From: Haloferax sulfurifontis ATCC BAA-897 | Lineage (GTDB): Archaea > Halobacteriota > Halobacteria > Halobacteriales > Haloferacaceae | DNA: 64,000 nucleotides | Direction of reading: 5' to 3' | Assembly (NCBI RefSeq): GCF_000337835.1 | Contig: NZ_AOLM01000012.1 | Location: 62,001 to 126,000 of the forward strand | In this document: positions 1 to 64,000 of the stretch, in pieces | Layout of the letters: each line of letters opens with the position of its first letter | Numbering within the stretch: the first letter of the stretch is position 1 | Notes under the pieces: model-generated | What the model was told of the DNA's origin: nothing | What the model saw: the letters and a program-made list of their open reading frames with translations, nothing else | Database searches by the model: none | Position numbers and translations under genes: made by a program

Positions 1-402
1 GAGACCCGTCGTGTTGACGTCGAACGCGATGGTCTCCGTCTCGTTCGGGTTCAGCGCCCAGCCGGTTCGGACGACCACGTCGCCTTCGAGCCGGAACTCG
101 ACGCACTGAATCATCGGCACGTCGTTCGGGTTGGTGATGTCCGCCGACACCGTCACTTCCTCGCCGGGTTCGACGTCGGACGGGGCGGAGAGGTTGCTCA
201 CCCCGAACGACTCGTAGGTCCCGTTGCTCGGATACGTACAGTACTGCGTCTGTGTCTGCGTCTGCGTTTGTGTCTGTGTCTGGGTCGGTTGTTCTACCTG
301 TGCCTGCTGTGTGTCGACCGCCGCCAGTCCGGTCCCCGTCGCCGCCGCCGCGACGAGAGCGACGACGACGAGGACGCCGGCGATACGTGTTCGTGTGCTC
401 AT
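1..402 (-). CDS. secreted protein, N-terminal part (runs off the left edge)
   Basis: Reads from an ATG at 402 leftward to the edge without a stop, giving 134 codons. Residues 7-29 form a hydrophobic Sec-type signal sequence after a short basic start (MSTRTR). A mature N-terminus rich in Gln follows, with seven Thr-Gln dipeptides in a row at about residues 39-52, encoded by a degenerate 6-bp repeat. The rest looks like a beta-sandwich of CARDB/NEW3 type (valine-rich strands, an NPNE-type turn near the end), common in haloarchaeal surface proteins. The C-terminus, where a PGF-CTERM anchor might be expected, lies outside the window. Function unknown. Confidence 0.75.
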   Translation of the reverse strand, partial: MSTRTRIAGVLVVVALVAAAATGTGLAAVDTQQAQVEQPTQTQTQTQTQTQTQYCTYPSNGTYESFGVSNLSAPSDVEPGEEVTVSADITNPNDVPMIQCVEFRLEGDVVVRTGWALNPNETETIAFDVNTTGL

Positions 403-902
403 GTATCTGCAATGACAATCTACCGACGCCGCCGGCAAAAGGTGACGAGATAGTTTCAATAGTTTCGCGCGCGGGCTGTCAGTTTACCTGACGGTGTAGA
501 CGGTTATTCTGTCTCTGATTCCGATACTGGTGGCCTCTTGACCGATTTTCTCGCAACAGTTCACGACACACGACATTTCACGCGAGACGCTATTCCTTAA
601 CTGTCAGAAAAGCGAGTAAGTCGCCGAAGCTAACGGGGTAGTCTCTCGTTTATTCGAACGTCTTGACAGTTTGAGTGACGGGAGCGACTGAGCGTTTCGA
701 AACCGGGACGGTGTCCCGTCGGCGACGGTCTCGGGAACCGCCCCGAACCCCCATTCCAGACTTCCCACTCGGGTATCGATTAGCTCCTGACGTTGAGTAG
801 TGCGAATCACAATCGGTATTGGCGTGACATTCGGGCCCGAATATGAGGAATCACACTCACAATATCCAAAACTTCTTGTACCCGTGTCGTATTTGGTCGT
901 GT
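403..902. other. 500-bp intergenic region without a convincing gene
   Basis: Lies between two divergently transcribed genes. It is AT-richer than its surroundings, as expected for back-to-back promoters. A short perfect hairpin (CGGGAC, 3-base loop, GTCCCG) sits at 704-718. Longer frames cross the region in several phases but lack a plausible start and haloarchaeal amino acid composition. A TATA-like run (caatatcc, about 861-869) could serve the gene starting at 903. Confidence 0.5.
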
Positions 903-1052
903 ATGAGCGAATCCAACGAGAATTCGCGGATTGCACCGTACACGGAGTACTCGCGCACCCGTTCTCGGTGCCCTCGATGCGGGACCACGGTCCCGACGGA
1001 GGCGGTCGGCGACGCGCTGTGTGCGAGTTGCAAGACGGACGTCTCCATCTGA
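903..1052 (+). CDS. 49-aa zinc-finger protein with two CxxC motifs
   Basis: An ATG at 903 opens a 49-residue protein with Cys23-x2-Cys26 (CPRC) and Cys40-x2-Cys43 (CASC), the spacing of a single treble-clef or rubredoxin-like zinc site. The flexible Ser/Arg-rich N-terminus has no other feature. The stop codon overlaps the start of the next gene (TGATG), so the two are translationally coupled. Small CxxC proteins of this kind are abundant in haloarchaea and some affect growth or biofilm; the role of this one is not known. A frame open further upstream (from 843) has no haloarchaeal character, so I chose 903. Confidence 0.7.
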   Translation: MSESNENSRIAPYTEYSRTRSRCPRCGTTVPTEAVGDALCASCKTDVSI

Positions 1053-1240
1053 TGAGTACGGCCGCACCCCACAGTTCCGGCGAACTGGCGGACGCACCCG
1101 TGTTCGACCTCGAATGCATCTACGACGACCCGGAGAACCCGACCGAACTGACGGTCTTCTCCCCGAAGTCGGAGGAGTTGACCACCTCGTGGATTACGGT
1201 CGACCGCGGGAGCGCCGTCTCGCTGGACGATATCGCGTAG
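1052..1240 (+). CDS. 62-aa acidic haloarchaeal protein (possibly DUF7511)
   Basis: Starts at an ATG that shares one base with the stop of the zinc-finger gene. The 62-residue product is acidic, with a conserved-looking core of beta strands (LTVFSPKSEELTTSWITVD). It resembles a small haloarchaeal family I know as DUF7511, but I could not test this. No membrane segment or signal. The tight coupling with the 49-aa zinc-finger protein suggests that the two act together. Function unknown. Confidence 0.7.
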   Translation: MSTAAPHSSGELADAPVFDLECIYDDPENPTELTVFSPKSEELTTSWITVDRGSAVSLDDIA

Positions 1241-1322
1241 GGGGTCGGGGCGGAGTTGTTGGTTTTTGATGTTTGTCGAGTAAGTCGTCTAATCAGGGTG
1301 CTTGAGAGTTTCGTACCACGCT

Positions 1323-2450
1323 TCAAACGTCATTAGGAAACACTTCGTTGAGAACCTGATTTCTATAGTTCTGATTGACTGCCGCTTGATAGACAAGTGG
1401 TTGATGAGAACTTTGATGGATAGAGCCAGAGGCTCTTTGAGCCTCACATATTGCGGCTTTCATCCACTCTCGGCGGAAAGTTGGGGTCAACATACGCTCA
1501 GGAGTTCCTTCGTATTCCACCCAATGGGGTGTCTTCTCTTCATCTTCTCCAGTGTTAGCTGAAAAATCAAGGTATCCATCTGCTTTTTCAATCAACTCAT
1601 CGAGGTTCTCGGTCTCCTCTCCGATAATGAATCCAGTCTTGGCTTTCCCTGTAAAGAAGGCACCTAATACCATACGTCGGTTAATAGAGATACTGATTCG
1701 TTTCTTTTGAGGGATTGCTGTGACCAACTCCGAATCATCCTCAGTTAGTCCCGTAGCGGCTATCAAGTCGCTCAGAAGATCGAAGAAGGAATCAGCCCAC
1801 TCCCGGCTTGGAGCCAATTGAACGCGATTCACTAGCGCTCTGTGTCCGTCGTCATCCACTTCTATGCTTCCCGCTATTGGTGGTTCAGTATCTTGTACGA
1901 AACTCGCGTTTACCCTTGGAGCATCAGAAGTAAGGGATGTAGGCCGTGAGTGGGTTGAAGAGCCAGACGGCGATGTATGGATAAGTTCATCAAGTTCTTC
2001 GAGGTCAACAGGGCTACTTTCAGACCAAAGCCGAGTGAACCATTCACGAAGCTCCTTGATTTTTGCTTCTTCGTTGAACTCAACACCCATCTCCGTTCGA
2101 CCGACTACGCCTTTCTCCGTGAGGTTCGCTGAGCCAAGGACTGCCGAATCATCTGAGAGAACTACTTTCGCGTGAATATGACGGAAATGGTGAACCCGGT
2201 CTTGATGCTCTTCGATGAACTTGCATATCTCTTCCCGTGATTCTCCGTGAAACGCCCCAACCCACGCCACTACATCGGTGATGATTCGCCAATTATCTAC
2301 GTCCCTGAGGATGCTTTTCACGTAAGTCGGGCTAATGTACGGACAGACAATTTTCGCCTCTTCAGAATCTGCCGTCTCCCTGATTGCCCTATCAAACGGC
2401 GATTCTCCCCGATTGTAACCCTCTTCTGTGTGATAGAGTAATCTACTCAT
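1323..2450 (-). CDS. phospholipase D-fold protein with one HKD motif
   Basis: 375 residues from an ATG at 2450. The N-terminal half has a single HxK(x4)D motif (His93, Lys95, Asp100) followed by GSANLTEKG, the signature of the PLD superfamily, which includes nucleases that dimerise to build the active site from two HKD motifs. Residues about 135-180 are a Ser/Pro-rich linker; residues about 185-375 form a second domain I do not recognise, with a NRRMVLGAFFTGK segment. Codon use is clearly AT-richer than in neighbours and less biased to acidic residues, which suggests recent transfer. It stands alone beside a tRNA gene. A nuclease or defence role is plausible, but this is inference. Confidence 0.8.
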   Translation of the reverse strand: MSRLLYHTEEGYNRGESPFDRAIRETADSEEAKIVCPYISPTYVKSILRDVDNWRIITDVVAWVGAFHGESREEICKFIEEHQDRVHHFRHIHAKVVLSDDSAVLGSANLTEKGVVGRTEMGVEFNEEAKIKELREWFTRLWSESSPVDLEELDELIHTSPSGSSTHSRPTSLTSDAPRVNASFVQDTEPPIAGSIEVDDDGHRALVNRVQLAPSREWADSFFDLLSDLIAATGLTEDDSELVTAIPQKKRISISINRRMVLGAFFTGKAKTGFIIGEETENLDELIEKADGYLDFSANTGEDEEKTPHWVEYEGTPERMLTPTFRREWMKAAICEAQRASGSIHQSSHQPLVYQAAVNQNYRNQVLNEVFPNDV

Positions 2451-2605
2451 TGATCAACGACAGATACTGAGCCCTCAAAAATCACAGAGACAGGAAGAGA
2501 CCACTCAAGTCTCTAAATGAAGCTGAATTCATGCAACGCTCCTACTACCATCTATGACGCACCAACTGCAGTCTGATTATTAGGAACCATAATAGATTAG
2601 AATAG

Positions 2606-2628
2606 GGGTTGGAGCGGATTCGAACCGC
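2606..2628 (-). repeat. partial copy of the tRNA-Val 3' end (candidate attachment site)
   Basis: These 23 bases match the 3' end of the tRNA-Val gene at 2730-2752 (acceptor strand, T arm and T loop) with a single mismatch (A for G at 2613), in the same orientation. Beyond 2628 the match ends. A fragment of a tRNA 3' end lying downstream of the intact gene is the classic scar of integrase-mediated insertion. The intact gene and the fragment are only about 100 bp apart, and no integrase gene is visible between them. Confidence 0.75.
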
Positions 2629-2728
2629 GGTCGCTCACGCCGTTCGCTCCCTGCTTTGAATCCGCCGTCACCACTTTCGATTCCACGGACTCCTCGCTGT
2701 CGCTCGTCGTTGCGAGGAATCAGAAAAT

Positions 2729-2803
2729 GGGTTGGGGCGGATTCGAACCGCCGGCCTGCTCCGTGTGAAGGAGCCGTCATAACCTGGCTAGACCACCAAC
2801 CCG
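2729..2803 (-). tRNA. tRNA-Val (anticodon CAC)
   Basis: A 75-base cloverleaf. The acceptor stem pairs GGGTTGG (2803-2797) with CCAACCC (2736-2730), followed by discriminator A at 2729. The anticodon stem GCTCC/GGAGC encloses the loop TTCACAC, giving anticodon CAC for GTG codons. The T arm is GGCGG-TTCGAAT-CCGCC. CCA is not encoded, as is usual in haloarchaea. No intron. It strongly resembles the tRNA-Val(GAC) at the right end of the window. Confidence 0.96.
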
Positions 2804-2875
2804 GCTACGACTCTGATTTCCCGCGCCGCCAATTAAGACTTACGTTGTGCCCCGATTCGGGGGGCGCGAACACGC

Positions 2876-3127
2876 CTACTCGGGTCGCCGCACGCGACGG
2901 CGAACCCGCCCGGCGGCCCGGCGACTCCGCGTCGCCGCCCGGCGCGCGCCGTACTCGACGCGCTCCCGTCGCGTCTGCGGCGTCGGCTCCGGTTCGTCCT
3001 CGACCTCGCGCCCGAGCGCCGCCATGAGGCGGCGACGGAGCGGTGCCGTCTCCTCGTCGAGTCCCGCGTACAGGTGCTCGAACCCCCGTCGGAAGTAGTA
3101 CCGCGCGTCGGTGAAATGTCGGTTCAT
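2876..3127 (-). CDS. 83-aa basic haloarchaeal protein (possibly DUF7553)
   Basis: ATG at 3127, 83 residues. The N-terminal half is helical with aromatic residues (HFTDARYYFRRGFEHL) and the C-terminal 40 residues are rich in Arg, giving a basic tail unusual for this proteome. It resembles the haloarchaeal DUF7553 family from memory. No signal peptide or membrane segment. The arginine-rich tail could bind nucleic acid, but that is a guess. A TTAGG/CCTAA palindrome lies about 100 bp upstream at 3220-3233, and a weak TATA element (plus-strand cggttatg) sits about 30 bp upstream of the start. Confidence 0.7.
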   Translation of the reverse strand: MNRHFTDARYYFRRGFEHLYAGLDEETAPLRRRLMAALGREVEDEPEPTPQTRRERVEYGARRAATRSRRAAGRVRRRVRRPE

Positions 3128-3219
3128 ACCTCCGGATAGTCCCGCGGACGAGAAAACGGTTATGTCGCGCGGTACCGAGTGTCACATGTCTGAGAAAGAG
3201 CGATACACTTTAGTAATTC

Positions 3220-3233
3220 TTAGGCATACCTAA
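3220..3233. promoter_or_regulatory. palindrome TTAGG-N4-CCTAA, candidate DtxR-type operator
   Basis: Perfect 5-bp arms around CATA, in AT-rich intergenic DNA. Operators of DtxR/IdeR/MntR-family metalloregulators in archaea and bacteria have TTAGG...CCTAA half-sites, so a metal-responsive repressor is the likely binder. The nearest gene in the right direction is the 83-aa gene on the minus strand. A related palindrome (TTAGAC-TC-GTCTAA) precedes znuA at 4266. Confidence 0.5.
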
Positions 3234-3373
3234 AACTGGGAACGCAGGCCACACTTGGTGGTCGGTCCCAGCGTCTGGCCCCATCCGGGACGGCGATACC
3301 GTGGGCACGATTCGTCCGTCCTGGTCCCACTATCCTCGCGAGCGACCGCGTCGACCCCGGCGGGCGCTCGGAG

Positions 3374-3907
3374 TCAGTACGTCGGCGACTCCTCGGGCAC
3401 GCCGTCGCGTTTGTTGACCAGTCGCGCGAAGACGAAAAGCGCGTCCGAGAGGCGGTTGAGATACGCGACGACCTCCTCGTTGACGGGTTCTTCCGCCGCG
3501 AGCGAGACGACGCGGCGCTCGGCCCGCCGGGACACCGCGCGGGCGTGGTGGAGTTTGGCCCCCGTCTCGCTCCCGCCGGGGAGGATAAACGACGTGAGCG
3601 GGTCGAGTTCCTCGTCGGCCTCGTCAATCCACGCTTCGAGTTCGTCCACGTGGTCGGCGGCTATCTGGGGGTCGTCCTCGTCGGGGCCGGGGTTGGCGAG
3701 GTCGGCCTGCACGATGTGGAGATGGTTCTGGACGGCTTCGAGCACGTCGTCCACGTCGTCGTGGCCGGTCGGGCGAACGGTTCCGATGAGCGCGTTCACC
3801 TCGTCGACCGTCCCGTAGGCCTCGATGCGGTGGCTCGTCTTCGACACGCGGGTCATGTCCCGCAGGTCGGTCATTCCCTCGTCGCCGCGGCCGGTGTATA
3901 TCTTCAT
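3374..3907 (-). CDS. pduO: cob(I)alamin adenosyltransferase, PduO type
   Basis: 177 residues from an ATG at 3907. Transfers the 5'-deoxyadenosyl group of ATP to cob(I)alamin, making adenosylcobalamin. The N-terminal YTGRGDEGMTDL motif is the ATP-binding signature of the family, followed by the RIEAYGTVDEVNA segment and, near the C-terminus, YLNRLSDALFVFAR; together they cover the family's usual length. Its start overlaps the stop of the upstream glutaredoxin gene (ATGA), so the two form one operon. The product's cofactor is needed by the class II ribonucleotide reductase encoded at 55880-58975. A cytoplasmic trimer is typical of the family. Confidence 0.93.
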   Translation of the reverse strand: MKIYTGRGDEGMTDLRDMTRVSKTSHRIEAYGTVDEVNALIGTVRPTGHDDVDDVLEAVQNHLHIVQADLANPGPDEDDPQIAADHVDELEAWIDEADEELDPLTSFILPGGSETGAKLHHARAVSRRAERRVVSLAAEEPVNEEVVAYLNRLSDALFVFARLVNKRDGVPEESPTY

Positions 3908-4143
3908 GCCAGCGTCTGGTCGACGTACCGGAGGATGTTCTCGCTCTCGGCCATCGTCACGCCGCGGTCGCCGTCGACGAGGACCGGAACGCCGCGCTGG
4001 CCGCTCACGCGCTTGACCTCGTTTCGGTCCGAGTGGAGCGCGTCGACCCACTGCGTCTCGTAGTCGACACCCGCCTCCGAGAGCGCGTCGTGGACCTTCT
4101 CGCAGTACGGACAACCGTCGAGCGCGTAGAGTTCGATTCCCAT
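3904..4143 (-). CDS. glutaredoxin / GST N-terminal domain protein
   Basis: 79 residues from an ATG at 4143. A compact thioredoxin-fold protein: redox motif CPYC at residues 11-14, cis-proline segment GVPVLVDGD at about 51-59, and a helix SENILRYVD near the C-terminus, as in the glutathione S-transferase N-terminal domain and glutaredoxin family. Haloarchaea use gamma-glutamylcysteine or other thiols instead of glutathione, so the physiological reductant is uncertain. Upstream in-frame codons lack haloarchaeal character, and the frame before 4143 crosses a likely promoter. It overlaps pduO by four bases and is probably co-transcribed with it, perhaps to keep cobalamin or a partner reduced. Confidence 0.85.
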   Translation of the reverse strand: MGIELYALDGCPYCEKVHDALSEAGVDYETQWVDALHSDRNEVKRVSGQRGVPVLVDGDRGVTMAESENILRYVDQTLA

Positions 4144-4265
4144 GTCGGGCCGTTGGGCGCGCCGGCCCAAAGAGATTTGCACGCCGGTGGGTCCGAGCGC
4201 CGCGCACTCCTGTTCAGCGGCATCGTCGTCGGTGCCCCGTGAGCCGTTGCGGCTCGCCACTTGTT

Positions 4266-4310
4266 TTAGACTCGTCTAATTTAAAACTTAGAGCAACAAA
4301 TCTATATAAT
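4266..4310 (+). promoter_or_regulatory. znuA promoter with palindromic operator
   Basis: A 14-bp palindrome TTAGAC-TC-GTCTAA occupies 4266-4279. A TATA element (tctatataat, 4301-4310) lies about 28 bp before the znuA start codon at 4335, implying a leaderless or nearly leaderless transcript. The operator sits just upstream of the TATA/BRE, where a bound metalloregulator could block TBP/TFB or act with them. The core shares TTAG-N6-CTAA with the palindrome at 3220. Confidence 0.6.
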
Positions 4311-4334
4311 GCGTTGTCTCTATCTAGAATAGTA

Positions 4335-5441
4335 ATGAACGCGAATCCAGATTCGGCCGGTACCAAACTCTCTCGGCGGTCGGTCGTCGCGGCCGGTTCC
4401 GGTCTGTTGACGGCCGGGCTCGCCGGTTGTCTCGGCGGTGGCGGCGGAGCGGGAGGCGGAACCGACGGCTCGAACACCGGCTCGAACGACGCCTCCGGCG
4501 GGTCCGAGTCGGAAGGCGGCCCCGTCGTGGTCGCCTCGTTCTTCAGTTTCTACGACTTCGCGCGGGAGGTCGCGGCCGACACCCCGGTGACCCTGAAGAA
4601 CCTCATCCCGACCGGGCTTCACGGTCACGGCTGGGAACCCGATGCGAGCGTCACGCGGGACATCATCGAGGCCGACGCGTTCGTCCACGTCGGAGAGGAC
4701 TTCCAGCCGTGGGCCGACCGCGCCATCCAGACGCTGAAGGACGACGGCGTGGACACCCAACTCATCAACGTCCGCGAGGGCGTCGAACTCGTGGAACTCG
4801 CCGCGAGCCTCGACCGCGACGAGGAGGGCGTCGGCGAGGGCCGCGGGAAGGACCCCCACTTCTGGCTCGACCCGCGGCGCGCCAAGACCGCCGTGGACAA
4901 CATCACGGAGGGGCTGGTCGAACTCGCCCCCGGGCACGAGGAGACGTTCCGCGACAACGCCGACGCGTACAAAACCGACGTGCTCGACCGCATCGACCGG
5001 GACTATCAGGACATCTTCGACCGGGCGTCGCGCAAGGTCGTCCAGTTGGCGGCCCACAACGCCTTCCAGTACATCGGCGTCCGCTACGGCGTCGAGATGC
5101 GCCCGCTCGTCGTCAACCTCGCCGCCAGCGGCGACGTGAAGCCCTCGGACATCACCGAGGCCAAGCGCGTCATCGAGGACAACGACATCAGGTACATCGG
5201 CGCGGGCGTCTTCGAGACGCGCCGCCCCGCGAAACAGCTCATCGCCGAGACGCCCGTCGAGGCGTACTTCCCCGTCACCCCGTACGCGGGCGTCCGCGAG
5301 GACTGGGTGGAAAACGACTGGGGCTACGAGGAAATCGCCGACAACATCAACATGCCGACGTTCGAGGTCGTCCTCGGCAACAAGTCGCCCGAGGAAGTCG
5401 GCTACGACGGCTGGGCCGACGAATGGAGGAACTTCGAATGA
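4335..5441 (+). CDS. znuA: metal ABC transporter substrate-binding lipoprotein (ZnuA/TroA family)
   Basis: 368 residues from an ATG at 4335, about 28 bp after a TATA box. The N-terminus carries a twin-arginine signal (LSRRSVVAAG, Arg14-Arg15) and a lipobox LAGC with Cys32, so it is exported folded and lipid-anchored. A Gly/Ser/Asp-rich linker follows. The metal-binding lobe motifs of cluster A-I proteins are present: LHGHGWEPD, DPHFWLDP, and a late HNAFQY segment with the third histidine. It captures Zn2+ or Mn2+ outside the cell and passes it to the membrane permease. The stop overlaps the start of the ATPase gene. Which metal is carried cannot be read from sequence; the operator suggests a metal-responsive repressor. 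Confidence 0.93.
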   Translation: MNANPDSAGTKLSRRSVVAAGSGLLTAGLAGCLGGGGGAGGGTDGSNTGSNDASGGSESEGGPVVVASFFSFYDFAREVAADTPVTLKNLIPTGLHGHGWEPDASVTRDIIEADAFVHVGEDFQPWADRAIQTLKDDGVDTQLINVREGVELVELAASLDRDEEGVGEGRGKDPHFWLDPRRAKTAVDNITEGLVELAPGHEETFRDNADAYKTDVLDRIDRDYQDIFDRASRKVVQLAAHNAFQYIGVRYGVEMRPLVVNLAASGDVKPSDITEAKRVIEDNDIRYIGAGVFETRRPAKQLIAETPVEAYFPVTPYAGVREDWVENDWGYEEIADNINMPTFEVVLGNKSPEEVGYDGWADEWRNFE

Positions 5442-6280
5442 GCGTCTTCCGTAATGGCCAGTCCGCCGAGTCAGCTGAGTCCGCCGACACCGGCGTCGCC
5501 GCCGCCGCCGCCGATGACGGCCGCGGCTCGTCCGACCCCCTCGTCGAACTCGCGGACGTCGAGTTCGGCTACACCGCGACGCCCGTCGTGGAGGACATCT
5601 CGCTCCGCATCGACCCCGGCGAGTACGTCGCCATCGTCGGGCCGAACGGCTCCGGCAAGTCGACGCTGATGAAGCTCATCCTCGGCCTGCTCCGTCCCGA
5701 CGAGGGGTCTGCACGGCTGTTCGGCGAGCCCTCCCACGCCTTCGACGACGGGGCGCGCATCGGATACGTCGCCCAGCACGCCAGCGCCTCCAAGGAGATG
5801 CCCATCACCGTCCGCGAGGTCGTGAAGATGGGTCGGTTCCCCCACGTCGGCTTCGGCCGACTCTCCGCCGAGGACCACCGCATCGTCGACGAGGCGCTCG
5901 CCACGGTCGGGATGTCCGAGTTCGCCGACCGCCGGGTGACGAAGCTCTCGGGCGGCCAGCGCCAGCGCGCCTTCATCGCCCGCGCGCTCGCCGGCGAGGC
6001 CGACCTGCTCGTCTTGGACGAGCCGACCGTCGGCGTCGACGCCGAGTCGGTCGACGCCTTCTACGACCTGCTCGAAGCGCTCAACGACGAGGGCATCACG
6101 GTTCTCCTCATCGAACACGACCTCGGCGCGGTCACCGACCACGCCCGGCGCGTCGTCTGTCTCAACCGCGAGGTCTACTTCGACGGCCCGACCGACGAGT
6201 TCGTCGAGAGCGACGCGCTCGCGCGGGCGTTCGGCACGGCGGCCTCCTTCGCGGGCGGTTCGGGCGGTGGTCGCGCGTGA
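5438..6280 (+). CDS. znuC: metal ABC transporter ATP-binding protein
   Basis: 280 residues; its ATG overlaps the znuA stop (ATGA). The first 34 residues are a low-complexity Ser/Ala/Asp extension not usual in the family. Then comes a standard ABC ATPase: Walker A GPNGSGKST (about 68-76), signature LSGGQRQR, Walker B LLVLDEPTVGVD, and the switch histidine in LLIEHDLG. It powers import of the divalent metal bound by ZnuA. It overlaps the permease gene by four bases (GTGA), so znuACB is one tightly coupled operon. Confidence 0.93.
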   Translation: MSVFRNGQSAESAESADTGVAAAAADDGRGSSDPLVELADVEFGYTATPVVEDISLRIDPGEYVAIVGPNGSGKSTLMKLILGLLRPDEGSARLFGEPSHAFDDGARIGYVAQHASASKEMPITVREVVKMGRFPHVGFGRLSAEDHRIVDEALATVGMSEFADRRVTKLSGGQRQRAFIARALAGEADLLVLDEPTVGVDAESVDAFYDLLEALNDEGITVLLIEHDLGAVTDHARRVVCLNREVYFDGPTDEFVESDALARAFGTAASFAGGSGGGRA

Positions 6281-7275
6281 TTCCCCTCGAACTGTTGGTC
6301 GCGCTCCAAGCGGGGCCGTTAGACGCCGTCCTCGCGCCGTTCTACTGGGTCCTCGCGCTGTGGTCCGACCTGCTTTTCGCCGTCGGCGACGCGACCGGGC
6401 TCGGCTTCCTCGACTACCGGTTCATGCACCGCGCCATCCTCGTCGGCCTCTGCATCGGCGTGATGGCCCCGCTCATCGGGACGTTCCTCGTCCACCGCCA
6501 GCTCGCGCTCATCGGCGACGCGCTCGCCCACACCGCCTTCGCCGGGGTCGCCGTCGGCCTCTTTCTCAACGGCGTGTTCAGCCTCGGCGTCTCGCCGTAT
6601 CTGACCGCCGTCGTCGTCGCCGTCATCGCGGCGCTCCTCATCGAACTCATCTCCGAGGCGACCGACGCCTACAACGACGTGTCGATGGCAATCGTGCTCT
6701 CGACCGGGTTCGCGCTGGGGACCGTCCTCATCAGCCTCAACGCGGGCGGCCTCGCGGTCGGAATCAACCAGTACCTCTTCGGCAACCTCTCGACCGTCTC
6801 GGCGGAGAACGCCGCCATCCTGCTCGTGCTGTTCGCCGTCATCGTCGGCACCGTCGCGCTCACGCGCAACCAACTGCTCTACGTGACGTTCGACGAGACG
6901 GCCGCCGCCGTCTCGGGCATCTCGGTCACGTGGTACAACCGCGTGATGGTCATGCTGACCGCGCTGGTCGTCGTCGGCGCGATGCAGATCATGGGCGTCA
7001 TCCTCGTCGCCGCCATGCTCGTCGTCCCCGTCGCGGGCGCGGCGCAGGTCTCCCGAAGCTTCTCGGAGTCGCTTTTGGTCTCCGTCGTGCTCGCCGAACT
7101 CGCCGTCCTCCTCGGCATCGGCGCGTCCTACTACGGCGAGGCGACCGCCGGCGGCGTCATCGTTCTCGTCGCGGTCGGCATCTACGTGGTCTCCGTCGCT
7201 ATCGGGAAAGTGCAGGCGCGCGCCGGAGAGGACGCGGCCGCAGAACTGGGGAGCATCGAGTCTTCCGACCCGTAA
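6277..7275 (+). CDS. znuB: metal ABC transporter permease
   Basis: 332 residues from a GTG at 6277 that overlaps the stop of the ATPase gene. A polytopic membrane protein with about eight or nine hydrophobic segments of the ABC-3 family. It has the family's conserved cytoplasmic loop GDALAHTAFAGVAVG, which contacts the ATPase, and the GVILVAAMLVVPVAGA helix. The first 60 residues, including an extra hydrophobic stretch, precede the usual start of the domain. It is the last gene of the operon and converges on the gene that ends at 7327. Confidence 0.93.
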   Translation: MIPLELLVALQAGPLDAVLAPFYWVLALWSDLLFAVGDATGLGFLDYRFMHRAILVGLCIGVMAPLIGTFLVHRQLALIGDALAHTAFAGVAVGLFLNGVFSLGVSPYLTAVVVAVIAALLIELISEATDAYNDVSMAIVLSTGFALGTVLISLNAGGLAVGINQYLFGNLSTVSAENAAILLVLFAVIVGTVALTRNQLLYVTFDETAAAVSGISVTWYNRVMVMLTALVVVGAMQIMGVILVAAMLVVPVAGAAQVSRSFSESLLVSVVLAELAVLLGIGASYYGEATAGGVIVLVAVGIYVVSVAIGKVQARAGEDAAAELGSIESSDP

Positions 7276-7326
7276 CGTCCCTCGCGCGTTTCGCCCCGTG
7301 TGTCTTCCCGGCGGTCCCGATGCGTT

Positions 7327-8931
7327 TCACGGCTCGTATCGGCCGATTCGACCGAGTGCGTCTCGGAACGCGCACCAGCCCACGCCGAGTCCGAGGAGTG
7401 CCGTCGCGGCGACGGCGACCGTCACGGCCGTCGAGCGCGATATCGAGCCGGTTTCGACGGCGGCGGTCGCGGCAATAGCCGGCATTCCGACGAGCGCGAC
7501 GACCACGGAGAACGCGGAGAGCGCGCCGAGCGGTGGGAGCGCGACGCCGCGCGAGCGAGTCGTCGAGTCCGTCGGCGAGAGCCGAAGACCGGCCGCGAGC
7601 GACACGACGGGCGCTGTCGCACCCAGAATAGACCCCACGAGCGCGACACCGACACAGACCACCGGGGAAGCGCCGACCCAGAGCGCGGCTCCCAGCCCGG
7701 CTCCCGCCGAAATCGCAGTCCCCGGAATGGCCGCCGACAGCACGTAGCCCGTCGCGATTCGCTCGCGCCCGTGGGGTGCCGTGAGCGTGAGCGGGAGCGC
7801 GGTTCCTTCGGTTCCGAGCGGGTCGAGCGTCACTCCCGCACCTGTCGCCACCGCGACGTAGGTCGCGACGACGGCCGGGAGCGCGGTCGGGAACGTCTCG
7901 ACGACCACGAGTCCCACCCCCGCGGTGGCACCGACGACGATGCCGCTGAACAGGAGTGCGCGGGGCTCGCGCCACAGTCGGAGCCACACGACGCGAGCGA
8001 CGGCGGCCGTCGGCCGCGAGGTGATGCGGGCGACGAGGCGGCCACCGGCGACCCGCAGTCGGGTTACGATTGCCGGTTCGTCCCGCGTCGACCCCGCTTT
8101 GCGACCGTCTGCCCGTTGGTATTCGGTTATCCGGCGGGCCGTCGCGATACCGAGCCACCACGCGACCGGCGTCCCGAGGAGAGCGGCGACCGCGCGACGC
8201 TCGGAGGCACCGACGCCCGCGCCGACGAGCGCGAGGTCGGCGTACCAACCGACAGGGAGCCGACCCAGGAGCGCGAAGGACGACCGGGTTCGAACGAACG
8301 TAAAGCCCACGAGCGTGACCACCACCGCGCCGAAGAGGAGCCGGTGTCGTCGCACTCGCGGATAGTGACGAAACACCGCTTGGACCCCCAGCGCGACCGG
8401 GAACGTCACTGCACCGACCGTCGTGACCAGCGCGACGACGGCGAGGAACGCACTCCCGGCCGTCGTCGGTGACGCCGCACCGATGGCGAACGCGACGCCG
8501 CCGGCGGCACCCACGACCCCGACGAATCGGCCGGCGAACGCGAACTGGTCGAGTAGTTCCGCGGTGAAAAACGCCGTCGGGGAGAGCGCGAGACGACGGT
8601 GGTCCGTCAGCTCGTCGTCTGTTCGCCGAGCCGTTCGCACGAGCACGCCGTAGCAGGTCGCGACTGTCAAGAGTCCGGACAGCCCCCGCGCGGTGCCGAC
8701 CACGCCGGAACCGCCTCCGTCCGCAACGGCGACGCCGGCGGCGTACGCGCCCGGGTCGCTCCAGACCGCCTCGTAGCCGGGGACCGGGAGCCGGCCGACG
8801 ACCGCGAGGAGCGCGAACGAGACGGCGGCGAGAGAGAGCACAGACACCATCGGTCGGTCGCGTGCTCGCCGGACCCCGCGGACCGCGCGGACGCGAACGA
8901 CGTGTCCGACCTGTCGAGCTATCGCCACCAC
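7327..8931 (-). CDS. multi-pass membrane protein, ABC-2-like permease
   Basis: About 534 residues. The codons TGA TTG GTG join the ATPase stop (8937-8935) to this gene, so a GTG at 8931 or a TTG at 8934 is the start. Some twelve hydrophobic segments rich in Val, Ala and Gly are visible in two halves, separated by an Arg-rich loop near residue 270. No known substrate motif. It follows an ABC ATPase of the DRA/NatA export type and a small membrane protein, so it is most likely the membrane partner of that ATPase. It converges on znuB with only 51 bp between the stops. What it transports is unknown. Confidence 0.8.
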   Translation of the reverse strand: MVAIARQVGHVVRVRAVRGVRRARDRPMVSVLSLAAVSFALLAVVGRLPVPGYEAVWSDPGAYAAGVAVADGGGSGVVGTARGLSGLLTVATCYGVLVRTARRTDDELTDHRRLALSPTAFFTAELLDQFAFAGRFVGVVGAAGGVAFAIGAASPTTAGSAFLAVVALVTTVGAVTFPVALGVQAVFRHYPRVRRHRLLFGAVVVTLVGFTFVRTRSSFALLGRLPVGWYADLALVGAGVGASERRAVAALLGTPVAWWLGIATARRITEYQRADGRKAGSTRDEPAIVTRLRVAGGRLVARITSRPTAAVARVVWLRLWREPRALLFSGIVVGATAGVGLVVVETFPTALPAVVATYVAVATGAGVTLDPLGTEGTALPLTLTAPHGRERIATGYVLSAAIPGTAISAGAGLGAALWVGASPVVCVGVALVGSILGATAPVVSLAAGLRLSPTDSTTRSRGVALPPLGALSAFSVVVALVGMPAIAATAAVETGSISRSTAVTVAVAATALLGLGVGWCAFRDALGRIGRYEP

Positions 8932-8934
8932 CAA

Positions 8935-9701
8935 TCACTCGCTCCGGTCGTTCGTCATCTCTAAGAACGCGGATTCGAGCCCCCCTGACTCGCCGCCGCG
9001 CTGTGCTTCGCGTTTCACCGCGTCTAGCGGTCCCTCGGTGACGAGCCGTCCGTCCTGAATGACGCCGACTCGGTCCGCGAGCGCCTCGACGACGGTGAGC
9101 AGGTGCGACGAGAGGAACACGGTGGTCTCGTCGTCGGCCAGGTCTTCGATGACGCGGCGCATCGTCCGCGCGGACCGCGGGTCCAGCCCGGACGTCGGCT
9201 CGTCGAGAAACACGACGTCGGGGTCGTGCAACAGTATCTGAACGAGGCCGACGCGCTTTCGCATCCCGCGAGAGTACTCCCCGAGGCGGCGGTCGGCGTC
9301 GTCGGTCAGGTCGAACCGGTCCAGAAGCGCCGAAGCCCGCTCGCGTGTCGTCTCGGCCGGGAGGTCCCGGATGCCGCCCGCGTACTGCAACTGCTCGCGC
9401 GCGGTGAGCTCGTCGTACAGCGGCGGCACGTCCGGCAGAAACCCGATTCGACTCGTCACCGACGCCCTGTCTTCGATGGACGCCCCGGCGACGCGCGCGC
9501 GCGACCGCTCGTCGGCGCCGTCAGCGTCGTGAGCATCCGCATCGTCGTCGTCTTCCCCGCGCCGTTCGGACCGAGGAACCCGTAGACGCTCCCGGACTCC
9601 ACTCGGAGCGAGAGCCCCGCGACTGCGACGGTGTCGCCGTACTCCTTCCGGAGCGACTCGGTCTCGATTGCTAGCGGCACATCATGTTCACCAAGTGTCA
9701 C
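8935..9701 (-). pseudogene. ABC transporter ATP-binding protein, frameshifted in a CG repeat
   Basis: Two frames together make one ABC ATPase. From a GTG at 9701, one frame carries the N-terminus with Walker [15 protein letters not shown]; another, ending at 8935, carries the Q-loop region, signature EYSRGMRKR, Walker B VVFLDEPTSGLD and switch His SSHLL. They would join if the run of six CG units at about 9492-9503 had five, so one CG dinucleotide is extra. The joined protein would be about 255 aa, normal for the DrrA/NatA family. As the sequence stands, translation stops about 85 residues in. It could be a true mutation, slippage-based switching or a sequencing error. The downstream permease and upstream small membrane protein are intact. 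Confidence 0.85.
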
Positions 9702-9729
9702 GATATTCAACCTGTCTCCTCGCCCGCGC

Positions 9730-10071
9730 TCAGTCCGACTGGCTCCCTTGGACGTTCCCGGTCGGGTCCCACAGGAGATCGACCGCTCCCCCGACGCCGA
9801 GAAGAACCAACAGCACCGGGAGGTCCGTCGGCGCGCCGACCGCGTAGGCGGTGACGCCGACGACGCCGAGCGGGACCACAACGAGACGCTCGACGTTCGG
9901 AATCCGGTGGAACAACAGCACCGTCAGCGCGGCCCCCGTCAACGAGGCGAGGAGCAACACTTGTACGGGGTCGTGACCGCGGACGGCGGCCCGGACGGTT
10001 AGCCCACCCCAGACGAGGGTGAGGAGGGAAAACACCAGTACGCGGGGGCGCTCGGTGATGCGGGAGGACAC
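9730..10071 (-). CDS. 113-aa membrane protein of the ABC operon
   Basis: Chosen start is the GTG at 10071, because a TATA element (TATTATA on the minus strand, 10102-10096) lies about 27 bp upstream and would yield a leaderless mRNA; an in-frame ATG at 10164 lies upstream of that promoter. Three or four hydrophobic helices are seen (for example [15 protein letters not shown] and [14 protein letters not shown]). No recognised family. It is the first gene of an apparent operon with the ATPase and the large permease, so it may be an accessory membrane subunit. Confidence 0.7.
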
Positions 10072-10095
10072 GGTCGATGACTGTGTCCGAAACTG

Positions 10096-10102
10096 TATAA
10101 TA
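10096..10102 (-). promoter_or_regulatory. TATA box for the 9730-10071 operon
   Basis: TATTATA on the minus strand, centred about 28 bp upstream of the GTG at 10071. The spacing predicts transcription starting at or next to that codon. This fixes the start choice for the small membrane protein. Confidence 0.55.
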
Positions 10103-10297
10103 CTTTGACAGACGGCCCGGCGACTCCGGTCCGTCGCGGCCTCGGAGTTCGACGGGGCGGACACGGCCTCCTGAGCGGACAGACGAGCGGGGTGCCGACG
10201 AAAAACCGAATTTCATATCGCGATATTTGATTTATTGAACCCGTCACAGCGCCCGCGAACCAATATCTTCAACAACGACTACCACGGATTCGACCCC

Positions 10298-10474
10298 ATG
10301 AGCGACCTCGAAATCGAACGCGAGTGCCCGGCCTGCGGCAACGACACGTTCTACCTCGCCGCCAGCATGGAGATTCACCTCGGCAAGAAGACGAAGTGGC
10401 ACTGCACGGAGTGCGACTACGGCTACATCCACATCACGGACGACATCGAGACGTACGCGAAGGCCGAAGCGTAA
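10298..10474 (+). CDS. 58-aa zinc-ribbon protein
   Basis: ATG at 10298, 58 residues. Two CxxC pairs, CPAC (residues 10-13) and CTEC (about 37-40), form a zinc ribbon of the type found in many short haloarchaeal proteins; the end is acidic. A perfect 12-bp palindrome (ATATCGCGATAT, 10215-10226) lies about 70 bp upstream and could belong to its control region. It faces gcvPB end to end with 22 bp between. Such proteins may bind nucleic acid or protein partners; the role here is unknown. Confidence 0.8.
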   Translation: MSDLEIERECPACGNDTFYLAASMEIHLGKKTKWHCTECDYGYIHITDDIETYAKAEA

Positions 10475-10496
10475 CCGCGAAAAAGGATTTCTCTCG

Positions 10497-11918
10497 TTAT
10501 TCGTCGTCGCCGAGCGCCCGCCACGAGAGCCGCGGGTTCCGCGCGGCGGACACCTGGTCGATGCGGCGGGCGCTGGTCTTCGAGGGCGCGGTTTCGAGCG
10601 CCTCGTCGGAGTCGGCGTACGCCGCGTTGAAGGCGTGCGCGAGGTCGTCGAGCGACGCCTTGTCCTCGACTTCCGTCGGTTCCGTGAGCATCGCCTGCGA
10701 GACGAGTTCGGGCCACTTCGTCGTCGGCGGGTGGACGCCGTAGTCGAGCATCCGCTTTGCCACGTCGGCGGCGTCGCGGTCGCCCGAGGTCGCCGCGAAC
10801 TCGTGGTGGAACGGCCCGTAGGGGACTTCGAGGTCTATCTGCGAGGCGAGGTAGTTGGCGTTGAGGACGGCCTTCGCGCTGGCGTCCGCGAGGCCCGCGT
10901 CGCCGAGGCGGGCGATGTAGGCGTACGCCTTCACGAGCACGAGCCAGTTGCCGGCGAAGCCGTGGACCTTGCCGATGGACGACTCGGGTTCGTACTGCTC
11001 GTAGCCGGCGGCCGTCTCGCGGACCATCGGACTCGGGAGAAACTCGGCGAGCTCGTCGACCACGCCGACCGGGCCGGCACCGGGGCCGCCGCCGCCGTGG
11101 GGCGTGGCGAACGTCTTGTGGACGTTGTAGTGCATGATGTCGAAGCCCATGTCGCCGGGGCGGGCGCGGCCGAGCAACGCGTTGAGGTTCGCGCCGTCGT
11201 AGTACAGCAGACCGCCCGCGTCGTGGACCAACTCGGCGATATCGACGATGTCGCGTTCGAACAGCCCGAGCGTGTTGGGGTTCGTGAGCATGAGCGCGGC
11301 CGTCTCCTCGGAGACGGCGGCGTCCAGCGCCTCCATGTCGACGCGGCCGTCGTCGTCCGAGGGGAGTTCGACCACGTCGTAACCGGCCATCGCGGCCGAC
11401 GCGAAGTTCGTCCCGTGGGCCGACGAGGGGATGATAATCTCCGAGCGGTCGTCGCCGCGGGACTTGTGGTAGGCCTTGGCGACGAGGATGCCCGTGAACT
11501 CGCCCGCGGCGCCCGCCGGGGGCTGGAGCGTCACGGCGTCCATGCCGCCGATGTCGGCGAGGTACTCCTGTAAGCCGTGCAGGAGGCCGAGCGTCCCCTG
11601 AATCGTCCGGTCGGAGCGGTCGGGGTGGACTCCCGCGTTGGGGTCCGCGGCCACGTCCTCCGTGAACGAGGGGTTGTACTTCATCGTACACGACCCGAGC
11701 GGGTACGGCCCGAGTTCGACGCTGTAGTTCATCTGCGACAGCCGCGTGTAGTGGCGCGCCAGTTGCGGCTCCGACAGCGCCGGGAGCGTCAGTTCGTCGC
11801 GGGTCAGGTCGTCGGGGAGGACGCCCTCGGAATCGACTTCGACGGTCGTGCTGTCCTTTTCGGATAAGAGCGGTTCGTACTCGTCGTCGCGGCTGAATCG
11901 GGCTTGGTCGAAGTTCAT
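10497..11918 (-). CDS. gcvPB: glycine dehydrogenase (decarboxylating), subunit 2
   Basis: 473 residues from an ATG at 11918. The P-protein decarboxylates glycine with pyridoxal phosphate and passes the aminomethyl group to the lipoyl arm of GcvH. This half carries the PLP-binding lysine in NVHKTFATPHGGG (Lys268) with the Gly-rich loop after it, and the PYPLGSCTMKYNP segment near residue 72-83. Archaea split the P-protein into two subunits, and the partner gene gcvPA lies directly upstream, overlapping by one base (TGATG). The order is gcvT, gcvH, gcvPA, gcvPB in one transcription unit. Confidence 0.95.
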   Translation of the reverse strand: MNFDQARFSRDDEYEPLLSEKDSTTVEVDSEGVLPDDLTRDELTLPALSEPQLARHYTRLSQMNYSVELGPYPLGSCTMKYNPSFTEDVAADPNAGVHPDRSDRTIQGTLGLLHGLQEYLADIGGMDAVTLQPPAGAAGEFTGILVAKAYHKSRGDDRSEIIIPSSAHGTNFASAAMAGYDVVELPSDDDGRVDMEALDAAVSEETAALMLTNPNTLGLFERDIVDIAELVHDAGGLLYYDGANLNALLGRARPGDMGFDIMHYNVHKTFATPHGGGGPGAGPVGVVDELAEFLPSPMVRETAAGYEQYEPESSIGKVHGFAGNWLVLVKAYAYIARLGDAGLADASAKAVLNANYLASQIDLEVPYGPFHHEFAATSGDRDAADVAKRMLDYGVHPPTTKWPELVSQAMLTEPTEVEDKASLDDLAHAFNAAYADSDEALETAPSKTSARRIDQVSAARNPRLSWRALGDDE

Positions 11919-13260
11919 CAGATGACCTCCTCGAAGGCCGCGACCAGTCCGTCCGCGGCGTCGGCGTTCGCGTCGGTGATACAGACCTGCAGGTGGTGGT
12001 CGGTGAGGGCGTGGACCGCGAAGCCGCGGCCCGCGAGGTCGTTCGTGATGGCGGGCGCGGGCTGGTCCGTCCGGACGACGAACTCGCGGAAGTGGTGGCG
12101 GTCGTACAGCGGCGCTTTGACGCCCGAAAGCTCGTCCAGCCGGGCGGCGAGGTCGCGGGTGTCGGTGACGGCCCGCTCGGCGAGGTCGACGAGGCGGTCG
12201 GGGCCGAGCCACGCCATGTGCATGGCCGTTCGGAGCGCGACCCACGCCTGATTCGTACAGATGTTCGAGGTCGCGCGCTCCTTGCGGATGTGCTGTTCGC
12301 GGGTCTGGAGCGTCAGCGTGAACGCCCGCATGTCCGCGCTGTCCTCGGAGACGCCGACGAGGCGGCCGGGGACCTGCCGGAGGTACTCCTCGCGGGTGGC
12401 GAAGATGCCGAGTCCCATGCCGTAGGCCGTTCCGAGGCCGAGCGCGCCGGCCTCGCCGACGACCACGTCGGCACCGACGCTCGCGGGCTCTTCGAGGAGC
12501 GCGAGCGCGACGAGGTCGCTTCCGAGACAGAACAGCGCGTCGTTGTCGTGGGCGAGGTCGCCGATGTCGGCGAGTCGCTCCTCGATGACGCCGCGGACCG
12601 TCGGGGTCTCGGCGTACACCATCACGGTCTCGTCGTCGACGAGGTCAGCGAGGGCCTCGACGTCGACCGCGCCGTCGGCCATCGGGTACTCGCCGATTTC
12701 CATCTCCGCGCCGTCGAGGTAGTTTCGAGGACGCCGAGGCGACCCTCGTGGAGGTGTTCGGGGACGAGCACGCGGTGGCCGCTCGCGCCGCGACGGAGGC
12801 GGTTCGCGAGGAGCGCGGCCTCGGCGAGCGCCGTCGCGGCGTCGTACATCGAGCAGTTGGCGACCGGGAGCCCGGTCAGTTCGACCAGCATCGACTGGTA
12901 CTCGAACAGCACCTGCAGGAAGCCCTGCGCGATTTCGGGCTGGTACTGCGTGTACGAGGTGAGGAACTCCGAGCGCCGCGAGAGGTCGTCGACCAAAGCC
13001 GGCACGTAGTGGGCGTGGTGGCCGCGGCCGAGGAACTCCGTCAGCTCCTCGTTTCGCGAAAACAGGTCGGCCATGGCGTTCCTGAGTTCCTGTTCGTCGG
13101 CGCTGTCGACGCCGAACTCGCCGTCGAAGCGGACCTCGTCGGGGATGTCGAAGAGGTCTTCCGCGCTGTCGACGCCGACGGCGTCCAGCATCGCTTCCTC
13201 GTCGGCGTCGGTGTGTGGGGCGTACGGGCTTCCGACCCGCCGTCCGTTTCCAGCCGTCAT
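11918..13260 (-). pseudogene. gcvPA: glycine dehydrogenase (decarboxylating), subunit 1, frameshifted
   Basis: From an ATG at 13260 the first 180 or so residues match the N-terminal half of GcvPA (for example the [16 protein letters not shown] segment and [19 protein letters not shown]). At about 12721-12723 one base is missing; restoring it turns VLETTST into [12 protein letters not shown] and joins the second frame, which ends at 11918 and holds the rest of the subunit. The repaired protein would be 447 aa, the family's usual length. As written, translation leaves frame after residue 182 or so. Flanking gcvT, gcvH and gcvPB are intact and no decay is seen elsewhere in the gene, so a sequencing error or a very recent mutation is likely. 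Confidence 0.9.
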
Positions 13261-13261
13261 C

Positions 13262-13642
13262 TCACTCCGTCTGCTCGCGGTACTCCTCGGGGGAGAGGAG
13301 GTCGTCGAACTCGCTCGCGTCGGCCGGCTCGACTTCGAGCATCCAGCCGTCGCCGTAGGGGTCGTCGTTGAGGAGTTCCGGGGCGTCGAACAGCTCCTCG
13401 TTGACGGCCGTGACCGTGCCCGAGACGGGGGCGTACAGGTCCGAGACGGCCTTGATGCTCTCGACCACGCCGAACTCCTCGCCGGCGGCGAGTTCGTCGC
13501 CCTCGGCGGGGAGTTCGACGAAGACGACGTCGCCCAGTTCGTCCTGTGCGAAGTCGGAGATGCCGATGCGGACGGCGTCGCCCTCGGTGGTGGTCCATTC
13601 GTGCGATTCCAGGTACTTCCGGTCGTCGGGGATTTCGAACAT
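13262..13642 (-). CDS. gcvH: glycine cleavage system H protein
   Basis: 126 residues from an ATG at 13642. It shuttles the aminomethyl group between P-, T- and L-proteins on a swinging lipoyl arm. The lipoylation site is Lys64 in [15 protein letters not shown]. The hammerhead fold strands are complete ([10 protein letters not shown] to GWMLEVEP), and the length is normal. It starts two bases after the gcvT stop region and ends two bases before gcvPA, consistent with a single transcript. Confidence 0.96.
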
Positions 13643-13644
13643 TG

Positions 13645-14736
13645 TCAGTTGATGAAGGGGGGTGTCACGATTACTGCGCGCTTCTCGCGGCCGCGGACGA
13701 GCACCGAAATCTCGGTCTCGTCGTCGGCGTACTCGACGGGGACGTAGCCGAGGCCGATGGGCTCCGACAGGGTCGGGCTCATCGTCCCGCTCGTCACGAC
13801 GCCGATGACCTCGCCGTCCGCGTCGGCGATGTCGTAGCCGTGTCGCGGGACGCCGCGGTCGAGGAGCGTGAAGCCGACGAACGTCTCCTCGACGCCGGCC
13901 TCGCGCTGTCGTTCGAGGGCGTCGCGGCCCACGAACTCGGTGTCGAGGTCGACGACGAACCCGATGCCGGCCTCGTAGGGGGTCCGGGGCTCCGTCTCGG
14001 GGTCGAAGTCCTGTCCCGAGAGCAGATAGCCCATCTCCATGCGGAGCGTGTCGCGGGAGCCGAGTCCGCAGGGGGTCGCGTCGAGCGCCGCCCAGACGGT
14101 CTCGGCGTCGTCCCACGGGCAGAGGACCTCGAAGCCGTCCTCGCCGGTGTAGCCCGTCCGAGCCACCCAGCACTCGACGCCCGCCACGTCGGCGAACGTC
14201 GCCTGGAACTTCGAGAGGTCGCCGAGGGCCGCGTCGGGCGCGGCGTCGGTGACCGAACCGAGGGCGTCGGGGCCCTGTACCGCGAACATCGCCCACTCCT
14301 CGGTCACGTCCTCGACGGTGGCGTCGAGGTCCCACTCGTCGCGGAACGAGGTCCACCGGTCGTACATCTCCTCGTCGTGGCCCGCGTTCGGGATGAAGAG
14401 ATAGACCCGCTCGTCGCGGTCGGGGAGTCGGTAGACGACGGTGTCGTCGACGATGACGCCCTCGTCGTTCACGATGGCCGAGTACTGCGAGTCACCCGGT
14501 TCGAGGGCCGTCACGTCGTTCGTCGTCAGGCGTTGCATCAGCGCGGTCGCGTCCGGGCCGGACACCTCGAGTTCGCTCATGTGCGAAACGTCGAAGATGC
14601 CGGCCGACTCGCGGACGGCCGCGTGTTCGGCCTTGATGGAGTCGTACTCCACAGGCATGTCCCATCCGCCGAACTCGGTGAACGTCGCCCCGGCGTCCGC
14701 GTGGACGTCGTACAACGGCGGCTTGCGAAGGCCCAT
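13645..14736 (-). CDS. gcvT: aminomethyltransferase (glycine cleavage T protein)
   Basis: 363 residues from an ATG at 14736. Transfers the methylene group from aminomethyl-lipoyl GcvH to tetrahydrofolate and releases ammonia. Recognisable motifs are the N-terminal [26 protein letters not shown] with the catalytic-region Asp, and [12 protein letters not shown], which together span the folate-binding domains. A TATA-like element (minus strand GCATTACTTATCG, about 14755-14767) lies about 25 bp upstream, suggesting a leaderless mRNA. It is the first gene of the gcv operon. I saw no tandem glycine aptamer in the 230 bp upstream. Confidence 0.95.
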
Positions 14737-14966
14737 ACACGCCCCTGCGAACTGCGATAAGTAATGCTTTGGTATCTGTTCGCTCGGTGTGGCCACAATC
14801 TTGCATTAATTTGGGTTCTGTCACGGGGTAAAACACCACGAACCCGCAACCTGTTGGCGAAATATGCCGTCTGAGTGTGGCACCGACCGGGGCGGCGGCG
14901 AGAGTGATAAACCGATTATTGCGATACCGAATTCGAATCTCTGCGCGTGCGTCGGGACACGGCTCG

Positions 14967-15767
14967 CTACCGCGTCTCGTCCAGCAGATGGGCTCGCGCG
15001 TCCGAGACGGTCAGCGGAACGTCGTCAGCGTCGAGTATCCCCTCGAACAACTGCACCGTCGCCGGCGGCCGGAGACCGTTCTCCCTCAGCAGGGTGGTGT
15101 CCGTCAGCACGTCTCGAACAGAACCGTCCGCGGCTATCGACCCCTCCTGCCCGACGACGAGTACTCGGTCGGCAATCTCGGGCACGACGTCCACAGACGG
15201 CGTGAACAGCACCACAGTCCCCTCGTGGCCGGTTACCAGATCCAGAATGCGTTCCCGGTAGCCGGCGTCGACAGCGCCGAACGGCTCGTCGAGGAGGAGC
15301 ACCTCCGGCTCGAACGCGAGGACGCTCGCGACCGCCGCCCGCTGTTTCTCGCCCCCAGACAGACGGAACGGCGGGCGGTCCAGCAGGGACTCTAACCCGA
15401 GTTCGGCCGCGAGGTGCGCGACCCGCTGTGTCGCCGTCCGCCGTGACATCCCGAGCTGGGCCGGCCCGTATTCGATGTCCTCGCGGACGGTCGTATTGAA
15501 CAGGTAGTCGTCGGGGTCCTGCAGGAGCACGCCGAGGCGGTCCCTGACGGCTTCGGCGTCCGCCGTCTCGCCGAAGTACTCGACCGCGCCGGCCGTCGGC
15601 TCGACGAGTCCGCCGAGCACGAGTTGTAGCGTGCTCTTTCCCGACCCGTTCGCACCGATGACGGCGACCCGCTCACCCGCCTCGATTGCGACCGTCGCGT
15701 CCCGGAGCGCCGTCGTTCCGTCCGGATACTCGTGTGTCAGGCCCCGCGCTTCGATCACAGGCCCCAT
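14967..15767 (-). CDS. cbiO: cobalt/nickel ECF transporter ATP-binding protein
   Basis: 266 residues; ATG at 15767 lies inside the end of cbiQ (13-bp overlap). ABC ATPase with Walker A GANGSGKSTL, signature RLSGGEKQR and Walker B VLLLDEPFGAVD. The Q-loop region LLQDPDDYLFNTTVREDIEYGP is characteristic of CbiO/EcfA-type ATPases. It drives uptake of Co2+ or Ni2+ by the CbiMNQ complex. Last gene of the cbiMNQO operon. The 230 bp between it and gcvT hold no gene I can support. Confidence 0.93.
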   Translation of the reverse strand: MGPVIEARGLTHEYPDGTTALRDATVAIEAGERVAVIGANGSGKSTLQLVLGGLVEPTAGAVEYFGETADAEAVRDRLGVLLQDPDDYLFNTTVREDIEYGPAQLGMSRRTATQRVAHLAAELGLESLLDRPPFRLSGGEKQRAAVASVLAFEPEVLLLDEPFGAVDAGYRERILDLVTGHEGTVVLFTPSVDVVPEIADRVLVVGQEGSIAADGSVRDVLTDTTLLRENGLRPPATVQLFEGILDADDVPLTVSDARAHLLDETR

Positions 15768-16567
15768 CGGACCACCCCCGAGCCGACGACGGCGACGACC
15801 GCGAGCGCGACCAGCGCGTAGTCGCCCCCGTCGACGGCCCGCGACCGGCTGTACGGTGACGGCGGTCGGGAGCCGCCGCGGGCCCGCATCCCGCGGCCGA
15901 CCCGTTCGCCGCGGTCGAGGGTCCGCAACAGGAACGTCCCGACGAGCCGTTTCGCGTCGCGCCACCCGTCGCGAAGACTCGACTGGCCGGTCGTGCGACT
16001 GTTCCGCGCGAGAACGAGTCGCTGTAACTCGTCGAAAAACAGGAACAGGTACCGGTAGGTGACGGCGACGACCCACACGAGCGCGACCGGGACGCGCAGT
16101 TCCCGCATGGCCGCGACCACCGACGAGAACGGCGTCGTCATCACGATGAGCGACAGAAGCGCGACGCCGACGCCGACGCGGAGCGTGAACAGCACGACGT
16201 ACGCGACGCCGCCGTCAGTGACGGCGAACCCGAACGCCCGTACGAGCGCGTCCCCGGGGAGCAGTACGGCTTGCGGAACGACGATAACGGCGGAGACGAG
16301 CGGCACGACCGCCGAGCGTGCGAGCAACTGTCGGAGCGGAACGGCCGACAGCCTCGCCAGGAGGACGGTCACGACACCGAAACAGAGGGCGACCGCGACG
16401 GTTCGCGTGAGCATCACCGCCAGCGCGAGGCCAGCGACCGAACACAGGGAGACGCGAGGGTCCCGTCGCTGGAGAAAGCCGTCGGACGAGGCCACCTGTT
16501 CGGCCGTGAAGACGGCCCGAAGCGCCCCCGTGATAGATCCGACCGAGCGGCCGACGACGCCGGTCAC
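15755..16567 (-). CDS. cbiQ: cobalt/nickel ECF transporter transmembrane protein
   Basis: 270 residues from a GTG at 16567 that overlaps the cbiN stop (GTGA). Five or six hydrophobic segments, with the EcfT-type cytoplasmic helices that couple to the ATPase: the Ala-Arg-Gly signatures appear in RNSRTTGQSS and near the C-terminus in RGMRARGGSR. It links the substrate-binding CbiMN part to CbiO. The frame stays open far upstream but there overlaps cbiN and is not haloarchaeal in composition. Confidence 0.9.
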   Translation of the reverse strand: MTGVVGRSVGSITGALRAVFTAEQVASSDGFLQRRDPRVSLCSVAGLALAVMLTRTVAVALCFGVVTVLLARLSAVPLRQLLARSAVVPLVSAVIVVPQAVLLPGDALVRAFGFAVTDGGVAYVVLFTLRVGVGVALLSLIVMTTPFSSVVAAMRELRVPVALVWVVAVTYRYLFLFFDELQRLVLARNSRTTGQSSLRDGWRDAKRLVGTFLLRTLDRGERVGRGMRARGGSRPPSPYSRSRAVDGGDYALVALAVVAVVGSGVVRWGL

Positions 16568-16863
16568 TGTTCGAGGAGGCGACCGACCCCGACCCCGACC
16601 GCCAGCGTGGCCCCCGTCCCGACGACCGCCGAGACGAGCGTTCCGAGCGGCGAACTGAGCCCCGGCACGGAGTAGTCCGGGAGCAGTCCGGGGGAGATGG
16701 GTTCGGCCGCGTCGGCCGCCCCGGTCTCTTCGGCGGCGTTTTCGAGCGGTTCTGCGTACCCGACGACGCCGGACGCCCAGCCGAACACGGGAGCCAAGAC
16801 GACGAGCACGAGCAGTCCGAAGAGCGCCCGCCGGCCCCACGAATCAGACACGAGCGCGTTCAC
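16564..16863 (-). CDS. cbiN: cobalt/nickel transporter small subunit
   Basis: 99 residues from a GTG at 16863 overlapping the cbiM stop. Two membrane segments (ALFGLLVLVVLAPVFGW and GTLVSAVVGTGATLAVGVG) flank an extracellular acidic loop with a DYSVPGL segment, matching the PDGLE/CbiN architecture. In CbiMN systems the loop of CbiN inserts into CbiM and is required for metal transport. Assigned by architecture and position as much as by sequence. Confidence 0.85.
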   Translation of the reverse strand: MNALVSDSWGRRALFGLLVLVVLAPVFGWASGVVGYAEPLENAAEETGAADAAEPISPGLLPDYSVPGLSSPLGTLVSAVVGTGATLAVGVGVGRLLEQ

Positions 16864-17516
16864 AGCCCAACCTCCGGGGAAAGCGAGTCGTCGTCGAATC
16901 GCCCGAGGACGAGGTCCGGCCGAGCGTCCGCGACGTAGCCGTAGACCGCGGCCGTAATCGCGCCCTCGACGAGACCCAAAAGCGCGTGGCCGACGACCAT
17001 GATTACCACGGTCGCGTTCAGTTCGTAGGCGAACGCCGACGAGAGGCCGACGCCGACGCCGACGACCAGCGCCGAGACGGTAATCGCCCCCCACCCGGCG
17101 ACGAACGAACCGCCGGTTTCGTGAACCCCTCGGAGCGCTCGGAAGAGGGCGTAGCCGACGAGGACGTCGACGACGGCCATCGCAAAGAGGTTCGCACCGA
17201 GCGCGATGATGCCGCCGTCGCCGAACACGAGCGCCTGTATCGTCACGACGGCGGTCATTGCGAGGACGCCGAGATACGGTCCGAGGAGGATACCGGCGAA
17301 CGCCCCGCCGACGAAATGAGCGCTCGTCCCGCCCGGAATCGGCCAGTTCAGCATCTGCGCGGCGAAGATGCCCGCCGCGACGACGCCGAGAAGCGGCGTT
17401 CGCTCGTCGCCGAGTTCGCCGCGGGCGCGTCTGACCGCGATACCGATTACGATGCCGGAGCCGAGCCAGAAGAGACCCGCCACCCAGGGGTCGAGAAAGC
17501 CGTCCGGAATGTGCAT
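16860..17516 (-). CDS. cbiM: cobalt/nickel transporter substrate-specific subunit
   Basis: 218 residues from an ATG at 17516. The N-terminus MHIPDGFLDP is the invariant CbiM start, in which the amino group, Met1 and His2 help to coordinate the metal after processing-free insertion in the membrane. The later GGTSAHFVGGAFAG segment supplies another conserved histidine. About seven membrane helices. It is the first gene of cbiMNQO. A TATA element (minus strand TATTATT, about 17551-17545) and a 14-bp palindrome at 17521-17534 precede it. Cobalt for B12 is the likelier cargo given the B12 enzymes in the window, but NikR next door points to nickel sensing. Confidence 0.94.
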   Translation of the reverse strand: MHIPDGFLDPWVAGLFWLGSGIVIGIAVRRARGELGDERTPLLGVVAAGIFAAQMLNWPIPGGTSAHFVGGAFAGILLGPYLGVLAMTAVVTIQALVFGDGGIIALGANLFAMAVVDVLVGYALFRALRGVHETGGSFVAGWGAITVSALVVGVGVGLSSAFAYELNATVVIMVVGHALLGLVEGAITAAVYGYVADARPDLVLGRFDDDSLSPEVGL

Positions 17517-17520
17517 TCGT

Positions 17521-17534
17521 ATCACACGTGTGAT
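17521..17534 (-). promoter_or_regulatory. perfect palindrome ATCACACGTGTGAT, candidate NikR operator
   Basis: The 14-bp palindrome lies 4 bp upstream of the cbiM start codon and downstream of its TATA box, so it covers the expected transcription start. A repressor bound there would block cbiM transcription. The divergent gene 110 bp away encodes NikR, the obvious candidate. It is shorter than the E. coli NikR site (two 6-bp arms 16 bp apart). Confidence 0.6.
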
Positions 17535-17643
17535 TCGGTCGAGCAATAATACTTCTCTTCCAAATCGTAATACTGGTCGGTGTGATGTCGATTCGGAACC
17601 GTCACTGCCAACGACTAAACGCTTGGTGCGAAAAGGCGAGAGT

Positions 17644-18060
17644 ATGAGCCAGGACGTCGACCGGATGAGCGTCACGCTCCCGCCGAGTCTGCTTTCCGAA
17701 CTCGACGACGTGGTCGCCGACGGCGAGTACGACAGCCGCTCGGAGGCGACCAGAGACGCGCTTCGCGCGTTCGTCACGGAGTTCAATCAACAGACGGGGC
17801 TCTCCGGGAGCCTCAGCGGAACCGTCGTCGTCCTCTACGAGCACGACCACAGCGGCGTGAGCGAGGAGCTGACCGAACTGCAACACGACTTCACCGAGAC
17901 CATCATCGCGGTCCATCACGTCCACCTCGGCGACCACCTCTGTCTGGAGTCTATCGCCGTCGACGGGACGGGCGAGCGAATCGAGGAGTTGCTCTCTCGG
18001 ATTCGACCGCTGAAGGGCGTCCATCAGGTCAAACTCACCGTCGTCGAAGCGGACCGGTAG
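17644..18060 (+). CDS. nikR: nickel-responsive transcriptional regulator NikR
   Basis: 138 residues from an ATG at 17644. N-terminal ribbon-helix-helix DNA-binding domain (MSVTLPPSLLSELDDVV, about residues 8-24; the second helix ends near 46), then the ACT-like nickel domain. The high-affinity nickel ligands of E. coli NikR (His76, His87, His89, Cys95) correspond here to His81, His92, His94 and Cys100, all present. Binds DNA as a tetramer when Ni2+ is bound and represses metal importers. Divergent to cbiM, with a candidate operator between them; convergent with dabA. Confidence 0.95.
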   Translation: MSQDVDRMSVTLPPSLLSELDDVVADGEYDSRSEATRDALRAFVTEFNQQTGLSGSLSGTVVVLYEHDHSGVSEELTELQHDFTETIIAVHHVHLGDHLCLESIAVDGTGERIEELLSRIRPLKGVHQVKLTVVEADR

Positions 18061-18158
18061 CGGACGAGCCGAGCGATTTTGGCGACCTTCCGGGGAGCTT
18101 CGGGTGACGCGCTCACCAGCGCCCGACCGAGAGCGCGTTCGGGACGAGTGCGGAGCGC

Positions 18159-20573
18159 TTAGTCGTCCGCGGTGGCGGGCGCGGGCGGCGTCTCCGGTTC
18201 CGGGCGCGCTTCGACTTGCTCGGCCGCCGGCGACCACGTCAGTGCTTCCTCGTAGTGGAACGCGCGGTGGTCCTGCGTCGGGTCGACGACCGTCAGCGAG
18301 AGCCAGTCGTTGTCGAGCAGTTCGGTCAGCTCCTCGTGGTCGGCCAGCACGTCGGTGACGCGGTCGACCGGCGCGTGGATAATCGTCGAGAGGCGGAGCG
18401 GCTGGTGGTACGGCCTGTCGTCGGCGGCCATCAGCGACTGGAGGGGGAGGCCGGTCATCAGGTCGCCGCCGTTGCCCTGATAGACGCCGACGTTGCCGAC
18501 GGGGTTCTGGGTCACCTTCGACCCGCTCCCGTAGACGGCGTTGTCGACCGTCGAGAAGTAGTACTGCATGTTAATCCACTGGGTGACGACCATCGGGCCC
18601 GTGAGAATCGCTTCGAGCGCGTCGCCGTCGGGGTCCGTCGAGTGGTCGTAGGAGTGGAGGAACGCGCGGCCGTCGAGGTCGAGGTCGCTCGTCAGTTCGC
18701 GCGGCCCGATGACGAAGCCGGCGTTGCCGGCCAGCCCCCACTCGGGGCGCGTCTCGGCCCAGTCGGCGGCGCGGCGCTCCGCCTCGCCGACGGCCGCGGC
18801 GCCGTCTGCGCCCGTCCGTTCTGCGGCCGCGTGCTCGCGGGCGACCGCGAGGTCCGCGCGCAACTGGTCGAGGTCGTCGGCGTGGCTCTCGGGCACGTCG
18901 CCGTCGTACAGTTCGATTTCGTCGGTCGTCGTGTTGTGCTGGCCGGCGACGAACACCGTGTCCTCGGGGATGTCGAACCCGCGGTCGCGGAGTTCGGCTT
19001 TGACCGTCTCGTCGTTGCAGATAGCCGCGAGGACGCGGGCGTTCGGGCCGCCGGGGTTACCGGCGCAGGCCCCGCAGTCCAGACTCGAATCGTAGGGGTT
19101 GTTCGCCGTCTCGCTGGCGTGGCCGGCGAACACGACGAGCCGGCCGAACTCCTCCCAGCCCATCAGCCCGAAGGCGTTCGCGGCGTACTCGACTTTCTCC
19201 TCGTCGGTCAGCCCCACCGGGAGGTCGCCGGCGTAGGAGTGCTGGTGGTGGACCACCTGGTCGCAGAACTCGTGGTTGTCGGGGACCGCGTCGTCGGCGC
19301 TCCCGAGCAGGTCGGCGACGCGGCCGGGGACGAGCGTGCGGGCCGCGAGGGCCACCCCGTAGCCGCTCCCCGCGCTCTCGACGAAGCCGAAAGCGGTCGC
19401 GGGGTTGGTCTTCAGCGCCTCGATGGCCTCGCCCGCCGCCTCGCGGAAGCGCGACCAGCGGTCGTGGGTCGCCTCCGCCTCGCCGCCGGTCGGCACCTCG
19501 GAGACGCGGTGTTGCGGGTCGACAATCGGGGGACAGGCGTCGACCGCCACCTCGGCGTCGTACCCGCGGTACTCCATCGGGACGCCGAAGAAGCCGGCGT
19601 AACCGTGGGTCTCGTAGTCGCCGGTGTCCTCGATGTGCCGGCGGATGACCTCCGAGCGCGTGTCGATACAGAAGACCAGTTGCGCGTCCGGGCGACCCGC
19701 GGTGTCTCCGTTTTCGAGCGCCTCGCTCTCGGCGGCGACGCGGTCGACGACCTCGTCGCGGTAGCTCGCCTCCCACGCGGTCAGGAACGCCTCGGCGAGT
19801 TCGTCGGTCGCCTCGGCCTCGTCGCTCTTCGATCCGGTCGACGGCGCGACGTCGACGCCGAACGCGTCGAGGAGCGCGAGGCGGGCCGCGAGGTAGCCGA
19901 CGAGCGAAATCGGGTACGCGGACTGCCATTCGCCGCCGTCGGCGGCGCGTTGCTTGATGAAGCCGGTCCAGCCGGGGAGCGCGGCGAGTTGCTCTTCGAA
20001 TATCGGCACCCACTGGCTCTCGGGGTACGGCGCTACCGCGGACTCGATGGCCTCGACCGGCGACTCGGGCAGGTCGGCGACGAGACCGTCGTCGGGAATC
20101 CGGCCGTCGTGAGGGGCCATCGACCGGAAGGCGCTGTAGAAGCCGTCCTCGCGGTCCGGCATCGGCCAATGTGCCTGCCCCTCGTCGAGGAACGCCGACA
20201 GCCACTTCGTCAGCACGCGGTCGACCCGCGCGGCATCGGCGTCGGTCCCGGCGTCTGGGTGGCCCGACTCGTCGGCGGCGGCCATGCGCTCCAGCAGGAC
20301 CTCGGGTTCGCCCTCGTAGCCGCGCTCGGCCAGTTCCGCGTCGAGAACCGCGGGGTCGATTTGGCCCCCTTCGAGGGCGGCTTCGAACGTCTCGGGGGTC
20401 GGATAGCCGCGGCCGCCGATGAGGTCTGCGGCCTGCGTGACCGCCTCGCTGAACGGCATGTCCTCGAAGCCCGAAAGCGGGTTGGCCGTCACGAACGAGT
20501 GGACCGGCCAGACCGAGCCGACGGTGGTCGCGGCTTTGTCGATGCTGTCTTCGATGCTGTGTTCAGTACTCAT
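18159..20573 (-). CDS. dabA: inorganic carbon transporter subunit DabA (DUF2309)
   Basis: 804 residues from an ATG at 20573. DabA is a beta-carbonic-anhydrase-like zinc protein that, with the membrane protein DabB, accumulates dissolved inorganic carbon. The predicted zinc site is visible: Cys and Asp in FCIDTRSE (about residues 301-303), His in GHASETANN (about 485) and Cys in SLDCGACAG (about 499). N-terminal WPVHSFVTANPLSGFE is also typical. The gene overlaps dabB by 11 bp, so the two are coupled. In this heterotroph, bicarbonate would serve anaplerotic carboxylation rather than autotrophy; that is inference. Confidence 0.94.
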   Translation of the reverse strand: MSTEHSIEDSIDKAATTVGSVWPVHSFVTANPLSGFEDMPFSEAVTQAADLIGGRGYPTPETFEAALEGGQIDPAVLDAELAERGYEGEPEVLLERMAAADESGHPDAGTDADAARVDRVLTKWLSAFLDEGQAHWPMPDREDGFYSAFRSMAPHDGRIPDDGLVADLPESPVEAIESAVAPYPESQWVPIFEEQLAALPGWTGFIKQRAADGGEWQSAYPISLVGYLAARLALLDAFGVDVAPSTGSKSDEAEATDELAEAFLTAWEASYRDEVVDRVAAESEALENGDTAGRPDAQLVFCIDTRSEVIRRHIEDTGDYETHGYAGFFGVPMEYRGYDAEVAVDACPPIVDPQHRVSEVPTGGEAEATHDRWSRFREAAGEAIEALKTNPATAFGFVESAGSGYGVALAARTLVPGRVADLLGSADDAVPDNHEFCDQVVHHQHSYAGDLPVGLTDEEKVEYAANAFGLMGWEEFGRLVVFAGHASETANNPYDSSLDCGACAGNPGGPNARVLAAICNDETVKAELRDRGFDIPEDTVFVAGQHNTTTDEIELYDGDVPESHADDLDQLRADLAVAREHAAAERTGADGAAAVGEAERRAADWAETRPEWGLAGNAGFVIGPRELTSDLDLDGRAFLHSYDHSTDPDGDALEAILTGPMVVTQWINMQYYFSTVDNAVYGSGSKVTQNPVGNVGVYQGNGGDLMTGLPLQSLMAADDRPYHQPLRLSTIIHAPVDRVTDVLADHEELTELLDNDWLSLTVVDPTQDHRAFHYEEALTWSPAAEQVEARPEPETPPAPATADD

Positions 20574-22047
20574 TGTAGTCCTCCGTGGCGGTCAGAATGG
20601 TGCTGGACGCGGGTTGGCTCGCGTTCAACAGCGCGACGTAGAGGCGGCGACTCCGCTCGTGGACGCCGAGTTCTATCGCGACGTAGACGACGAGGAAGAC
20701 GCCGGCGACGAGCGCGTGGAGCGCGCTCAGTTCGGCGGGTGCCTCGACGACCGGCAGTCCGGACAGCACGCTCGAAATTCCCCGATAGACGAGGGCGTAC
20801 ACGGTGATGGCAGGAAGGAAGACCAGCGGGACCGCGCCGTAGCGGACCGTCGAGGGGAGCGCGGCGCGCGCGACGACGTTGCGGGCCGCGTGTAGCGTGG
20901 TGAGCACGACGAACGCCACGAGCAGGAGCCCGCTGTCGAGGTGCGTCCCCTTCCCGGTGAGCGCCGCGAACAGCGCGCCGCCGGCCAGTCCGGTCGCCAC
21001 GATGACCGCGGAACCAACGGCCCCGGTCCCGTGGTCCTCGTGGTCGCTCGGGGCCGTCCGCTCGACCGCGCCGCCCGCGCTGAGGAAGTGGTACGCCTTG
21101 TAGAAGCCGTGCAGGATGAGGTGGGTAATCGCGGCCCCGAAGAAGCCGAGGCCAGCCTGCATAATCATAAAGCCCATCTGCCCGATGGTCGAACAGCCGA
21201 GCTCGCTCTTGACGTCCGACTGGACGTTCTTGAGCAGTTTTCCGACGAGGGCGCTCGTCGCGCCGACCGCCACGATACCGAGCATGAGCGTGGCGTCGAG
21301 GGTCACGACCGGGGCGAACCGGAGCAGGAGGATGCCGCCGGCGTTGACGAACCCGGCGTGCATCAGCGCCGAGGCGGGCGTCGGCGCGGTCATCGACGAG
21401 AGGAGCCAGCCGTGGAACGGGACGAGCGCGGACTGAATCATCGCCGCGAGCACGAGCGCGACGACGGCGACGAGCCACGCCGGGCCGCCGAGTCCGTCGG
21501 CGTTCGCGGCGACCCCCGAGACCGTCGTCGCGCCGGTCGCCCACCACAGCGCCGCGAGCGCGACGCCGAGGAACGCGCTACTGGCGAGGAAGTACCTGCG
21601 GGCGACGCTCGCGGCGGCCTGCGCCTGCGGCCAGCCGTCGACGACGCCGATGAGGTTCGCCATCGCGAGTCCCATCGCGAGCCAGAATAGCCAGAACAGC
21701 GCGAGGTGGTCGGCCGCGACGAGGCCCATCACGGCCACCGTGAAGCCGAACACGGTCGCGAAGAACTCCGTCTCGCGGGCGGAACCGGCCATGTAGCGGC
21801 GCGAGTAGCTGTGGACGATGCCGCTGAAGAACGTCACGACAACCCACAGAAGCACGGTCAGGCCGTCGACGGCGACGACGCCGGGGACCTCCCACGCGCC
21901 CCCGAGTCGGACTCGGGCGAAGAGCACGGCGACGCTCGCGGCGAACAGCGTCCACACGAGCCGCGTTAGTGCAACGGGCGCGAGCGGCGAGTCCGCCGCC
22001 GCGTCCGGGAGTGCTCCGACCGTCGGGTTCGAGCTGTGTCCTGACAT
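20563..22047 (-). CDS. dabB: inorganic carbon transporter membrane subunit DabB (NuoL-like)
   Basis: 494 residues from an ATG at 22047. A member of the proton-conducting quinone-oxidoreductase family (NuoL/MrpA-like) with about 13 membrane helices. Ion-channel motifs include VPFHGWLLSSMTAPTPASALMHAG (in pieces, about residues 212-236) and the broken-helix Lys region VGKLLKNVQSDVKS, then HGFYKAYHFLSAG. DabB is thought to use a cation gradient to drive CO2 hydration by DabA. A TATA element (plus-strand tattaaat, 22138-22145) lies about 95 bp upstream, implying a leader of roughly 70 nt. An Lrp-family regulator gene lies further upstream. Confidence 0.93.
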   Translation of the reverse strand: MSGHSSNPTVGALPDAAADSPLAPVALTRLVWTLFAASVAVLFARVRLGGAWEVPGVVAVDGLTVLLWVVVTFFSGIVHSYSRRYMAGSARETEFFATVFGFTVAVMGLVAADHLALFWLFWLAMGLAMANLIGVVDGWPQAQAAASVARRYFLASSAFLGVALAALWWATGATTVSGVAANADGLGGPAWLVAVVALVLAAMIQSALVPFHGWLLSSMTAPTPASALMHAGFVNAGGILLLRFAPVVTLDATLMLGIVAVGATSALVGKLLKNVQSDVKSELGCSTIGQMGFMIMQAGLGFFGAAITHLILHGFYKAYHFLSAGGAVERTAPSDHEDHGTGAVGSAVIVATGLAGGALFAALTGKGTHLDSGLLLVAFVVLTTLHAARNVVARAALPSTVRYGAVPLVFLPAITVYALVYRGISSVLSGLPVVEAPAELSALHALVAGVFLVVYVAIELGVHERSRRLYVALLNASQPASSTILTATEDYNEY

Positions 22048-22411
22048 CGTTCGATTCGTCGTTGACCAGTTCGGTCACCGGGACGGCACCCCGGTCGGAT
22101 ACTGGTCGCCCTTACGCCCATCAGAGAACAGATTGTCTATTAAATCTATCTACATTCACAAACCGTTCGCAAATTAGCCATTATAGAACATTATAGTTTC
22201 GCGGCGTCGACTCTCGACTCTCAGAGTCGATTCCGCGTAGAACAGTTCGCTCGAGGCCTGATACCCGGTGAAGCGGCGCGAGCGAACGAATCGAGTGCGC
22301 CGGCCCGACGGCTGTCGCCCCGCCGCGGTGCCCGGCGACTGCGGTCGCTCGCCTGTCTCGGTGACCGATTCGTGAACGGCCCGTTCGTCGGTGGATGCCG
22401 CGCGCGCCCGG
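22048..22411. other. dabB control region and intergenic DNA
   Basis: 364 bp between dabB and the downstream end of the Lrp gene. Starting at dabB it holds a likely TATA box (22138-22145), a direct repeat (CATTATAGAA / CATTATAGTT, 22179-22198) about 40 bp further upstream that could bind an activator, and an 8-bp inverted repeat (TCGACTCT-C-AGAGTCGA, 22214-22230). The rest up to 22411 is GC-rich and I see no gene in it. Confidence 0.5.
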
Positions 22412-22897
22412 TCAGGAGTCGTTCTCGGCGTGCCGCTCGGAGTCGAACTCGCCGAACGGCGTCGTCTCGTGCGTGCGGACGAGGACTTCGTCGGCGACGG
22501 TGACGCCCATGTCGAGAAGCTCCTGCGCGATGGACGTGATGTCGTCGTCCGTCTCGCAGACGGCGGTCACGAGGAGGTTCTGCTCGCCGGTGACCAGTTC
22601 CTGGACCGCCACGACGCCGTCCATCTCCAGAATCTCGGGGACGAGTTCGCCCCGCTTGGGAATCGAGGCGGTGCAGTACAGCAACATCCGGAGCGGATAG
22701 CCCGACTTCTGATAGTCGACGCTCGCGCTGTAGCCTTTGACCACGCCTTCGGATTCGAGCCGCTGGATGCGCTTGCGGACGGTGCTGTCCGAGGTCCCCG
22801 TTCGCTTTGCGATGTCCCCAGACGACATGTTCCGGGCGTCCTCCTGGAGTGCGTATAGAATCGCCCTGTCCACGTCGTCGATGTCCTCGCGGGCCAT
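22412..22897 (-). CDS. Lrp/AsnC family transcriptional regulator
   Basis: 161 residues from an ATG at 22897, with a GGAGGT sequence about 10 bases upstream. N-terminal winged helix-turn-helix (residues about 7-55: DDVDRAILYALQEDARN, recognition helix STVRKRIQRLES), then a RAM ligand-binding domain (MLLYCTASIPKRGE to VADEVLVRTHE). Members sense amino acids or related metabolites and act as octamers on DNA. It lies upstream of dabBA in the same orientation, so it could control them, or itself, or the divergent 34-codon ORF; its ligand cannot be read from sequence. Confidence 0.92.
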   Translation of the reverse strand: MAREDIDDVDRAILYALQEDARNMSSGDIAKRTGTSDSTVRKRIQRLESEGVVKGYSASVDYQKSGYPLRMLLYCTASIPKRGELVPEILEMDGVVAVQELVTGEQNLLVTAVCETDDDITSIAQELLDMGVTVADEVLVRTHETTPFGEFDSERHAENDS

Positions 22898-22975
22898 ACC
22901 ACTACCTCCGCGAGGAGCACACTTTAGCCTTTGATATCGCGCGGACGCCCTCTCGCGTCTCGACCTCGGCGGTAG

Positions 22976-22983
22976 ATTTATTA
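22976..22983 (+). promoter_or_regulatory. TATA box of the 34-codon ORF
   Basis: ATTTATTA centred 27 bp before the ATG at 23007, exactly the distance for a leaderless archaeal transcript. This is the main support for the short ORF being expressed. Confidence 0.6.
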
Positions 22984-23006
22984 CCCAAACGATAGAATTA
23001 GTTACT

Positions 23007-23111
23007 ATGATTGTTGTAAAGGACAACGCCGATACGTCTCACGCTCACGAGCAGTCCGTTCGCCGCACGGCCACCTTCGCCGACATGGCCGCCGCGATGC
23101 GTCAGTTCTGA
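23007..23111 (+). CDS. 34-aa small protein, leaderless, divergent from Lrp
   Basis: ATG at 23007, stop at 23109-23111. The product starts MIVVKDNADTSHAHEQ and has a basic Arg-Arg segment and a small helix rich in Ala and Met (FADMAAAMRQF) at the end. It is too short for domain assignment. Evidence that it is real: a well-placed TATA box 27 bp upstream, and third-position GC preference through most of its codons. It is divergent from the Lrp gene (110 bp between starts) and upstream of the EF-1 alpha gene. Function unknown. Confidence 0.55.
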   Translation: MIVVKDNADTSHAHEQSVRRTATFADMAAAMRQF

Positions 23112-23322
23112 GCCGTCGGCTTCCGCTTCGATTCCCCGCTCGACTCTCGCTCGGTTCGCCCGACGGCGTCGCAACGTGACGGCGTTCCTGAGTTTTCGCG
23201 TTTCCTGATAACCCGTTTCCGCGACCCGTCTGAGCCGGCGCGAGACGCGCTTCGCCCCGGGAAAACGGATTTACCTTTGGGTGTCATATTTTACCAAACT
23301 GGGCGACACCGCCCTGATACCC

Positions 23323-24585
23323 ATGGCAGACAAACCACACCAGAACCTGGCCATCATCGGACACGTCGACCACGGGAAGTCCACCCTCGTCGGCCGGCTT
23401 CTGTTCGAGACAGGTAGCGTCCCGGAACACATCATCGAACAGCACCGCGAGGAGGCGGCGTCCAAGGGGAAGTCGGGCTTCGAGTTCGCCTACGTCATGG
23501 ACAACCTCGCCGAGGAGCGCGAGCGCGGCGTCACCATCGACATCGCCCACCAGCGCTTCGACACGGACAAGTACTACTTCACCATCGTCGACACGCCCGG
23601 TCACCGCGACTTCGTCAAGAACATGATTACGGGCGCGTCGCAGGCCGACCACGCGATTCTCGTCGTCGCCGCCGACGACGGCGTCGCGCCGCAGACCCGC
23701 GAGCACGTCTTCCTCGCCCGAACCCTCGGCATCGAGGAGCTCATCATCGCGGTCAACAAGATGGACGTCGTCGACTACAGCGAGGACTCCTACAAGCAGG
23801 TCAAAGAGGAGGTCCAACAGCTCCTGAACCAGGTGCGGTTCAACTCCGACGACGCCGGCTTCATTCCCATCTCGGCGTTCGAGGGCGACAACATCGCCGA
23901 GCCCTCGGAGAACATGCCGTGGTTCGACGGGCCGACCGTCCTAGAGGCCCTGAACAACCTCCCCGAGCCGTCGCCGCCGACCGACGCCCCGCTTCGCGTC
24001 CCGATTCAGGACGTGTACACCATCTCCGGCATCGGGACGGTCCCGGTCGGCCGCGTCGAGACGGGCATCCTCAAGACCGGCGACAACGTCCGGTTCATGC
24101 CCTCCGACGCCGGCGGCGAGGTGAAGACCATCGAGATGCACCACGAGGAGGTCCCGGAGGCCGGCCCCGGCGACAACGTCGGCTTCAACGTCCGCGGCGT
24201 CGGCAAAGACGACATCCGCCGCGGCGACGTCTGCGGCCCGGCCGACGACCCGCCGTCGGTCGCCAAGACGTTCAAGGCGCAGATCGTCGTGATGCAACAC
24301 CCCTCGGTCATCACCGCCGGCTACACGCCGGTCATCCACGCGCACACGGCGCAGGTGGCCTGCACGTTCGAGTCCATAGACCAGAAGCTCGACCCCGCGT
24401 CGGGCGAGGTCGCAGAGGAGAACCCGGACTTCATCAAGGCCGGCGACGCCGCCGTCGTCACGCTCCGGCCGCAGAAGCCGCTCAGCATCGAACCGTCGTC
24501 AGAAATCGCCGAACTCGGGAGCTTCGCCATCCGCGACATGGGACAGACCATCGCGGCCGGCAAAGTGCTCGAAGTCAACGAGTAG
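23323..24585 (+). CDS. tef1a: translation elongation factor 1 alpha
   Basis: 420 residues from an ATG at 23323. The GTPase that delivers aminoacyl-tRNA to the ribosome. G1 GHVDHGKST (13-21), G3 DTPGH, G4 NKMD and G5 SAF are all present, followed by the two beta-barrel domains; the length is normal for archaeal EF-1 alpha. A TATA-like run (atatttta, 23286-23293) about 35 bp upstream supports this start instead of the GTG at 23281. The gene stands alone: the usual archaeal neighbour, ribosomal protein S10, is absent, so this may be a second copy. No key residue is missing. Confidence 0.93.
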
Positions 24586-24704
24586 CGCCCGGTCTCGACC
24601 TCGGTTTTTTCGCGTCACCGCCGCGACAGCGACCGCGTCGTCTCCGCTCTCACCCGGTTACGGGCGGCGCAGGAGCGGCGCGCGAGCGTTCGTCGCGTCC
24701 GGCG

Positions 24705-24956
24705 TCACTCGTCAGCGCCGGGGTAGAGCGCCGACACCTGCCAGACGTTCGCGCGGACGCCGGCCCTGACGATGTCCATCCGCACGCGGTCGCCGGCGTG
24801 GTGGTTCGCGAGGTAGTCGCGGAAGTTGCTGTTCTCGTAGGAGGTGACGTGGTACGTCGAGCCGTTGTCGCCGCGGAGCGTCGCCGCACCGTGGTCGTTT
24901 ACCTCATTTACGATTGTAAATGTATTCGGGTCATTTCTGGACGCCGTCTCGGACAT
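24705..24956 (-). CDS. 83-aa haloarchaeal protein (possibly DUF7999)
   Basis: ATG at 24956, 83 residues. A small predicted beta-barrel: alternating strands with Gly-Asp turns (AATLRGDNGSTYHVTSYENSN, RVRMDIVRAGVRANVWQV), reminiscent of OB-fold-like haloarchaeal proteins that I know as DUF7999. No signal peptide or membrane segment. The upstream region contains cgttaattag within an AT-rich stretch, a plausible promoter. Function unknown. Confidence 0.75.
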   Translation of the reverse strand: MSETASRNDPNTFTIVNEVNDHGAATLRGDNGSTYHVTSYENSNFRDYLANHHAGDRVRMDIVRAGVRANVWQVSALYPGADE

Positions 24957-25294
24957 ACACGACTATACGTTAATTAGACACATAAAACCCGCCACTGCGT
25001 TTAGTAAATCATTATAAACTATTCCGTGATTGTCTCTCGGGCGGGACTGTCCGCTCGCCGTCTGTCGGTTCTCCGAGAATGGCCCGCGTCCGGTGGTCGA
25101 TTCGGCGGGCCGTGCTCCGGCTGTTGAGTCGTGACCGGAGTGGGACGTGACGCGACACGGCCGCGCTGTCGAGCGCGGGTGGGTCGTCGAAACGAACTGT
25201 GTCGCGTAAGTACGGCTTCTCGAATCGGGGACGGGGCGCAGTCAACCTAGGGAGTAGAGCTAGTTAACCGAATGGCTTGATATATCCGGTCTCA
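24957..25294. other. 338-bp region without a supported gene
   Basis: Two genes point outward from or away across this region. It contains an AT-rich promoter for the 24705-24956 gene (24960-25015). A 77-codon frame on the minus strand (25012-25245) has a basic, non-haloarchaeal composition and no clear start signal, so I do not call it. Confidence 0.45.
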
Positions 25295-26587
25295 TTAGTC
25301 ACCCGCGTCGCCGCGGACCCCGCGACGAACGTCGACGTAGTAGTCGCGGAGCACGTTCCGACCGATTCGAAGCGGCGTCTCCGGTCCCATCTCCTCGTCG
25401 AGCACCGCGGTCACGGTCCGCCGCTCGCCCGCGAGTTCGACCACGATGTCCACCCGCGGGGGCGCGCCGTCTTCGACCGCGGCCGACGGTTCGGTGCCGA
25501 GGTCCGCCGCCAAGTCGGGAGCGATTCGAGTCATCGACGCCGCGGTGTCGATGCGGGCGAGCACCTCTTTCGACCCGCTGATTCCGGTGACGGTCACGCG
25601 CTCGGCGTGGCCGACGACCGGAACCCGCTCGTCGCGGACCCGCGAGGGAGCGTCCGCGGGCGGCGTTCCGTCGAGGTCGCGACCGAGGCGCTCGACGAGC
25701 GCCGAGTCGACGCGCCCGCCGGCCCGCTCGATTGCGAGACCGGCGATGGCCGCCGCGGGCGACCGCCCGGTGGCGCGGAACAGGCCGCGGAACCCCGCGG
25801 TCGGGTTGACTTCGAGGACGAGCCAGCCGCCGTCGCTCTCGATGAGGTCGACGCCGGCGTAATCGAGACCGAGCGTTCGCGTCGCTCGGAGCGCCGCCCC
25901 CGCGGCCCCCTGCGGGAGGTCCTCGGTCGCGTCCTCCACGTCGCCGCCGAGCGCGACGTTCGTCCGCCAGTCGCCCGCCGGGGCGTAGCGGTACATCGCG
26001 CCGACGACCTCGTCGTCGACGACGTAGATTCGGAGGTCGCGGTGGCGCTCGCTCGCGTCGACGTACTGCTGGACGAACGCCCGGCGGCCGTCGACGGTCG
26101 CCGAGACGGCCCGGTCGTGGTCGACCAGCCACGTCCCCCCGCCGTTGGTCCCGATTGCGGTCTTGTAGACGACCGGCGTCCCGAACCCGTCGCGCGCGGC
26201 GTTCAACTTGGCGTCCGCCGTCGCCATGTACGTGTGTGGCACCGGGATGCCCGCGGCGGCCAGCCTGCTCGACGTCGCGTGTTTGTGGACGGCGACGAGG
26301 ACGCTCCGCGGGTCGTTAAGCACGGGCCGAACCGCGGCGTAGCAACTGGCGATAGAGAGGTCTTCGAGCGGGCTCGTCGATTTCGACAGCAGGAGTCGGT
26401 TGACCACCACGTCGACGTCGGGGTCCAGCGCGACGCCCGCCCGCGACACGTCGATGCCGACCGCCTCCTCGTGGAGCCAGACGGCCTCGTGACCGAGCGC
26501 CGTGACCGCGTTGCTGATGGCTTTCGTCTCCCTGCTGTCGTGGAACCCCAGAATCCCTACGGTGACCGTCTGTGCATCCCCACCCAT
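25295..26587 (-). CDS. RimK-type ATP-grasp ligase fused to retropepsin-like (RimB/DUF785) domain
   Basis: 430 residues from an ATG at 26587. Residues 1-290 are an ATP-grasp ligase of the RimK/LysX group: ATP-binding Lys142, the GTNGGG loop (146-151) and the metal site LEVNPTAGFRG (Glu259, Asn261). These enzymes add glutamate or another amino acid to a carboxyl group. Residues about 325-430 match the aspartic-protease-like ATP-dependent zinc protease family, with RIDTAASMTRI (Asp347) in place of the usual DTGA and, later, LRIGRNVLRDYYVDV. A ligase joined to a protease could add and remove the same modification. Substrate unknown. Confidence 0.88.
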   Translation of the reverse strand: MGGDAQTVTVGILGFHDSRETKAISNAVTALGHEAVWLHEEAVGIDVSRAGVALDPDVDVVVNRLLLSKSTSPLEDLSIASCYAAVRPVLNDPRSVLVAVHKHATSSRLAAAGIPVPHTYMATADAKLNAARDGFGTPVVYKTAIGTNGGGTWLVDHDRAVSATVDGRRAFVQQYVDASERHRDLRIYVVDDEVVGAMYRYAPAGDWRTNVALGGDVEDATEDLPQGAAGAALRATRTLGLDYAGVDLIESDGGWLVLEVNPTAGFRGLFRATGRSPAAAIAGLAIERAGGRVDSALVERLGRDLDGTPPADAPSRVRDERVPVVGHAERVTVTGISGSKEVLARIDTAASMTRIAPDLAADLGTEPSAAVEDGAPPRVDIVVELAGERRTVTAVLDEEMGPETPLRIGRNVLRDYYVDVRRGVRGDAGD

Positions 26588-26731
26588 GGGTGAGCTACGC
26601 GTCCCGGTCGTATCAGCGCATCGCGAGGTCTCGGGAAACGAGACTGTGCGGCCGCGCGACGCGTCGCGGGCGAGGGGACCCCGGTGAGACTCCCTCGAAA
26701 TTTATAAACCCGAAACCGGGCGAGGAGATGT

Positions 26732-27208
26732 ATGGACCTCCTGCGGCGGTTGGTCGGCCCCGACGGGCTTCCCTCGGGCCGAGTGGCGCTCTTCGTGGAC
26801 GGGCCGAACGTCCTCCGCGACGAGTTCGACGTGGACTTAGACGACATCCGGGCGGCGGCGCGCTCCCTCGGCGACCAGTTGAGCGCGGCGCGGCTCTACC
26901 TCGACGAGCACGCCACGCCGGGGCTGATTCAGGCCGCGGAGGCGCGCGGGTTCGAGGTCGTCGTCACGAGCGGCGACGTGGACGTGAAGCTCGCGGTCGA
27001 CCTCACGCGCTACGCCGTCGAGGACCGCGCCGACGTCATCGCGGTCGCCTCGCGGGACACCGACTTCAAGCCCGCCTTGGAGACGGCCAACGCCTACGGC
27101 CTGCGGACGGTCGCCATCGCGCCGGGGAGCTACGGCCGCTCGGACGCGCTCCAGAACGCGGCGACCCACGCGATGACGCTCGACGACCTCGACGACGGCG
27201 ACGACTGA
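26732..27208 (+). CDS. NYN domain protein (LabA/DUF88 family, putative RNase)
   Basis: 158 residues from an ATG at 26732. A PIN-like NYN nuclease fold: acidic residues in LFVDGPNV (about residues 20-27), SGDVDVKLAVDL (about 80-91) and SRDTDFKPAL (about 105-114) would bind the divalent metal. Archaeal members are thought to cut RNA, but few have been studied. A TATA element (aatttata, about 26698-26705) lies about 30 bp upstream, so the mRNA is probably almost leaderless. It is followed by a TatD-like hydrolase gene in the same direction after 86 bp. Confidence 0.88.
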   Translation: MDLLRRLVGPDGLPSGRVALFVDGPNVLRDEFDVDLDDIRAAARSLGDQLSAARLYLDEHATPGLIQAAEARGFEVVVTSGDVDVKLAVDLTRYAVEDRADVIAVASRDTDFKPALETANAYGLRTVAIAPGSYGRSDALQNAATHAMTLDDLDDGDD

Positions 27209-27294
27209 GCCGACACCGACGTCGAACCGCCCCGCCTCGCACCGCGCCGACCGCGAACGGTTCGCTTTTTCCTCCCCCGACCGACCACTCGCCC

Positions 27295-28143
27295 ATGCAG
27301 GAGTTCGACACGCCGGTCGTGGACAACCACCTCCACCTCGACCCGGACCACGGGCGCGGACTGGAGGCGGTGAAGGATTTCGCCCGGAGCGGCGGCACGC
27401 ACCTCCTCGTCGTCAACAAGCCCTCGTGGCTCCTCGGCCACGAGGTCGAAACCGGCGAGGACTTCCGCCCGGTCTTCGAGACGACCGTCGAGGTCGTCCG
27501 CGAGGCCTCCGAGATTCTTCCCGGGCGCGCGTGGCCGGTGCTCGGCGTCCACCCCGGCCTCGTCTCGAAGCTCGTCGACGACCGCGGCTACGACCCCGAG
27601 GCCGCCCGCGACCTGATGTGCGCGGGTCTCGACACCGCCGCCGAGTTCGTCCGCGAGGGCGACGCGCTCGCGCTCAAGTCCGGCCGCCCGCACTACGAGG
27701 TCACCGACGCGGTCTGGGAGGCCTCGAACGCCGTCCTCAGACACGGCCTCGACCTCGTCGCGGACTGCGACTGCGCGCTCCAACTCCACACGGAGTCGAC
27801 GACCGACCTCTCGGACGTGGCCGAGTGGGCCGACGAACGCGGCGTCCCGGGCGAGCGCGTGATCAAACACTACGCGCAGGGCCACCTGACCGGCGGCACG
27901 CCGAGCGTCATGAGCGACAAGGACCGCCTCGAAGACGCCGCCGAGCGGGGCGAGCCCTTCCTCATGGAGACCGACTTCATCGACGACCCCGACCGCCCCG
28001 GCGCGGTGATGGGGCCGAAGACCGTCCCCCGGCGCGTCGACTGGCTCCTCGACGAGGGCCGCGACGCCGCCGTCCGAAACGCGCACGTCGAGACGCCCGC
28101 GTCGGTCTACGGCGTCGACACCGAGGCGACGCTCGACCGATAG
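27295..28143 (+). CDS. TatD-related metal-dependent hydrolase (COG1099-like)
   Basis: 282 residues from an ATG at 27295. An amidohydrolase-type TIM barrel: the metal-binding HxH motif is in VDNHLHLD (residues 9-16), with later conserved histidines in LGVHPG, QLHTES and VIKHYAQGH, and an acidic METDFID near the end. TatD proteins are metal-dependent nucleases, but the archaeal branch has no firm substrate. It may be co-transcribed with the NYN gene, and both would then be nucleic-acid hydrolases. This is inference. Confidence 0.88.
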   Translation: MQEFDTPVVDNHLHLDPDHGRGLEAVKDFARSGGTHLLVVNKPSWLLGHEVETGEDFRPVFETTVEVVREASEILPGRAWPVLGVHPGLVSKLVDDRGYDPEAARDLMCAGLDTAAEFVREGDALALKSGRPHYEVTDAVWEASNAVLRHGLDLVADCDCALQLHTESTTDLSDVAEWADERGVPGERVIKHYAQGHLTGGTPSVMSDKDRLEDAAERGEPFLMETDFIDDPDRPGAVMGPKTVPRRVDWLLDEGRDAAVRNAHVETPASVYGVDTEATLDR

Positions 28144-28273
28144 CCGGCGACGCGACGCGGCCCCAGAGACCGGCGCACGAGCCGAATCGCGCCGTCTCCT
28201 CCCACGTCGTCGTCTCACACGGTCACAAGCAGGATAAGAAAGGCATTTGAGTCCGGCACGGGAGGTTGTAGGT

Positions 28274-28861
28274 ATGACCGAGGCCGAGGAACGATACTAC
28301 TCGCCGGAACGCTGGCAGAACTGGTTGACGCGCGTCGAAGAAGAGGACTTAGACCTCGAAAGCGAGGAGACCGGCCGTCTCCTGATGAACATCCAGAACG
28401 ACGCGGCCATCGCCATCGCCAAGATTCTGACCGCCTACGACGACGACACGCTGGGCGAAGAGGAGGCGCTCGACGAGCTCTCGACCGTCCACGACATCGT
28501 CATGGCCGAACCCGAGTTCGAGACGGAGAACGAGGAGGCCGAAATCCTCGTCGGGAGCGTCCAGACGAGCCTCTCGTGTGCCTTCTTCGCCGCCGAGGAG
28601 TTCATCGTCGCCGGCCCCGCCGAACTCGAAGACGACATGGACGCCTACATCCGCGCCGCCGCCGACGCCGAGGCCGCAGACGACCTCGACAGCGCGCTCG
28701 GCTACATCGTCCAGGTCGGCACCCGCGTCATCGACGGCGAGGACCTCGACATCGAAGTTCTCGACGAACTCGAATTCGGACTCGTCACCGAGTGGGTCAA
28801 CGGCCTCGACAGCCTCCAGAGCGGCCTCTCTGAGCCCGAGGTCGTCGAAGAAGAAGACTGA
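28274..28861 (+). CDS. DUF2150 family protein
   Basis: 195 residues from an ATG at 28274; an in-frame GTG 27 bases upstream is less likely because the family begins close to the chosen Met. The protein is very acidic and mostly helical (for example RRLLMNIQNDAAIAIAKIL-like helix at 36-54), without membrane segments or known catalytic motifs. DUF2150 is found across haloarchaea and some methanogens; the role is unknown. It follows the TatD-like gene by 130 bp and precedes the pilin-like surface gene. Confidence 0.85.
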   Translation: MTEAEERYYSPERWQNWLTRVEEEDLDLESEETGRLLMNIQNDAAIAIAKILTAYDDDTLGEEEALDELSTVHDIVMAEPEFETENEEAEILVGSVQTSLSCAFFAAEEFIVAGPAELEDDMDAYIRAAADAEAADDLDSALGYIVQVGTRVIDGEDLDIEVLDELEFGLVTEWVNGLDSLQSGLSEPEVVEEED

Positions 28862-28925
28862 ATCCGGCCTCTCGCGGTTTGACTGCTGTAGGAGTCTTTT
28901 TCCCGTTCGGATATCTTCACGTCAT

Positions 28926-30623
28926 ATGGACTTTCGGGGGGACGAGAGAGCGGTCACTGTCCAAATCGGCGCAGTGCTGCTGTTCGGTATCATCATCATC
29001 TCGATGTCGATGTACCAAGCGACCGTCGTCCCGAATCAGAACGAACAGGTCGAGTTCCTGCACAACCAAGAGGTTCAGAACCAGTTCGAGTCGCTTCGCG
29101 GTGCAATCATCGAGAGTTCGTCGGAGACGACCGCCCGCCCCTCGACGGTCTCGTTGGGGACGCGGTATCCGAGCCGGACGCTGTTCGTCAACCCCGGCCC
29201 CGTCTCGGGAACGTTGCAGACGCGGGAACTCGGAAGTCTCACCCTCACGAACGTCGAGACGGGGGAAGCCGAGACGAGCGACTACGTGAACGGCGGTCTC
29301 ACGTACGAGACAAAGTCGCTCGAATACCGGCCGAACTACAACGTTCTGCAGTCGCCCCCGACGACGGTGTACGAAAACACCGTCGCGTACAACCGGTTCG
29401 AGACCGGCTACTCCGGGACGCTCAACGACAAGCAATCACTCATCAGCGGCCGGACGATTTCGCTCGTCGTCCTCCAAGGGAACTACTCGGAAAACGGCGT
29501 CGGCTCCGCGACCGTCGACGCGCAGGCGGTCAGCCCCGCCACGCGGACCGTCCCGGTGACCGGGAACGCGTCGGGGAATGTGACCATCAGCGTGCCGACG
29601 GAACTATCCGTGGACGAGTGGCGTGACCTTCTCGCAGAGGGGAACGACGACTACGTCTACGACGTGAGAAACGGCACCGGTGACAGCGTCGTAATCGAGA
29701 TGCAAGGGGAGGAAGGTGGCGAGCCCGTGACGTACGACCTCCGCGTCGGAGCGGTCGGCGTCGGGTCGGGCGTCGACGACCCACCGGCGCATTACCTGAC
29801 GGTCGTCGACGGAGCCTCGCCTCGAAGCATCGGGTCGGGAGACACCGAGACACTCATTTTCGAAGTCCGGGACCAATACAACAACCCCGTCTCCGGAGTC
29901 TCAGTGAACTTCTCTGTGAGCGGGAGTTCGGCCTCAATCGACCCGGAGAGGCCGACGACCGACTCGGAGGGGCGAATTCGAGTGACAGTGACGGGCGACT
30001 CGGCGGGGACCGCCGAGGTGCTCGGCAGTTTCGACGACGCGACGTTCAATCCGAGTACGCGGCAGGACGCGGGCGTCGAAATCACCGTTTCGAGCGGGGA
30101 GGCCACCGAGGGTGGCGTCGCCGGACTCCTCTATGAGAACGACGCAGTCGCCCGCGACGGCGACGACGACGACTTCTTCTCGACGCCCGGCGGCGTCGAG
30201 TTCTCGCTTCGGAACGTCGGCTCCGACTCCGTCGAACTCCTGAACGTCGTGATCAACCCGCACGACGACAGCATCGATGGACTCTCAGACCGGGTCGACG
30301 GCGGGAACGACGACCCCGGAGAGACAGAGCTGTACGTCGAGTCGCCGAGCGGCGACGCCCTCGTCGACTACCAGATTACCCAGAACGAGTACGTCGACGT
30401 GCCCGAAGACGGGCTCGCAATCGATATCGACGAGAGCGGTGACATCGGCGGATCGAACCCCGTCGTCGGCAGCGGCGAGTCCGCGCGGTTCTACGTGTAC
30501 GAGTTCTACGACGGCGACACGAACGTCGACATGACCGGCGAGTGGCTCTCTGTTCGCGTGACCTACCGCCTCCCGTCGGGCCTCGTCGACGCCAAGACGT
30601 TCTCGTTCGAAGCTAACGCCTAG
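28926..30623 (+). CDS. pilin-like anchored surface protein, N-terminal portion (ends at in-frame TAG)
   Basis: 565 residues from an ATG at 28926. After a short charged start (MDFRGDERAV) comes one hydrophobic helix (TVQIGAVLLFGIIIISM, about 11-27), the arrangement of type IV pilin-like or archaellin-like anchors in haloarchaea. The exterior part is beta-rich and acidic, with a bacterial Ig-like (Big-1) domain at about residues 295-385 (QYNNPVSGVSVNFSVSG). It ends in a TAG at 30621-30623, but the same reading frame continues through 31595 with a PKD-type domain. The original protein was therefore probably about 889 aa long. Function: cell-surface adhesion or structure is likely. Confidence 0.8.
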   Translation: MDFRGDERAVTVQIGAVLLFGIIIISMSMYQATVVPNQNEQVEFLHNQEVQNQFESLRGAIIESSSETTARPSTVSLGTRYPSRTLFVNPGPVSGTLQTRELGSLTLTNVETGEAETSDYVNGGLTYETKSLEYRPNYNVLQSPPTTVYENTVAYNRFETGYSGTLNDKQSLISGRTISLVVLQGNYSENGVGSATVDAQAVSPATRTVPVTGNASGNVTISVPTELSVDEWRDLLAEGNDDYVYDVRNGTGDSVVIEMQGEEGGEPVTYDLRVGAVGVGSGVDDPPAHYLTVVDGASPRSIGSGDTETLIFEVRDQYNNPVSGVSVNFSVSGSSASIDPERPTTDSEGRIRVTVTGDSAGTAEVLGSFDDATFNPSTRQDAGVEITVSSGEATEGGVAGLLYENDAVARDGDDDDFFSTPGGVEFSLRNVGSDSVELLNVVINPHDDSIDGLSDRVDGGNDDPGETELYVESPSGDALVDYQITQNEYVDVPEDGLAIDIDESGDIGGSNPVVGSGESARFYVYEFYDGDTNVDMTGEWLSVRVTYRLPSGLVDAKTFSFEANA

Positions 30624-30635
30624 CCGGAAGGCGGC

Positions 30636-31595
30636 GTGAACGCTCCGCCGACTCCCCGGACGACGGGTCCGTACAGCGTCCCCGAAGGCGAGTCGATACA
30701 GCTCGATGGCTCGGGGAGTTCGGACAGCGACGGGTCGATTACCAGCTACAGTTGGTCCATCACCGACGACCCGACGGGACAGGCGAGTCTGTCGAATCCC
30801 AGTTCCGCACAACCGACGTTCAACGCGCCCGACAGCGTTTCGGGGGACACCGACGTGACCGTCGAGTTGACGGTCACCGACGACGACGGGGAGACGAGCA
30901 CGAGAACGACGACTGTGACTGTCACGGATAGCACGCCGTCCCCGCAGCCGTCCATCTCGATGCGGGTCGACGACCTTACCGACATCCGCACGAACAACCC
31001 TGACTTCGTCGTCTCCTACGATATTGGAGAGACGAACGCCTCGTTCGAGCGGGTCGAAGTCGAGATGGATTCGACGCAGGGTTCCGCGTTCGATTCCGAA
31101 CAGCAGACGGCGGCACGAGGGAGCGTTCGGCTGCAACCCGGATACGGAGCGGAACAGACGTTCGAAGTCACGGTTGACGTGATTTACGATGGACCGAACG
31201 GCGAGTACGTCGAGAGCTCCCAGACCGTGACCGACGTGGCCGACGCGCGGAACCGGAACGAAAACGCCGACCTGTCGCTCGGAAGTAGCGCATCCATCAA
31301 CTCTCTCAACATCGAAGATCAGACAAACACTGGACAAAACGAAGTCAGGTACCGCGCAGACTACGCTGTCTCGACCGGTGACTTTAGTCGGGTCGAACTG
31401 GTGGCGCTCAACCTCAACGGCAACGGGGCGACGGACACGACCCAACGGACCGACCGGAACCGTAATAACGTGGAGATTATCAGGTCCGACGGCGCGCAGA
31501 CTGACTACCGAGTCGGAATACTGGTGTACGACAACACGGGTGCCGTCGTCGACATCCAGACGGTCGACGACGTCGCGGACGGCACTGACCCCTAG
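30636..31595 (+). CDS. PKD-domain segment, in frame behind the TAG of the preceding gene
   Basis: 319 codons from a GTG at 30636. Residues about 3-105 form a PKD domain (LDGSGSSDSDGSITSYSW and VTDDDGETST signatures), followed by more beta-sandwich sequence. It has no signal peptide of its own, though such domains work outside the cell. It is in the same frame as the upstream gene, only four codons after its stop. A GGAAGG sequence precedes the GTG, so re-initiation is possible, yet readthrough or a nonsense mutation in one long gene is the simpler reading. Confidence 0.7.
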   Translation: MNAPPTPRTTGPYSVPEGESIQLDGSGSSDSDGSITSYSWSITDDPTGQASLSNPSSAQPTFNAPDSVSGDTDVTVELTVTDDDGETSTRTTTVTVTDSTPSPQPSISMRVDDLTDIRTNNPDFVVSYDIGETNASFERVEVEMDSTQGSAFDSEQQTAARGSVRLQPGYGAEQTFEVTVDVIYDGPNGEYVESSQTVTDVADARNRNENADLSLGSSASINSLNIEDQTNTGQNEVRYRADYAVSTGDFSRVELVALNLNGNGATDTTQRTDRNRNNVEIIRSDGAQTDYRVGILVYDNTGAVVDIQTVDDVADGTDP

Positions 31596-31657
31596 TTCGA
31601 CAACCGACGTAACTCCCCATCGACAAAACCTTATCCCTCGGTTCTGTAGCATCGACC

Positions 31658-32995
31658 ATGACTTCCGTCGGCATCGACGCCATGGAGATTTGGACGGGCA
31701 AACTCGTGTTAGACCTCCCCAACACCTTCGCGCCGGTGAAGGGCGAAGACCCGGAGAAGTACACGAAGGGTCTGGGTCTCCACACGTCGTCGTTCCCGGA
31801 CGTGTACGAGGACATCGTCACGATGGGGGCGAACGCCGCCAAGAAACTGATGGACCGAAAGGGTCTCACGCCCGCGGACATCGGCCGCATCGACGTGGCG
31901 ACCGAGTCCGCGTTCGACAACTCCAAGCCGGTGTCGACGTACATCGCCGGCTGTCTCGAACAGGTGTACGACGGCGACTTCCGCCACGCCAACAAGGGCG
32001 AGCGCAAGTTCGCCTGCATCGCCGGCACCCAGAGCCTCGACGACGCCTACAACTGGATTAAGGCGGGTCGGAATCGCGGGCGCGCGGCGCTCGTCATCGC
32101 CACCGACACCGCCCTCTACGAGCGCGGCGACCCCGGCGAGGCGACGCAGGGCGCGGGCGCGGTCGCGATGCTCATCGACGAGGACCCGGACCTCGTCGAA
32201 CTCTCGACCGAGCAGGGCTACGGCAGTATGGACGAGACGGACTTCCTCAAGCCGAACCAGCAGTTCCCCTCCGTGGACGGCAAGCGCTCCATGCAGGTGT
32301 ATCTCGCTCGGATGCGCGAGGCGCTCGAAGACTACGAGAGCGTCGCGGGTCGCACCCACCCCGACCTGTTCGAGTACATCCCGTTCCACACGCCGTTCCC
32401 CGGCATGGTCCGGAAGGCGGCGCTTCTGGGCTTCCGTCACATGACCCGCGACACCGACATCGAAGACGACCTCGAAGCCGAGATCGGTCGCCAGCCCCGC
32501 GAGGCGGACTTCGAGACGTGGGACGACTACGAGGAGGCCATCCGCGGCTACATGGACGAGCTGAAGACGACCGAGCAGTACCGCGACTGGTACGGCCGCG
32601 TCATCGAGCCGACGCTCGACATCTCCAGCCGCGTCGGCAACTGGTACACCGGCTCGGTCCACATCGCCCGGCTGTCGGCGCTCATCGCCGCCGCGGACGA
32701 AGGAAAGGAGATGACCGGCAAGCAACTGCTCGTCGGCTCCTACGGCTCCGGCGCGCAGGCGGAAATCCACGCCGAGACGGTCCAAGAGACGTGGCTCGAC
32801 GAAATCGAGGCCGTGGACGTCGACGACCAGCTCGCGGCCCGCACCGAGATTTCCTTCGACGACTACGAGCTCATCCACGACGTGCACAACCACGAAAAGG
32901 AAATCGAGGTCGAGGAGTTCACCCAACCCGAAGCCGAGTTCGTCTTCACGGGCTGGGGTCGGATGAACGAGCGCCGCTACGAATACGTCGAATAA
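31658..32995 (+). CDS. hmgB: hydroxymethylglutaryl-CoA synthase
   Basis: 445 residues from an ATG at 31658, with a TATA-like cttatcc about 27 bp upstream. Condenses acetyl-CoA and acetoacetyl-CoA to HMG-CoA, the committed entry to the mevalonate route for archaeal isoprenoid lipids. Thiolase-fold catalytic residues are in place: Glu83 in ATESAFDNSKP, Cys120 in RKFACIAGTQS, and His in YIPFHTPFPGMVRKA (about 244). This is the longer, eukaryote-like haloarchaeal form. It is unlinked to other mevalonate genes here. Confidence 0.95.
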   Translation: MTSVGIDAMEIWTGKLVLDLPNTFAPVKGEDPEKYTKGLGLHTSSFPDVYEDIVTMGANAAKKLMDRKGLTPADIGRIDVATESAFDNSKPVSTYIAGCLEQVYDGDFRHANKGERKFACIAGTQSLDDAYNWIKAGRNRGRAALVIATDTALYERGDPGEATQGAGAVAMLIDEDPDLVELSTEQGYGSMDETDFLKPNQQFPSVDGKRSMQVYLARMREALEDYESVAGRTHPDLFEYIPFHTPFPGMVRKAALLGFRHMTRDTDIEDDLEAEIGRQPREADFETWDDYEEAIRGYMDELKTTEQYRDWYGRVIEPTLDISSRVGNWYTGSVHIARLSALIAAADEGKEMTGKQLLVGSYGSGAQAEIHAETVQETWLDEIEAVDVDDQLAARTEISFDDYELIHDVHNHEKEIEVEEFTQPEAEFVFTGWGRMNERRYEYVE

Positions 32996-33049
32996 CAGAC
33001 CGACTGCACGGCCGGGCGACGTGTGAGCGCCCGCGTTCGCGCCGGGTCG

Positions 33050-33352
33050 TCAGAACGAGCGGGCTTGGTCCGGCAGTATCGACCACGAATCCGCCGGGTC
33101 CGCCCCTCGGTCGTCGTAGAACTTTCTGCCGATGTAGTCGTCGCTCACGCTCCCGAGTATCGTGTTGTACAGGTCGGTGGCCGACTCGTAGGTCTCGGAT
33201 CCGAGCGGGGCGAGGATGGTCTCGACGGTTTCGGCGTCGTCGACGCTCGGCGCGGCCACCTCGATGTCGCCGGCGCGTTCCAGCACGCGCTCGGTCGTGA
33301 CCGGGTACTCGAACGCCGTTTCGAGGTGCGAGTGCAGGGCGCGAATGTCCAT
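33050..33352 (-). CDS. 100-aa haloarchaeal protein (DUF5789-like)
   Basis: ATG at 33352, 100 residues. Helical N-terminal part (ALHSHLETAFEYPVTTERVLERAG), then an acidic stretch with ETVETILAPLGSETYESATDLYN and a C-terminal GRKFYDDRG. It resembles DUF5789/DUF2795-type small helical proteins, some of which bind DNA or other proteins, but this was judged by eye. Convergent with hmgB. Function unknown. Confidence 0.75.
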   Translation of the reverse strand: MDIRALHSHLETAFEYPVTTERVLERAGDIEVAAPSVDDAETVETILAPLGSETYESATDLYNTILGSVSDDYIGRKFYDDRGADPADSWSILPDQARSF

Positions 33353-33478
33353 GGACGGACATCGTCGCGGCCGCCCTTCGGCTTTTTTCTCCTTCTGTCG
33401 GACACTCTGGACATTCGAACCGAACGAGCGGACCTGTCCGAATCGAGGGGTCCGAAAAAGCGGGAGACGGCGGCGAGC

Positions 33479-34186
33479 TCAGGGAAGCTTCCGCAGGTCT
33501 TCGAGCATCTCGTCTAAGTCGCGGTCGGTCACGGCGAGAGCGAAGCCGTCGATGGTGGCGAGCGCGGGCGCGTGCTCCCAGAGGTCGTCCTCCGTGAGAC
33601 CGTGGAGGACGACGGCGTTCGGCGTCGGCGTGACGACGCGCATGGCGACGAGCGGCGACTCGCCGCGGGTGACGCCGGTGAAGACGAGCGCTCGACTGGT
33701 CGACTGGCCGTAGAGTCGGTAGAACTCCTCCGAAGAGAGCCGCGTGATGGCCTGAATGCTGTTGATGACGGTGTGGCCGCTGATGCGGTCTTGGTCGCCG
33801 TCGACGATGGGGGTCGCGCCGATGGCGTCGTAGAAGCTGTCCAGCGGAATCGACGTGGGGTACTCCCGGAGGTCCTGGACGATGTCGCTCTCGAAGCCGG
33901 CCGAGAGGACGCGGGCGTACTGCCGGATGCGACTGCCGCCGCGGGCCTCGTCGATGTCGAGGAGCGCTTCGACCATCCGGCGGATGACGCCGATACCGGG
34001 GCTCTCGCGGCGGCCGCTCTCGTAGTCGGAGACGACCGACGACGACACGTCCAACTGCTCGGCGAGCGCCGTCTGGGAGATGTCGAAGTCGGTCCGCCAC
34101 TTGCGGAGCGTCGCGCCGGGGTCGTCCGAGAGGGTAATCTCGCCCGCGATGCGGCGGGCGAGGTCGTCGCGCGGTGCCGCGGTCAT
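33479..34186 (-). CDS. XRE-type helix-turn-helix transcriptional regulator (COG1709-like)
   Basis: 235 residues from an ATG at 34186. Cro/C1 helix-turn-helix at about residues 28-62 (RKWRTDFDISQTALAEQL, then VSSSVVSDYESGRR). The C-terminal 130 residues form an alpha/beta domain (RALVFTGVTRGESPLVAMRVV) shared with archaeal predicted regulators of COG1709. It is separated from the divergent hydrolase gene by 140 bp. The effector is unknown. Confidence 0.87.
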   Translation of the reverse strand: MTAAPRDDLARRIAGEITLSDDPGATLRKWRTDFDISQTALAEQLDVSSSVVSDYESGRRESPGIGVIRRMVEALLDIDEARGGSRIRQYARVLSAGFESDIVQDLREYPTSIPLDSFYDAIGATPIVDGDQDRISGHTVINSIQAITRLSSEEFYRLYGQSTSRALVFTGVTRGESPLVAMRVVTPTPNAVVLHGLTEDDLWEHAPALATIDGFALAVTDRDLDEMLEDLRKLP

Positions 34187-34326
34187 CGCGAACACCTCGG
34201 TCCGGCGGACGAGTGAGTCATGGGACAACCTGCGTGAGTATCCCGCAAAAGGATGTCGAAAGTGGTAGTCGTCGCGTGACGAACCCCGTGGGAACCCTGA
34301 AGGTCGTCGGCCGACCACTACGCGGT

Positions 34327-34971
34327 ATGCCATCGACCCTCGTCCACGTCGCGGTCGGCGGACTCGTCGGTGCCGCCCTCCTCGGTCGCTGGTTCGACGC
34401 CCGGTCGGTCGGCGTCGCGCTCGTCGCCGCCGCGGTCCCCGACCTCGATTCGTTCACCAGCACGCTCCTGCCGGGGAGCCACCGCGCGCTCCTCCACACG
34501 CTGTTGCTCCCGCTCGCGCTCGCCGCGCTCGTGGTCTACGACACGCGGATTCGGGACCCCGAGCGCTCCGCGATTCGCGGTCGCTGGGGGGACCGTGGGG
34601 TCGCAGTCGCGTGGGTGGGCATCGCGGCGCTCCTCTGCGGCGGCGTCTTCCCCGACCTGTTCACCAACGGCGTCAACGCTTTCTACCCGCTTCACGACGC
34701 GTTCTACTCGATTAGCGGGCGCGCCGAGTGGTCGAGCACGCGCGGGTTCGTCCAGACGTTCGTCGAGCTACGGCCCGCGTCGCCGCCGCCGACGACGGAG
34801 ACGCTCCACTACAGCACTGTAGTCGACCCGTCGCCGGGCGCGGAACCCGAGAACGTCGAGCGAATCGCCCCGCTCGCCTCGTCCGGACTGGAACTGATGC
34901 TCGTCGTCCTCGGGGCGGGTGTGGTCGGCGGGCGACTCCTGTCGGAGCGGCTTCGCGGCTCCTCGGAGTGA
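34327..34971 (+). CDS. membrane-bound metal-dependent hydrolase (YdjM/DUF457 family)
   Basis: 214 residues from an ATG at 34327. Membrane protein with about four or five helices and the family's histidines and aspartates near the membrane face: STLVHVAVGGLVG at the start, AAVPDLDSF, HRALLHTLLLP and GVFPDLFTNG. Related to the LexA-regulated YdjM and phospholipase-like membrane hydrolases, but no substrate is established. Nothing in the neighbourhood narrows the role. Confidence 0.83.
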   Translation: MPSTLVHVAVGGLVGAALLGRWFDARSVGVALVAAAVPDLDSFTSTLLPGSHRALLHTLLLPLALAALVVYDTRIRDPERSAIRGRWGDRGVAVAWVGIAALLCGGVFPDLFTNGVNAFYPLHDAFYSISGRAEWSSTRGFVQTFVELRPASPPPTTETLHYSTVVDPSPGAEPENVERIAPLASSGLELMLVVLGAGVVGGRLLSERLRGSSE

Positions 34972-35029
34972 GCCGGGAACGCGGCCGCGACTCCGAGCGT
35001 TCATAACCGATGGCAACGCACCCGCGTGC

Positions 35030-35611
35030 ATGAGCGAGACACCGGACGGCGTCGAGGTGCGGCCGTACGAACCGGGCGACGCGGCCGCGTTCTGGGAACT
35101 GAAACGCGGGTTCGAACTCGGCATCGGCGAGGGGACCGGCGGCGACGACAAGCTGTCGACGTACGAGGCGAAACTCACCGACGACTACCGCGAGCGATAC
35201 CTCTCGTGGGTCGAGCGCTGTGCGACCGACGACCCCGGGTGCGTCGTCGTCGCGGAGGCGTCGTCGGACGGTGGCGAGGACGGCGAGGACGGCGAGGGTG
35301 GCGACGACGGCACCAGCGACGGTCGCGACGGCGCGGACACGACGCTCGTCGGCTACGCCTTCGCGCTCCCCGAGGAGATGACGTTCATCTGGGACGCCGC
35401 CGTGCTCAACGAGCTATTCCTCGACGCCGACTACCGCGGCACGGGCGTCGCAGACGAACTCATGGCGGCCGTGTTGGACCACGCGCGCTCGCAGGACCTC
35501 CCTCTGGACCGAATCGTCCTCGACGTGGACGAGGCGAACGGTCGGGCGCGGGCGTTCTACGAGCGCTACGGCTTCGACCACTGGGGCGAACTCGTCGCGC
35601 GCGACCTCTGA
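35030..35611 (+). CDS. GNAT family N-acetyltransferase with acidic insert
   Basis: 193 residues from an ATG at 35030. The acetyl-CoA site lies in LNELFLDADYRGTGVADELM (strand 4 and the RGTGV loop), followed by NGRARAFYERYGF typical of the C-terminal GNAT helix and strand. An acidic Gly/Asp/Glu-rich stretch (about residues 82-104) is inserted between strands 3 and 4; it looks like a disordered salt-adapted loop made of near-repeats of GGEDGED. Substrate unknown. Confidence 0.88.
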   Translation: MSETPDGVEVRPYEPGDAAAFWELKRGFELGIGEGTGGDDKLSTYEAKLTDDYRERYLSWVERCATDDPGCVVVAEASSDGGEDGEDGEGGDDGTSDGRDGADTTLVGYAFALPEEMTFIWDAAVLNELFLDADYRGTGVADELMAAVLDHARSQDLPLDRIVLDVDEANGRARAFYERYGFDHWGELVARDL

Positions 35612-35659
35612 GGTCGGGAAACCGAGGAATCGGAGAACCGAGCGAGCGGGCGTCAGTGA

Positions 35660-36241
35660 CTACCGGAGCGCCGTGGCCGCGACGCCGCCGACGGTGCCGA
35701 GAACGGCGGGGTAGGCGACGCCCGCGAGGAGCGCGGACGTGACCGGGTCGGGACTGATAGCCGCGTCGCCGACGCTGACGGTGAACAGTGCGATACCCGC
35801 GAGCGCGAAGACGAGGTAGCCGACGGTGGTTCCCACGCCGGCCAGCGCGCCTTCCTGCGGCGAGGACGCGCCGCTGACGACGGCCGCGAGCGCGCCCGCG
35901 GCGAGGAGCGCGACCACGGGCACGACGTAGAGCACCGGCGAGAACGCCTCGACGTTCTCGATGAGGTTCGCGCTGGAGGTCGTTCCGAACAGGCCGGGGA
36001 ACCGCGTCGTCACGCCGTGGGCGCTCATGAACACCCAGCCGACGACCTTCCACGTCGAGATGTCGGAGCCGAGGGCTTCGAGCACCTGACTGGCCGTCGA
36101 GTTCTCGATGGTCGAGGAGGACAGCAGGTACGTCACGAGGTAGCCGAACAGGGCCGCTCCGAGACCGGCGACGCCGCCGCCGCCGACCGACCGAAGCGTC
36201 GATGGTGTGGAACCGGGCGTCGATTCAGGTGTCGTTGACAT
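35660..36241 (-). CDS. haloarchaeal membrane protein (DUF7978-like)
   Basis: 193 residues from an ATG at 36241. Five membrane segments: GLGAALFGYLVTYLL, WKVVGWVFMSAHG (weaker), VLYVVPVVALLAAGAL, GTTVGYLVFALAGIAL and ALLAGVAYPAVLGTVGG. Begins with a Ser/Thr/Pro-rich tail. It resembles haloarchaeal proteins that I know as DUF7978. Function unknown. Convergent with the GNAT gene. Confidence 0.8.
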   Translation of the reverse strand: MSTTPESTPGSTPSTLRSVGGGGVAGLGAALFGYLVTYLLSSSTIENSTASQVLEALGSDISTWKVVGWVFMSAHGVTTRFPGLFGTTSSANLIENVEAFSPVLYVVPVVALLAAGALAAVVSGASSPQEGALAGVGTTVGYLVFALAGIALFTVSVGDAAISPDPVTSALLAGVAYPAVLGTVGGVAATALR

Positions 36242-36424
36242 CGTGTCGGAAGCGATTGTCGCTCTCCCCTAAATGTCTCGTGGCCGCCGTGCGTGGGTGT
36301 CTCGCGGTACGATGTGGCAGATGAGGGGTCCACATCGCGACCCACGTCGACGGCGGTCTGAAGGGCGGCCGCGTCGTCGCCGGCGCGGTTCCCGGTGCGG
36401 TCCCGGGTGGCGAATACGGACGGC

Positions 36425-37072
36425 TCAGCGAACGTCGTCGGGGTCGGCGTCCCAACGGAACTCGGCGTCGTAGTCGCCGCCGGTCGTCGCCAGCCAGTCC
36501 TCGCGGGAGACGCTGTAGCGGAGTTCATCGGTCGGGTCGCCGTCGATGACGATGCTGTTTGGCTCGCGGCCGTCGAGGCCGCCGCCGAGCGCCGCCATGT
36601 ACTTCTCTATCGCTCGCTTGGATTTCTCGTTCGACACGACGTGCGACACCGAGACGACTTCGAGGTCCAGCGCGTCGAACGCGAGCGCCACCAGCGCCGC
36701 GGCGCGCTCACCCGAGTACCCGCGGCCCCAGTAGCGCGGGCGGAGCCACAGCCCGAGTTCTCCGACGCGTCGGTCCCACTCGGTGTGGAGGCCACCGAAC
36801 CCGGCAATCTCGCCTGCGCCCGCTTCGCCGTCGCGCGGGATAATCGCGTAGTCGGCGCTCTCGGCGTCGGTCCAACTCGACTCCCCGCGGTCGAGGAACT
36901 CCTTCGTCACTTTCGGCGTCTCGTGGCGCGACCACGGCATGTGCCGGGTCACGTCGTCCATCTCGGGGGCCGAACACAGGTCGTACGCCTCGTGGACGCC
37001 GACGTGCTTCGGGCGGCGGGCGACCAAGCGGAGCCGCGGCGTCTCGACGGCCGCGGGGTAGAGGTCGCTCAC
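36425..37072 (-). CDS. GNAT family N-acetyltransferase (RimJ/RimL-like), copy 2
   Basis: 215 residues from a GTG at 37072 overlapping the stop of the upstream paralogue (GTGA). The acetyl-CoA binding motif is RYWGRGYSGERAAAL; before it lies WDRRVGELGLWLRP, after it NEKSKRAIEKYMAALGG, the layout of ribosomal-protein acetyltransferases such as RimJ and RimL. It is a tandem duplicate of the gene at 37069-37707 and ends with the same TGGDYDAEFRW tail. Substrate unknown. Confidence 0.88.
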   Translation of the reverse strand: MSDLYPAAVETPRLRLVARRPKHVGVHEAYDLCSAPEMDDVTRHMPWSRHETPKVTKEFLDRGESSWTDAESADYAIIPRDGEAGAGEIAGFGGLHTEWDRRVGELGLWLRPRYWGRGYSGERAAALVALAFDALDLEVVSVSHVVSNEKSKRAIEKYMAALGGGLDGREPNSIVIDGDPTDELRYSVSREDWLATTGGDYDAEFRWDADPDDVR

Positions 37073-37707
37073 TCGCGGCCCTCCCAGCGGAACTCGGCGT
37101 CGTAGTCGCCGCCGGTGGCGTCTTCCCACTGTTCGCGGGTCACGGACCAACCGCGAACGTCGCGCGGCGTCCCGTCGGCGTCGACGGTCTCGTTGGGAAA
37201 CAGACCGTCTTCCCGCCCGCCGAAGCGGTCGGTGTACTTCTCGATGGCGCGACACGACGCCTCGTTTTCGGGCATGGCGTACGCGAGCGCGACGTCGAGG
37301 TCGAGCACATCGAAGACGGCGGCGAAGAAGGCGGCCGCCCGCTCGCCGGAGTAGCCGCGGCCCCAGAACTCCGCGCGGAGCCATATGCCGAAGACGGCCC
37401 GGCGCTTGTCCCACTCGGGGTTGAAGCCGGCGGTGCCCGCGAACTCGCCCGCGCCGTCCTCACCGTCGCGGGGGAAGACGGCGTAGATGGCGTTTTCGGC
37501 CGACTCGTGGCCCTTTTCGGCCTGTTCGATGAACTCCAGCGTCTCCTTGGGCGTCTCGTGGGGGTTCCACGTGACGTACTCGGTCTCCTCTTCGATGGTG
37601 TCCGACCGCGAGGCCGCGAAGCGGTCGTAGGCGTCCAACGGGTCGACGACCGCCCGCGACAGGGCCCGGAGCCTGAGCCGCGAGGTCACGATTTCGTCGG
37701 GGAACAT
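37069..37707 (-). CDS. GNAT family N-acetyltransferase (RimJ/RimL-like), copy 1
   Basis: 212 residues from an ATG at 37707. N-terminal IVTSRLRLRALSR, acetyl-CoA motif AEFWGRGYSGERAAAF and C-terminal TGGDYDAEFRW shared with the next gene. The pair therefore arose by tandem duplication and is translated as an operon. A TATA-like element (minus strand acttattagc, 37738-37729) sits about 25 bp upstream, and a perfect palindrome (37751-37764) lies just above it. Protein or small-molecule acetylation is possible. Confidence 0.88.
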   Translation of the reverse strand: MFPDEIVTSRLRLRALSRAVVDPLDAYDRFAASRSDTIEEETEYVTWNPHETPKETLEFIEQAEKGHESAENAIYAVFPRDGEDGAGEFAGTAGFNPEWDKRRAVFGIWLRAEFWGRGYSGERAAAFFAAVFDVLDLDVALAYAMPENEASCRAIEKYTDRFGGREDGLFPNETVDADGTPRDVRGWSVTREQWEDATGGDYDAEFRWEGRE

Positions 37708-37750
37708 GGGACGGAGTCCACTCGGAGGGCGCTAATAAGTTTTCTGACTA

Positions 37751-37764
37751 TTGACATATGTCAA
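37751..37764. promoter_or_regulatory. perfect palindrome TTGACATATGTCAA
   Basis: A 14-bp perfect palindrome immediately upstream of the likely TATA box of the GNAT pair, with gene 37913-38305 diverging on the other side. The position fits an activator or repressor acting on the leftward promoter. I cannot name the factor. Confidence 0.55.
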
Positions 37765-37912
37765 CGTGATGCACGACCTGACTGGCCACGGCTCTCGGAT
37801 CGGTCGGATTCGAACACGTTCCGGGCGCACACACCTTCTCCCGCGCGAGAACCCGGAGATGCGTATTTGTGTCGGGAGCGCGTCTAGCGGGGACGGAACG
37901 GAGTGCAACGAG

Positions 37913-38305
37913 ATGGACTGGGAGCGAACGGTGGGCGGCTACGCGCTCGTCATGGGAGCCGTGACGCTCGTCATCTGGGCGTTGACCGTCGACGGCGGCC
38001 CGGTGATGGAGCCGCGGACCGACCCGTTTTCGCTGTTCGCGTCGCTCGTGTTGGGCGGGCTGACCGGCGTGTCGCTTCTGGTGGCGGGTGCGGGACTCGT
38101 CCGACGGCAGTTGTGGGCGCGCCCGCTCAGTCTCGTGGCCTTCGGCCTGCTTTTCGCCGGCGTCATCGACAGCGCCGGCTACTACGCCGCAGTCGGACGA
38201 GTCGGCGTCGTCGTGGCGCTGTTCGTTGTCTGTCTCGCCACGCTCGCGGCGCTCGGGTGGTCCCTCGTCGACGCCCGGAACCGGGCGCGGCGGGCGGCGT
38301 GGTGA
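37913..38305 (+). CDS. 130-aa membrane protein
   Basis: ATG at 37913 chosen because the sequence from MDWERTVGGYALV on is haloarchaeal in composition, while earlier in-frame codons are not. Four membrane segments (GGYALVMGAVTLVIWAL, LFASLVLGGLTGVSLLVAG, PLSLVAFGLLFAGVI, VGVVVALFVVCLATLAAL) and an Arg-rich C-terminus. No family recognised. It is followed by rfcL after 113 bp. Confidence 0.75.
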   Translation: MDWERTVGGYALVMGAVTLVIWALTVDGGPVMEPRTDPFSLFASLVLGGLTGVSLLVAGAGLVRRQLWARPLSLVAFGLLFAGVIDSAGYYAAVGRVGVVVALFVVCLATLAALGWSLVDARNRARRAAW

Positions 38306-38418
38306 GTCGGCGTCTGCGTCGGTGAGTCGCCCCGGTAGTTCGGGCGCTTCCGGCGGAGCGTCCGGCCGGCGCGCGGCGCTCCGCAACCACTAAACGCGCC
38401 TCGGTCCTCCTTCCGGTA

Positions 38419-39879
38419 ATGGTAGACTGGACGGAGAAGTACCGCCCATCGACGCTCTCCGAGGTCCGCGGCAACAACAAGGCCCGCGACGCCCTCGCGG
38501 AGTGGGCCGAGACGTGGGACGACCACCGGGAGGCGGTCGTCGTCCACGGGAGCCCGGGCATCGGAAAGACCTCCGCGGCCCACGCGCTCGCCGCCGACAT
38601 GGGCTGGGAGACGGTCGAGTTGAACGCGTCGGACCAGCGGACCGGCGACGTCATCGAGCGCTTCGCCGGCCGCGCCGCGAAGAACGCGACGCTCGCCGGC
38701 TCGTCGACGGGCACGTCCACCCGGCAGTTGGTCATCCTCGACGAGGCCGACAACATCCACGGCAACTACGACCGCGGCGGGGCCAGCGCCGTCACCCGCC
38801 TCGTCAAGTCGTCGAGCCAGCCCATCGTCCTCATCGCCAACGAGTTCTACGACATGAGCCGCGGGCTCCGGAACGCCTGTCAGGAAATCGAGTTCCGCGA
38901 CGTGTCCGCCCGCTCTATCGTCCCCGTCCTCCGCGACATCTGCCGCAAGGAGGGACTGGAGTTCGAGTCCGACGCGCTCGACCGCATCGCCGAGATGAAC
39001 AGCGGCGACCTTCGCTCGGCCGTCAACGACCTGCAGGCCATCGCCGAGGGCCGCGAGAAAATCACCGAGGAGGACGTGGTCATGGGCGACCGCGACCGCT
39101 CTGTCGGCCTGTTCGAGTTCCTCGACGCCGTCCTCAAAGAGGAGTCCGCACAGGACGCGCTGTACACCGCCTACGACGTGGACGAGACGCCCGACGACCT
39201 CACGAAGTGGGTCGAGGACAAGGTGTCGCTCGTCTACGAACCCGACGAACTCGCCCGCGCCTACGACTTCCTCGCCAACGCCGACCGCTGGCTCGGCCGC
39301 GTGCGCGCCACGCAGAACTACTCCTACTGGCGCTACGCGACCGACAACCTCGCCGCCGGCGTCGCGGCCTCCCGCGACCGGACCCGCGGCGGGTGGACCC
39401 GCTACGGCGGCGCGCCCTACCGCTCGACCCGCGACAAGACCCGCGACACCGTCGTCCGGAAAATCGCGCAGAACGGCGGCTTCAGCATGGCGACCACCCG
39501 CCGCGAGGTCCTCCCGTACCTCTCGGCTATCACCCACCACTGCAAGCCCCGCGAACTGACCGTCGCCATGGCCGCCTACTACGAGTTCGACGAGTCGCAC
39601 GTCTCCTTTGTCACCGGGAGCGGCGAGACGACGAACAAGGTCCAGTCCATCGTCGAGGACGCCGGCGAACTCCGCGAGGAACTGGTCGAGGAACACGCCG
39701 GCGGCGCGTTCGCCGGGATGGAAGACGTGTCCGTCGAGGGCGACGCGGCGGCCGCCGACGGCGACGAGGGCTCCGACGACGTGCTCGACCGCGACGCCGA
39801 CGCCGACGACGCGGCCGAGAGCGACGAGGACGACGCCTCGACCGACGACGGGCAGTCCGGGCTCGACGACTTCTTCTGA
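38419..39879 (+). CDS. rfcL: replication factor C large subunit
   Basis: 486 residues from an ATG at 38419. Part of the clamp loader that opens PCNA and places it on primed DNA. AAA+ motifs: Walker A GSPGIGKTS (44-52), Walker B LVILDEADN (about 107-115), sensor region PIVLIANEFYDMS and SGDLRSAVNDLQ. The C-terminal 60 residues are an acidic low-complexity tail ending in a PCNA-interacting motif QSGLDDFF at the very end. Length normal. The small RFC subunit genes are not in this window. Confidence 0.96.
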   Translation: MVDWTEKYRPSTLSEVRGNNKARDALAEWAETWDDHREAVVVHGSPGIGKTSAAHALAADMGWETVELNASDQRTGDVIERFAGRAAKNATLAGSSTGTSTRQLVILDEADNIHGNYDRGGASAVTRLVKSSSQPIVLIANEFYDMSRGLRNACQEIEFRDVSARSIVPVLRDICRKEGLEFESDALDRIAEMNSGDLRSAVNDLQAIAEGREKITEEDVVMGDRDRSVGLFEFLDAVLKEESAQDALYTAYDVDETPDDLTKWVEDKVSLVYEPDELARAYDFLANADRWLGRVRATQNYSYWRYATDNLAAGVAASRDRTRGGWTRYGGAPYRSTRDKTRDTVVRKIAQNGGFSMATTRREVLPYLSAITHHCKPRELTVAMAAYYEFDESHVSFVTGSGETTNKVQSIVEDAGELREELVEEHAGGAFAGMEDVSVEGDAAAADGDEGSDDVLDRDADADDAAESDEDDASTDDGQSGLDDFF

Positions 39880-39989
39880 GCGGGACCGTCCGCCGCGTTC
39901 CAGCCGCGTTCCCGCCGCGTTTCTGTCGCGCCGCCGCCCGAGAGTAACGCCACGCGGGGCTTTTTGGGGCCGCCCGACGAACCGCGCGT

Positions 39990-41051
39990 ATGAGAGCCGC
40001 AGTCCTCCGCGAACACGGTGAACCGCTCGACGTGACCGAAGTCCCCGACCCGACGTGCGACCCCGACGGCGTCGTCGTCGAAGTCGAGGCCTGCGGCATC
40101 TGCCGGAGCGACTGGCACTCGTGGATGGGTCACGGCGAGTGGGCCGACGACGCGGTCCCCGCCGGCCAGATTCTCGGCCACGAGCCCGCCGGCCGCGTCG
40201 TCGAGGTCGGCGACCGCGTCGAGACGATTCGGGAGGGCGACCGCGTCGCCCTGCCGTTCAACCTCGCCTGCGGCTCGTGCGGCTACTGCCAGACCGGCCA
40301 CGGCAACGTCTGCACGGGCGACCACCCGCACGCCCTCGGCTTCGAACCGTCCGCGCAGGGCGCGTTCGCGGAGTTGGTCCATCTCCCGTCCGCCGATTAC
40401 AACGCGATTCAGCTCCCCGAGGATGTTTCCCCGACCGACGTGGCCGCGCTCGGCTGTCGGTTCATGACGGCCTACAACGCCCTCGACGCCCGCGCCGGCC
40501 TCCGCGCGGGCCAGTGGGTCGCCGTCCACGGCTGTGGCGGTGTCGGCCTGTCGGCGATTCAGGTGGCGACCGTCCTCGGCGCGCGCGTCGTCGCGGTCGA
40601 CGTGCGCGAGTCCGCGCTCGACGCCGCGGCCGACCTCGGCGCTGACGCCGTCGTCGACGGCTCCGCGGAGGACCCGGTGGACGCCATCCGGGGGCTGACC
40701 GACGGCGGGGCGCACGTCTCGCTCGACGCGCTTGGCGTCGCCGAGACCTGCCGGAACTCGGTTCGGTCGGTCCGGCCTCGGGGCGCACACGTCCAGGTCG
40801 GCCTGACGACCGAGGCCGAACAGGGGAACGTGTCGCTTCCGACCGACTGGATGACGAGACACGAGGTGTCGTTCCTCGGCGCGCGCGGGATGCCGCCGAC
40901 GAACGCGGACGACCTGCTCTCGCTGCTCGCGTCGGACGCGGTCGACCCCGGCTCGCTCGTGACGAAGACCGTCTCGCTCGACGAGGTACCCGAGCGACTA
41001 GCCGCGATGACCGACTACGACACCGTCGGCGTCGAAGTGATGGTTCCGTAA
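39990..41051 (+). CDS. zinc-dependent alcohol dehydrogenase
   Basis: 353 residues from an ATG at 39990. Medium-chain dehydrogenase: catalytic zinc ligands Cys38 (GICRSDWHSW) and His64-Glu65 (LGHEPAG); structural zinc Cys94, Cys97, Cys100 and Cys108; Rossmann GCGGVGLSAI at about 175-184. Asp after the second beta strand (VAVDVRES) suggests NAD(H). It oxidises or reduces an alcohol/aldehyde pair that cannot be named from sequence. Single gene between rfcL and a small zinc protein. Confidence 0.92.
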   Translation: MRAAVLREHGEPLDVTEVPDPTCDPDGVVVEVEACGICRSDWHSWMGHGEWADDAVPAGQILGHEPAGRVVEVGDRVETIREGDRVALPFNLACGSCGYCQTGHGNVCTGDHPHALGFEPSAQGAFAELVHLPSADYNAIQLPEDVSPTDVAALGCRFMTAYNALDARAGLRAGQWVAVHGCGGVGLSAIQVATVLGARVVAVDVRESALDAAADLGADAVVDGSAEDPVDAIRGLTDGGAHVSLDALGVAETCRNSVRSVRPRGAHVQVGLTTEAEQGNVSLPTDWMTRHEVSFLGARGMPPTNADDLLSLLASDAVDPGSLVTKTVSLDEVPERLAAMTDYDTVGVEVMVP

Positions 41052-41094
41052 AAGCGGAGTCGGCGGTTCGGACGCTCGTTGGCTCGTTGCCGGC

Positions 41095-41328
41095 TCAGGG
41101 CGTCGGCGTCGGCGTTCGACGCTCCTCGGACGGCTCGTCGTCCGCGAGGCCGCGCCAGACGACCTCGCCGCAGTCGGGACAGTCGAGTCGGACCGTCCGG
41201 CCGTCGCGCGTCCGCTCGGACCACGCGTCGATGCCGGCGGCGCGGCCGCAGGTCTGACAGAAGAGGACGGCCTTGGTGCGTTCGCTATCGGGCGGTTCGT
41301 GACTGAATTCGCGGGGAGCGTAGTTCAT
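41095..41328 (-). CDS. 77-aa zinc-ribbon protein (possibly DUF8106)
   Basis: ATG at 41328, 77 residues. Cys pairs CQTC (residues 24-27) and CPDC (about 50-53) form a zinc ribbon; the C-terminal tail is Thr/Pro-rich (TPTPTP). It resembles a haloarchaeal zinc-ribbon family I know as DUF8106. Lies between two oppositely oriented genes without an operon partner. Function unknown. Confidence 0.78.
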   Translation of the reverse strand: MNYAPREFSHEPPDSERTKAVLFCQTCGRAAGIDAWSERTRDGRTVRLDCPDCGEVVWRGLADDEPSEERRTPTPTP

Positions 41329-41398
41329 GCCGCAGGAAGCGGCGTTTCGGGGGATAAGCTTGTTGGAAGATTCCGGGTGTGTGCCCGGCTACCCCGTC

Positions 41399-42127
41399 TC
41401 AGAGGAGCTTCGAGAGGAACTGCTTGCCGCGGTCGGTCTTCGGGTTCTCGAAGAACACCTCGGGCGGCGAGTCCTCGACGACGCGGCCGTCGGCCATGAG
41501 GACGATTCGGTCGCCGACCTCGCGGGCGAACCCCATCTCGTGGGTGACGACGAGCATCGTCATGCCCTCGTCGGCGAGGTCGTGCATCACGTCGAGCACC
41601 TCCCCGACGAGTTCGGGGTCGAGCGCGCTCGTGACCTCGTCGAACAGCATCACGTGGGGGTCCATGGCGAGCGCGCGGGCGATGGCGACGCGCTGTTGCT
41701 GGCCGCCAGACAGTTGGTTCGGATAGGAGTTCGACTGCGCGCCGAGGCCGACCCGGTCGAGCAGTTCGTCGGCGCGCCGCGTGGCGTCTCCCTCTTTGAG
41801 GCCCTTGACCTTCGTCGGCGCGAGCGTCACGTTCTCCCGCGCCGTCTTGTGCGGAAAGAGGTTAAAGCTCTGGAACACCATGCCGATGCGCTGTCGCAGG
41901 CGATTGATGTCCGCGTCCTCCGCAGAGATGGACTGGCCTTCGAGTCGAATCTCGCCGTCTTGAATCTCTTCGAGGCGGTTCGCACAGCGGAGGAGCGTCG
42001 ATTTCCCGGACCCCGAGGGGCCGATGACGACGCACACTTCGCCCTCTTCGACGTCGAGGTCGACGTCCTTCAGGACGTGCGTCTCGCCGAAGTACTTGTC
42101 CACCTCGTCGAATTCGAGGAGGCTCAT
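41399..42127 (-). CDS. polar amino acid ABC transporter ATP-binding protein
   Basis: 242 residues from an ATG at 42127 that overlaps the permease stop (ATGA). Walker [10 protein letters not shown] (36-44), Q-loop [11 protein letters not shown], signature QLSGGQQQR, Walker [15 protein letters not shown] and switch His in [11 protein letters not shown]: the pattern of GlnQ/HisP-type ATPases. It is the last gene of an operon of three genes (binding protein, permease, ATPase). Confidence 0.94.
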
Positions 42128-42957
42128 CGGCGGTCACCTCCCCAGTCGGAGCGGGCTTCGAGGTAACTGACGATTTTACCGAGCGGAATCGTAATCATGA
42201 GGTAGGCGATGGCGACGAGGAGGATGGGCGTCCACGGGTCGAACGTGGTCGAGTTGACGTTGCGGAACGCGCTGATGAGCTCCGGGATGGCGATGACCGT
42301 CAGGAGCGAGGTGTCCTTCACGAGGATGACCTGGTCGTTGCCGATTGCGGCGAGCGCGTTGCGCCACGCCTGCGGGAGGACGACCTCGCGCATGCCCTGC
42401 ACGTAAGACATCCCGAGCGAGCGGGCGGCCTCCATCTGGCCCTCCGGGACGGCGTCGATACCGCCGCGGACGGCCTCGCCGACGTAGGCGGCGTGGTTGA
42501 GCGTCAGTCCGATAATCGCGGTCGGAATCGCCCAGTTGGAGATGGGGAACTGCCCCGGCGGCCAGAACGCCGGAATCCCGACGTAGATGACGAGCAACTG
42601 GAACAGAAGCGGCGTCCCGCGGAAGAACTCGACGTAGGCGGTCGCGACGGTGTTCGTGAACCTCGTGTTCGACACCCGACCGAGTCCGACGAAGACGCCC
42701 GCGGTGACGGAAAACAGACTCCCGACGAGGACGATACCGAGCACTCGCAGGAACGCGTTGACGAACTGCGGGTGGATAATCTCGACGAGGAGTTCGAAAT
42801 CGACCTGGGTGAAGATAATCGCCGCGATGAACCCGCCGACTCCGAGCGTGAATAGTCCCGCGATGGCCGCGCCCAGTCGCCTGAGCGTTTTGTCGTTCAA
42901 GAACTGCTCTTGGTACTCACCGTCACCGGTTCGTCCCTCGGAGTAGGATTCAGCCAT
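42124..42957 (-). CDS. polar amino acid ABC transporter permease
   Basis: 277 residues from an ATG at 42957. The N-terminal 45 residues are polar, then about five membrane helices of the HisMQ family follow with the EAA loop ([22 protein letters not shown], in part residues 155-176) that contacts the ATPase. A single permease gene implies a homodimer. Lies 49 bp behind the binding-protein gene. Confidence 0.93.
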
Positions 42958-43006
42958 TGGTAGTGTTTCTCACAGTGGTGGGATAAAAAACGCGTCCTGG
43001 TTCGGC

Positions 43007-43816
43007 TTATCCGGAGAAGTACTCCGAGTAAATCTCGTCGTACGTGCCGTTGTCGCGGATGGTCTGGAGCGCGCCGTTGACCTCCTCGCGCAGGTCGTCG
43101 TCGTCCTGCCGGAAGCCGATGCCGTACTCCTCGACGGTGAGGGTGAGGTACGGCGGGGCGTTCTCCTTGCCCTGTTCCTCGGCGGCACCGGGACCTTCGA
43201 GGAACCGGACGTTGTCGCTCTGGTCGACGAAGGCGGCGTTGACGGTGTTGTCGTTGACGACCGCGCTGACCTGGTTGTTCCGGAGCGCGTCGAACGCGCC
43301 GGTCACCTGGTCGTAGCTCTGAATCGTCAGGTCGCCGTCGAACTCCTCTTTGAGGCTGGTCGCGGCGCTCTCGCCGGTCGTCCCCTTCTGGACGCCCACC
43401 GTGACACCCTGGAGGTCCTCCTTCGAGGAGATATCACTGCTGTTGAGGACGATGACCGTCTGGTAGGCGGTGAAGTACGGGTCCGAGAAGTCGATCTGCT
43501 CCGCGCGGTCCTCGGTGATGGTCATCGCGGACATGATGACGCGGAAGTTCCCGTTGTTGAGCGAGGGGATGATGCTGTCGAAGCTCGTCTTCTGGAACTC
43601 GTGTTCGTAGCCGAGTTCGCCGAAGACCGCCTCGGCGATGTCGACGTCGAAGCCGACGAGTTCGCCCTCGGTCGTCTCGTACTCGAACGGCCGGTACGGG
43701 ATGTCCGAGCCGATGGTAATCGTCTCGCTACTACTGCCGCCGCCGCCGAGACAGCCGGCCAGCGTGAACGCGGCCGCGGCCCCGGCGGAGCCCTTCAGAA
43801 AGGTGCGACGTTCCAT
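43007..43816 (-). CDS. amino acid ABC transporter substrate-binding lipoprotein
   Basis: 269 residues from an ATG at 43816 (MERRTFLKG); an ATG nine bases upstream (43825, MAVMERR) is equally possible. A TATA element (minus strand gtgttatac, 43850-43842) places the transcript start close to both. Tat signal ERRTFLKGSAG plus lipobox LAGC, then the periplasmic-binding-protein class 3 fold: PYRPFEYETTEGELVGFDVDI near the N-terminus (ligand Arg/Asp region) and VGVQKGTTGESAA. It captures a polar amino acid; which one is not evident. Confidence 0.92.
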   Translation of the reverse strand: MERRTFLKGSAGAAAAFTLAGCLGGGGSSSETITIGSDIPYRPFEYETTEGELVGFDVDIAEAVFGELGYEHEFQKTSFDSIIPSLNNGNFRVIMSAMTITEDRAEQIDFSDPYFTAYQTVIVLNSSDISSKEDLQGVTVGVQKGTTGESAATSLKEEFDGDLTIQSYDQVTGAFDALRNNQVSAVVNDNTVNAAFVDQSDNVRFLEGPGAAEEQGKENAPPYLTLTVEEYGIGFRQDDDDLREEVNGALQTIRDNGTYDEIYSEYFSG

Positions 43817-44081
43817 AACAGCCATCAGGTAGCACAGCCCCGTATAACACTTCTTCGGTCCGTTCGTCAATTCGTTCCGATATTGACGAAAAATATCCGG
43901 GAATTGTGTGGATGGGTGGGATATATCTCTAACCGTGAAACGGATTCGCCATATCGTCGTTTTATCGGAGTAGTATGCAACTCGAATCGCGAAAGTTGTT
44001 GATATTGCCGATAGTTATCCCATTTCTTGTATTTTAGTTGTTAAACGGAGTTCCTCCCCAACCCGAGGTCACGCTCCGCCG

Positions 44082-44915
44082 TCAGTCGGCGTCGTTCGTC
44101 GCGCCGGCCTGCGGTATCGGGAGGCCGCCGCGGACGAGGACCGCCGCGCCGACGACGAGGACGAGCGCGAGGACCGTCCCGCCGAGGTGGGCGAGTTCGA
44201 GCGCCGGCCCGTACACCTGCCGGCCGGCGATGAGGAGCGCGACGACCACGACGCTCGCGGGCGCGGTGACGAATCTGAGCCGGTCGTAGGCGTCCGCCCG
44301 CGGGCCGTGAGCGGCGTTCGCCCAGAGGGTGACCGCGACGAGCGCGGCGTAGGTCGTGAGGCCGACGACGTAGTAGACGGCCTGCGTCGTCGGGCCGAAG
44401 GAGACGAACGCGTGGGGCGCGAGGACGAGCATGACGGGCGCGCCGACGAGCGCCAGTCTGACCGCGTCGGCGATGCGGGGGATGCCGCGGTCGGCGAGCC
44501 CCCACGCGGCGGCGGCGACGACGGCGGTGAAGATGGAGGTCGCGACCACGTAGTGGGCGGTGAGGATGACCCACTCGTACTCGGTGACGGTGAGCGCCCC
44601 GAGGACGATTTGGAACGGGAGGATGACCGTGGCGACGACGAGCGCGTAGCGGACGCCTTTTGCGACGCCCTCGCGCCACGCCTGCACGGTCGTCCCGAGG
44701 ATGAGGAAGCCGGTGAGCATGGCGACGAGGCGGTGGAACCATTCGAGGAAACTGCCCCAGTTGGCCGGGAACAGCCCGAGGAAGCCGTCGCAGAACGGCC
44801 AGCGGCCGGCGCAGGTGAGCCCAGCGCCCGCGGCGGCGGTGTACACGCCGAGGACCATCAGGACGCCGGTCATCGCGGCGGCCCCCGCGAGGAGGCGGCG
44901 AAGCCGAGGTGTCAT
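44082..44915 (-). CDS. ctaA: heme A synthase / COX15-CtaA family protein
   Basis: 277 residues from an ATG at 44915. Eight membrane helices in two four-helix bundles. Heme-ligand histidines are in EWFHRLVAMLTG, ILTAHYVVATSIF and ELAHLGGTVLALV; the extracellular pair of Cys (GLTCAGRWPFCDGFLG, about 33-48) typical of type II CtaA is present. It converts heme O to heme A for terminal oxidases. The heme O synthase gene is not adjacent here. Confidence 0.92.
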   Translation of the reverse strand: MTPRLRRLLAGAAAMTGVLMVLGVYTAAAGAGLTCAGRWPFCDGFLGLFPANWGSFLEWFHRLVAMLTGFLILGTTVQAWREGVAKGVRYALVVATVILPFQIVLGALTVTEYEWVILTAHYVVATSIFTAVVAAAAWGLADRGIPRIADAVRLALVGAPVMLVLAPHAFVSFGPTTQAVYYVVGLTTYAALVAVTLWANAAHGPRADAYDRLRFVTAPASVVVVALLIAGRQVYGPALELAHLGGTVLALVLVVGAAVLVRGGLPIPQAGATNDAD

Positions 44916-45107
44916 ACGCGTGGGTCAGAACCGCGCGAACTTATATCTCGTCGGTATGGTCCTCGAAGGCGTTACCGTGCGACCGCCTCGCACGATAGGT
45001 CCGACCGCTCGGCTCGTGTCGGACCAGTTCGCCTCGGTCGCGTTGGACCGGTCCGCCCGGGTCGTTCGAGCCGTCCCATTCAAGTCGATTCGGTTGGACG
45101 CGCGAAC

Positions 45108-46214
45108 ATGGACGAGCGACTCGACTCCCGAGCGGACCGACTCGACGCATATCTCGCGGACCGCGACCTCGAAGCGGTCTGGTTCGCCCGCCCGAACTCC
45201 TTCGCGTGGCTCCTCGGCGGCGACAACGTCGTCGACCGCGACTCGCCTTTGGGCGTCGCCGCCGCCGGCTACGACGGCGACGAGTTCCACGTCGTGACGG
45301 ACAACATCGAAGCGACCCGCCTGCTCCACGAAGAAGTCCCTCACGAGGACGTTCGCGTCCACCGCTTCCAGTGGTACGAGGGCTCGCTGGCGTCCGGCGT
45401 CGAGGCGGTCTCGCCGACTCCCGCCGCCGCCGACTTCGACGTGCCCGGCTTCGCGGACGTCGACGCCGCGGCCGTCCGCCAGCCGCTTTCGGACGCCGAC
45501 ATCGAGGCCTACCGCGAACTCGGCCGCGACGCGGCGAGCGCGGTCGAGCGGGTCTGCCGCGAACTCGCGCCGGGCGACACCGAACACGAGGTCGCCTCCG
45601 GCCTGAAGGTCACGCTCAGCGCGATGGGCATCGAAGCGCCGGTGGTACTCGTCGGCGGCGGGCGGCGCGCCCAGAAGTACCGCCACTACACGCCCAAGCA
45701 GGAGGAACTCGGCGATTACGCCCTCGTCTCGGTGACGGCCCAGCGCGGCGGCCTCTACGCGAGTTGCACGCGGACCGTCGCGTTCGACGCGCCCGAGTGG
45801 CTCGAAACCCGCCACGAGGGCGCGATGCGGGTCGAGACCGAGGCGCTGGCGGCGACCCGGAAGGCGGCCGCAGAGGGCGGCACCGCCGGCGACGTGTTCG
45901 ACGCCATCCGCGACGCCTACGACGCGGTCGGCGAGTCCGAGGAGTGGCTGAACCACCATCAGGGCGGCGCGGCCGGGTTCGCCGGCCGGGAGTGGTTCGC
46001 CGCGCCCGACGCCGACGACGAGGTCCGCGCGCCGATGGGCTACGCCTACAACCCGACCATTCAGGGCGCAAAGAGCGAGGACACCGCGCTCGTCACCGAC
46101 GAGGGCGTCGAGCCGCTGACCGCGACCGGCCGCTGGCCGACCCGGACCGTGACCGACGCCGACGAGACGGTCGAACTCGAACGGCCGGAAATTCTTCACA
46201 TCGAAACGGAGTAA
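45108..46214 (+). CDS. M24 (creatinase/aminopeptidase P-fold) protein, likely non-standard active site
   Basis: 368 residues from an ATG at 45108. N-terminal creatinase-like domain (about 1-130) and C-terminal pita-bread domain (about 135-368). In active M24 enzymes two Asp ligands lie in the DLG-type strand and in SDxTRT; here the strand reads LVSVTAQRGG and the motif ASCTRTV, so both Asp are replaced. HHQGG and the late SEDTALVTDEG are kept. It may be a pseudoenzyme or use a different metal site. Related haloarchaeal genes are annotated as Xaa-Pro aminopeptidases. Alone between ctaA and maeB. Confidence 0.85.
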   Translation: MDERLDSRADRLDAYLADRDLEAVWFARPNSFAWLLGGDNVVDRDSPLGVAAAGYDGDEFHVVTDNIEATRLLHEEVPHEDVRVHRFQWYEGSLASGVEAVSPTPAAADFDVPGFADVDAAAVRQPLSDADIEAYRELGRDAASAVERVCRELAPGDTEHEVASGLKVTLSAMGIEAPVVLVGGGRRAQKYRHYTPKQEELGDYALVSVTAQRGGLYASCTRTVAFDAPEWLETRHEGAMRVETEALAATRKAAAEGGTAGDVFDAIRDAYDAVGESEEWLNHHQGGAAGFAGREWFAAPDADDEVRAPMGYAYNPTIQGAKSEDTALVTDEGVEPLTATGRWPTRTVTDADETVELERPEILHIETE

Positions 46215-46345
46215 TTTTTCGAGCGGAGCGGCGTCGGTTCGCCGTTCCGACCTCGCCGCCGTCCGCCGAAGGTTCGACCATTGTCGAAGTCAAAATTCGA
46301 CGTTGTTGAATAGCTTTTTGCCCCCTGCGCGAGGAGGTGTGGTTC

Positions 46346-48601
46346 ATGGGACTGGACGACGACTCACGGGAATATCACAGACAGGATCCGCCCGGAAAAA
46401 TCGAAATCGCGACGACGAAGCCGACGAACACCCAACGCGACCTGAGTCTGGCGTACTCGCCGGGCGTGGCCGCGCCGTGTCTCGACATCGCGGAGGACGA
46501 AGACGCCGCCTACGAGTACACCGCGAAGGGTAACCTCGTCGGCGTCGTCTCCAACGGCTCGGCGGTGCTCGGGCTGGGGAACATCGGCGCGCAGGCGTCG
46601 AAGCCGGTGATGGAGGGCAAGGGCGTGCTGTTCAAGCGCTTCGCCGACATCGACGTGTTCGACGTCGAACTCGACATCACGAACGTGGACGACTTCGTGG
46701 CGGCGACGAAGGCGATGGAGCCGACGTTCGGCGGCATCAACTTGGAGGACATCAAGGCCCCCGAGTGCTTCGAAATCGAACGACAGCTCCGCGAACAGAT
46801 GGACATCCCCGTGTTCCACGACGACCAGCACGGCACGGCCATCATCTCCGGCGCGGCGCTTCTGAACGCCGCCGACGTCACCGATAAAGACCTCGACGAC
46901 CTCGATATCGTCTTCTCCGGGGCGGGCGCGTCCGCGCTCGCGACGGCGCGGTTCTACGTCTCTCTCGGCGCAAAAAAGGAGAACATCACGATGTGCGACT
47001 CCTCGGGCATCATCACCGAGTCGCGCGTCGAGGCGGGCGACGTCAACAAGTACAAAGCCGAGTTCGCACAGCCGGTCGACGAGGGGTCGCTGTCGGACGC
47101 GATGGAGGGCGCGGACGTGTTCGCCGGCCTCTCGGTCGGCGGCATCGTCAGTCAGGAGATGGTGCGGTCGATGGCCGACGACCCAATCATCTTCGCCATG
47201 GCGAACCCCGACCCCGAAATCACCTACGAGGACGCGAAAGCGGCCCGCGAGGACACGGTCATCATGGCCACGGGGCGCTCGGACTACCCGAACCAGGTGA
47301 ACAACGTCCTCGGCTTTCCGTTCATCTTCCGCGGCGCGCTCGACGTGCGCGCGACCGAAATCAACGAGGCGATGAAGCGCGCGGCCGCCGAGGCGCTCGC
47401 CGAACTCGCCCGGCAGGACGTGCCCGACGCGGTCGTCAAGGCCTACGGCGACCACCCGCTTCAGTTCGGCCCCGACTACGTCATCCCCAAGCCGCTGGAC
47501 CCCCGCGTGCTGTTCGAGGTCGCCCCCGCGGTCGCGCAGGCGGCGATGACCTCCGGCGCGGCCCGCGAGCGCCTCGACATGAACGCCTACCGCGAGCGCC
47601 TCGAAGCCCGCCTCGGAAAGTCCCGCGAGATGATGCGTGTCGTCCTCAACAAGGCGAAGTCGAACCCCAAGCGGGTCGCCCTCGCGGAGGGCGAAGACGA
47701 GAAGATGATTCGCGCCGCCTACCAGATGCAGGAGGAGGGCATCGCCGAGCCCATCCTCGTCGGGAAGACGACGACGATACTGCGGAAGGCCGAGGAGTTG
47801 GGCCTCGACTTCGACCCGACCATCGCCAACCCCCGCGACGGCGAGTGGGACCACTACGTCGACCGCCTCTACGAACTTCGACAGCGCAAGGGCGTCACGA
47901 AGTCCGAGGCCGAGGAACTCGTCCGCCGCGACTCGAACTACTTCGCCAGCGTGATGGTCGAAGTCGGCGACGCCGACGCGATGCTGACGGGGCTGACCCA
48001 CCACTACCCGTCGGCGCTCCGCCCGCCGCTCCAGATTATCGGCACCGCCGCCGACGCCAACTACGCGGCCGGCGTCTACATGATGACGTTCAAGAACCGC
48101 GTCGTCTTCTGCGCCGACACCACGGTCAACCTCGACCCCGACGAGGAGATTCTCGCGGAGATTACGAAGCACACCGCGGACCTCGCCCGCCAGTTCAACG
48201 TCGAACCCCGCGCGGCGTTGCTCTCGTACTCCAACTTCGGGAGCGTCACGAACGAGGGGACGCGCAAGCCCCGCGACGCCGCGGCGCTCCTGCAGGACGA
48301 CCCCGACGTGGACTTCCCGGTCGACGGCGAGATGCAGGCCGACACCGCCCTCGTCGAGGACATCCTCGAAGGCACCTACGACTTCGCTGAACTCGACGAG
48401 CCGGCGAACCTGCTCGTGTTCCCGAACCTCGAAGCGGGCAACATCGGCTACAAGCTCCTCCAGCGCCTCGGCGGCGCGGAGGCCATCGGCCCGATGCTCG
48501 TCGGCATGGACAAACCGGTTCACGTCCTCCAGCGCGGCGACGAGGTCAAAGACATCGTGAATCTGGCGGCGACGGCGGTCGTGGACGCACAGGAAGAGTA
48601 A
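46346..48601 (+). CDS. maeB: malic enzyme with C-terminal phosphotransacetylase-like domain
   Basis: 751 residues from an ATG at 46346, preceded by GAGGAGGTG (46331-46339). Residues 1-430 are an NAD(P) malic enzyme ([40 protein letters not shown] Rossmann motif), which decarboxylates malate to pyruvate. Residues about 430-751 match the phosphate acetyltransferase domain, thought in MaeB-type enzymes to sense acetyl-CoA without catalysing acetyl transfer. The final 36 bases of the gene recur about 130 bp downstream. Confidence 0.95.
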
Positions 48602-48636
48602 CGGACCCGAGCGAAGCGAGGGCTTTTTGGTCCAGC

Positions 48637-48679
48637 TTTTTCCGGAGAGGGTGAGCGGAGCGAACCCGAACCGGAAAAA
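48637..48679. terminator. inverted repeat behind maeB
   Basis: TTTTTCCGG (48637-48645) pairs with CCGGAAAAA (48671-48679), leaving a 25-base loop. With T-rich DNA before it, it may act in transcript termination or processing; archaeal termination usually needs only T runs, so the role is uncertain. Confidence 0.4.
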
Positions 48680-48694
48680 AGGTGGTCGTGCGAC

Positions 48695-48736
48695 CTGGCG
48701 GCGACGGCGGTCGTGGACGCGCAGGAAGAAGAGTAA
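48695..48736 (+). repeat. duplicate of the 3' tail of maeB
   Basis: 48695-48736 repeats the last 39 bases of maeB (48563-48601) with one substitution and one added GAA codon, including the stop. It encodes [13 protein letters not shown] after a short lead-in but no start codon or full gene precedes it, so it is a fragment left by a local duplication. Confidence 0.85.
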
Positions 48737-48769
48737 CTCACAGTCCGTCTCGGTTTTTCTTCGAGTCCT

Positions 48770-49495
48770 CTACCCGAACTCGACCCACGCGACGGCGACG
48801 CCCAGTCCGACCGCCGGCGGGGCCGCGTAGAGCGCGAACGTCGTCGAATCCGGCGGCGAGAAGCACGCGGCGAAGGCGACGAGACAGAGGAGCGACAGCC
48901 CTCTCGTCCGCCCGGCGAGGCGCCGCGAGAGCGCGCCGGCGCGGCGTAATCCGAGCAGGAGCGGGGCGACGGCCGCGCCGCCGCCGACCGCGACCGGGAA
49001 GAACAGTTCGAGTTCGAGCGCCGACTGGCGGGAGTCGGCCGCGACGCGGCCCCATTCGACCAGCAGGTCGGCGAGGGCCGGCGCGAACTGCCGCGCGGCG
49101 ACCGTTCCGACGAGGAAGCCCGCGGCGGCGAGCGCGAGCCACCCCGAGGCGGCGCGGAGGTCGACCGCGGGGTCGCGGCCGGCGAGGGCGACGAGCGAGA
49201 CGCCGGCGGCGAGAGTGCCGGCGAGCACGCCCAGTTCGAGACGGACGAGGAAGGTCGGGTCGCCGACTCCGACGACAGCTGTCGAAACACCGGAGGTCGG
49301 AGAGACGCCGGCAGTCGGCGAAACACCGGCAGTCGGCGCGAGGAGTCCGGGGTCGCGGACGGCGGCGAAGACGAAGACGGCCGTCAAGAGGGCGGTGACG
49401 ACGAGTCGGCGCGTATGGCGGCGCGCGGTCGCACCGAGCGGCGAGAGTCCGCGTCGCCGCGGGTCGAACGCGTCGGCGGTCTCCGTGGGGTCCAT
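48770..49495 (-). CDS. membrane protein with tandem PTAGVS repeats
   Basis: 241 residues from an ATG at 49495. Five membrane segments, including LVVTALLTAVFVFAAV, LGVLAGTLAAGVSLVAL and LLCLVAFAACF. An exterior loop at about residues 53-71 is made of three near-copies of PTAGVS, encoded by a short tandem DNA repeat at about 49278-49345. No family recognised. Convergent with maeB. Confidence 0.75.
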   Translation of the reverse strand: MDPTETADAFDPRRRGLSPLGATARRHTRRLVVTALLTAVFVFAAVRDPGLLAPTAGVSPTAGVSPTSGVSTAVVGVGDPTFLVRLELGVLAGTLAAGVSLVALAGRDPAVDLRAASGWLALAAAGFLVGTVAARQFAPALADLLVEWGRVAADSRQSALELELFFPVAVGGGAAVAPLLLGLRRAGALSRRLAGRTRGLSLLCLVAFAACFSPPDSTTFALYAAPPAVGLGVAVAWVEFG

Positions 49496-49670
49496 ACGTC
49501 CGGCGTCGCCGCTCCGCGTTGTCAACTTTTTGACGGTGGAGTGACCGGCCGGAGACGGGACGGCCGCCCGATGGTTGCGGCCCGGGAACGACGCCTCGGT
49601 GGGACTGCTCGCGCTCGGCGGCCCGCGCGATGGGCGGGGCAAACGGGTACGGGTCTCAGACGCCTCGCGC

Positions 49671-50309
49671 TCAGTCGCTCGCGCGCCCTTCGAACCGCGA
49701 GGGCGGGAGGTAGCTCACGTCCGTGCCGGAGTCGGCTTCGAACTCCGGGGGGTCGGGGAGCACACAGCGGTCGGCGCGCCGGTTGACGTGTTCGTACTCG
49801 CTCGGCGCGTTCGCCAGCGGGTGCGCGGGGTTCTCGCGGCTGTCGATTCGCGCGGCGCGAAGCTCTCCGAACCCGGCGATTCGGGCCTGAATCCCCCGCC
49901 AGTGGTGTTCGCTTCCGGCGGGAACGACGATTCGCTTCGGCGACTTCCAGTCGGGGTGGTCGCCGGCGAGAACGGCGTTGTTGACGTTCGCGGCGAGGTC
50001 GTCGTGGTCGACGAGGACGCCAACGCGAGCGCCCGGCGGCGCGCGATGGGCGAGCACGTCCAGTCCGAGATGCAGTGCGCGATACTCCGAGACGTTGTTG
50101 TCCGGCGGGACGTCAGGGAGTGCGATACGGGCGACTCGCTCGCCGTCGCGGGTCTCTATCACTGCACCGAGTCCACCCCCGTTCGGGCGGTACGACCCGT
50201 CCGTCGCGACGTAGAAGTGCCGTTGGTGCGTGCGCGGCGGGTGTGCGATGTGAGGCGTCGGCGACTCGTCGAACAAGTCCCGAAGTGTGGGACGGCCGGT
50301 CACGGCCAT
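49671..50309 (-). CDS. rnhA: ribonuclease H-like protein (RNase HI family)
   Basis: 212 residues from an ATG at 50309. The RNase H fold is marked by ATDGSYRPNGGG (Asp37), NNVSEYRALHLGL (Glu75) and VLVDHDDLAANV (Asp101 or Asp103), the three acidic residues needed to cut the RNA strand of RNA-DNA hybrids. The C-terminal 60 residues after SRENPAHPLAN are an extension not usual for bacterial RNase HI; a fourth acidic residue could be in VNRRADR. Archaeal type 1 RNases H with this layout are known in Halobacterium. Confidence 0.87.
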   Translation of the reverse strand: MAVTGRPTLRDLFDESPTPHIAHPPRTHQRHFYVATDGSYRPNGGGLGAVIETRDGERVARIALPDVPPDNNVSEYRALHLGLDVLAHRAPPGARVGVLVDHDDLAANVNNAVLAGDHPDWKSPKRIVVPAGSEHHWRGIQARIAGFGELRAARIDSRENPAHPLANAPSEYEHVNRRADRCVLPDPPEFEADSGTDVSYLPPSRFEGRASD

Positions 50310-50424
50310 ACGAACGTTTCGGAGATGGGACGTAATAAACGTACCCCGTATTCGGGGGGCGGGTCGGGAACCTGCGCCCGGGCCGTAGCGAAACGTTCAC
50401 GCCCCCACCGGGCGCACCATCGCT

Positions 50425-51360
50425 GTGACACGGTACCGAAACGTCGGTCTGTTCGTCGTCCTCGCCGCCGTCTGGGGGTCCGCGTTTATGGCCATCAAAG
50501 CCGGGCTGGAGTTCTTCCCGCCGGTGCTGTTCGCGGCGCTCCGGTACGACGTGGCGGGGGTCGTAATGCTCGCCTACGCGCTGTACGCCACCGACTCGCC
50601 GCTCCCGCGCGGCAGGGCCGAGTGGACCGAAGTCGCCATCGGCGCGGTGTTCCTCATCGCCGCGTACCACGCGCTTCTGTTTATCGGTGAGACCGACCCC
50701 GCCGTGACGAGCGCCGCCGCGGCCGTCATCGTGAGCCTCAGCCCGGTGCTCACCACCGGATTCGCGCGACTCCTGCTCCCGAGCGAGCGACTGACCGCGC
50801 TCGGCGTGGTCGGTCTCCTCCTCGGCCTCGTCGGCGTCGCGGTCCTCTCGGAGCTCGACCCGGGCAACCTCCTCGCCGGCGGCACGGTCGCGAAACTCCT
50901 CATCTTCGGTGCGGCCGCCGCGTTCGCCCTCGGCTCCGTCCTGACCCGTCGGGTCGACTCCGAGATGCCCATCGAGACGATGGAGGCGTGGTCGATGCTC
51001 CTCGGCGCGGGGCTGATGCACGTCGCGTCCGTCGGGCTCGGCGAGCGCGTCGGCTCGGTCGTTCTCAACGCCCAGTCCGTCGCCGCGCTCGCGTATCTCT
51101 CACTCGCGGCGAGCGCACTCGGCTTCCTCATCTACTTCGACCTGCTCGCGCGGGTCGGTCCCATCGAAATCAACCTCGTCTCGTACGTCGCACCCGTCTT
51201 CGCGGCGCTCGCCGGCTGGGCGTTCCTGAGCGAGGTCCCCACCTCGTCCACGGTCGGCGGGTTCGCGCTCATCTTCCTCGGGTTCGTCCTCCTGAAGCGC
51301 GGGGCGATTCGGCGCGAACTCCGCTATCGGTTCGGCGACGGAACCGGCGCGACCGACTGA
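50425..51360 (+). CDS. EamA/DMT superfamily transporter
   Basis: 311 residues from a GTG at 50425. Ten membrane helices in two EamA repeats; the first opens with VLAAVWGSAFMAIKAGL, the second with GAAAAFALGSVLTRR. The family exports or imports amino acids, nucleosides or sugars; the substrate is not evident. Divergent from rnhA with 115 bp between. Confidence 0.9.
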   Translation: MTRYRNVGLFVVLAAVWGSAFMAIKAGLEFFPPVLFAALRYDVAGVVMLAYALYATDSPLPRGRAEWTEVAIGAVFLIAAYHALLFIGETDPAVTSAAAAVIVSLSPVLTTGFARLLLPSERLTALGVVGLLLGLVGVAVLSELDPGNLLAGGTVAKLLIFGAAAAFALGSVLTRRVDSEMPIETMEAWSMLLGAGLMHVASVGLGERVGSVVLNAQSVAALAYLSLAASALGFLIYFDLLARVGPIEINLVSYVAPVFAALAGWAFLSEVPTSSTVGGFALIFLGFVLLKRGAIRRELRYRFGDGTGATD

Positions 51361-51379
51361 CGCACGCGGCCATACGCGG

Positions 51380-51688
51380 CTACGCGTCTGTCGTGTCCGC
51401 CGCGTCCGTCGCGTCCGCCCGCTCGACCGACTCCACTTCTCCGACCATCGTCCAGCCGTCCTCGCCGGGGCGCTGTCGACCGACGACGACGGCGTCGTTG
51501 TTCTCCGTCGTCGCGAACCGATAGACCGCGTCGTCGCCGTTGAGTCGGCCTTCGGCCTGAAAATCGGTCTGGAAGAACTCCGCGCTGTCCAGCGTGAACG
51601 TGCCGTCTATCTCCTCGCCGACGGCGAGGCGCATGGCGTTCGGGTGGATGTTGTACATGCGCTTTGCGACGCGATTGAGGTCGGGCAT
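51380..51688 (-). CDS. 102-aa conserved haloarchaeal protein
   Basis: ATG at 51688, 102 residues. The core has alternating beta strands (EIDGTFTLDSAEFF, DAVYRFATTENNDAVVVGRQ, WTMVGEVESVE) and the last 15 residues are an Ala/Asp/Thr tail. It might be a small beta-barrel domain. No signal peptide or membrane segment. I do not recognise the family with certainty. Convergent with the EamA gene. Confidence 0.72.
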   Translation of the reverse strand: MPDLNRVAKRMYNIHPNAMRLAVGEEIDGTFTLDSAEFFQTDFQAEGRLNGDDAVYRFATTENNDAVVVGRQRPGEDGWTMVGEVESVERADATDAADTTDA

Positions 51689-52034
51689 ACCCCGACAGTT
51701 GCGCTCGCGGGCTAAATCCCTGCGGGAGCGGCGCCGACCGAATCACTCGCCAGACCGCAGACGACGTGTCGAGTTACCGACTGTATCGAGCGCCACGTTC
51801 GCATCGGAGAAAACCCGCGGAAATTCAGGGTTCGACGACCGTTCAAGAACGCGTGACTATCCCGTGAATAAAAGAGTTAGATGCGATTATGAAGTATTAT
51901 ACGGGCTCTCGTCTAGCGATAAAACTTCACATTTACCTGATAGTCGCAGGTAAACGAGTATGAAACGAGTCGAATTCTCGCACCTAATTATGACCCCTCC
52001 GCTCCATGTCGTAGTCGTAGGTGCCCCCCAACCA
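51689..52034. other. 346-bp intergenic region
   Basis: Divergent promoters. AT-rich runs at 51880-51900 (aagtattata) and 51985-51993 (ctaattatg) look like TATA elements; the latter could serve the gene starting at 52035. A frame open from 51960 fuses with that gene but its first 25 codons have a mixed composition. Confidence 0.45.
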
Positions 52035-52301
52035 ATGTCGAACTCCCCATCTACGGTCCCCCGTGAACGCCTCTCCCAACTCCGCGAGCTCCTAACGGAA
52101 GAACAGTCGCTTCGCTTCGGCTTCGAACTCGTCGCCGCACCGCTTCGGTTCGTCGGCTTCTGGGCCGCAGTCGCCCTCCCGTTCCTGTATCTTCCCCTGC
52201 TGTTCGGCGGCCTCGAAGCGAGCGAGTTCACCGTCTTCGGCGCGCTTCTCGCGCTCAACGCGCTCGCGCTCGTAGTCGGCCACAACTACGCTCGGTCGTA
52301 G
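52035..52301 (+). CDS. 88-aa membrane protein
   Basis: ATG at 52035 (MSNSPSTVPRERL); an in-frame ATG at 51960 would add 25 residues. An N-terminal helix (LSQLRELLTEEQSLRFGFELV), then two membrane segments (FVGFWAAVALPFLYLPLLFGG and FTVFGALLALNALALVVG). No family recognised. Followed by 255 bp without a gene. Confidence 0.7.
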   Translation: MSNSPSTVPRERLSQLRELLTEEQSLRFGFELVAAPLRFVGFWAAVALPFLYLPLLFGGLEASEFTVFGALLALNALALVVGHNYARS

Positions 52302-52556
52302 ACGACGCGGTCGTGCAGTCGCGCGCCCACGGCTCACACCGGCGCGACCTGCGTTTTCCTCCACTCCCGCGCCCGACGTCCTCTCGTTCTCCCGTCTTTC
52401 TTCCCCCTCAACTTCCGGCGCGCCCCCATCGCGTCCACCGCGACTTTCGCCCGTCTCTCGGGACTCTGTGCGCCCGCTCGGCCACTGCCGCACGTTCCTC
52501 ATTTTCGACCGTCGGGAATCGAGTCGCTTTAGCGCGGTCCGGCCTTCGGGGGCGAT

Positions 52557-53540
52557 ATGTCGCTCGCGATGGTTCCACTCGGACGGACGGGAACGACGGT
52601 CTCCGAACTCGCGTTCGGGACGTGGCGGTTCGGTCGACAGAACGACGACGGCGAGGTCGAGGTCGGCCGCGACCGCGCCCACGAACTGCTCGACGCGTAC
52701 GCCGCCGCCGGCGGGAACTTCATCGACACCGCCGACATGTACGGCGACGGCGAGAGCGAGCGGTACATCGGCGAATGGATCGGAGAGCGCGACCGCGAGG
52801 AGTTCGTCGTCGCGTCGAAAATCTTCTGGCCCACGCGCGAGGACGCCAACGGCCGCGGGCTCAACCGGAAACACCTCCGCCGCCAGATGGACCGCATCCT
52901 CGACCGCCTCGGCACCGACTACGTCGACCTGCTGTACATCCATCGGTGGGACGACGAGACGCCGGTCGAGGAGTTCATGCGGACGCTCGACGGCTTCGTC
53001 CGCGACGGCAAGGTGAACTACCTCGGCACCTCGACGCTCGAACCCAACGCCTGGAAGGTCGTCAAGGCGAACGAACTCGCCGACAAGCGCGGTTACGAGC
53101 CGTTCAAAGTCGCCCAGCCGCGGTACAACGCCGTCAACCGCGAAATCGAGGGCAACTACCTCGACATGTGCGCCGACTACGACATCGGCGTCGTCCCGTG
53201 GTCGCCGCTTGCCGGCGGCTTTCTCACGGGCAAGTACGCCCGCGACGAGCGCCCGCCCGCGGACTCCCGCGCGGCGAACGACCAGCGGTTCGCCGACTCG
53301 TATCTCACGCCGTCGAACTTCGACGCGCTCGAACGGGTCGAGGAGGTCGCCGAGGCGGTCGGCGCGTCGCCCGCGCAGGTCAGCCTCGCGTGGCTCATGC
53401 ATCACCCGCAGGTCACCGCGCCGATTGTCGGCGCGCGCACGGTCGACCAACTCGGCGAGAACGTCGCGGCCGCGGACATCGACCTCACGCCCGACCAGTT
53501 CGAACGAATCTCGGTCGCCAAGCGTCACGTGTCCGCGTAA
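52557..53540 (+). CDS. aldo/keto reductase
   Basis: 327 residues from an ATG at 52557. TIM-barrel oxidoreductase; catalytic tetrad in IDTADMYGDGESE (Asp and Tyr), VVASKIFW (Lys) and LLYIHRWDD (His). NADPH-binding C-terminal part includes VGARTVDQLGEN, typical of the family. It reduces aldehydes, ketones or sugars; the substrate is unknown. Confidence 0.92.
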   Translation: MSLAMVPLGRTGTTVSELAFGTWRFGRQNDDGEVEVGRDRAHELLDAYAAAGGNFIDTADMYGDGESERYIGEWIGERDREEFVVASKIFWPTREDANGRGLNRKHLRRQMDRILDRLGTDYVDLLYIHRWDDETPVEEFMRTLDGFVRDGKVNYLGTSTLEPNAWKVVKANELADKRGYEPFKVAQPRYNAVNREIEGNYLDMCADYDIGVVPWSPLAGGFLTGKYARDERPPADSRAANDQRFADSYLTPSNFDALERVEEVAEAVGASPAQVSLAWLMHHPQVTAPIVGARTVDQLGENVAAADIDLTPDQFERISVAKRHVSA

Positions 53541-53602
53541 CGCGTTCGTCGCCGCGGCCCCGAACCGTCAGGTGTAGGTGTCGCCGGCGGGTATCGGCGC
53601 GT

Positions 53603-54163
53603 ATGACCGACGACGCGTTCGACGCCGACGCCTACGTCTCCGAACTCCGGGCGAAACGCGAGGAGAAAGACGACTTCTTCGGGTCGCACCCGCAGTCGCC
53701 GATTCCGCCGGAGAAGCGGGACGACTTCGACGGCCTCGACTACTTCGACCCCGACCCCGACTACCGCGTGACCGCGTCGGTCGAGACGCACGCCGACCCC
53801 GAGCCGGTGACGATGGACACCTCGACGGACGGCGAGGTCCGGTATCTCCGCGTCGCCACGTTCCACTTCGAACTCCGCGACACCGACCTCTCCCTCGGCG
53901 CGTACCGCCAGGAACACGACGACTCGCCGACGCTTTTCGTCCCCTTCCGCGACAAGACGACGGGCCAGCAGACCTACAACGGCGGTCGGTACATGGAACT
54001 CACGCCCGACGCGCCCCTCGACGAGTTAGACGAGGTCGTCGTCGACTTCAACCTCGCGTACAACCCGTTTTGCGCGTTCACCGAGGCCTTCGAATGCCCG
54101 CTTCCGCCGGAGGAGAACTGGCTCGACGTGGTCGTCCCCGCCGGCGAACGGGACTACGAGTAA
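53603..54163 (+). CDS. DUF1684 family protein
   Basis: 186 residues from an ATG at 53603. N-terminal helix of charged residues (YVSELRAKREEKDDFF), then the domain with FVPFRDKTTGQQTYNGGRYMEL and the conserved DFNLAYNPFCAFTEAFECPLPP near the C-terminus. The family is widespread in bacteria and haloarchaea. The conserved Cys and Asp residues hint at an enzyme, but no activity is established. It follows the aldo/keto reductase by 62 bp and may be in its operon. Confidence 0.9.
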   Translation: MTDDAFDADAYVSELRAKREEKDDFFGSHPQSPIPPEKRDDFDGLDYFDPDPDYRVTASVETHADPEPVTMDTSTDGEVRYLRVATFHFELRDTDLSLGAYRQEHDDSPTLFVPFRDKTTGQQTYNGGRYMELTPDAPLDELDEVVVDFNLAYNPFCAFTEAFECPLPPEENWLDVVVPAGERDYE

Positions 54164-54213
54164 CCCCGAGCAAAAGCGCAAGTTCCATATCGGACGCTTC
54201 CGGAGAGACCGAC

Positions 54214-54402
54214 ATGGGACTGCTCAGTTCGAAGAAAGCCGTCATCGGGATGGCGCTGATGATCGTCGGGACGCTCGCGATGCTGCCGGGAACGCTACCG
54301 AACTCCGCACAGGTGATGTCCTACGCGGTCGTTGTCGGTGCCGGTGCGCTCACCCTCGGAACGTGGCTGGTCGGCACGTCCGAGGACGGCCGCCCGGTCT
54401 GA
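54214..54402 (+). CDS. 62-aa small membrane protein
   Basis: ATG at 54214. Two hydrophobic segments (KAVIGMALMIVGTLAMLPGTL and MSYAVVVGAGALTLGTWLVG) with short polar ends. Conserved-looking haloarchaeal small protein without a family I can name. Follows DUF1684 by 50 bp in the same direction. Confidence 0.7.
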   Translation: MGLLSSKKAVIGMALMIVGTLAMLPGTLPNSAQVMSYAVVVGAGALTLGTWLVGTSEDGRPV

Positions 54403-54579
54403 GACCGGCGCATCCCCCGTTGTAACGGCGAAGAACCGTCTGTTCTCGGCGACGGCGTAGTTCGTCTGTCTGAGCGCGCGTCAGCGACGCGGCCGGACAC
54501 GCTCCGCGGAAGCGAAGTACCCGCGGCTCGCGGAGTCGGTCGGTCAGAAGAAAACGATACCGCGAAGGCTGTGTTGTGT

Positions 54580-55050
54580 TTAGGCGTCGGGACCGGACCA
54601 GCTCTGGAGGGTGGCGGAGTTACTGCCACTCTCGGAGGTCCAGATGACTCGAACAGTCGCGGTCGAGAGGTCGTCGGTGGTCTGCTCGACGACCGTCACT
54701 TGGCTCCCGGCGGTGATATCCGTATCCGAGGATATCCATTCCCAAGTCGCGGTCGTGCCGCTCGACCCTGGGAGTTCCGTACCTGAGGTGTTGTCAAGTG
54801 CGACCGTAGACGTGATGTTGACCTGCCCGGCGTCGATGGAAGACCCGCTCTCGTGGGTGACCGTGAGGGCGGTGCCGTTGTAGTCGAACCCGAAGCTCGC
54901 CTGCGGGGCGGTGTCGCCGACCTGGTCACCGAGACCGAGGACGAACGTCCCGATAACGGCCGCGAGAATCACCGTGATGGCGACCATGAGGATGACGCCG
55001 ATGACCGGCGATACCGCGTCGTCCTCGGCGAGGAGTTGTTTGAAATTCAT
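54580..55050 (-). CDS. pilA3: type IV pilin (class III signal peptide)
   Basis: 156 residues from an ATG at 55050 that follows the stop of the upstream pilin directly (TAGATG). The N-terminus [18 protein letters not shown] is a class III signal cut by the prepilin peptidase PibD, followed by the long hydrophobic H-domain (about residues 16-42) that packs in the pilus core. The exterior domain is Ser/Thr-rich and beta-structured, ending in [16 protein letters not shown]. In H. volcanii such pilins govern adhesion and microcolony formation. The H-domain is identical to that of the next gene. Confidence 0.92.
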
Positions 55051-55479
55051 CTATCCGTTGTAGGTCCACTGCTGGAGCGTGGAGGACGTGCTTCCGCTCT
55101 GCGAGTTCCAGACGACGCGAACCGTGTCGCCGTCAGCGAATCCGCCGGAGTTGTTTACAACGGCGGACCCACCTGCGGAGATCGGGTCGGAGCCACCGTA
55201 ACTGGTCCAGTTATTACCGTCATTGGAGAAGTTGCCGGTTACAGTGACCTGGTTCGCGGCAATCTGCTCGCCGCTCTCGTGGGTGATAGTCAGGTTGTCG
55301 GTGCCGTCGTAATCGAAGCTAAAGCTCGCCTGCGGGGCGGTCTCGCTGACTTGGTCGCCGAGTCCGAGGACGAACGTCCCGATGACGGCCGCGAGGATGA
55401 CTGTGATCGCCACCATCAGGATAACCCCGATGACGGGACTGACTGCACGGTCTTCCGTGAAGAGATGTTTGAGTTGCAT
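55051..55479 (-). CDS. pilA4: type IV pilin (class III signal peptide)
   Basis: 142 residues from an ATG at 55479. N-terminus MQLKHLFTEDRAVSPVIG, hydrophobic H-domain to about residue 42 identical to that of the downstream pilin, then a Ser/Gly/Asn-rich exterior domain with possible N-glycosylation sequons (NFS, NDG excluded; NNS). A TATA-like element (minus strand TTAAGTTA, about 55612-55605) suggests a leader of about 100 nt. The pair is co-transcribed; differences in the exterior domains would give two pilus surface variants. Confidence 0.92.
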   Translation of the reverse strand: MQLKHLFTEDRAVSPVIGVILMVAITVILAAVIGTFVLGLGDQVSETAPQASFSFDYDGTDNLTITHESGEQIAANQVTVTGNFSNDGNNWTSYGGSDPISAGGSAVVNNSGGFADGDTVRVVWNSQSGSTSSTLQQWTYNG

Positions 55480-55879
55480 GCGTTATGTCCGACACCCGGA
55501 CGGTATCAGCTCGCCGAAGACACCGGTGGCGCGTCGCTGTCGCGCGACCAGCATCCCTGCCCGGCACCCGTCGCGGTGTGTCCACCCGACCGGTATCTCC
55601 GGGATAACTTAAATCTACGTGCCAGATTAATGTGTTATTTCACCCCGTGATTTAGGCATTAATATAGTGTTTATATTGTGTTTAAGTCCCTAACTACCCT
55701 CTGCGAGAGACGATTTTTGAAGAATATTTGATGTGTCTCGGCGCTCCTCCCGATTCCGACGGGCTCATGCGACGGTTTCGAACGTGTCGTGAGACGGATA
55801 GTACGGACTTCCGGAGAGGACAAAAGAACAGAGCGGAAGAGAGACGAGACCGCGACTGCGGGGAGTTACCGCCCCGCGT
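55480..55879. other. 400-bp control region of the pilin pair
   Basis: Between the pilin operon and the 3' end of nrdJ. AT-rich from about 55600 to 55735, with several TATA-like runs (aacttaaat, attaatatagtg, tatattgtgtt). No coding sequence that I can support; it probably carries the pilin promoter and additional control sites. Confidence 0.5.
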
Positions 55880-58800
55880 TCAGCACTCGGACCAGCCGCA
55901 GTTCTGACAGGTCTTACAGCCCTCGGAGTAGTAGAGGTCCATCTCGCCGCACTCGGGACACTCGGGACTCTCGCCCGCCGCGAGCAGGTCCGCGACGGCG
56001 TCGTTGTCGGAGCCGTCGTCGACGGCGACGCCGCCGTCGGTGTCGGCGTCCTCGGCCGCGGCGGCCTCGGCTTCGACCTCGGTCAGGTTCTGCTGTTGCG
56101 GGTAGCCCTTGTCGATGTCGCCGTCGAGGTACCGCCGCATGGCGGTCCCGATGGCGTCCGGGATGGAGTTGATCTGCTCGCCTTTGTCCCAGGCGACCTT
56201 CGGGCTCCGGATGCCCTTCAGTTCGTTCGCAATCTCCTCGGGGTCGACGCCCGAGCGGAGCGACGTCGAGACGGTCTTGGCGAGCGCCTCGGTGAAGGAG
56301 GCGGTGAAGCCGCCGGAGTTGCCGATGTTGGCGAACAGCTCGAACGGCTCGCCGTGTTCGTCCTCGTTGATGTTGACGTAGAGCTTCCCGTAGCCGGTGT
56401 CGATGCGCTGGGTGACGCCGTACAGCACGTCCGGGCGGGGGCGCTTTTTGCCCACGTCGCTCGGGGAGTCGGCGAAGGCGAGTTCGAGTTCGCTCCCGAT
56501 GAGGTCCGAGACCTCCTCGGATTCGAGGAACGCCTCCACGTCGCCGAACACGTCGCGAATCTGCGAGACGATGGCCTCGGCGGCCTCTTCGTCGTCGGAG
56601 AACTCGGTGTTCTTCGCGCGCGTGGTGAGCACCTGCTTCGAGCGGGTGCCGTCGCGGTAGACGGTGACGCCCTTGCCGCCGTGGTCGTAGATGTAGCGGT
56701 AGACCTCGTCCATGTCCTCCTTCGAGGCGCTGTTCGGGAAGTTACAGGTCTTCGAGATGGCGGAGTCGACGCCACTCTGGAGAGCGCACTGGACGCCCGC
56801 GTGCTCGATGCCCGCGAGGTCGGAGGTCACGACGAACAGCTCGGAGATGGCGTCCGGAACCGTCGACAGCGAGGCGAGTCCGTCGAACTGGTTGCTCGCC
56901 ATCTGCTCCTGTGCCTCCTCCTTCACGGCCTCGACGTCGATGTCGTTGGCCTCCAGCACGCGGAGGAAGTAGTCGTCGAACTCGACGAGCATCTCGTCGC
57001 CCTGCACGTCGTCGGAGACGTTCTTGTAGTAGGCGACGTTGTAGATGGGCTCACAGCCGCCGGTGGTGTTCGACACCATCGACGTGGTGCCCGTCGGGGC
57101 GATGGTCGTCGTGTTGTGGTTGCGGATGGGGTAGCCGTCTTCCCAGTCGTCGGCGTCCTCGCCGGTGTGGTGTTCGAACCACTCGCGGTACTCGGTCGGG
57201 TTCGCGTACTTCGAGTCTTCCCACGCCTCGAACGGGCCGCGCTCTGCGGCGAGTTCGTGGGAGGCCCGCTTGGACCCGTGGTTGATGTGGGTCATGAGCT
57301 GCTGGGCGATTTCGTTGCCCTCGTCGGAGCCGTAGCGGACGCCGAGCTGGATGTACAGCTGGGCGAGACCCATGATGCCGAGACCGATCTTGCGGAGTTC
57401 GCGGACCTTCTCCTCGATTTTCTCGACCGGGAAGTCCGACATCGTGACGACGTTTTCGAGGAAGCGCGTGCCGCTTTCGATGCGGTGGTCGAACTCCTCC
57501 CAGTCGACGGCGTCTTCGAGGAACGCCTCGGTCGCGGCCTCCAGCGAGTCGTACTCGTCGCCGTGGGCGTCGTACCAGACGCGCCAGTCGGGCGAATCCT
57601 CGGCGACGAGCGTCGAGAGGTTGATGTGGCCGAGGTTACACGCCTCGTACTCCTCCAGCGGCTGTTCGCCGCAGGGGTTGGTCGCGAGAATCTGGTGGTC
57701 GGGGTGCTTTTCGACGTCGAAGGAGTGCTGTTTGTTCGCGCGTTCGAGATAGACGACGCCGGGTTCGCCGTTCTCCCACGCGCCCTCGATAATCTGGTCC
57801 CAGAGTTCCTTCGCGGGGACCGAAAGCACCTCGCCGACCTCGACGTGCTCGCCGAGACCGAACATGTCGTAGATTTCCTTCGTCTGGGGCGTGGCGACGT
57901 GCGGTTCCTCGGTTCGGGGGTTCGTGAAGACGAACTCCTCGTCGTTGTACAGCGCCTCCATGAAGCCGTCGGTGATGCCGACGGAGATGTTGAAGTTCGA
58001 GAGGTGGCCCTCGACGGCGTTGCGGAGGTGTTTGGGGACGCGGCCGTCCTCGTCGATGAGTTCGCGCGCCTCGTCGAGCGCGTCGACGAACTTGGTGTGG
58101 GTGAAGTCGTCGGGGTCGTTCAGGCGGAGCGTGTGCGCGAGCGATACGTCCTTGTTCTTCGCGTGGAGGAACTGGATGACGTCGGGGTGGCTGACGCGCA
58201 TGACGCCCATCTGCGCGCCGCGGCGCGCGCCGCCCTGCGCGATGGTCTCGCACATCTGGTCGAACGTCCGCATGAACGTGATGGGGCCGGAGGCGATGCC
58301 GCCGGTCGAGCCGACCGCGTCGCCGTAGGGGCGGAGCTTCCAGAAGGCGTAGCCCATGCCGCCGCCGGACTGGAACACCTCGGCGGCCTCCTTGGCCGTC
58401 TGATGGATGTCGGTGATGTCGTCGCCGGGGGAGTCGACGAAACAGGCCGAAAGCTGTTGGAGTTCGTCGCCGGCGTTCATGAGCGTCGGCGAGTTCGGCA
58501 TGAAGGAGAGCTGTTCCATCAGCTCCTCGAACGTCTCGCGCTTCTCGACGACGACGTCGCGTACCTCCTCGGGGAGTTCGGGGACGAGGGTGTCGTAGGC
58601 GAACTTGTTGACGTTGTACACCGAAAGCGTCGCCTCGGCCTCGTCGTCGTCGGCCGTGACGCCCGTGCCGAAGACCTCCGCGGCGAGTTCGTCGCGGCGC
58701 GGGTGGTCCGGCTTGATGAGGTCGGGGGTGACCGTGAGTTCGATGTCGCGCTTTTCGGCCTCGAAGACGGCCTCGGCGAGCGCGATGTTCTTCGCAACGC

Positions 58801-58975
58801 GGGGGAACAGGTCCTCCTGCGTCTCGACGAGGTCGCCGTCGGCGTCCTTGCGGAGGTAGCGGGCGGGGAGAATGTTGTTGTAGGCGTTGCCCGTCATCCG
58901 CGCTTCGAGGGTCTCGCCTTCGGTCCGCTTGACCGGAAGCACGAGTTCGTCCGTCGAGAGGTTCGCGTCGCTCAT
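55880..58975 (-). CDS. nrdJ: adenosylcobalamin-dependent ribonucleotide reductase (class II)
   Basis: 1031 residues from an ATG at 58975. Reduces ribonucleotides to deoxyribonucleotides with an adenosylcobalamin radical, so it needs no oxygen. Core motifs: SPTLMNAGDELQQLSACFV, ASGPITFMRTFD, NPCGEQPLEEYEACNLGHINLS (in pieces, with the reducing Cys pair and active Cys), and GTTSMVSNTTGGCEP. The C-terminus is a zinc-ribbon-like tail with CPEC and CKTCQNC pairs and a final Cys pair region that re-reduces the active site. Depends on PduO and CbiMNQO, encoded in the same window. Confidence 0.96.
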   Translation of the reverse strand: MSDANLSTDELVLPVKRTEGETLEARMTGNAYNNILPARYLRKDADGDLVETQEDLFPRVAKNIALAEAVFEAEKRDIELTVTPDLIKPDHPRRDELAAEVFGTGVTADDDEAEATLSVYNVNKFAYDTLVPELPEEVRDVVVEKRETFEELMEQLSFMPNSPTLMNAGDELQQLSACFVDSPGDDITDIHQTAKEAAEVFQSGGGMGYAFWKLRPYGDAVGSTGGIASGPITFMRTFDQMCETIAQGGARRGAQMGVMRVSHPDVIQFLHAKNKDVSLAHTLRLNDPDDFTHTKFVDALDEARELIDEDGRVPKHLRNAVEGHLSNFNISVGITDGFMEALYNDEEFVFTNPRTEEPHVATPQTKEIYDMFGLGEHVEVGEVLSVPAKELWDQIIEGAWENGEPGVVYLERANKQHSFDVEKHPDHQILATNPCGEQPLEEYEACNLGHINLSTLVAEDSPDWRVWYDAHGDEYDSLEAATEAFLEDAVDWEEFDHRIESGTRFLENVVTMSDFPVEKIEEKVRELRKIGLGIMGLAQLYIQLGVRYGSDEGNEIAQQLMTHINHGSKRASHELAAERGPFEAWEDSKYANPTEYREWFEHHTGEDADDWEDGYPIRNHNTTTIAPTGTTSMVSNTTGGCEPIYNVAYYKNVSDDVQGDEMLVEFDDYFLRVLEANDIDVEAVKEEAQEQMASNQFDGLASLSTVPDAISELFVVTSDLAGIEHAGVQCALQSGVDSAISKTCNFPNSASKEDMDEVYRYIYDHGGKGVTVYRDGTRSKQVLTTRAKNTEFSDDEEAAEAIVSQIRDVFGDVEAFLESEEVSDLIGSELELAFADSPSDVGKKRPRPDVLYGVTQRIDTGYGKLYVNINEDEHGEPFELFANIGNSGGFTASFTEALAKTVSTSLRSGVDPEEIANELKGIRSPKVAWDKGEQINSIPDAIGTAMRRYLDGDIDKGYPQQQNLTEVEAEAAAAEDADTDGGVAVDDGSDNDAVADLLAAGESPECPECGEMDLYYSEGCKTCQNCGWSEC

Positions 58976-59510
58976 CTTACTGTCCCTCCCGCCCGAGCCG
59001 CGTTCGGGCGAGGTCGCGTCGATAGTGTCCGGAAATTCCGCTCATTGGTGACGATATTGGTGTGTGTTGCGTGGTTGGTTAAGGGCTTCGAACTCGGAGG
59101 TCCGACCGCCGAACGTATCAGTTTTAGTGCAATTACGCCGACGGCCGGCGACCGGGTCCGAACTGCACGGATTCATAGGACGGGCGGAAACCACATAACC
59201 GTAGGTAGAGCGGAGCGGAAGTGAAATAGCGACGCGGGAAATCGCAAGACATAGCGCTGATATCCAGTAGAACGTGAGGGGGGAGACGGAACGTCTGAAA
59301 CCGTCACATGGTGAACTGTCCCGCATCACCGGAGAGGATATAAAGGAACCCCGGACAGTCGACAGCCACATAACTATCAGAATTCGTATGTGCGGATTTC
59401 GCAGTCGATCAGGGGTGCCGAAATCGGTCGTTTCGGCGGGAGAACCGCGCCGGAACCGCGCGACGAGACCGCCCACAAGCTTATCCGCTCTACGGGTGTC
59501 ATATCGGGGT
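58976..59510. other. 535-bp region upstream of nrdJ
   Basis: Divergent control region. I looked for a cobalamin riboswitch (B12 box) near the nrdJ start and saw none. A run gatataaagg at about 59337-59346 looks like a TATA box on the plus strand. Short frames on both strands have mixed composition, and I do not call a gene here. Confidence 0.45.
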
Positions 59511-59723
59511 ATGGTACTGACTCCCCTCGCGCTCACCCCGTTACAGCTCGGCGGCCTGCTCTCCGGGCCGCTCGGTCAGATGCTCGTGGTGCTCGCGGCC
59601 GTCGCCGTCGTCATCCTCGTCGGCCGGCTGTTCCTCAAAGTCGCGTGGCGACTGGTCACCATCGCCGCCATCGTCGTGGGCGCGCTGTTGTTGCTCTCGT
59701 TTTTCGGCATCAACGTCCTGTAA
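59511..59723 (+). CDS. 70-aa small membrane protein
   Basis: ATG at 59511; a TATA-like cttatcc at about 59478-59485 lies about 28 bp upstream, so the mRNA is probably leaderless. Two hydrophobic segments (GQMLVVLAAVAVVILVGRLF and LVTIAAIVVGALLLLSFFG) separated by a basic turn. Typical small haloarchaeal membrane protein with no known role. Confidence 0.78.
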   Translation: MVLTPLALTPLQLGGLLSGPLGQMLVVLAAVAVVILVGRLFLKVAWRLVTIAAIVVGALLLLSFFGINVL

Positions 59724-59831
59724 CCGCGGGAGAACAGGCTCCGGACCGCGACCACGCGAAGGCCGCGGAGAAGCCGCGGTCGCGGTCGAACCGACGTGCC
59801 GACGTACTGACGTGGCTGACGCGCCCTCGAT

Positions 59832-60446
59832 TCAGGCCACGTCGAAGCCGGCGACCGACGCGAGGAAGTTTCTGACGACGCCGTGTCCGGACCCCGTGAG
59901 CACGCTCTCGGGGTGGAACTGGACGCATTCGATGGGGTACTCGCGGTGGCGGACGCCCATCACGAGCGCCTCGCCGTCGTGGTCGGTCGTCGCCGAGACG
60001 TCGAAGCAGTCGGGGACCTCCGTGGCGACGAGCGAGTGGTAGCGCCCGGCCGGGAAGCCGTCTTCGAGGCCGGCGAAGACGCCCTCACCGTCGTGGTCGA
60101 CCGGGAACGCCTTGCCGTGAATCGGCTCCGGCGCGTGGCCGATGGTGCCGCCGTAGGCGTACACGGCGGCTTCGAGGCCGAGGCAGACGCCGAGAGTCGG
60201 AATCTCGGGCGACAGCTCCGTGAGCACGTCGTTGGTCACGCCCACGTCGCGGTCGTTCTTCGGGTGGCCCGGCCCCGGCGAGACGACGATTGCGTCGGGG
60301 TCGAGGTCGCGTATCTCGTCGAGCGAGGCGGTGTTCTTCCGCACTTCGATGTCGAGCGGTTCGCCCTCGACGGTCTGTTCTGAGAAGTACTCCACGAGGT
60401 TGTACGTGAACGAATCGAAGTTGTCGACGACGACGAGTCGAATCAT
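59832..60446 (-). CDS. trpG: anthranilate synthase component II (glutamine amidotransferase)
   Basis: 204 residues from an ATG at 60446 that overlaps the trpE stop. Supplies ammonia from glutamine to TrpE. Nucleophile Cys88 in GVCLGLEAA (Leu-Glu replaces the commoner His-Gln after CLG), His178 and Glu180 in QFHPES. N-terminal VVDNFDSFTYNLVEY is typical. Last gene of trpDFEG. Confidence 0.95.
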   Translation of the reverse strand: MIRLVVVDNFDSFTYNLVEYFSEQTVEGEPLDIEVRKNTASLDEIRDLDPDAIVVSPGPGHPKNDRDVGVTNDVLTELSPEIPTLGVCLGLEAAVYAYGGTIGHAPEPIHGKAFPVDHDGEGVFAGLEDGFPAGRYHSLVATEVPDCFDVSATTDHDGEALVMGVRHREYPIECVQFHPESVLTGSGHGVVRNFLASVAGFDVA

Positions 60447-62017
60447 TGCGACGCCTCCTCGGTCCCGTACTCGATGCGGCGGACGGCGTCGAGCACCCCG
60501 CCCATCTTCTGTTCTGTCTCCTCGTACTCCGCGGTCGGGTCGGAGTCGGCGACGATGCCGGCCCCCGCACGGACGGTGATGACGTCTTCCGAGCCGCCGG
60601 AGTCGACTGTCGCGGTCCGGATGACGATTGCCATGTCGGCGTCGCCGGTCCACGAGTAGTAGCCGACGCCGCCGCCGTAGACGCCGCGGGGCTCGTCTTC
60701 GAGGTCGTCGATAATCTCCATCGCGCGGACCTTCGGCGCGCCCGTGAGCGTCCCCGCGGGGAACGTCGCGCGGGTGGCGTCGAAGGCGTCCGAGTCGGGG
60801 TCGAGCGTCCCCGAGACGGTCGATTCGATGTGCTGGACGTGGCTGTATTTGATGATGCTCATGAAGTCCTCGACGCGGACGCTCCCGGGGGTCGAGACCC
60901 GGCGCACGTCGTTGCGGCCGAGGTCGACGAGCATCGTGTGCTCGGCGCGCTCTTTCGCGTCCGCGAGGAGTTCGCCGGCGAGGCGGCGGTCTTCGACCGG
61001 GCCGGAGCCGCGCTGGCACGTCCCCGCGATGGGGTTGACGACGACGCGGTCGCCCCGAACGGAGACGAGCGTCTCGGGGCTCGCGCCGACGACGCGCCGG
61101 TCGCCGTGCCGGAGTAAGTACATGTACGGCGAGGGGTTCACCTCGCGCAGGGAGGCGTACAGACCGACCGGGTCCACCTGTCCGCGGAGTTTTCGGGTGC
61201 GCGAGATGACGCCCTGATAGATGTCGCCGTCGCGGACGTGTTCTTTCGTCTTCCTGACCGCGGCCTCGTAGTCCTCGCGGGAGCCGGCGTCCTCGCCGGT
61301 CCGCTCGAAGCCGCCGGGCGAGGGGTCGGCCGCCGCCCGGAGCTTCTCGACGACGCGCTCGGCCTCGGCGACGACGCCGTCGTACACCTCGCCGGGGTCG
61401 TCGTCGGGCGAGACGACGGGGGTACAGACGAGGCGGACGGCGTCCTCGCGGTGGTCGAACGAGAGGGTGCGCGTCGTGAGGACGAACTCGGCGTCCGGGT
61501 CGTCGGTGTCGGGGCGGTCGCGGCCGACCTCGTCGAGCCAGAGGTCGTAGACGGCCTCGTAGGCGAGAAAGCCGACCAGCCCGCCGGTGAGCGTCTGGCG
61601 GTCGGTGTCGGGGAAGTTGACCCGCGGGAGGTCGGGGAGCGCGCCGCGCAGGGAGTCGAGCACATCGCCGTCGCCCGCGCCGACGAACGCCGCGGCGGGG
61701 CCGCCGAGGTCGGTCACGTCGACGCCGTCGGGGCCGACCGTCACGACCGCTTCCGGGTCGTAGCCGACGAACGAAAAGCGCGCGTGGGAGTCCGCGGCCG
61801 TCGCGGGCGCGGAGAACGCGCCCTGCGGGTTGCTGGAGGAGACCTTCTCGGCGCTCTCCAAGAGGAAGCCGTAGTCGCTCCGGTCGGCGAGCGTCGTGTA
61901 CGCGGCCAGCGGGTCCACGGACACGTCGAGGTCGGAAACGAGGTGCGTCACGACCGGTTCGTCCGCGTCGCCGACGAGGTCGACGAACGCCTCGCGGTCG
62001 GTGTCGGGGGCCGTCAC
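60443..62017 (-). CDS. trpE: anthranilate synthase component I
   Basis: 524 residues from a GTG at 62017 overlapping the trpF stop (GTGA). Makes anthranilate from chorismate. The feedback-inhibition motif LLES is at residues 52-55, so tryptophan sensitivity is expected. Chorismate-binding core: PIAGTCQRGSGP, DLGRNDVRRVS, FPAGTLTGAPKVRAM and GAGIVADSDP. Works with TrpG, encoded next. Confidence 0.95.
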   Translation of the reverse strand: MTAPDTDREAFVDLVGDADEPVVTHLVSDLDVSVDPLAAYTTLADRSDYGFLLESAEKVSSSNPQGAFSAPATAADSHARFSFVGYDPEAVVTVGPDGVDVTDLGGPAAAFVGAGDGDVLDSLRGALPDLPRVNFPDTDRQTLTGGLVGFLAYEAVYDLWLDEVGRDRPDTDDPDAEFVLTTRTLSFDHREDAVRLVCTPVVSPDDDPGEVYDGVVAEAERVVEKLRAAADPSPGGFERTGEDAGSREDYEAAVRKTKEHVRDGDIYQGVISRTRKLRGQVDPVGLYASLREVNPSPYMYLLRHGDRRVVGASPETLVSVRGDRVVVNPIAGTCQRGSGPVEDRRLAGELLADAKERAEHTMLVDLGRNDVRRVSTPGSVRVEDFMSIIKYSHVQHIESTVSGTLDPDSDAFDATRATFPAGTLTGAPKVRAMEIIDDLEDEPRGVYGGGVGYYSWTGDADMAIVIRTATVDSGGSEDVITVRAGAGIVADSDPTAEYEETEQKMGGVLDAVRRIEYGTEEASQ

Positions 62018-62679
62018 GCGACGACCTCCTCGTGGTCGCCGGACGCTCCGCGGGCCGCTTTCGCCGCGGCGACGAACGCGCGGACCGCGTCGTGGTCCTT
62101 GACGCCGCCGGACGACTCGACGCCGCTCGCGACGTCGACGCCGTAGGGTTCGACCGTGCGAACCGCCTCGGCGACGTTGTCGGGCGTCAGCCCTCCCGCG
62201 AGCACCACGGGGACATCGACCGCGTCGACGAGTTCGCGCGAGGCGTCCCAGTCGTGGGTCTCGCCGGTGCCGCCCGCGCCCGAGGCGGAGGGCGTGTCGA
62301 CGAGGACGGCGTCGACGACGGGCGCGACAGCGCGTGCGCGGTCGAGGTCGGTCGCGTCGACGACGGGGACGACGCGGACGCCGGTCGCGCGGAGCGAGTC
62401 GAGGTCGTCGGCCGCGAAGTCGCCGTGGAGTTGGAGCACGTCGGGGCCGACTTCGCGCGCGAGGTCGCGGGCGTGGTCGATGGAGTCGGGCATGGTCACG
62501 AGGACGGTCGTGAGGAACGGCGGCGCGGCGGCGAACAGTTCGCGGGCGCGCTCGCGAGGAATCTCGCGGGGCGTGTCCACGGGCACGTCGCAGATGGCGC
62601 CGACCGCGTCGGTACCGGCCGCCTCGACGGCGGCGAGGTCGGCTTCGTCGGTGACGCCGCACACTTTGGCGCGGGTCAT
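62014..62679 (-). CDS. trpF: phosphoribosylanthranilate isomerase
   Basis: 221 residues from an ATG at 62679. TIM barrel that isomerises phosphoribosylanthranilate by an Amadori rearrangement. The catalytic Cys is Cys7 in AKVCGVTDEAD and the general acid Asp is in VVPVVDATD or VLVDTPS (about residue 133). Phosphate site AGGLTPDNV and GVDVASGVESSGGVKD complete the pattern. Starts two bases after the trpD stop and overlaps trpE by four. Confidence 0.95.
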   Translation of the reverse strand: MTRAKVCGVTDEADLAAVEAAGTDAVGAICDVPVDTPREIPRERARELFAAAPPFLTTVLVTMPDSIDHARDLAREVGPDVLQLHGDFAADDLDSLRATGVRVVPVVDATDLDRARAVAPVVDAVLVDTPSASGAGGTGETHDWDASRELVDAVDVPVVLAGGLTPDNVAEAVRTVEPYGVDVASGVESSGGVKDHDAVRAFVAAAKAARGASGDHEEVVA

Positions 62680-62680
62680 C

Positions 62681-63676
62681 TCACGCCTCCCGGAGCGCGT
62701 CGAGTTTGGCTTTCGCGGCGCCGGACTCGATGGCGTCGCGGGCGACTTCGACGCCCTCCTCCAGCGAGTCCGCGAGGTCGGCGACGTAGACGGCCGCGCC
62801 GGCGTTGGCGAGGATGAGGTCGCGCTTCGGCCCGGTCACGTCGCCGGTGAGGATGCCTTCGAGGTCGTCGGCGTTCTCCTGCGGCGTGCCGCCGGCGACC
62901 GCCTCGATAGGGGCCTGTTCGAGGCCGAGGTCGGCGGGCGTGAGGGTGTACTCGGTGATTTCGTCGCCGTCGATTTCGGCCACCGTCGTCGCGTCGTGGA
63001 GCGCGATTTCGTCCATGCCGGAGCCGTGGACGACGAGGGCGCGCTCGACGGGCATGTGCGACAGCGACTCGGCGATGAGCGGGACGAGGTCGGCGTCGTA
63101 GACGCCGAGAACCTGCGCGTCGGCCCCGGCGGGGTTCGTCAGCGGCCCGAGGACGTTGAAGATGGTCCGCATGCCGAGTTCCTTCCGCGGGCCGATGACG
63201 GCCTTCATCGCGGGGTGGAACACGGGCGCGAGCATGAAGCCGACGCCGTTGTCCTCGATACAGGATTCGACGGACTCGGGGTCGGCCTCGACGTTCACGC
63301 CGGCGACCTCCAGCACGTCGGCGCTCCCAGAAGACGAAGAGACGGAGTAGTTGCCGTGCTTGGCCACCGCCGCGCCCGCGCCGGCCGCGACGAGCGCGCT
63401 CGTGGTCGAGACGTTGATGGTGTTGTAGTCGTCGCCGCCGGTGCCGCAGGTGTCGACGAGCGGGCCGCGGTCGGGTTCGATGGTCAGGGCGGCGTCGCGC
63501 ATCCCCTGCGCGAACCCCGCGATTTCGGCCTCGGTCTCGCCTTTCGACCGGAGCGCGGCGAGGAGCGCGCCGATTTGCGCCTCGGTCGCGTCCTCGAAGA
63601 CCGCCCGCGCGGCGTCGCGCGCCTCCTCGATAGTCAGGTCCGCACCGCCGGTCACACGTTCGATATAATCCTGCAT
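62681..63676 (-). CDS. trpD: anthranilate phosphoribosyltransferase
   Basis: 331 residues from an ATG at 63676. Joins anthranilate to phosphoribosyl pyrophosphate. The PRPP site is CGTGGDDYNTINVST (about residues 95-109), followed by KHGNYSVSSSSGSADVLE. First gene of the trpDFEG operon; the trpCBA genes of the pathway are not in this window, as is usual in haloarchaea. TGTACA-type boxes lie upstream at 63688-63727. Confidence 0.95.
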   Translation of the reverse strand: MQDYIERVTGGADLTIEEARDAARAVFEDATEAQIGALLAALRSKGETEAEIAGFAQGMRDAALTIEPDRGPLVDTCGTGGDDYNTINVSTTSALVAAGAGAAVAKHGNYSVSSSSGSADVLEVAGVNVEADPESVESCIEDNGVGFMLAPVFHPAMKAVIGPRKELGMRTIFNVLGPLTNPAGADAQVLGVYDADLVPLIAESLSHMPVERALVVHGSGMDEIALHDATTVAEIDGDEITEYTLTPADLGLEQAPIEAVAGGTPQENADDLEGILTGDVTGPKRDLILANAGAAVYVADLADSLEEGVEVARDAIESGAAKAKLDALREA

Positions 63677-63687
63677 TGGTAATCACC

Positions 63688-63727
63688 GATGTACTTCTTC
63701 GGGTTATGATGTACAAATTCGTACATC
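63688..63727. promoter_or_regulatory. TGTAC repeats upstream of trpD, candidate TRP boxes
   Basis: GATGTAC occurs at 63688-63694 and, exactly 20 bp later, at 63708-63714; its complement GTACATC follows at 63721-63727, so the last two form an inverted repeat with a 6-bp spacer. In Methanothermobacter the repressor TrpY binds TGTACA boxes ahead of trp genes. A similar tryptophan-dependent regulator may act here. They lie 12-51 bp upstream of the trpD start codon. Confidence 0.55.
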
Positions 63728-63915
63728 GGCTTAAGCGTGTCGGGCTGGCGAAAATCGCCGCCATCGCCCGTCTCCGCCCGGGGCGAATCGCCCGCCTCGG
63801 ACGGCGGGACCGCGCTGTGGCCCGAATCGCCGCACGTAGTCCGATTCGAAAGCTTAAATTGTAACCCCGGACAACGGAGAGATGCGTCCGAACGAGCGCG
63901 GGAAGCACCGTAACC

Positions 63916-63990
63916 GGGTTGGTGGTCTAGTCTGGTTATGACACCTCCTTGACATGGAGGAGGCCGGCAGTTCAAATCTGCCCCAACCCA
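63916..63990 (+). tRNA. tRNA-Val (anticodon GAC)
   Basis: 75-base cloverleaf: acceptor GGGTTGG pairs with CCAACCC, discriminator A; anticodon stem CCTCC/GGAGG with loop TTGACAT, giving anticodon GAC for GTC and GTT codons. T arm GGCAG-TTCAAAT-CTGCC. A TATA-like gcttaaat (about 63850-63857) lies upstream. Very similar to tRNA-Val(CAC) at 2729-2803. Confidence 0.96.
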
Positions 63991-64000
63991 CTCCTCTTCC

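Follow-up and report, generated by a model that had tools for sequence, protein, structure and literature searches.

A foreign PLD gene inserted at a tRNA-Val 3'-end repeat of a kind widespread in Halobacteria

A strain-specific insertion of foreign origin in Haloferax sulfurifontis ATCC BAA-897 carries a PLD-family gene and has one breakpoint at a partial copy of the neighboring tRNA-Val, which belongs to a repeat, here called the tRNA echo, that recurs behind tRNA genes across the class. The locus was analyzed in a window of 64,000 nucleotides (contig NZ_AOLM01000012.1, positions 62,001 to 126,000). The common form of the echo runs from the tRNA through a segment termed h1, an inverted partial copy of the tRNA end and a GC-rich loop to a direct copy, and it folds as a hairpin; the unit behind tRNA-Val measures ~120 bp. 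The features of the locus are as follows, in window positions.

2728 to 2802, minus strand: intact tRNA-Val gene (anticodon CAC), from ARAGORN and Rfam RF00005 (62 bits).
2679 to 2722, minus strand: echo segment h1, a GC-rich hairpin adjoining tRNA-Val with inverted arms GATTCC/GGAATC and CCTCGC/GCGAGG, also present in congeners.
2655 to 2666, minus strand: inverted copy of the echo, equal to the reversed T-loop/T-stem of tRNA-Val, from local alignment with the reverse-complemented tRNA end.
2631 to 2654, minus strand: echo loop of the AGCAGGGAGCGAACGGCGTGAGCGACC type, the interval between the inverted and direct copies; loop types recur at other tRNAs and in congeners.
2606 to 2628, minus strand: direct copy of the echo, repeating the tRNA-Val 3' end at 22 of 23 bases, from sequence reading and the scan.
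1276 to 2605, no strand assigned: strain-specific insertion of 1.33 kb and 47% GC, marked by its GC content and without a counterpart in the same-species strain G059 and congeners.
1323 to 2450, minus strand: gene for a single-HKD PLD-family protein of 375 aa with an ATG start, from the ORF, its PLDc_2 match and full-length homologues that are sporadic in Halobacteria.
2091 to 2174, minus strand: HKD segment, residues 93-120 (HAKVVLSD...GSANLTEKGVVGRTE), with residues invariant in 12 homologues.
1326 to 1898, minus strand: unrecognized C-terminal domain, residues 185-375, with conserved W218, R259, F274, W329 and H349.

The preliminary description of this DNA had placed the tRNA-Val gene at 2729-2803, one base off the position above, and had pointed out a 23-base, one-mismatch copy of its 3' end at 2606-2628. 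The copy is confirmed: read off the sequence, 22 of its 23 bases agree with 2729-2751, and the scan scores 20 of 22. This is far above chance, yet ordinary for the host genome. Echoes were scored with each tRNA's own 3' 22 nt, requiring at least 18 matches within 500 bp. A downstream copy was found at 20 of the 50 tRNA genes in the host genome and an upstream copy at none of the 50, with a chance expectation of ~0.8 when the ends of other tRNAs served as queries. Ten other Halobacteria had downstream copies at 12 of 46 tRNAs sampled and no upstream copies, and none of 50 tRNAs from non-Halobacteria of the same phylum had one (Fisher 6e-5 for the other Halobacteria versus this outgroup), the tRNA samples from other genomes being partial and biased to high-scoring tRNAs. 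The downstream distance to the first copy is 73-154 bp in 29 of 32 cases, with a median of ~100. A paired T-loop motif, GATTYGAAC-N16..46-GTTCRAATC, was searched with the reversed pattern as control. Among 292 Halobacteria genomes the motif was present in 222, and a draw across the phylum found it in 37 of 43 Halobacteria versus 2 of 204 other genomes; the control pattern gave zero matches among the genomes listed. By eye, tRNA-Arg(TCT) has the echo layout in all seven genomes with readable downstream sequence, which represent six families; the direct copy is degenerate in two of them, and the intact ones follow each host's version of the tRNA end. The tRNA echo is a class-wide feature of Halobacteria that was not found in the related archaea sampled. 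No description of class-wide tRNA 3'-end copies in haloarchaea was found in the open-access literature.

Of 15 genomes in the genus, 13 have the direct copy at the tRNA-Val site, sites empty of the insertion included; G002 and G013 have lost the echo there. Close relatives combine the two h1 types and two loop types of this site differently, as if exchange had occurred at the T-loop copies. Inversion of the loop through the inverted copies was considered and rejected, as loops read against their own tRNA kept a single orientation (by eye). A scan of the echo against Rfam passed only the tRNA itself and no curated family; weak microRNA and hammerhead hits were taken as chance. Elsewhere in the window, tRNA-Val(GAC) at 63916-63991 has a twin 118 bp onward on the contig, and this pair has an inverted copy behind it and no good direct copy.

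One reading, which we consider rather unlikely, takes the echo as an RNA feature. The trailer of the tRNA transcript would form a hairpin mimicking the T-arm/acceptor end and would take part in 3' processing or termination or act as a small RNA, and insertions would be found there merely because tRNA flanks tolerate them generally. The narrow spacing behind the tRNA and the fixed loop orientation fit this reading, as do the tRNA-Ala(TGC) loci inspected, where no echo was found. Predicted folding is also stronger with the echo (median z = -2.66 versus -1.20), although such a signal is expected from any inverted repeat. The losses at tRNA-Val and the restriction of the echo to some tRNAs argue against an RNA function, as do the mosaic of echo segments among close relatives, arms that track each tRNA and not one fixed RNA sequence, and the lack of an Rfam family.

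The orthologous site was collected from 14 relatives, with many drafts among the compared genomes, and aligned to the window flanks. Alignments stop at ~1275 and restart at ~2606 in G003, G001, G007, G011, G006 and the same-species strain G059. The congener G002 also has no insertion, and its alignment restarts at 2697 because it has no echo either. The flanks lie ~60-95 bp apart in five congeners, with a spacer that resembles an older h1 segment. This short spacer in the empty sites identifies 1276-2605 as a strain-specific insertion that replaced the spacer. The direct copy sits on the tRNA side of the insertion, which starts at the end of the copy, and the tRNA-end copy predates the PLD insertion. 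It had been read as the scar of an integrated element, and this reading fails because the copy occurs in empty sites, between tRNA and insert, and class-wide. The absence from relatives that had been anticipated for the whole interval applies to 1276-2605, which is missing in G059 and six congeners, but not to the echo copy; the tRNA copy is thus shared with relatives and the PLD gene at this site is not.

The PLD gene is AT-richer than its surroundings, as had been noticed, with a GC content of 0.480 versus 0.669 for the window, the lowest of all 1,128-base segments. Its GC3 is 0.45 versus a mean of 0.89 for acidic ORFs. Thirteen relatives span most of the protein, all from Halobacteria: 12 were found in genomes and the other on a plasmid of Halobacterium. 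Two of them are not intact, L048 missing its N-terminus and L076 carrying a premature stop. Phage records and viral contigs contained no relative of the PLD protein. The three PLD genes of the genus do not form a clade (0 of 200 bootstraps), and the protein is 91% identical between genomes of two families. The dN/dS ratio is 0.12-0.22 in close homologue pairs, whereas the synonymous sites of the window copy itself are saturated. The lack of a genus clade, the cross-family identity and the low dN/dS indicate that the gene moves between lineages while the protein is kept. Absence at the orthologous sites together with foreign composition and phylogeny shows that the gene was acquired beside the tRNA. 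The insertion had been described as the remnant of an integrated element. That description stands for a strain-specific foreign insertion at a tRNA and not for the paired att copies and integrase of such an element: the far end of the insertion has no second tRNA-end copy, only the tRNA-side boundary having one, and no integrase gene lies within 1276-2605.

Insertions land on echoes in two further cases besides the window PLD gene. The first is at the same site in G059 (L031:9804-11287), where a different insert of ~1.44 kb lies between two tRNA-end copies (19/22 and 22/22) and, like the window insert, starts at the end of the echo copy. It contains an ORF without a recognized family and the broken N-terminus of a tyrosine integrase. 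This 40-aa integrase fragment had no match in Pfam or PHROGs and was recognized by its similarity to integrase-sized congener ORFs and annotated plasmid integrases. No full tRNA was found within 1.5 kb of those integrases, and wider stretches around them yielded one clear element, that of G011 described below. The second case is tRNA-Ala(GGC) of G002, whose echo copy is followed by a PLD gene of 56% identity on the same strand as the tRNA; G000 carries tandem echoes at the orthologous site and lacks the PLD gene. tRNA-Ala(GGC) itself is duplicated ~0.8-1.1 kb apart in L098/L099 (G000) and L045 (G002), with echoes behind both copies, and a small ORF lies between the copies in L045.

The window insertion might have arisen without a site-specific integrase, through homologous or illegitimate recombination in the repeat-rich flank of the tRNA. 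Only one of its boundaries is at a tRNA copy and short direct repeats are plentiful in the flank, as recombination of this kind would predict. We nevertheless judge this route improbable, as one boundary is where the 22-nt copy ends, the G059 insert at the same place has an integrase remnant between two copies, and the independent PLD insertion of G002 is placed alike at another tRNA. The tRNA itself also serves as an insertion target, and G011 provides the counter-example to echo use. An element of ~5 kb lies there between tRNA-Arg(TCG) and a 22/22 copy (L186:9319-14525). Its integrase adjoins the distal copy, one of its ORFs begins with a stretch that is GmrSD-like by eye, and the host echo persists beyond the element.

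We favor a two-layer explanation, for which the case is evenly balanced. The host tRNA-Val carries an old echo in the order tRNA, h1, inverted copy, loop and direct copy. The PLD gene would have arrived with a small integrative element that attached at the echo copy instead of the tRNA. Later loss of this element's integrase, of its far attachment site and of some flanking DNA would have left the present 1.33 kb. The echoes themselves may be attachment sites of tyrosine recombinases whose crossover lies in the T-loop/3' end of tRNAs, or else footprints or small folded sites of such enzymes, a proposal we hold at about even strength. The narrow echo spacing and the inverted arm are not explained by ordinary integration scars and count against this explanation. 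A further proposal, quite unlikely in our judgment, makes the echoes active class-specific recombination hairpins, assembled from each tRNA's 3' end in inverted and direct copy. Halobacteria would maintain them, and their tyrosine recombinases would recognize them as secondary attachment sites; tRNA genes would then act as integron-like platforms where cargo such as lone defense genes comes and goes, and the tRNA would be spared.

The preliminary assignment of the protein as a single-HKD PLD with an unrecognized C-terminal domain was borne out. PLDc_2 matches residues 55-142 (5e-10, 39.7 bits versus a cut-off of 27), and the single HxKx4D...GSxN motif places the protein in the PLD superfamily. 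H93, K95, G106-N109, R118 and E120 are invariant in 12 homologues. Residues 185-375 matched no Pfam family, either in the window protein or in 12 homologues scanned singly, and no PDB sequence; a single-sequence model of this domain had a pLDDT of 35, too low for use. The protein was not assigned to DrmC, DpdK or NgoFVII because its scores fall below their cut-offs: 34.6 bits versus 133 for the DrmC (DISARM) NCBIfam equivalog, 22.1 versus 100 for the DpdK NCBIfam equivalog, and 22.6 versus 23.8 for the Pfam RE_NgoFVII N-terminal family. All RE_NgoFVII matches in the 12 homologues were sub-threshold or weak, the NgoFVII DNA-binding C-terminal domain was not found, and none of the 12 members had any C-terminal family. 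No DrmA/DrmB or other partners lie within the insertion, the PLD gene being its sole content.

Single-HKD PLD enzymes use two subunits to build each active site. The window protein would likewise act as a dimeric HKD nuclease with two HxK motifs per active site, and its C-terminal domain may direct the putative nuclease to invading nucleic acid. The intact HKD motif, purifying selection on the family and some restriction-gene neighbors make a putative defense nuclease the most likely assignment. Genes for GmrSD, a Schlafen AlbA_2 protein and a beta-propeller/Mrr nuclease lie near homologues, although most homologues are not adjacent to defense genes. Other neighbors are Cdc6-type replication genes, an integrase and a sub-threshold ArdC-like domain, and relatives on bacterial plasmids share the N-terminal part only (residues 1-186 at most) within proteins of 786-960 codons beside HipA. 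These associations are what would be expected if the nuclease served mobile elements in plasmid establishment, inter-element competition or addiction and not host defense, a role that we regard as somewhat unlikely: GmrSD and Mrr restriction genes adjoin homologues too, and the kept catalytic residues and purifying selection are predicted equally by a defense role. Homologues in L074, L075 and L076 lie near an HFX_2341-like gene, with an apparent dnaG further on in L075 and L076, and this neighborhood may be another insertion hotspot, one that lacks a tRNA. A protein with an eCIS core domain is encoded near the homologue in L075 (3851-5323).

Taken alone, the PLD gene adds another likely defense nuclease to the mobile gene pool. 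The echo outweighs it as a simple, countable repeat found class-wide at many tRNA genes, where it marks places of insertion. If the echo is an attachment site, defense-gene turnover in haloarchaea could be mapped from it directly, and the idea that hosts protect their tRNAs with decoy targets could be tested. Partial tRNA copies in haloarchaea do not in themselves count as evidence of an integrated element.

The T-stem-loop is one of three regions of tRNAs targeted by integrases, and tRNA-Val(CAC) is favored in archaea (PMC8371274). The SNJ2, pR1SE and HSTV2 integrases are confined to Halobacteria (PMC8371274), which resembles the echo distribution as a correlation only. The locus shares a tRNA 3'-end copy and a T-loop/3'-end target with archaeal tRNA attachment sites (PMC8371274), including those of the Haloquadratum islands, where the portion of the source consulted describes classical tRNA insertions only (PMC3119063). 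An integrase beside the distal copy in related cases is a further likeness. The copy at tRNA-Val differs from such sites in that it predates the insert, lies ~100 bp behind the tRNA and has an inverted arm, and echoes occur at many tRNAs without any element. Among PLD nucleases, DrmC of DISARM, DpdK and the NgoFVII type share the HKD catalytic segment and are the best matches, yet sub-threshold ones; the window protein differs in its C-terminal domain, and its insertion lacks system partners. Integron attC and other folded single-strand attachment sites are imperfect inverted repeats with a loop beside cargo genes. The echo resembles them in hairpin layout, the one likeness observed here, and differs in being made from the target tRNA's own 3' end and in having no cassette array with an adjacent integrase. 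The 178-bp repeats of E. coli tyrT stand in tandem behind a tRNA gene, and each opens by repeating the tRNA 3' end. That arrangement is found at one locus, whereas the echo occurs at many tRNA genes across a class and has an inverted arm and a hairpin.
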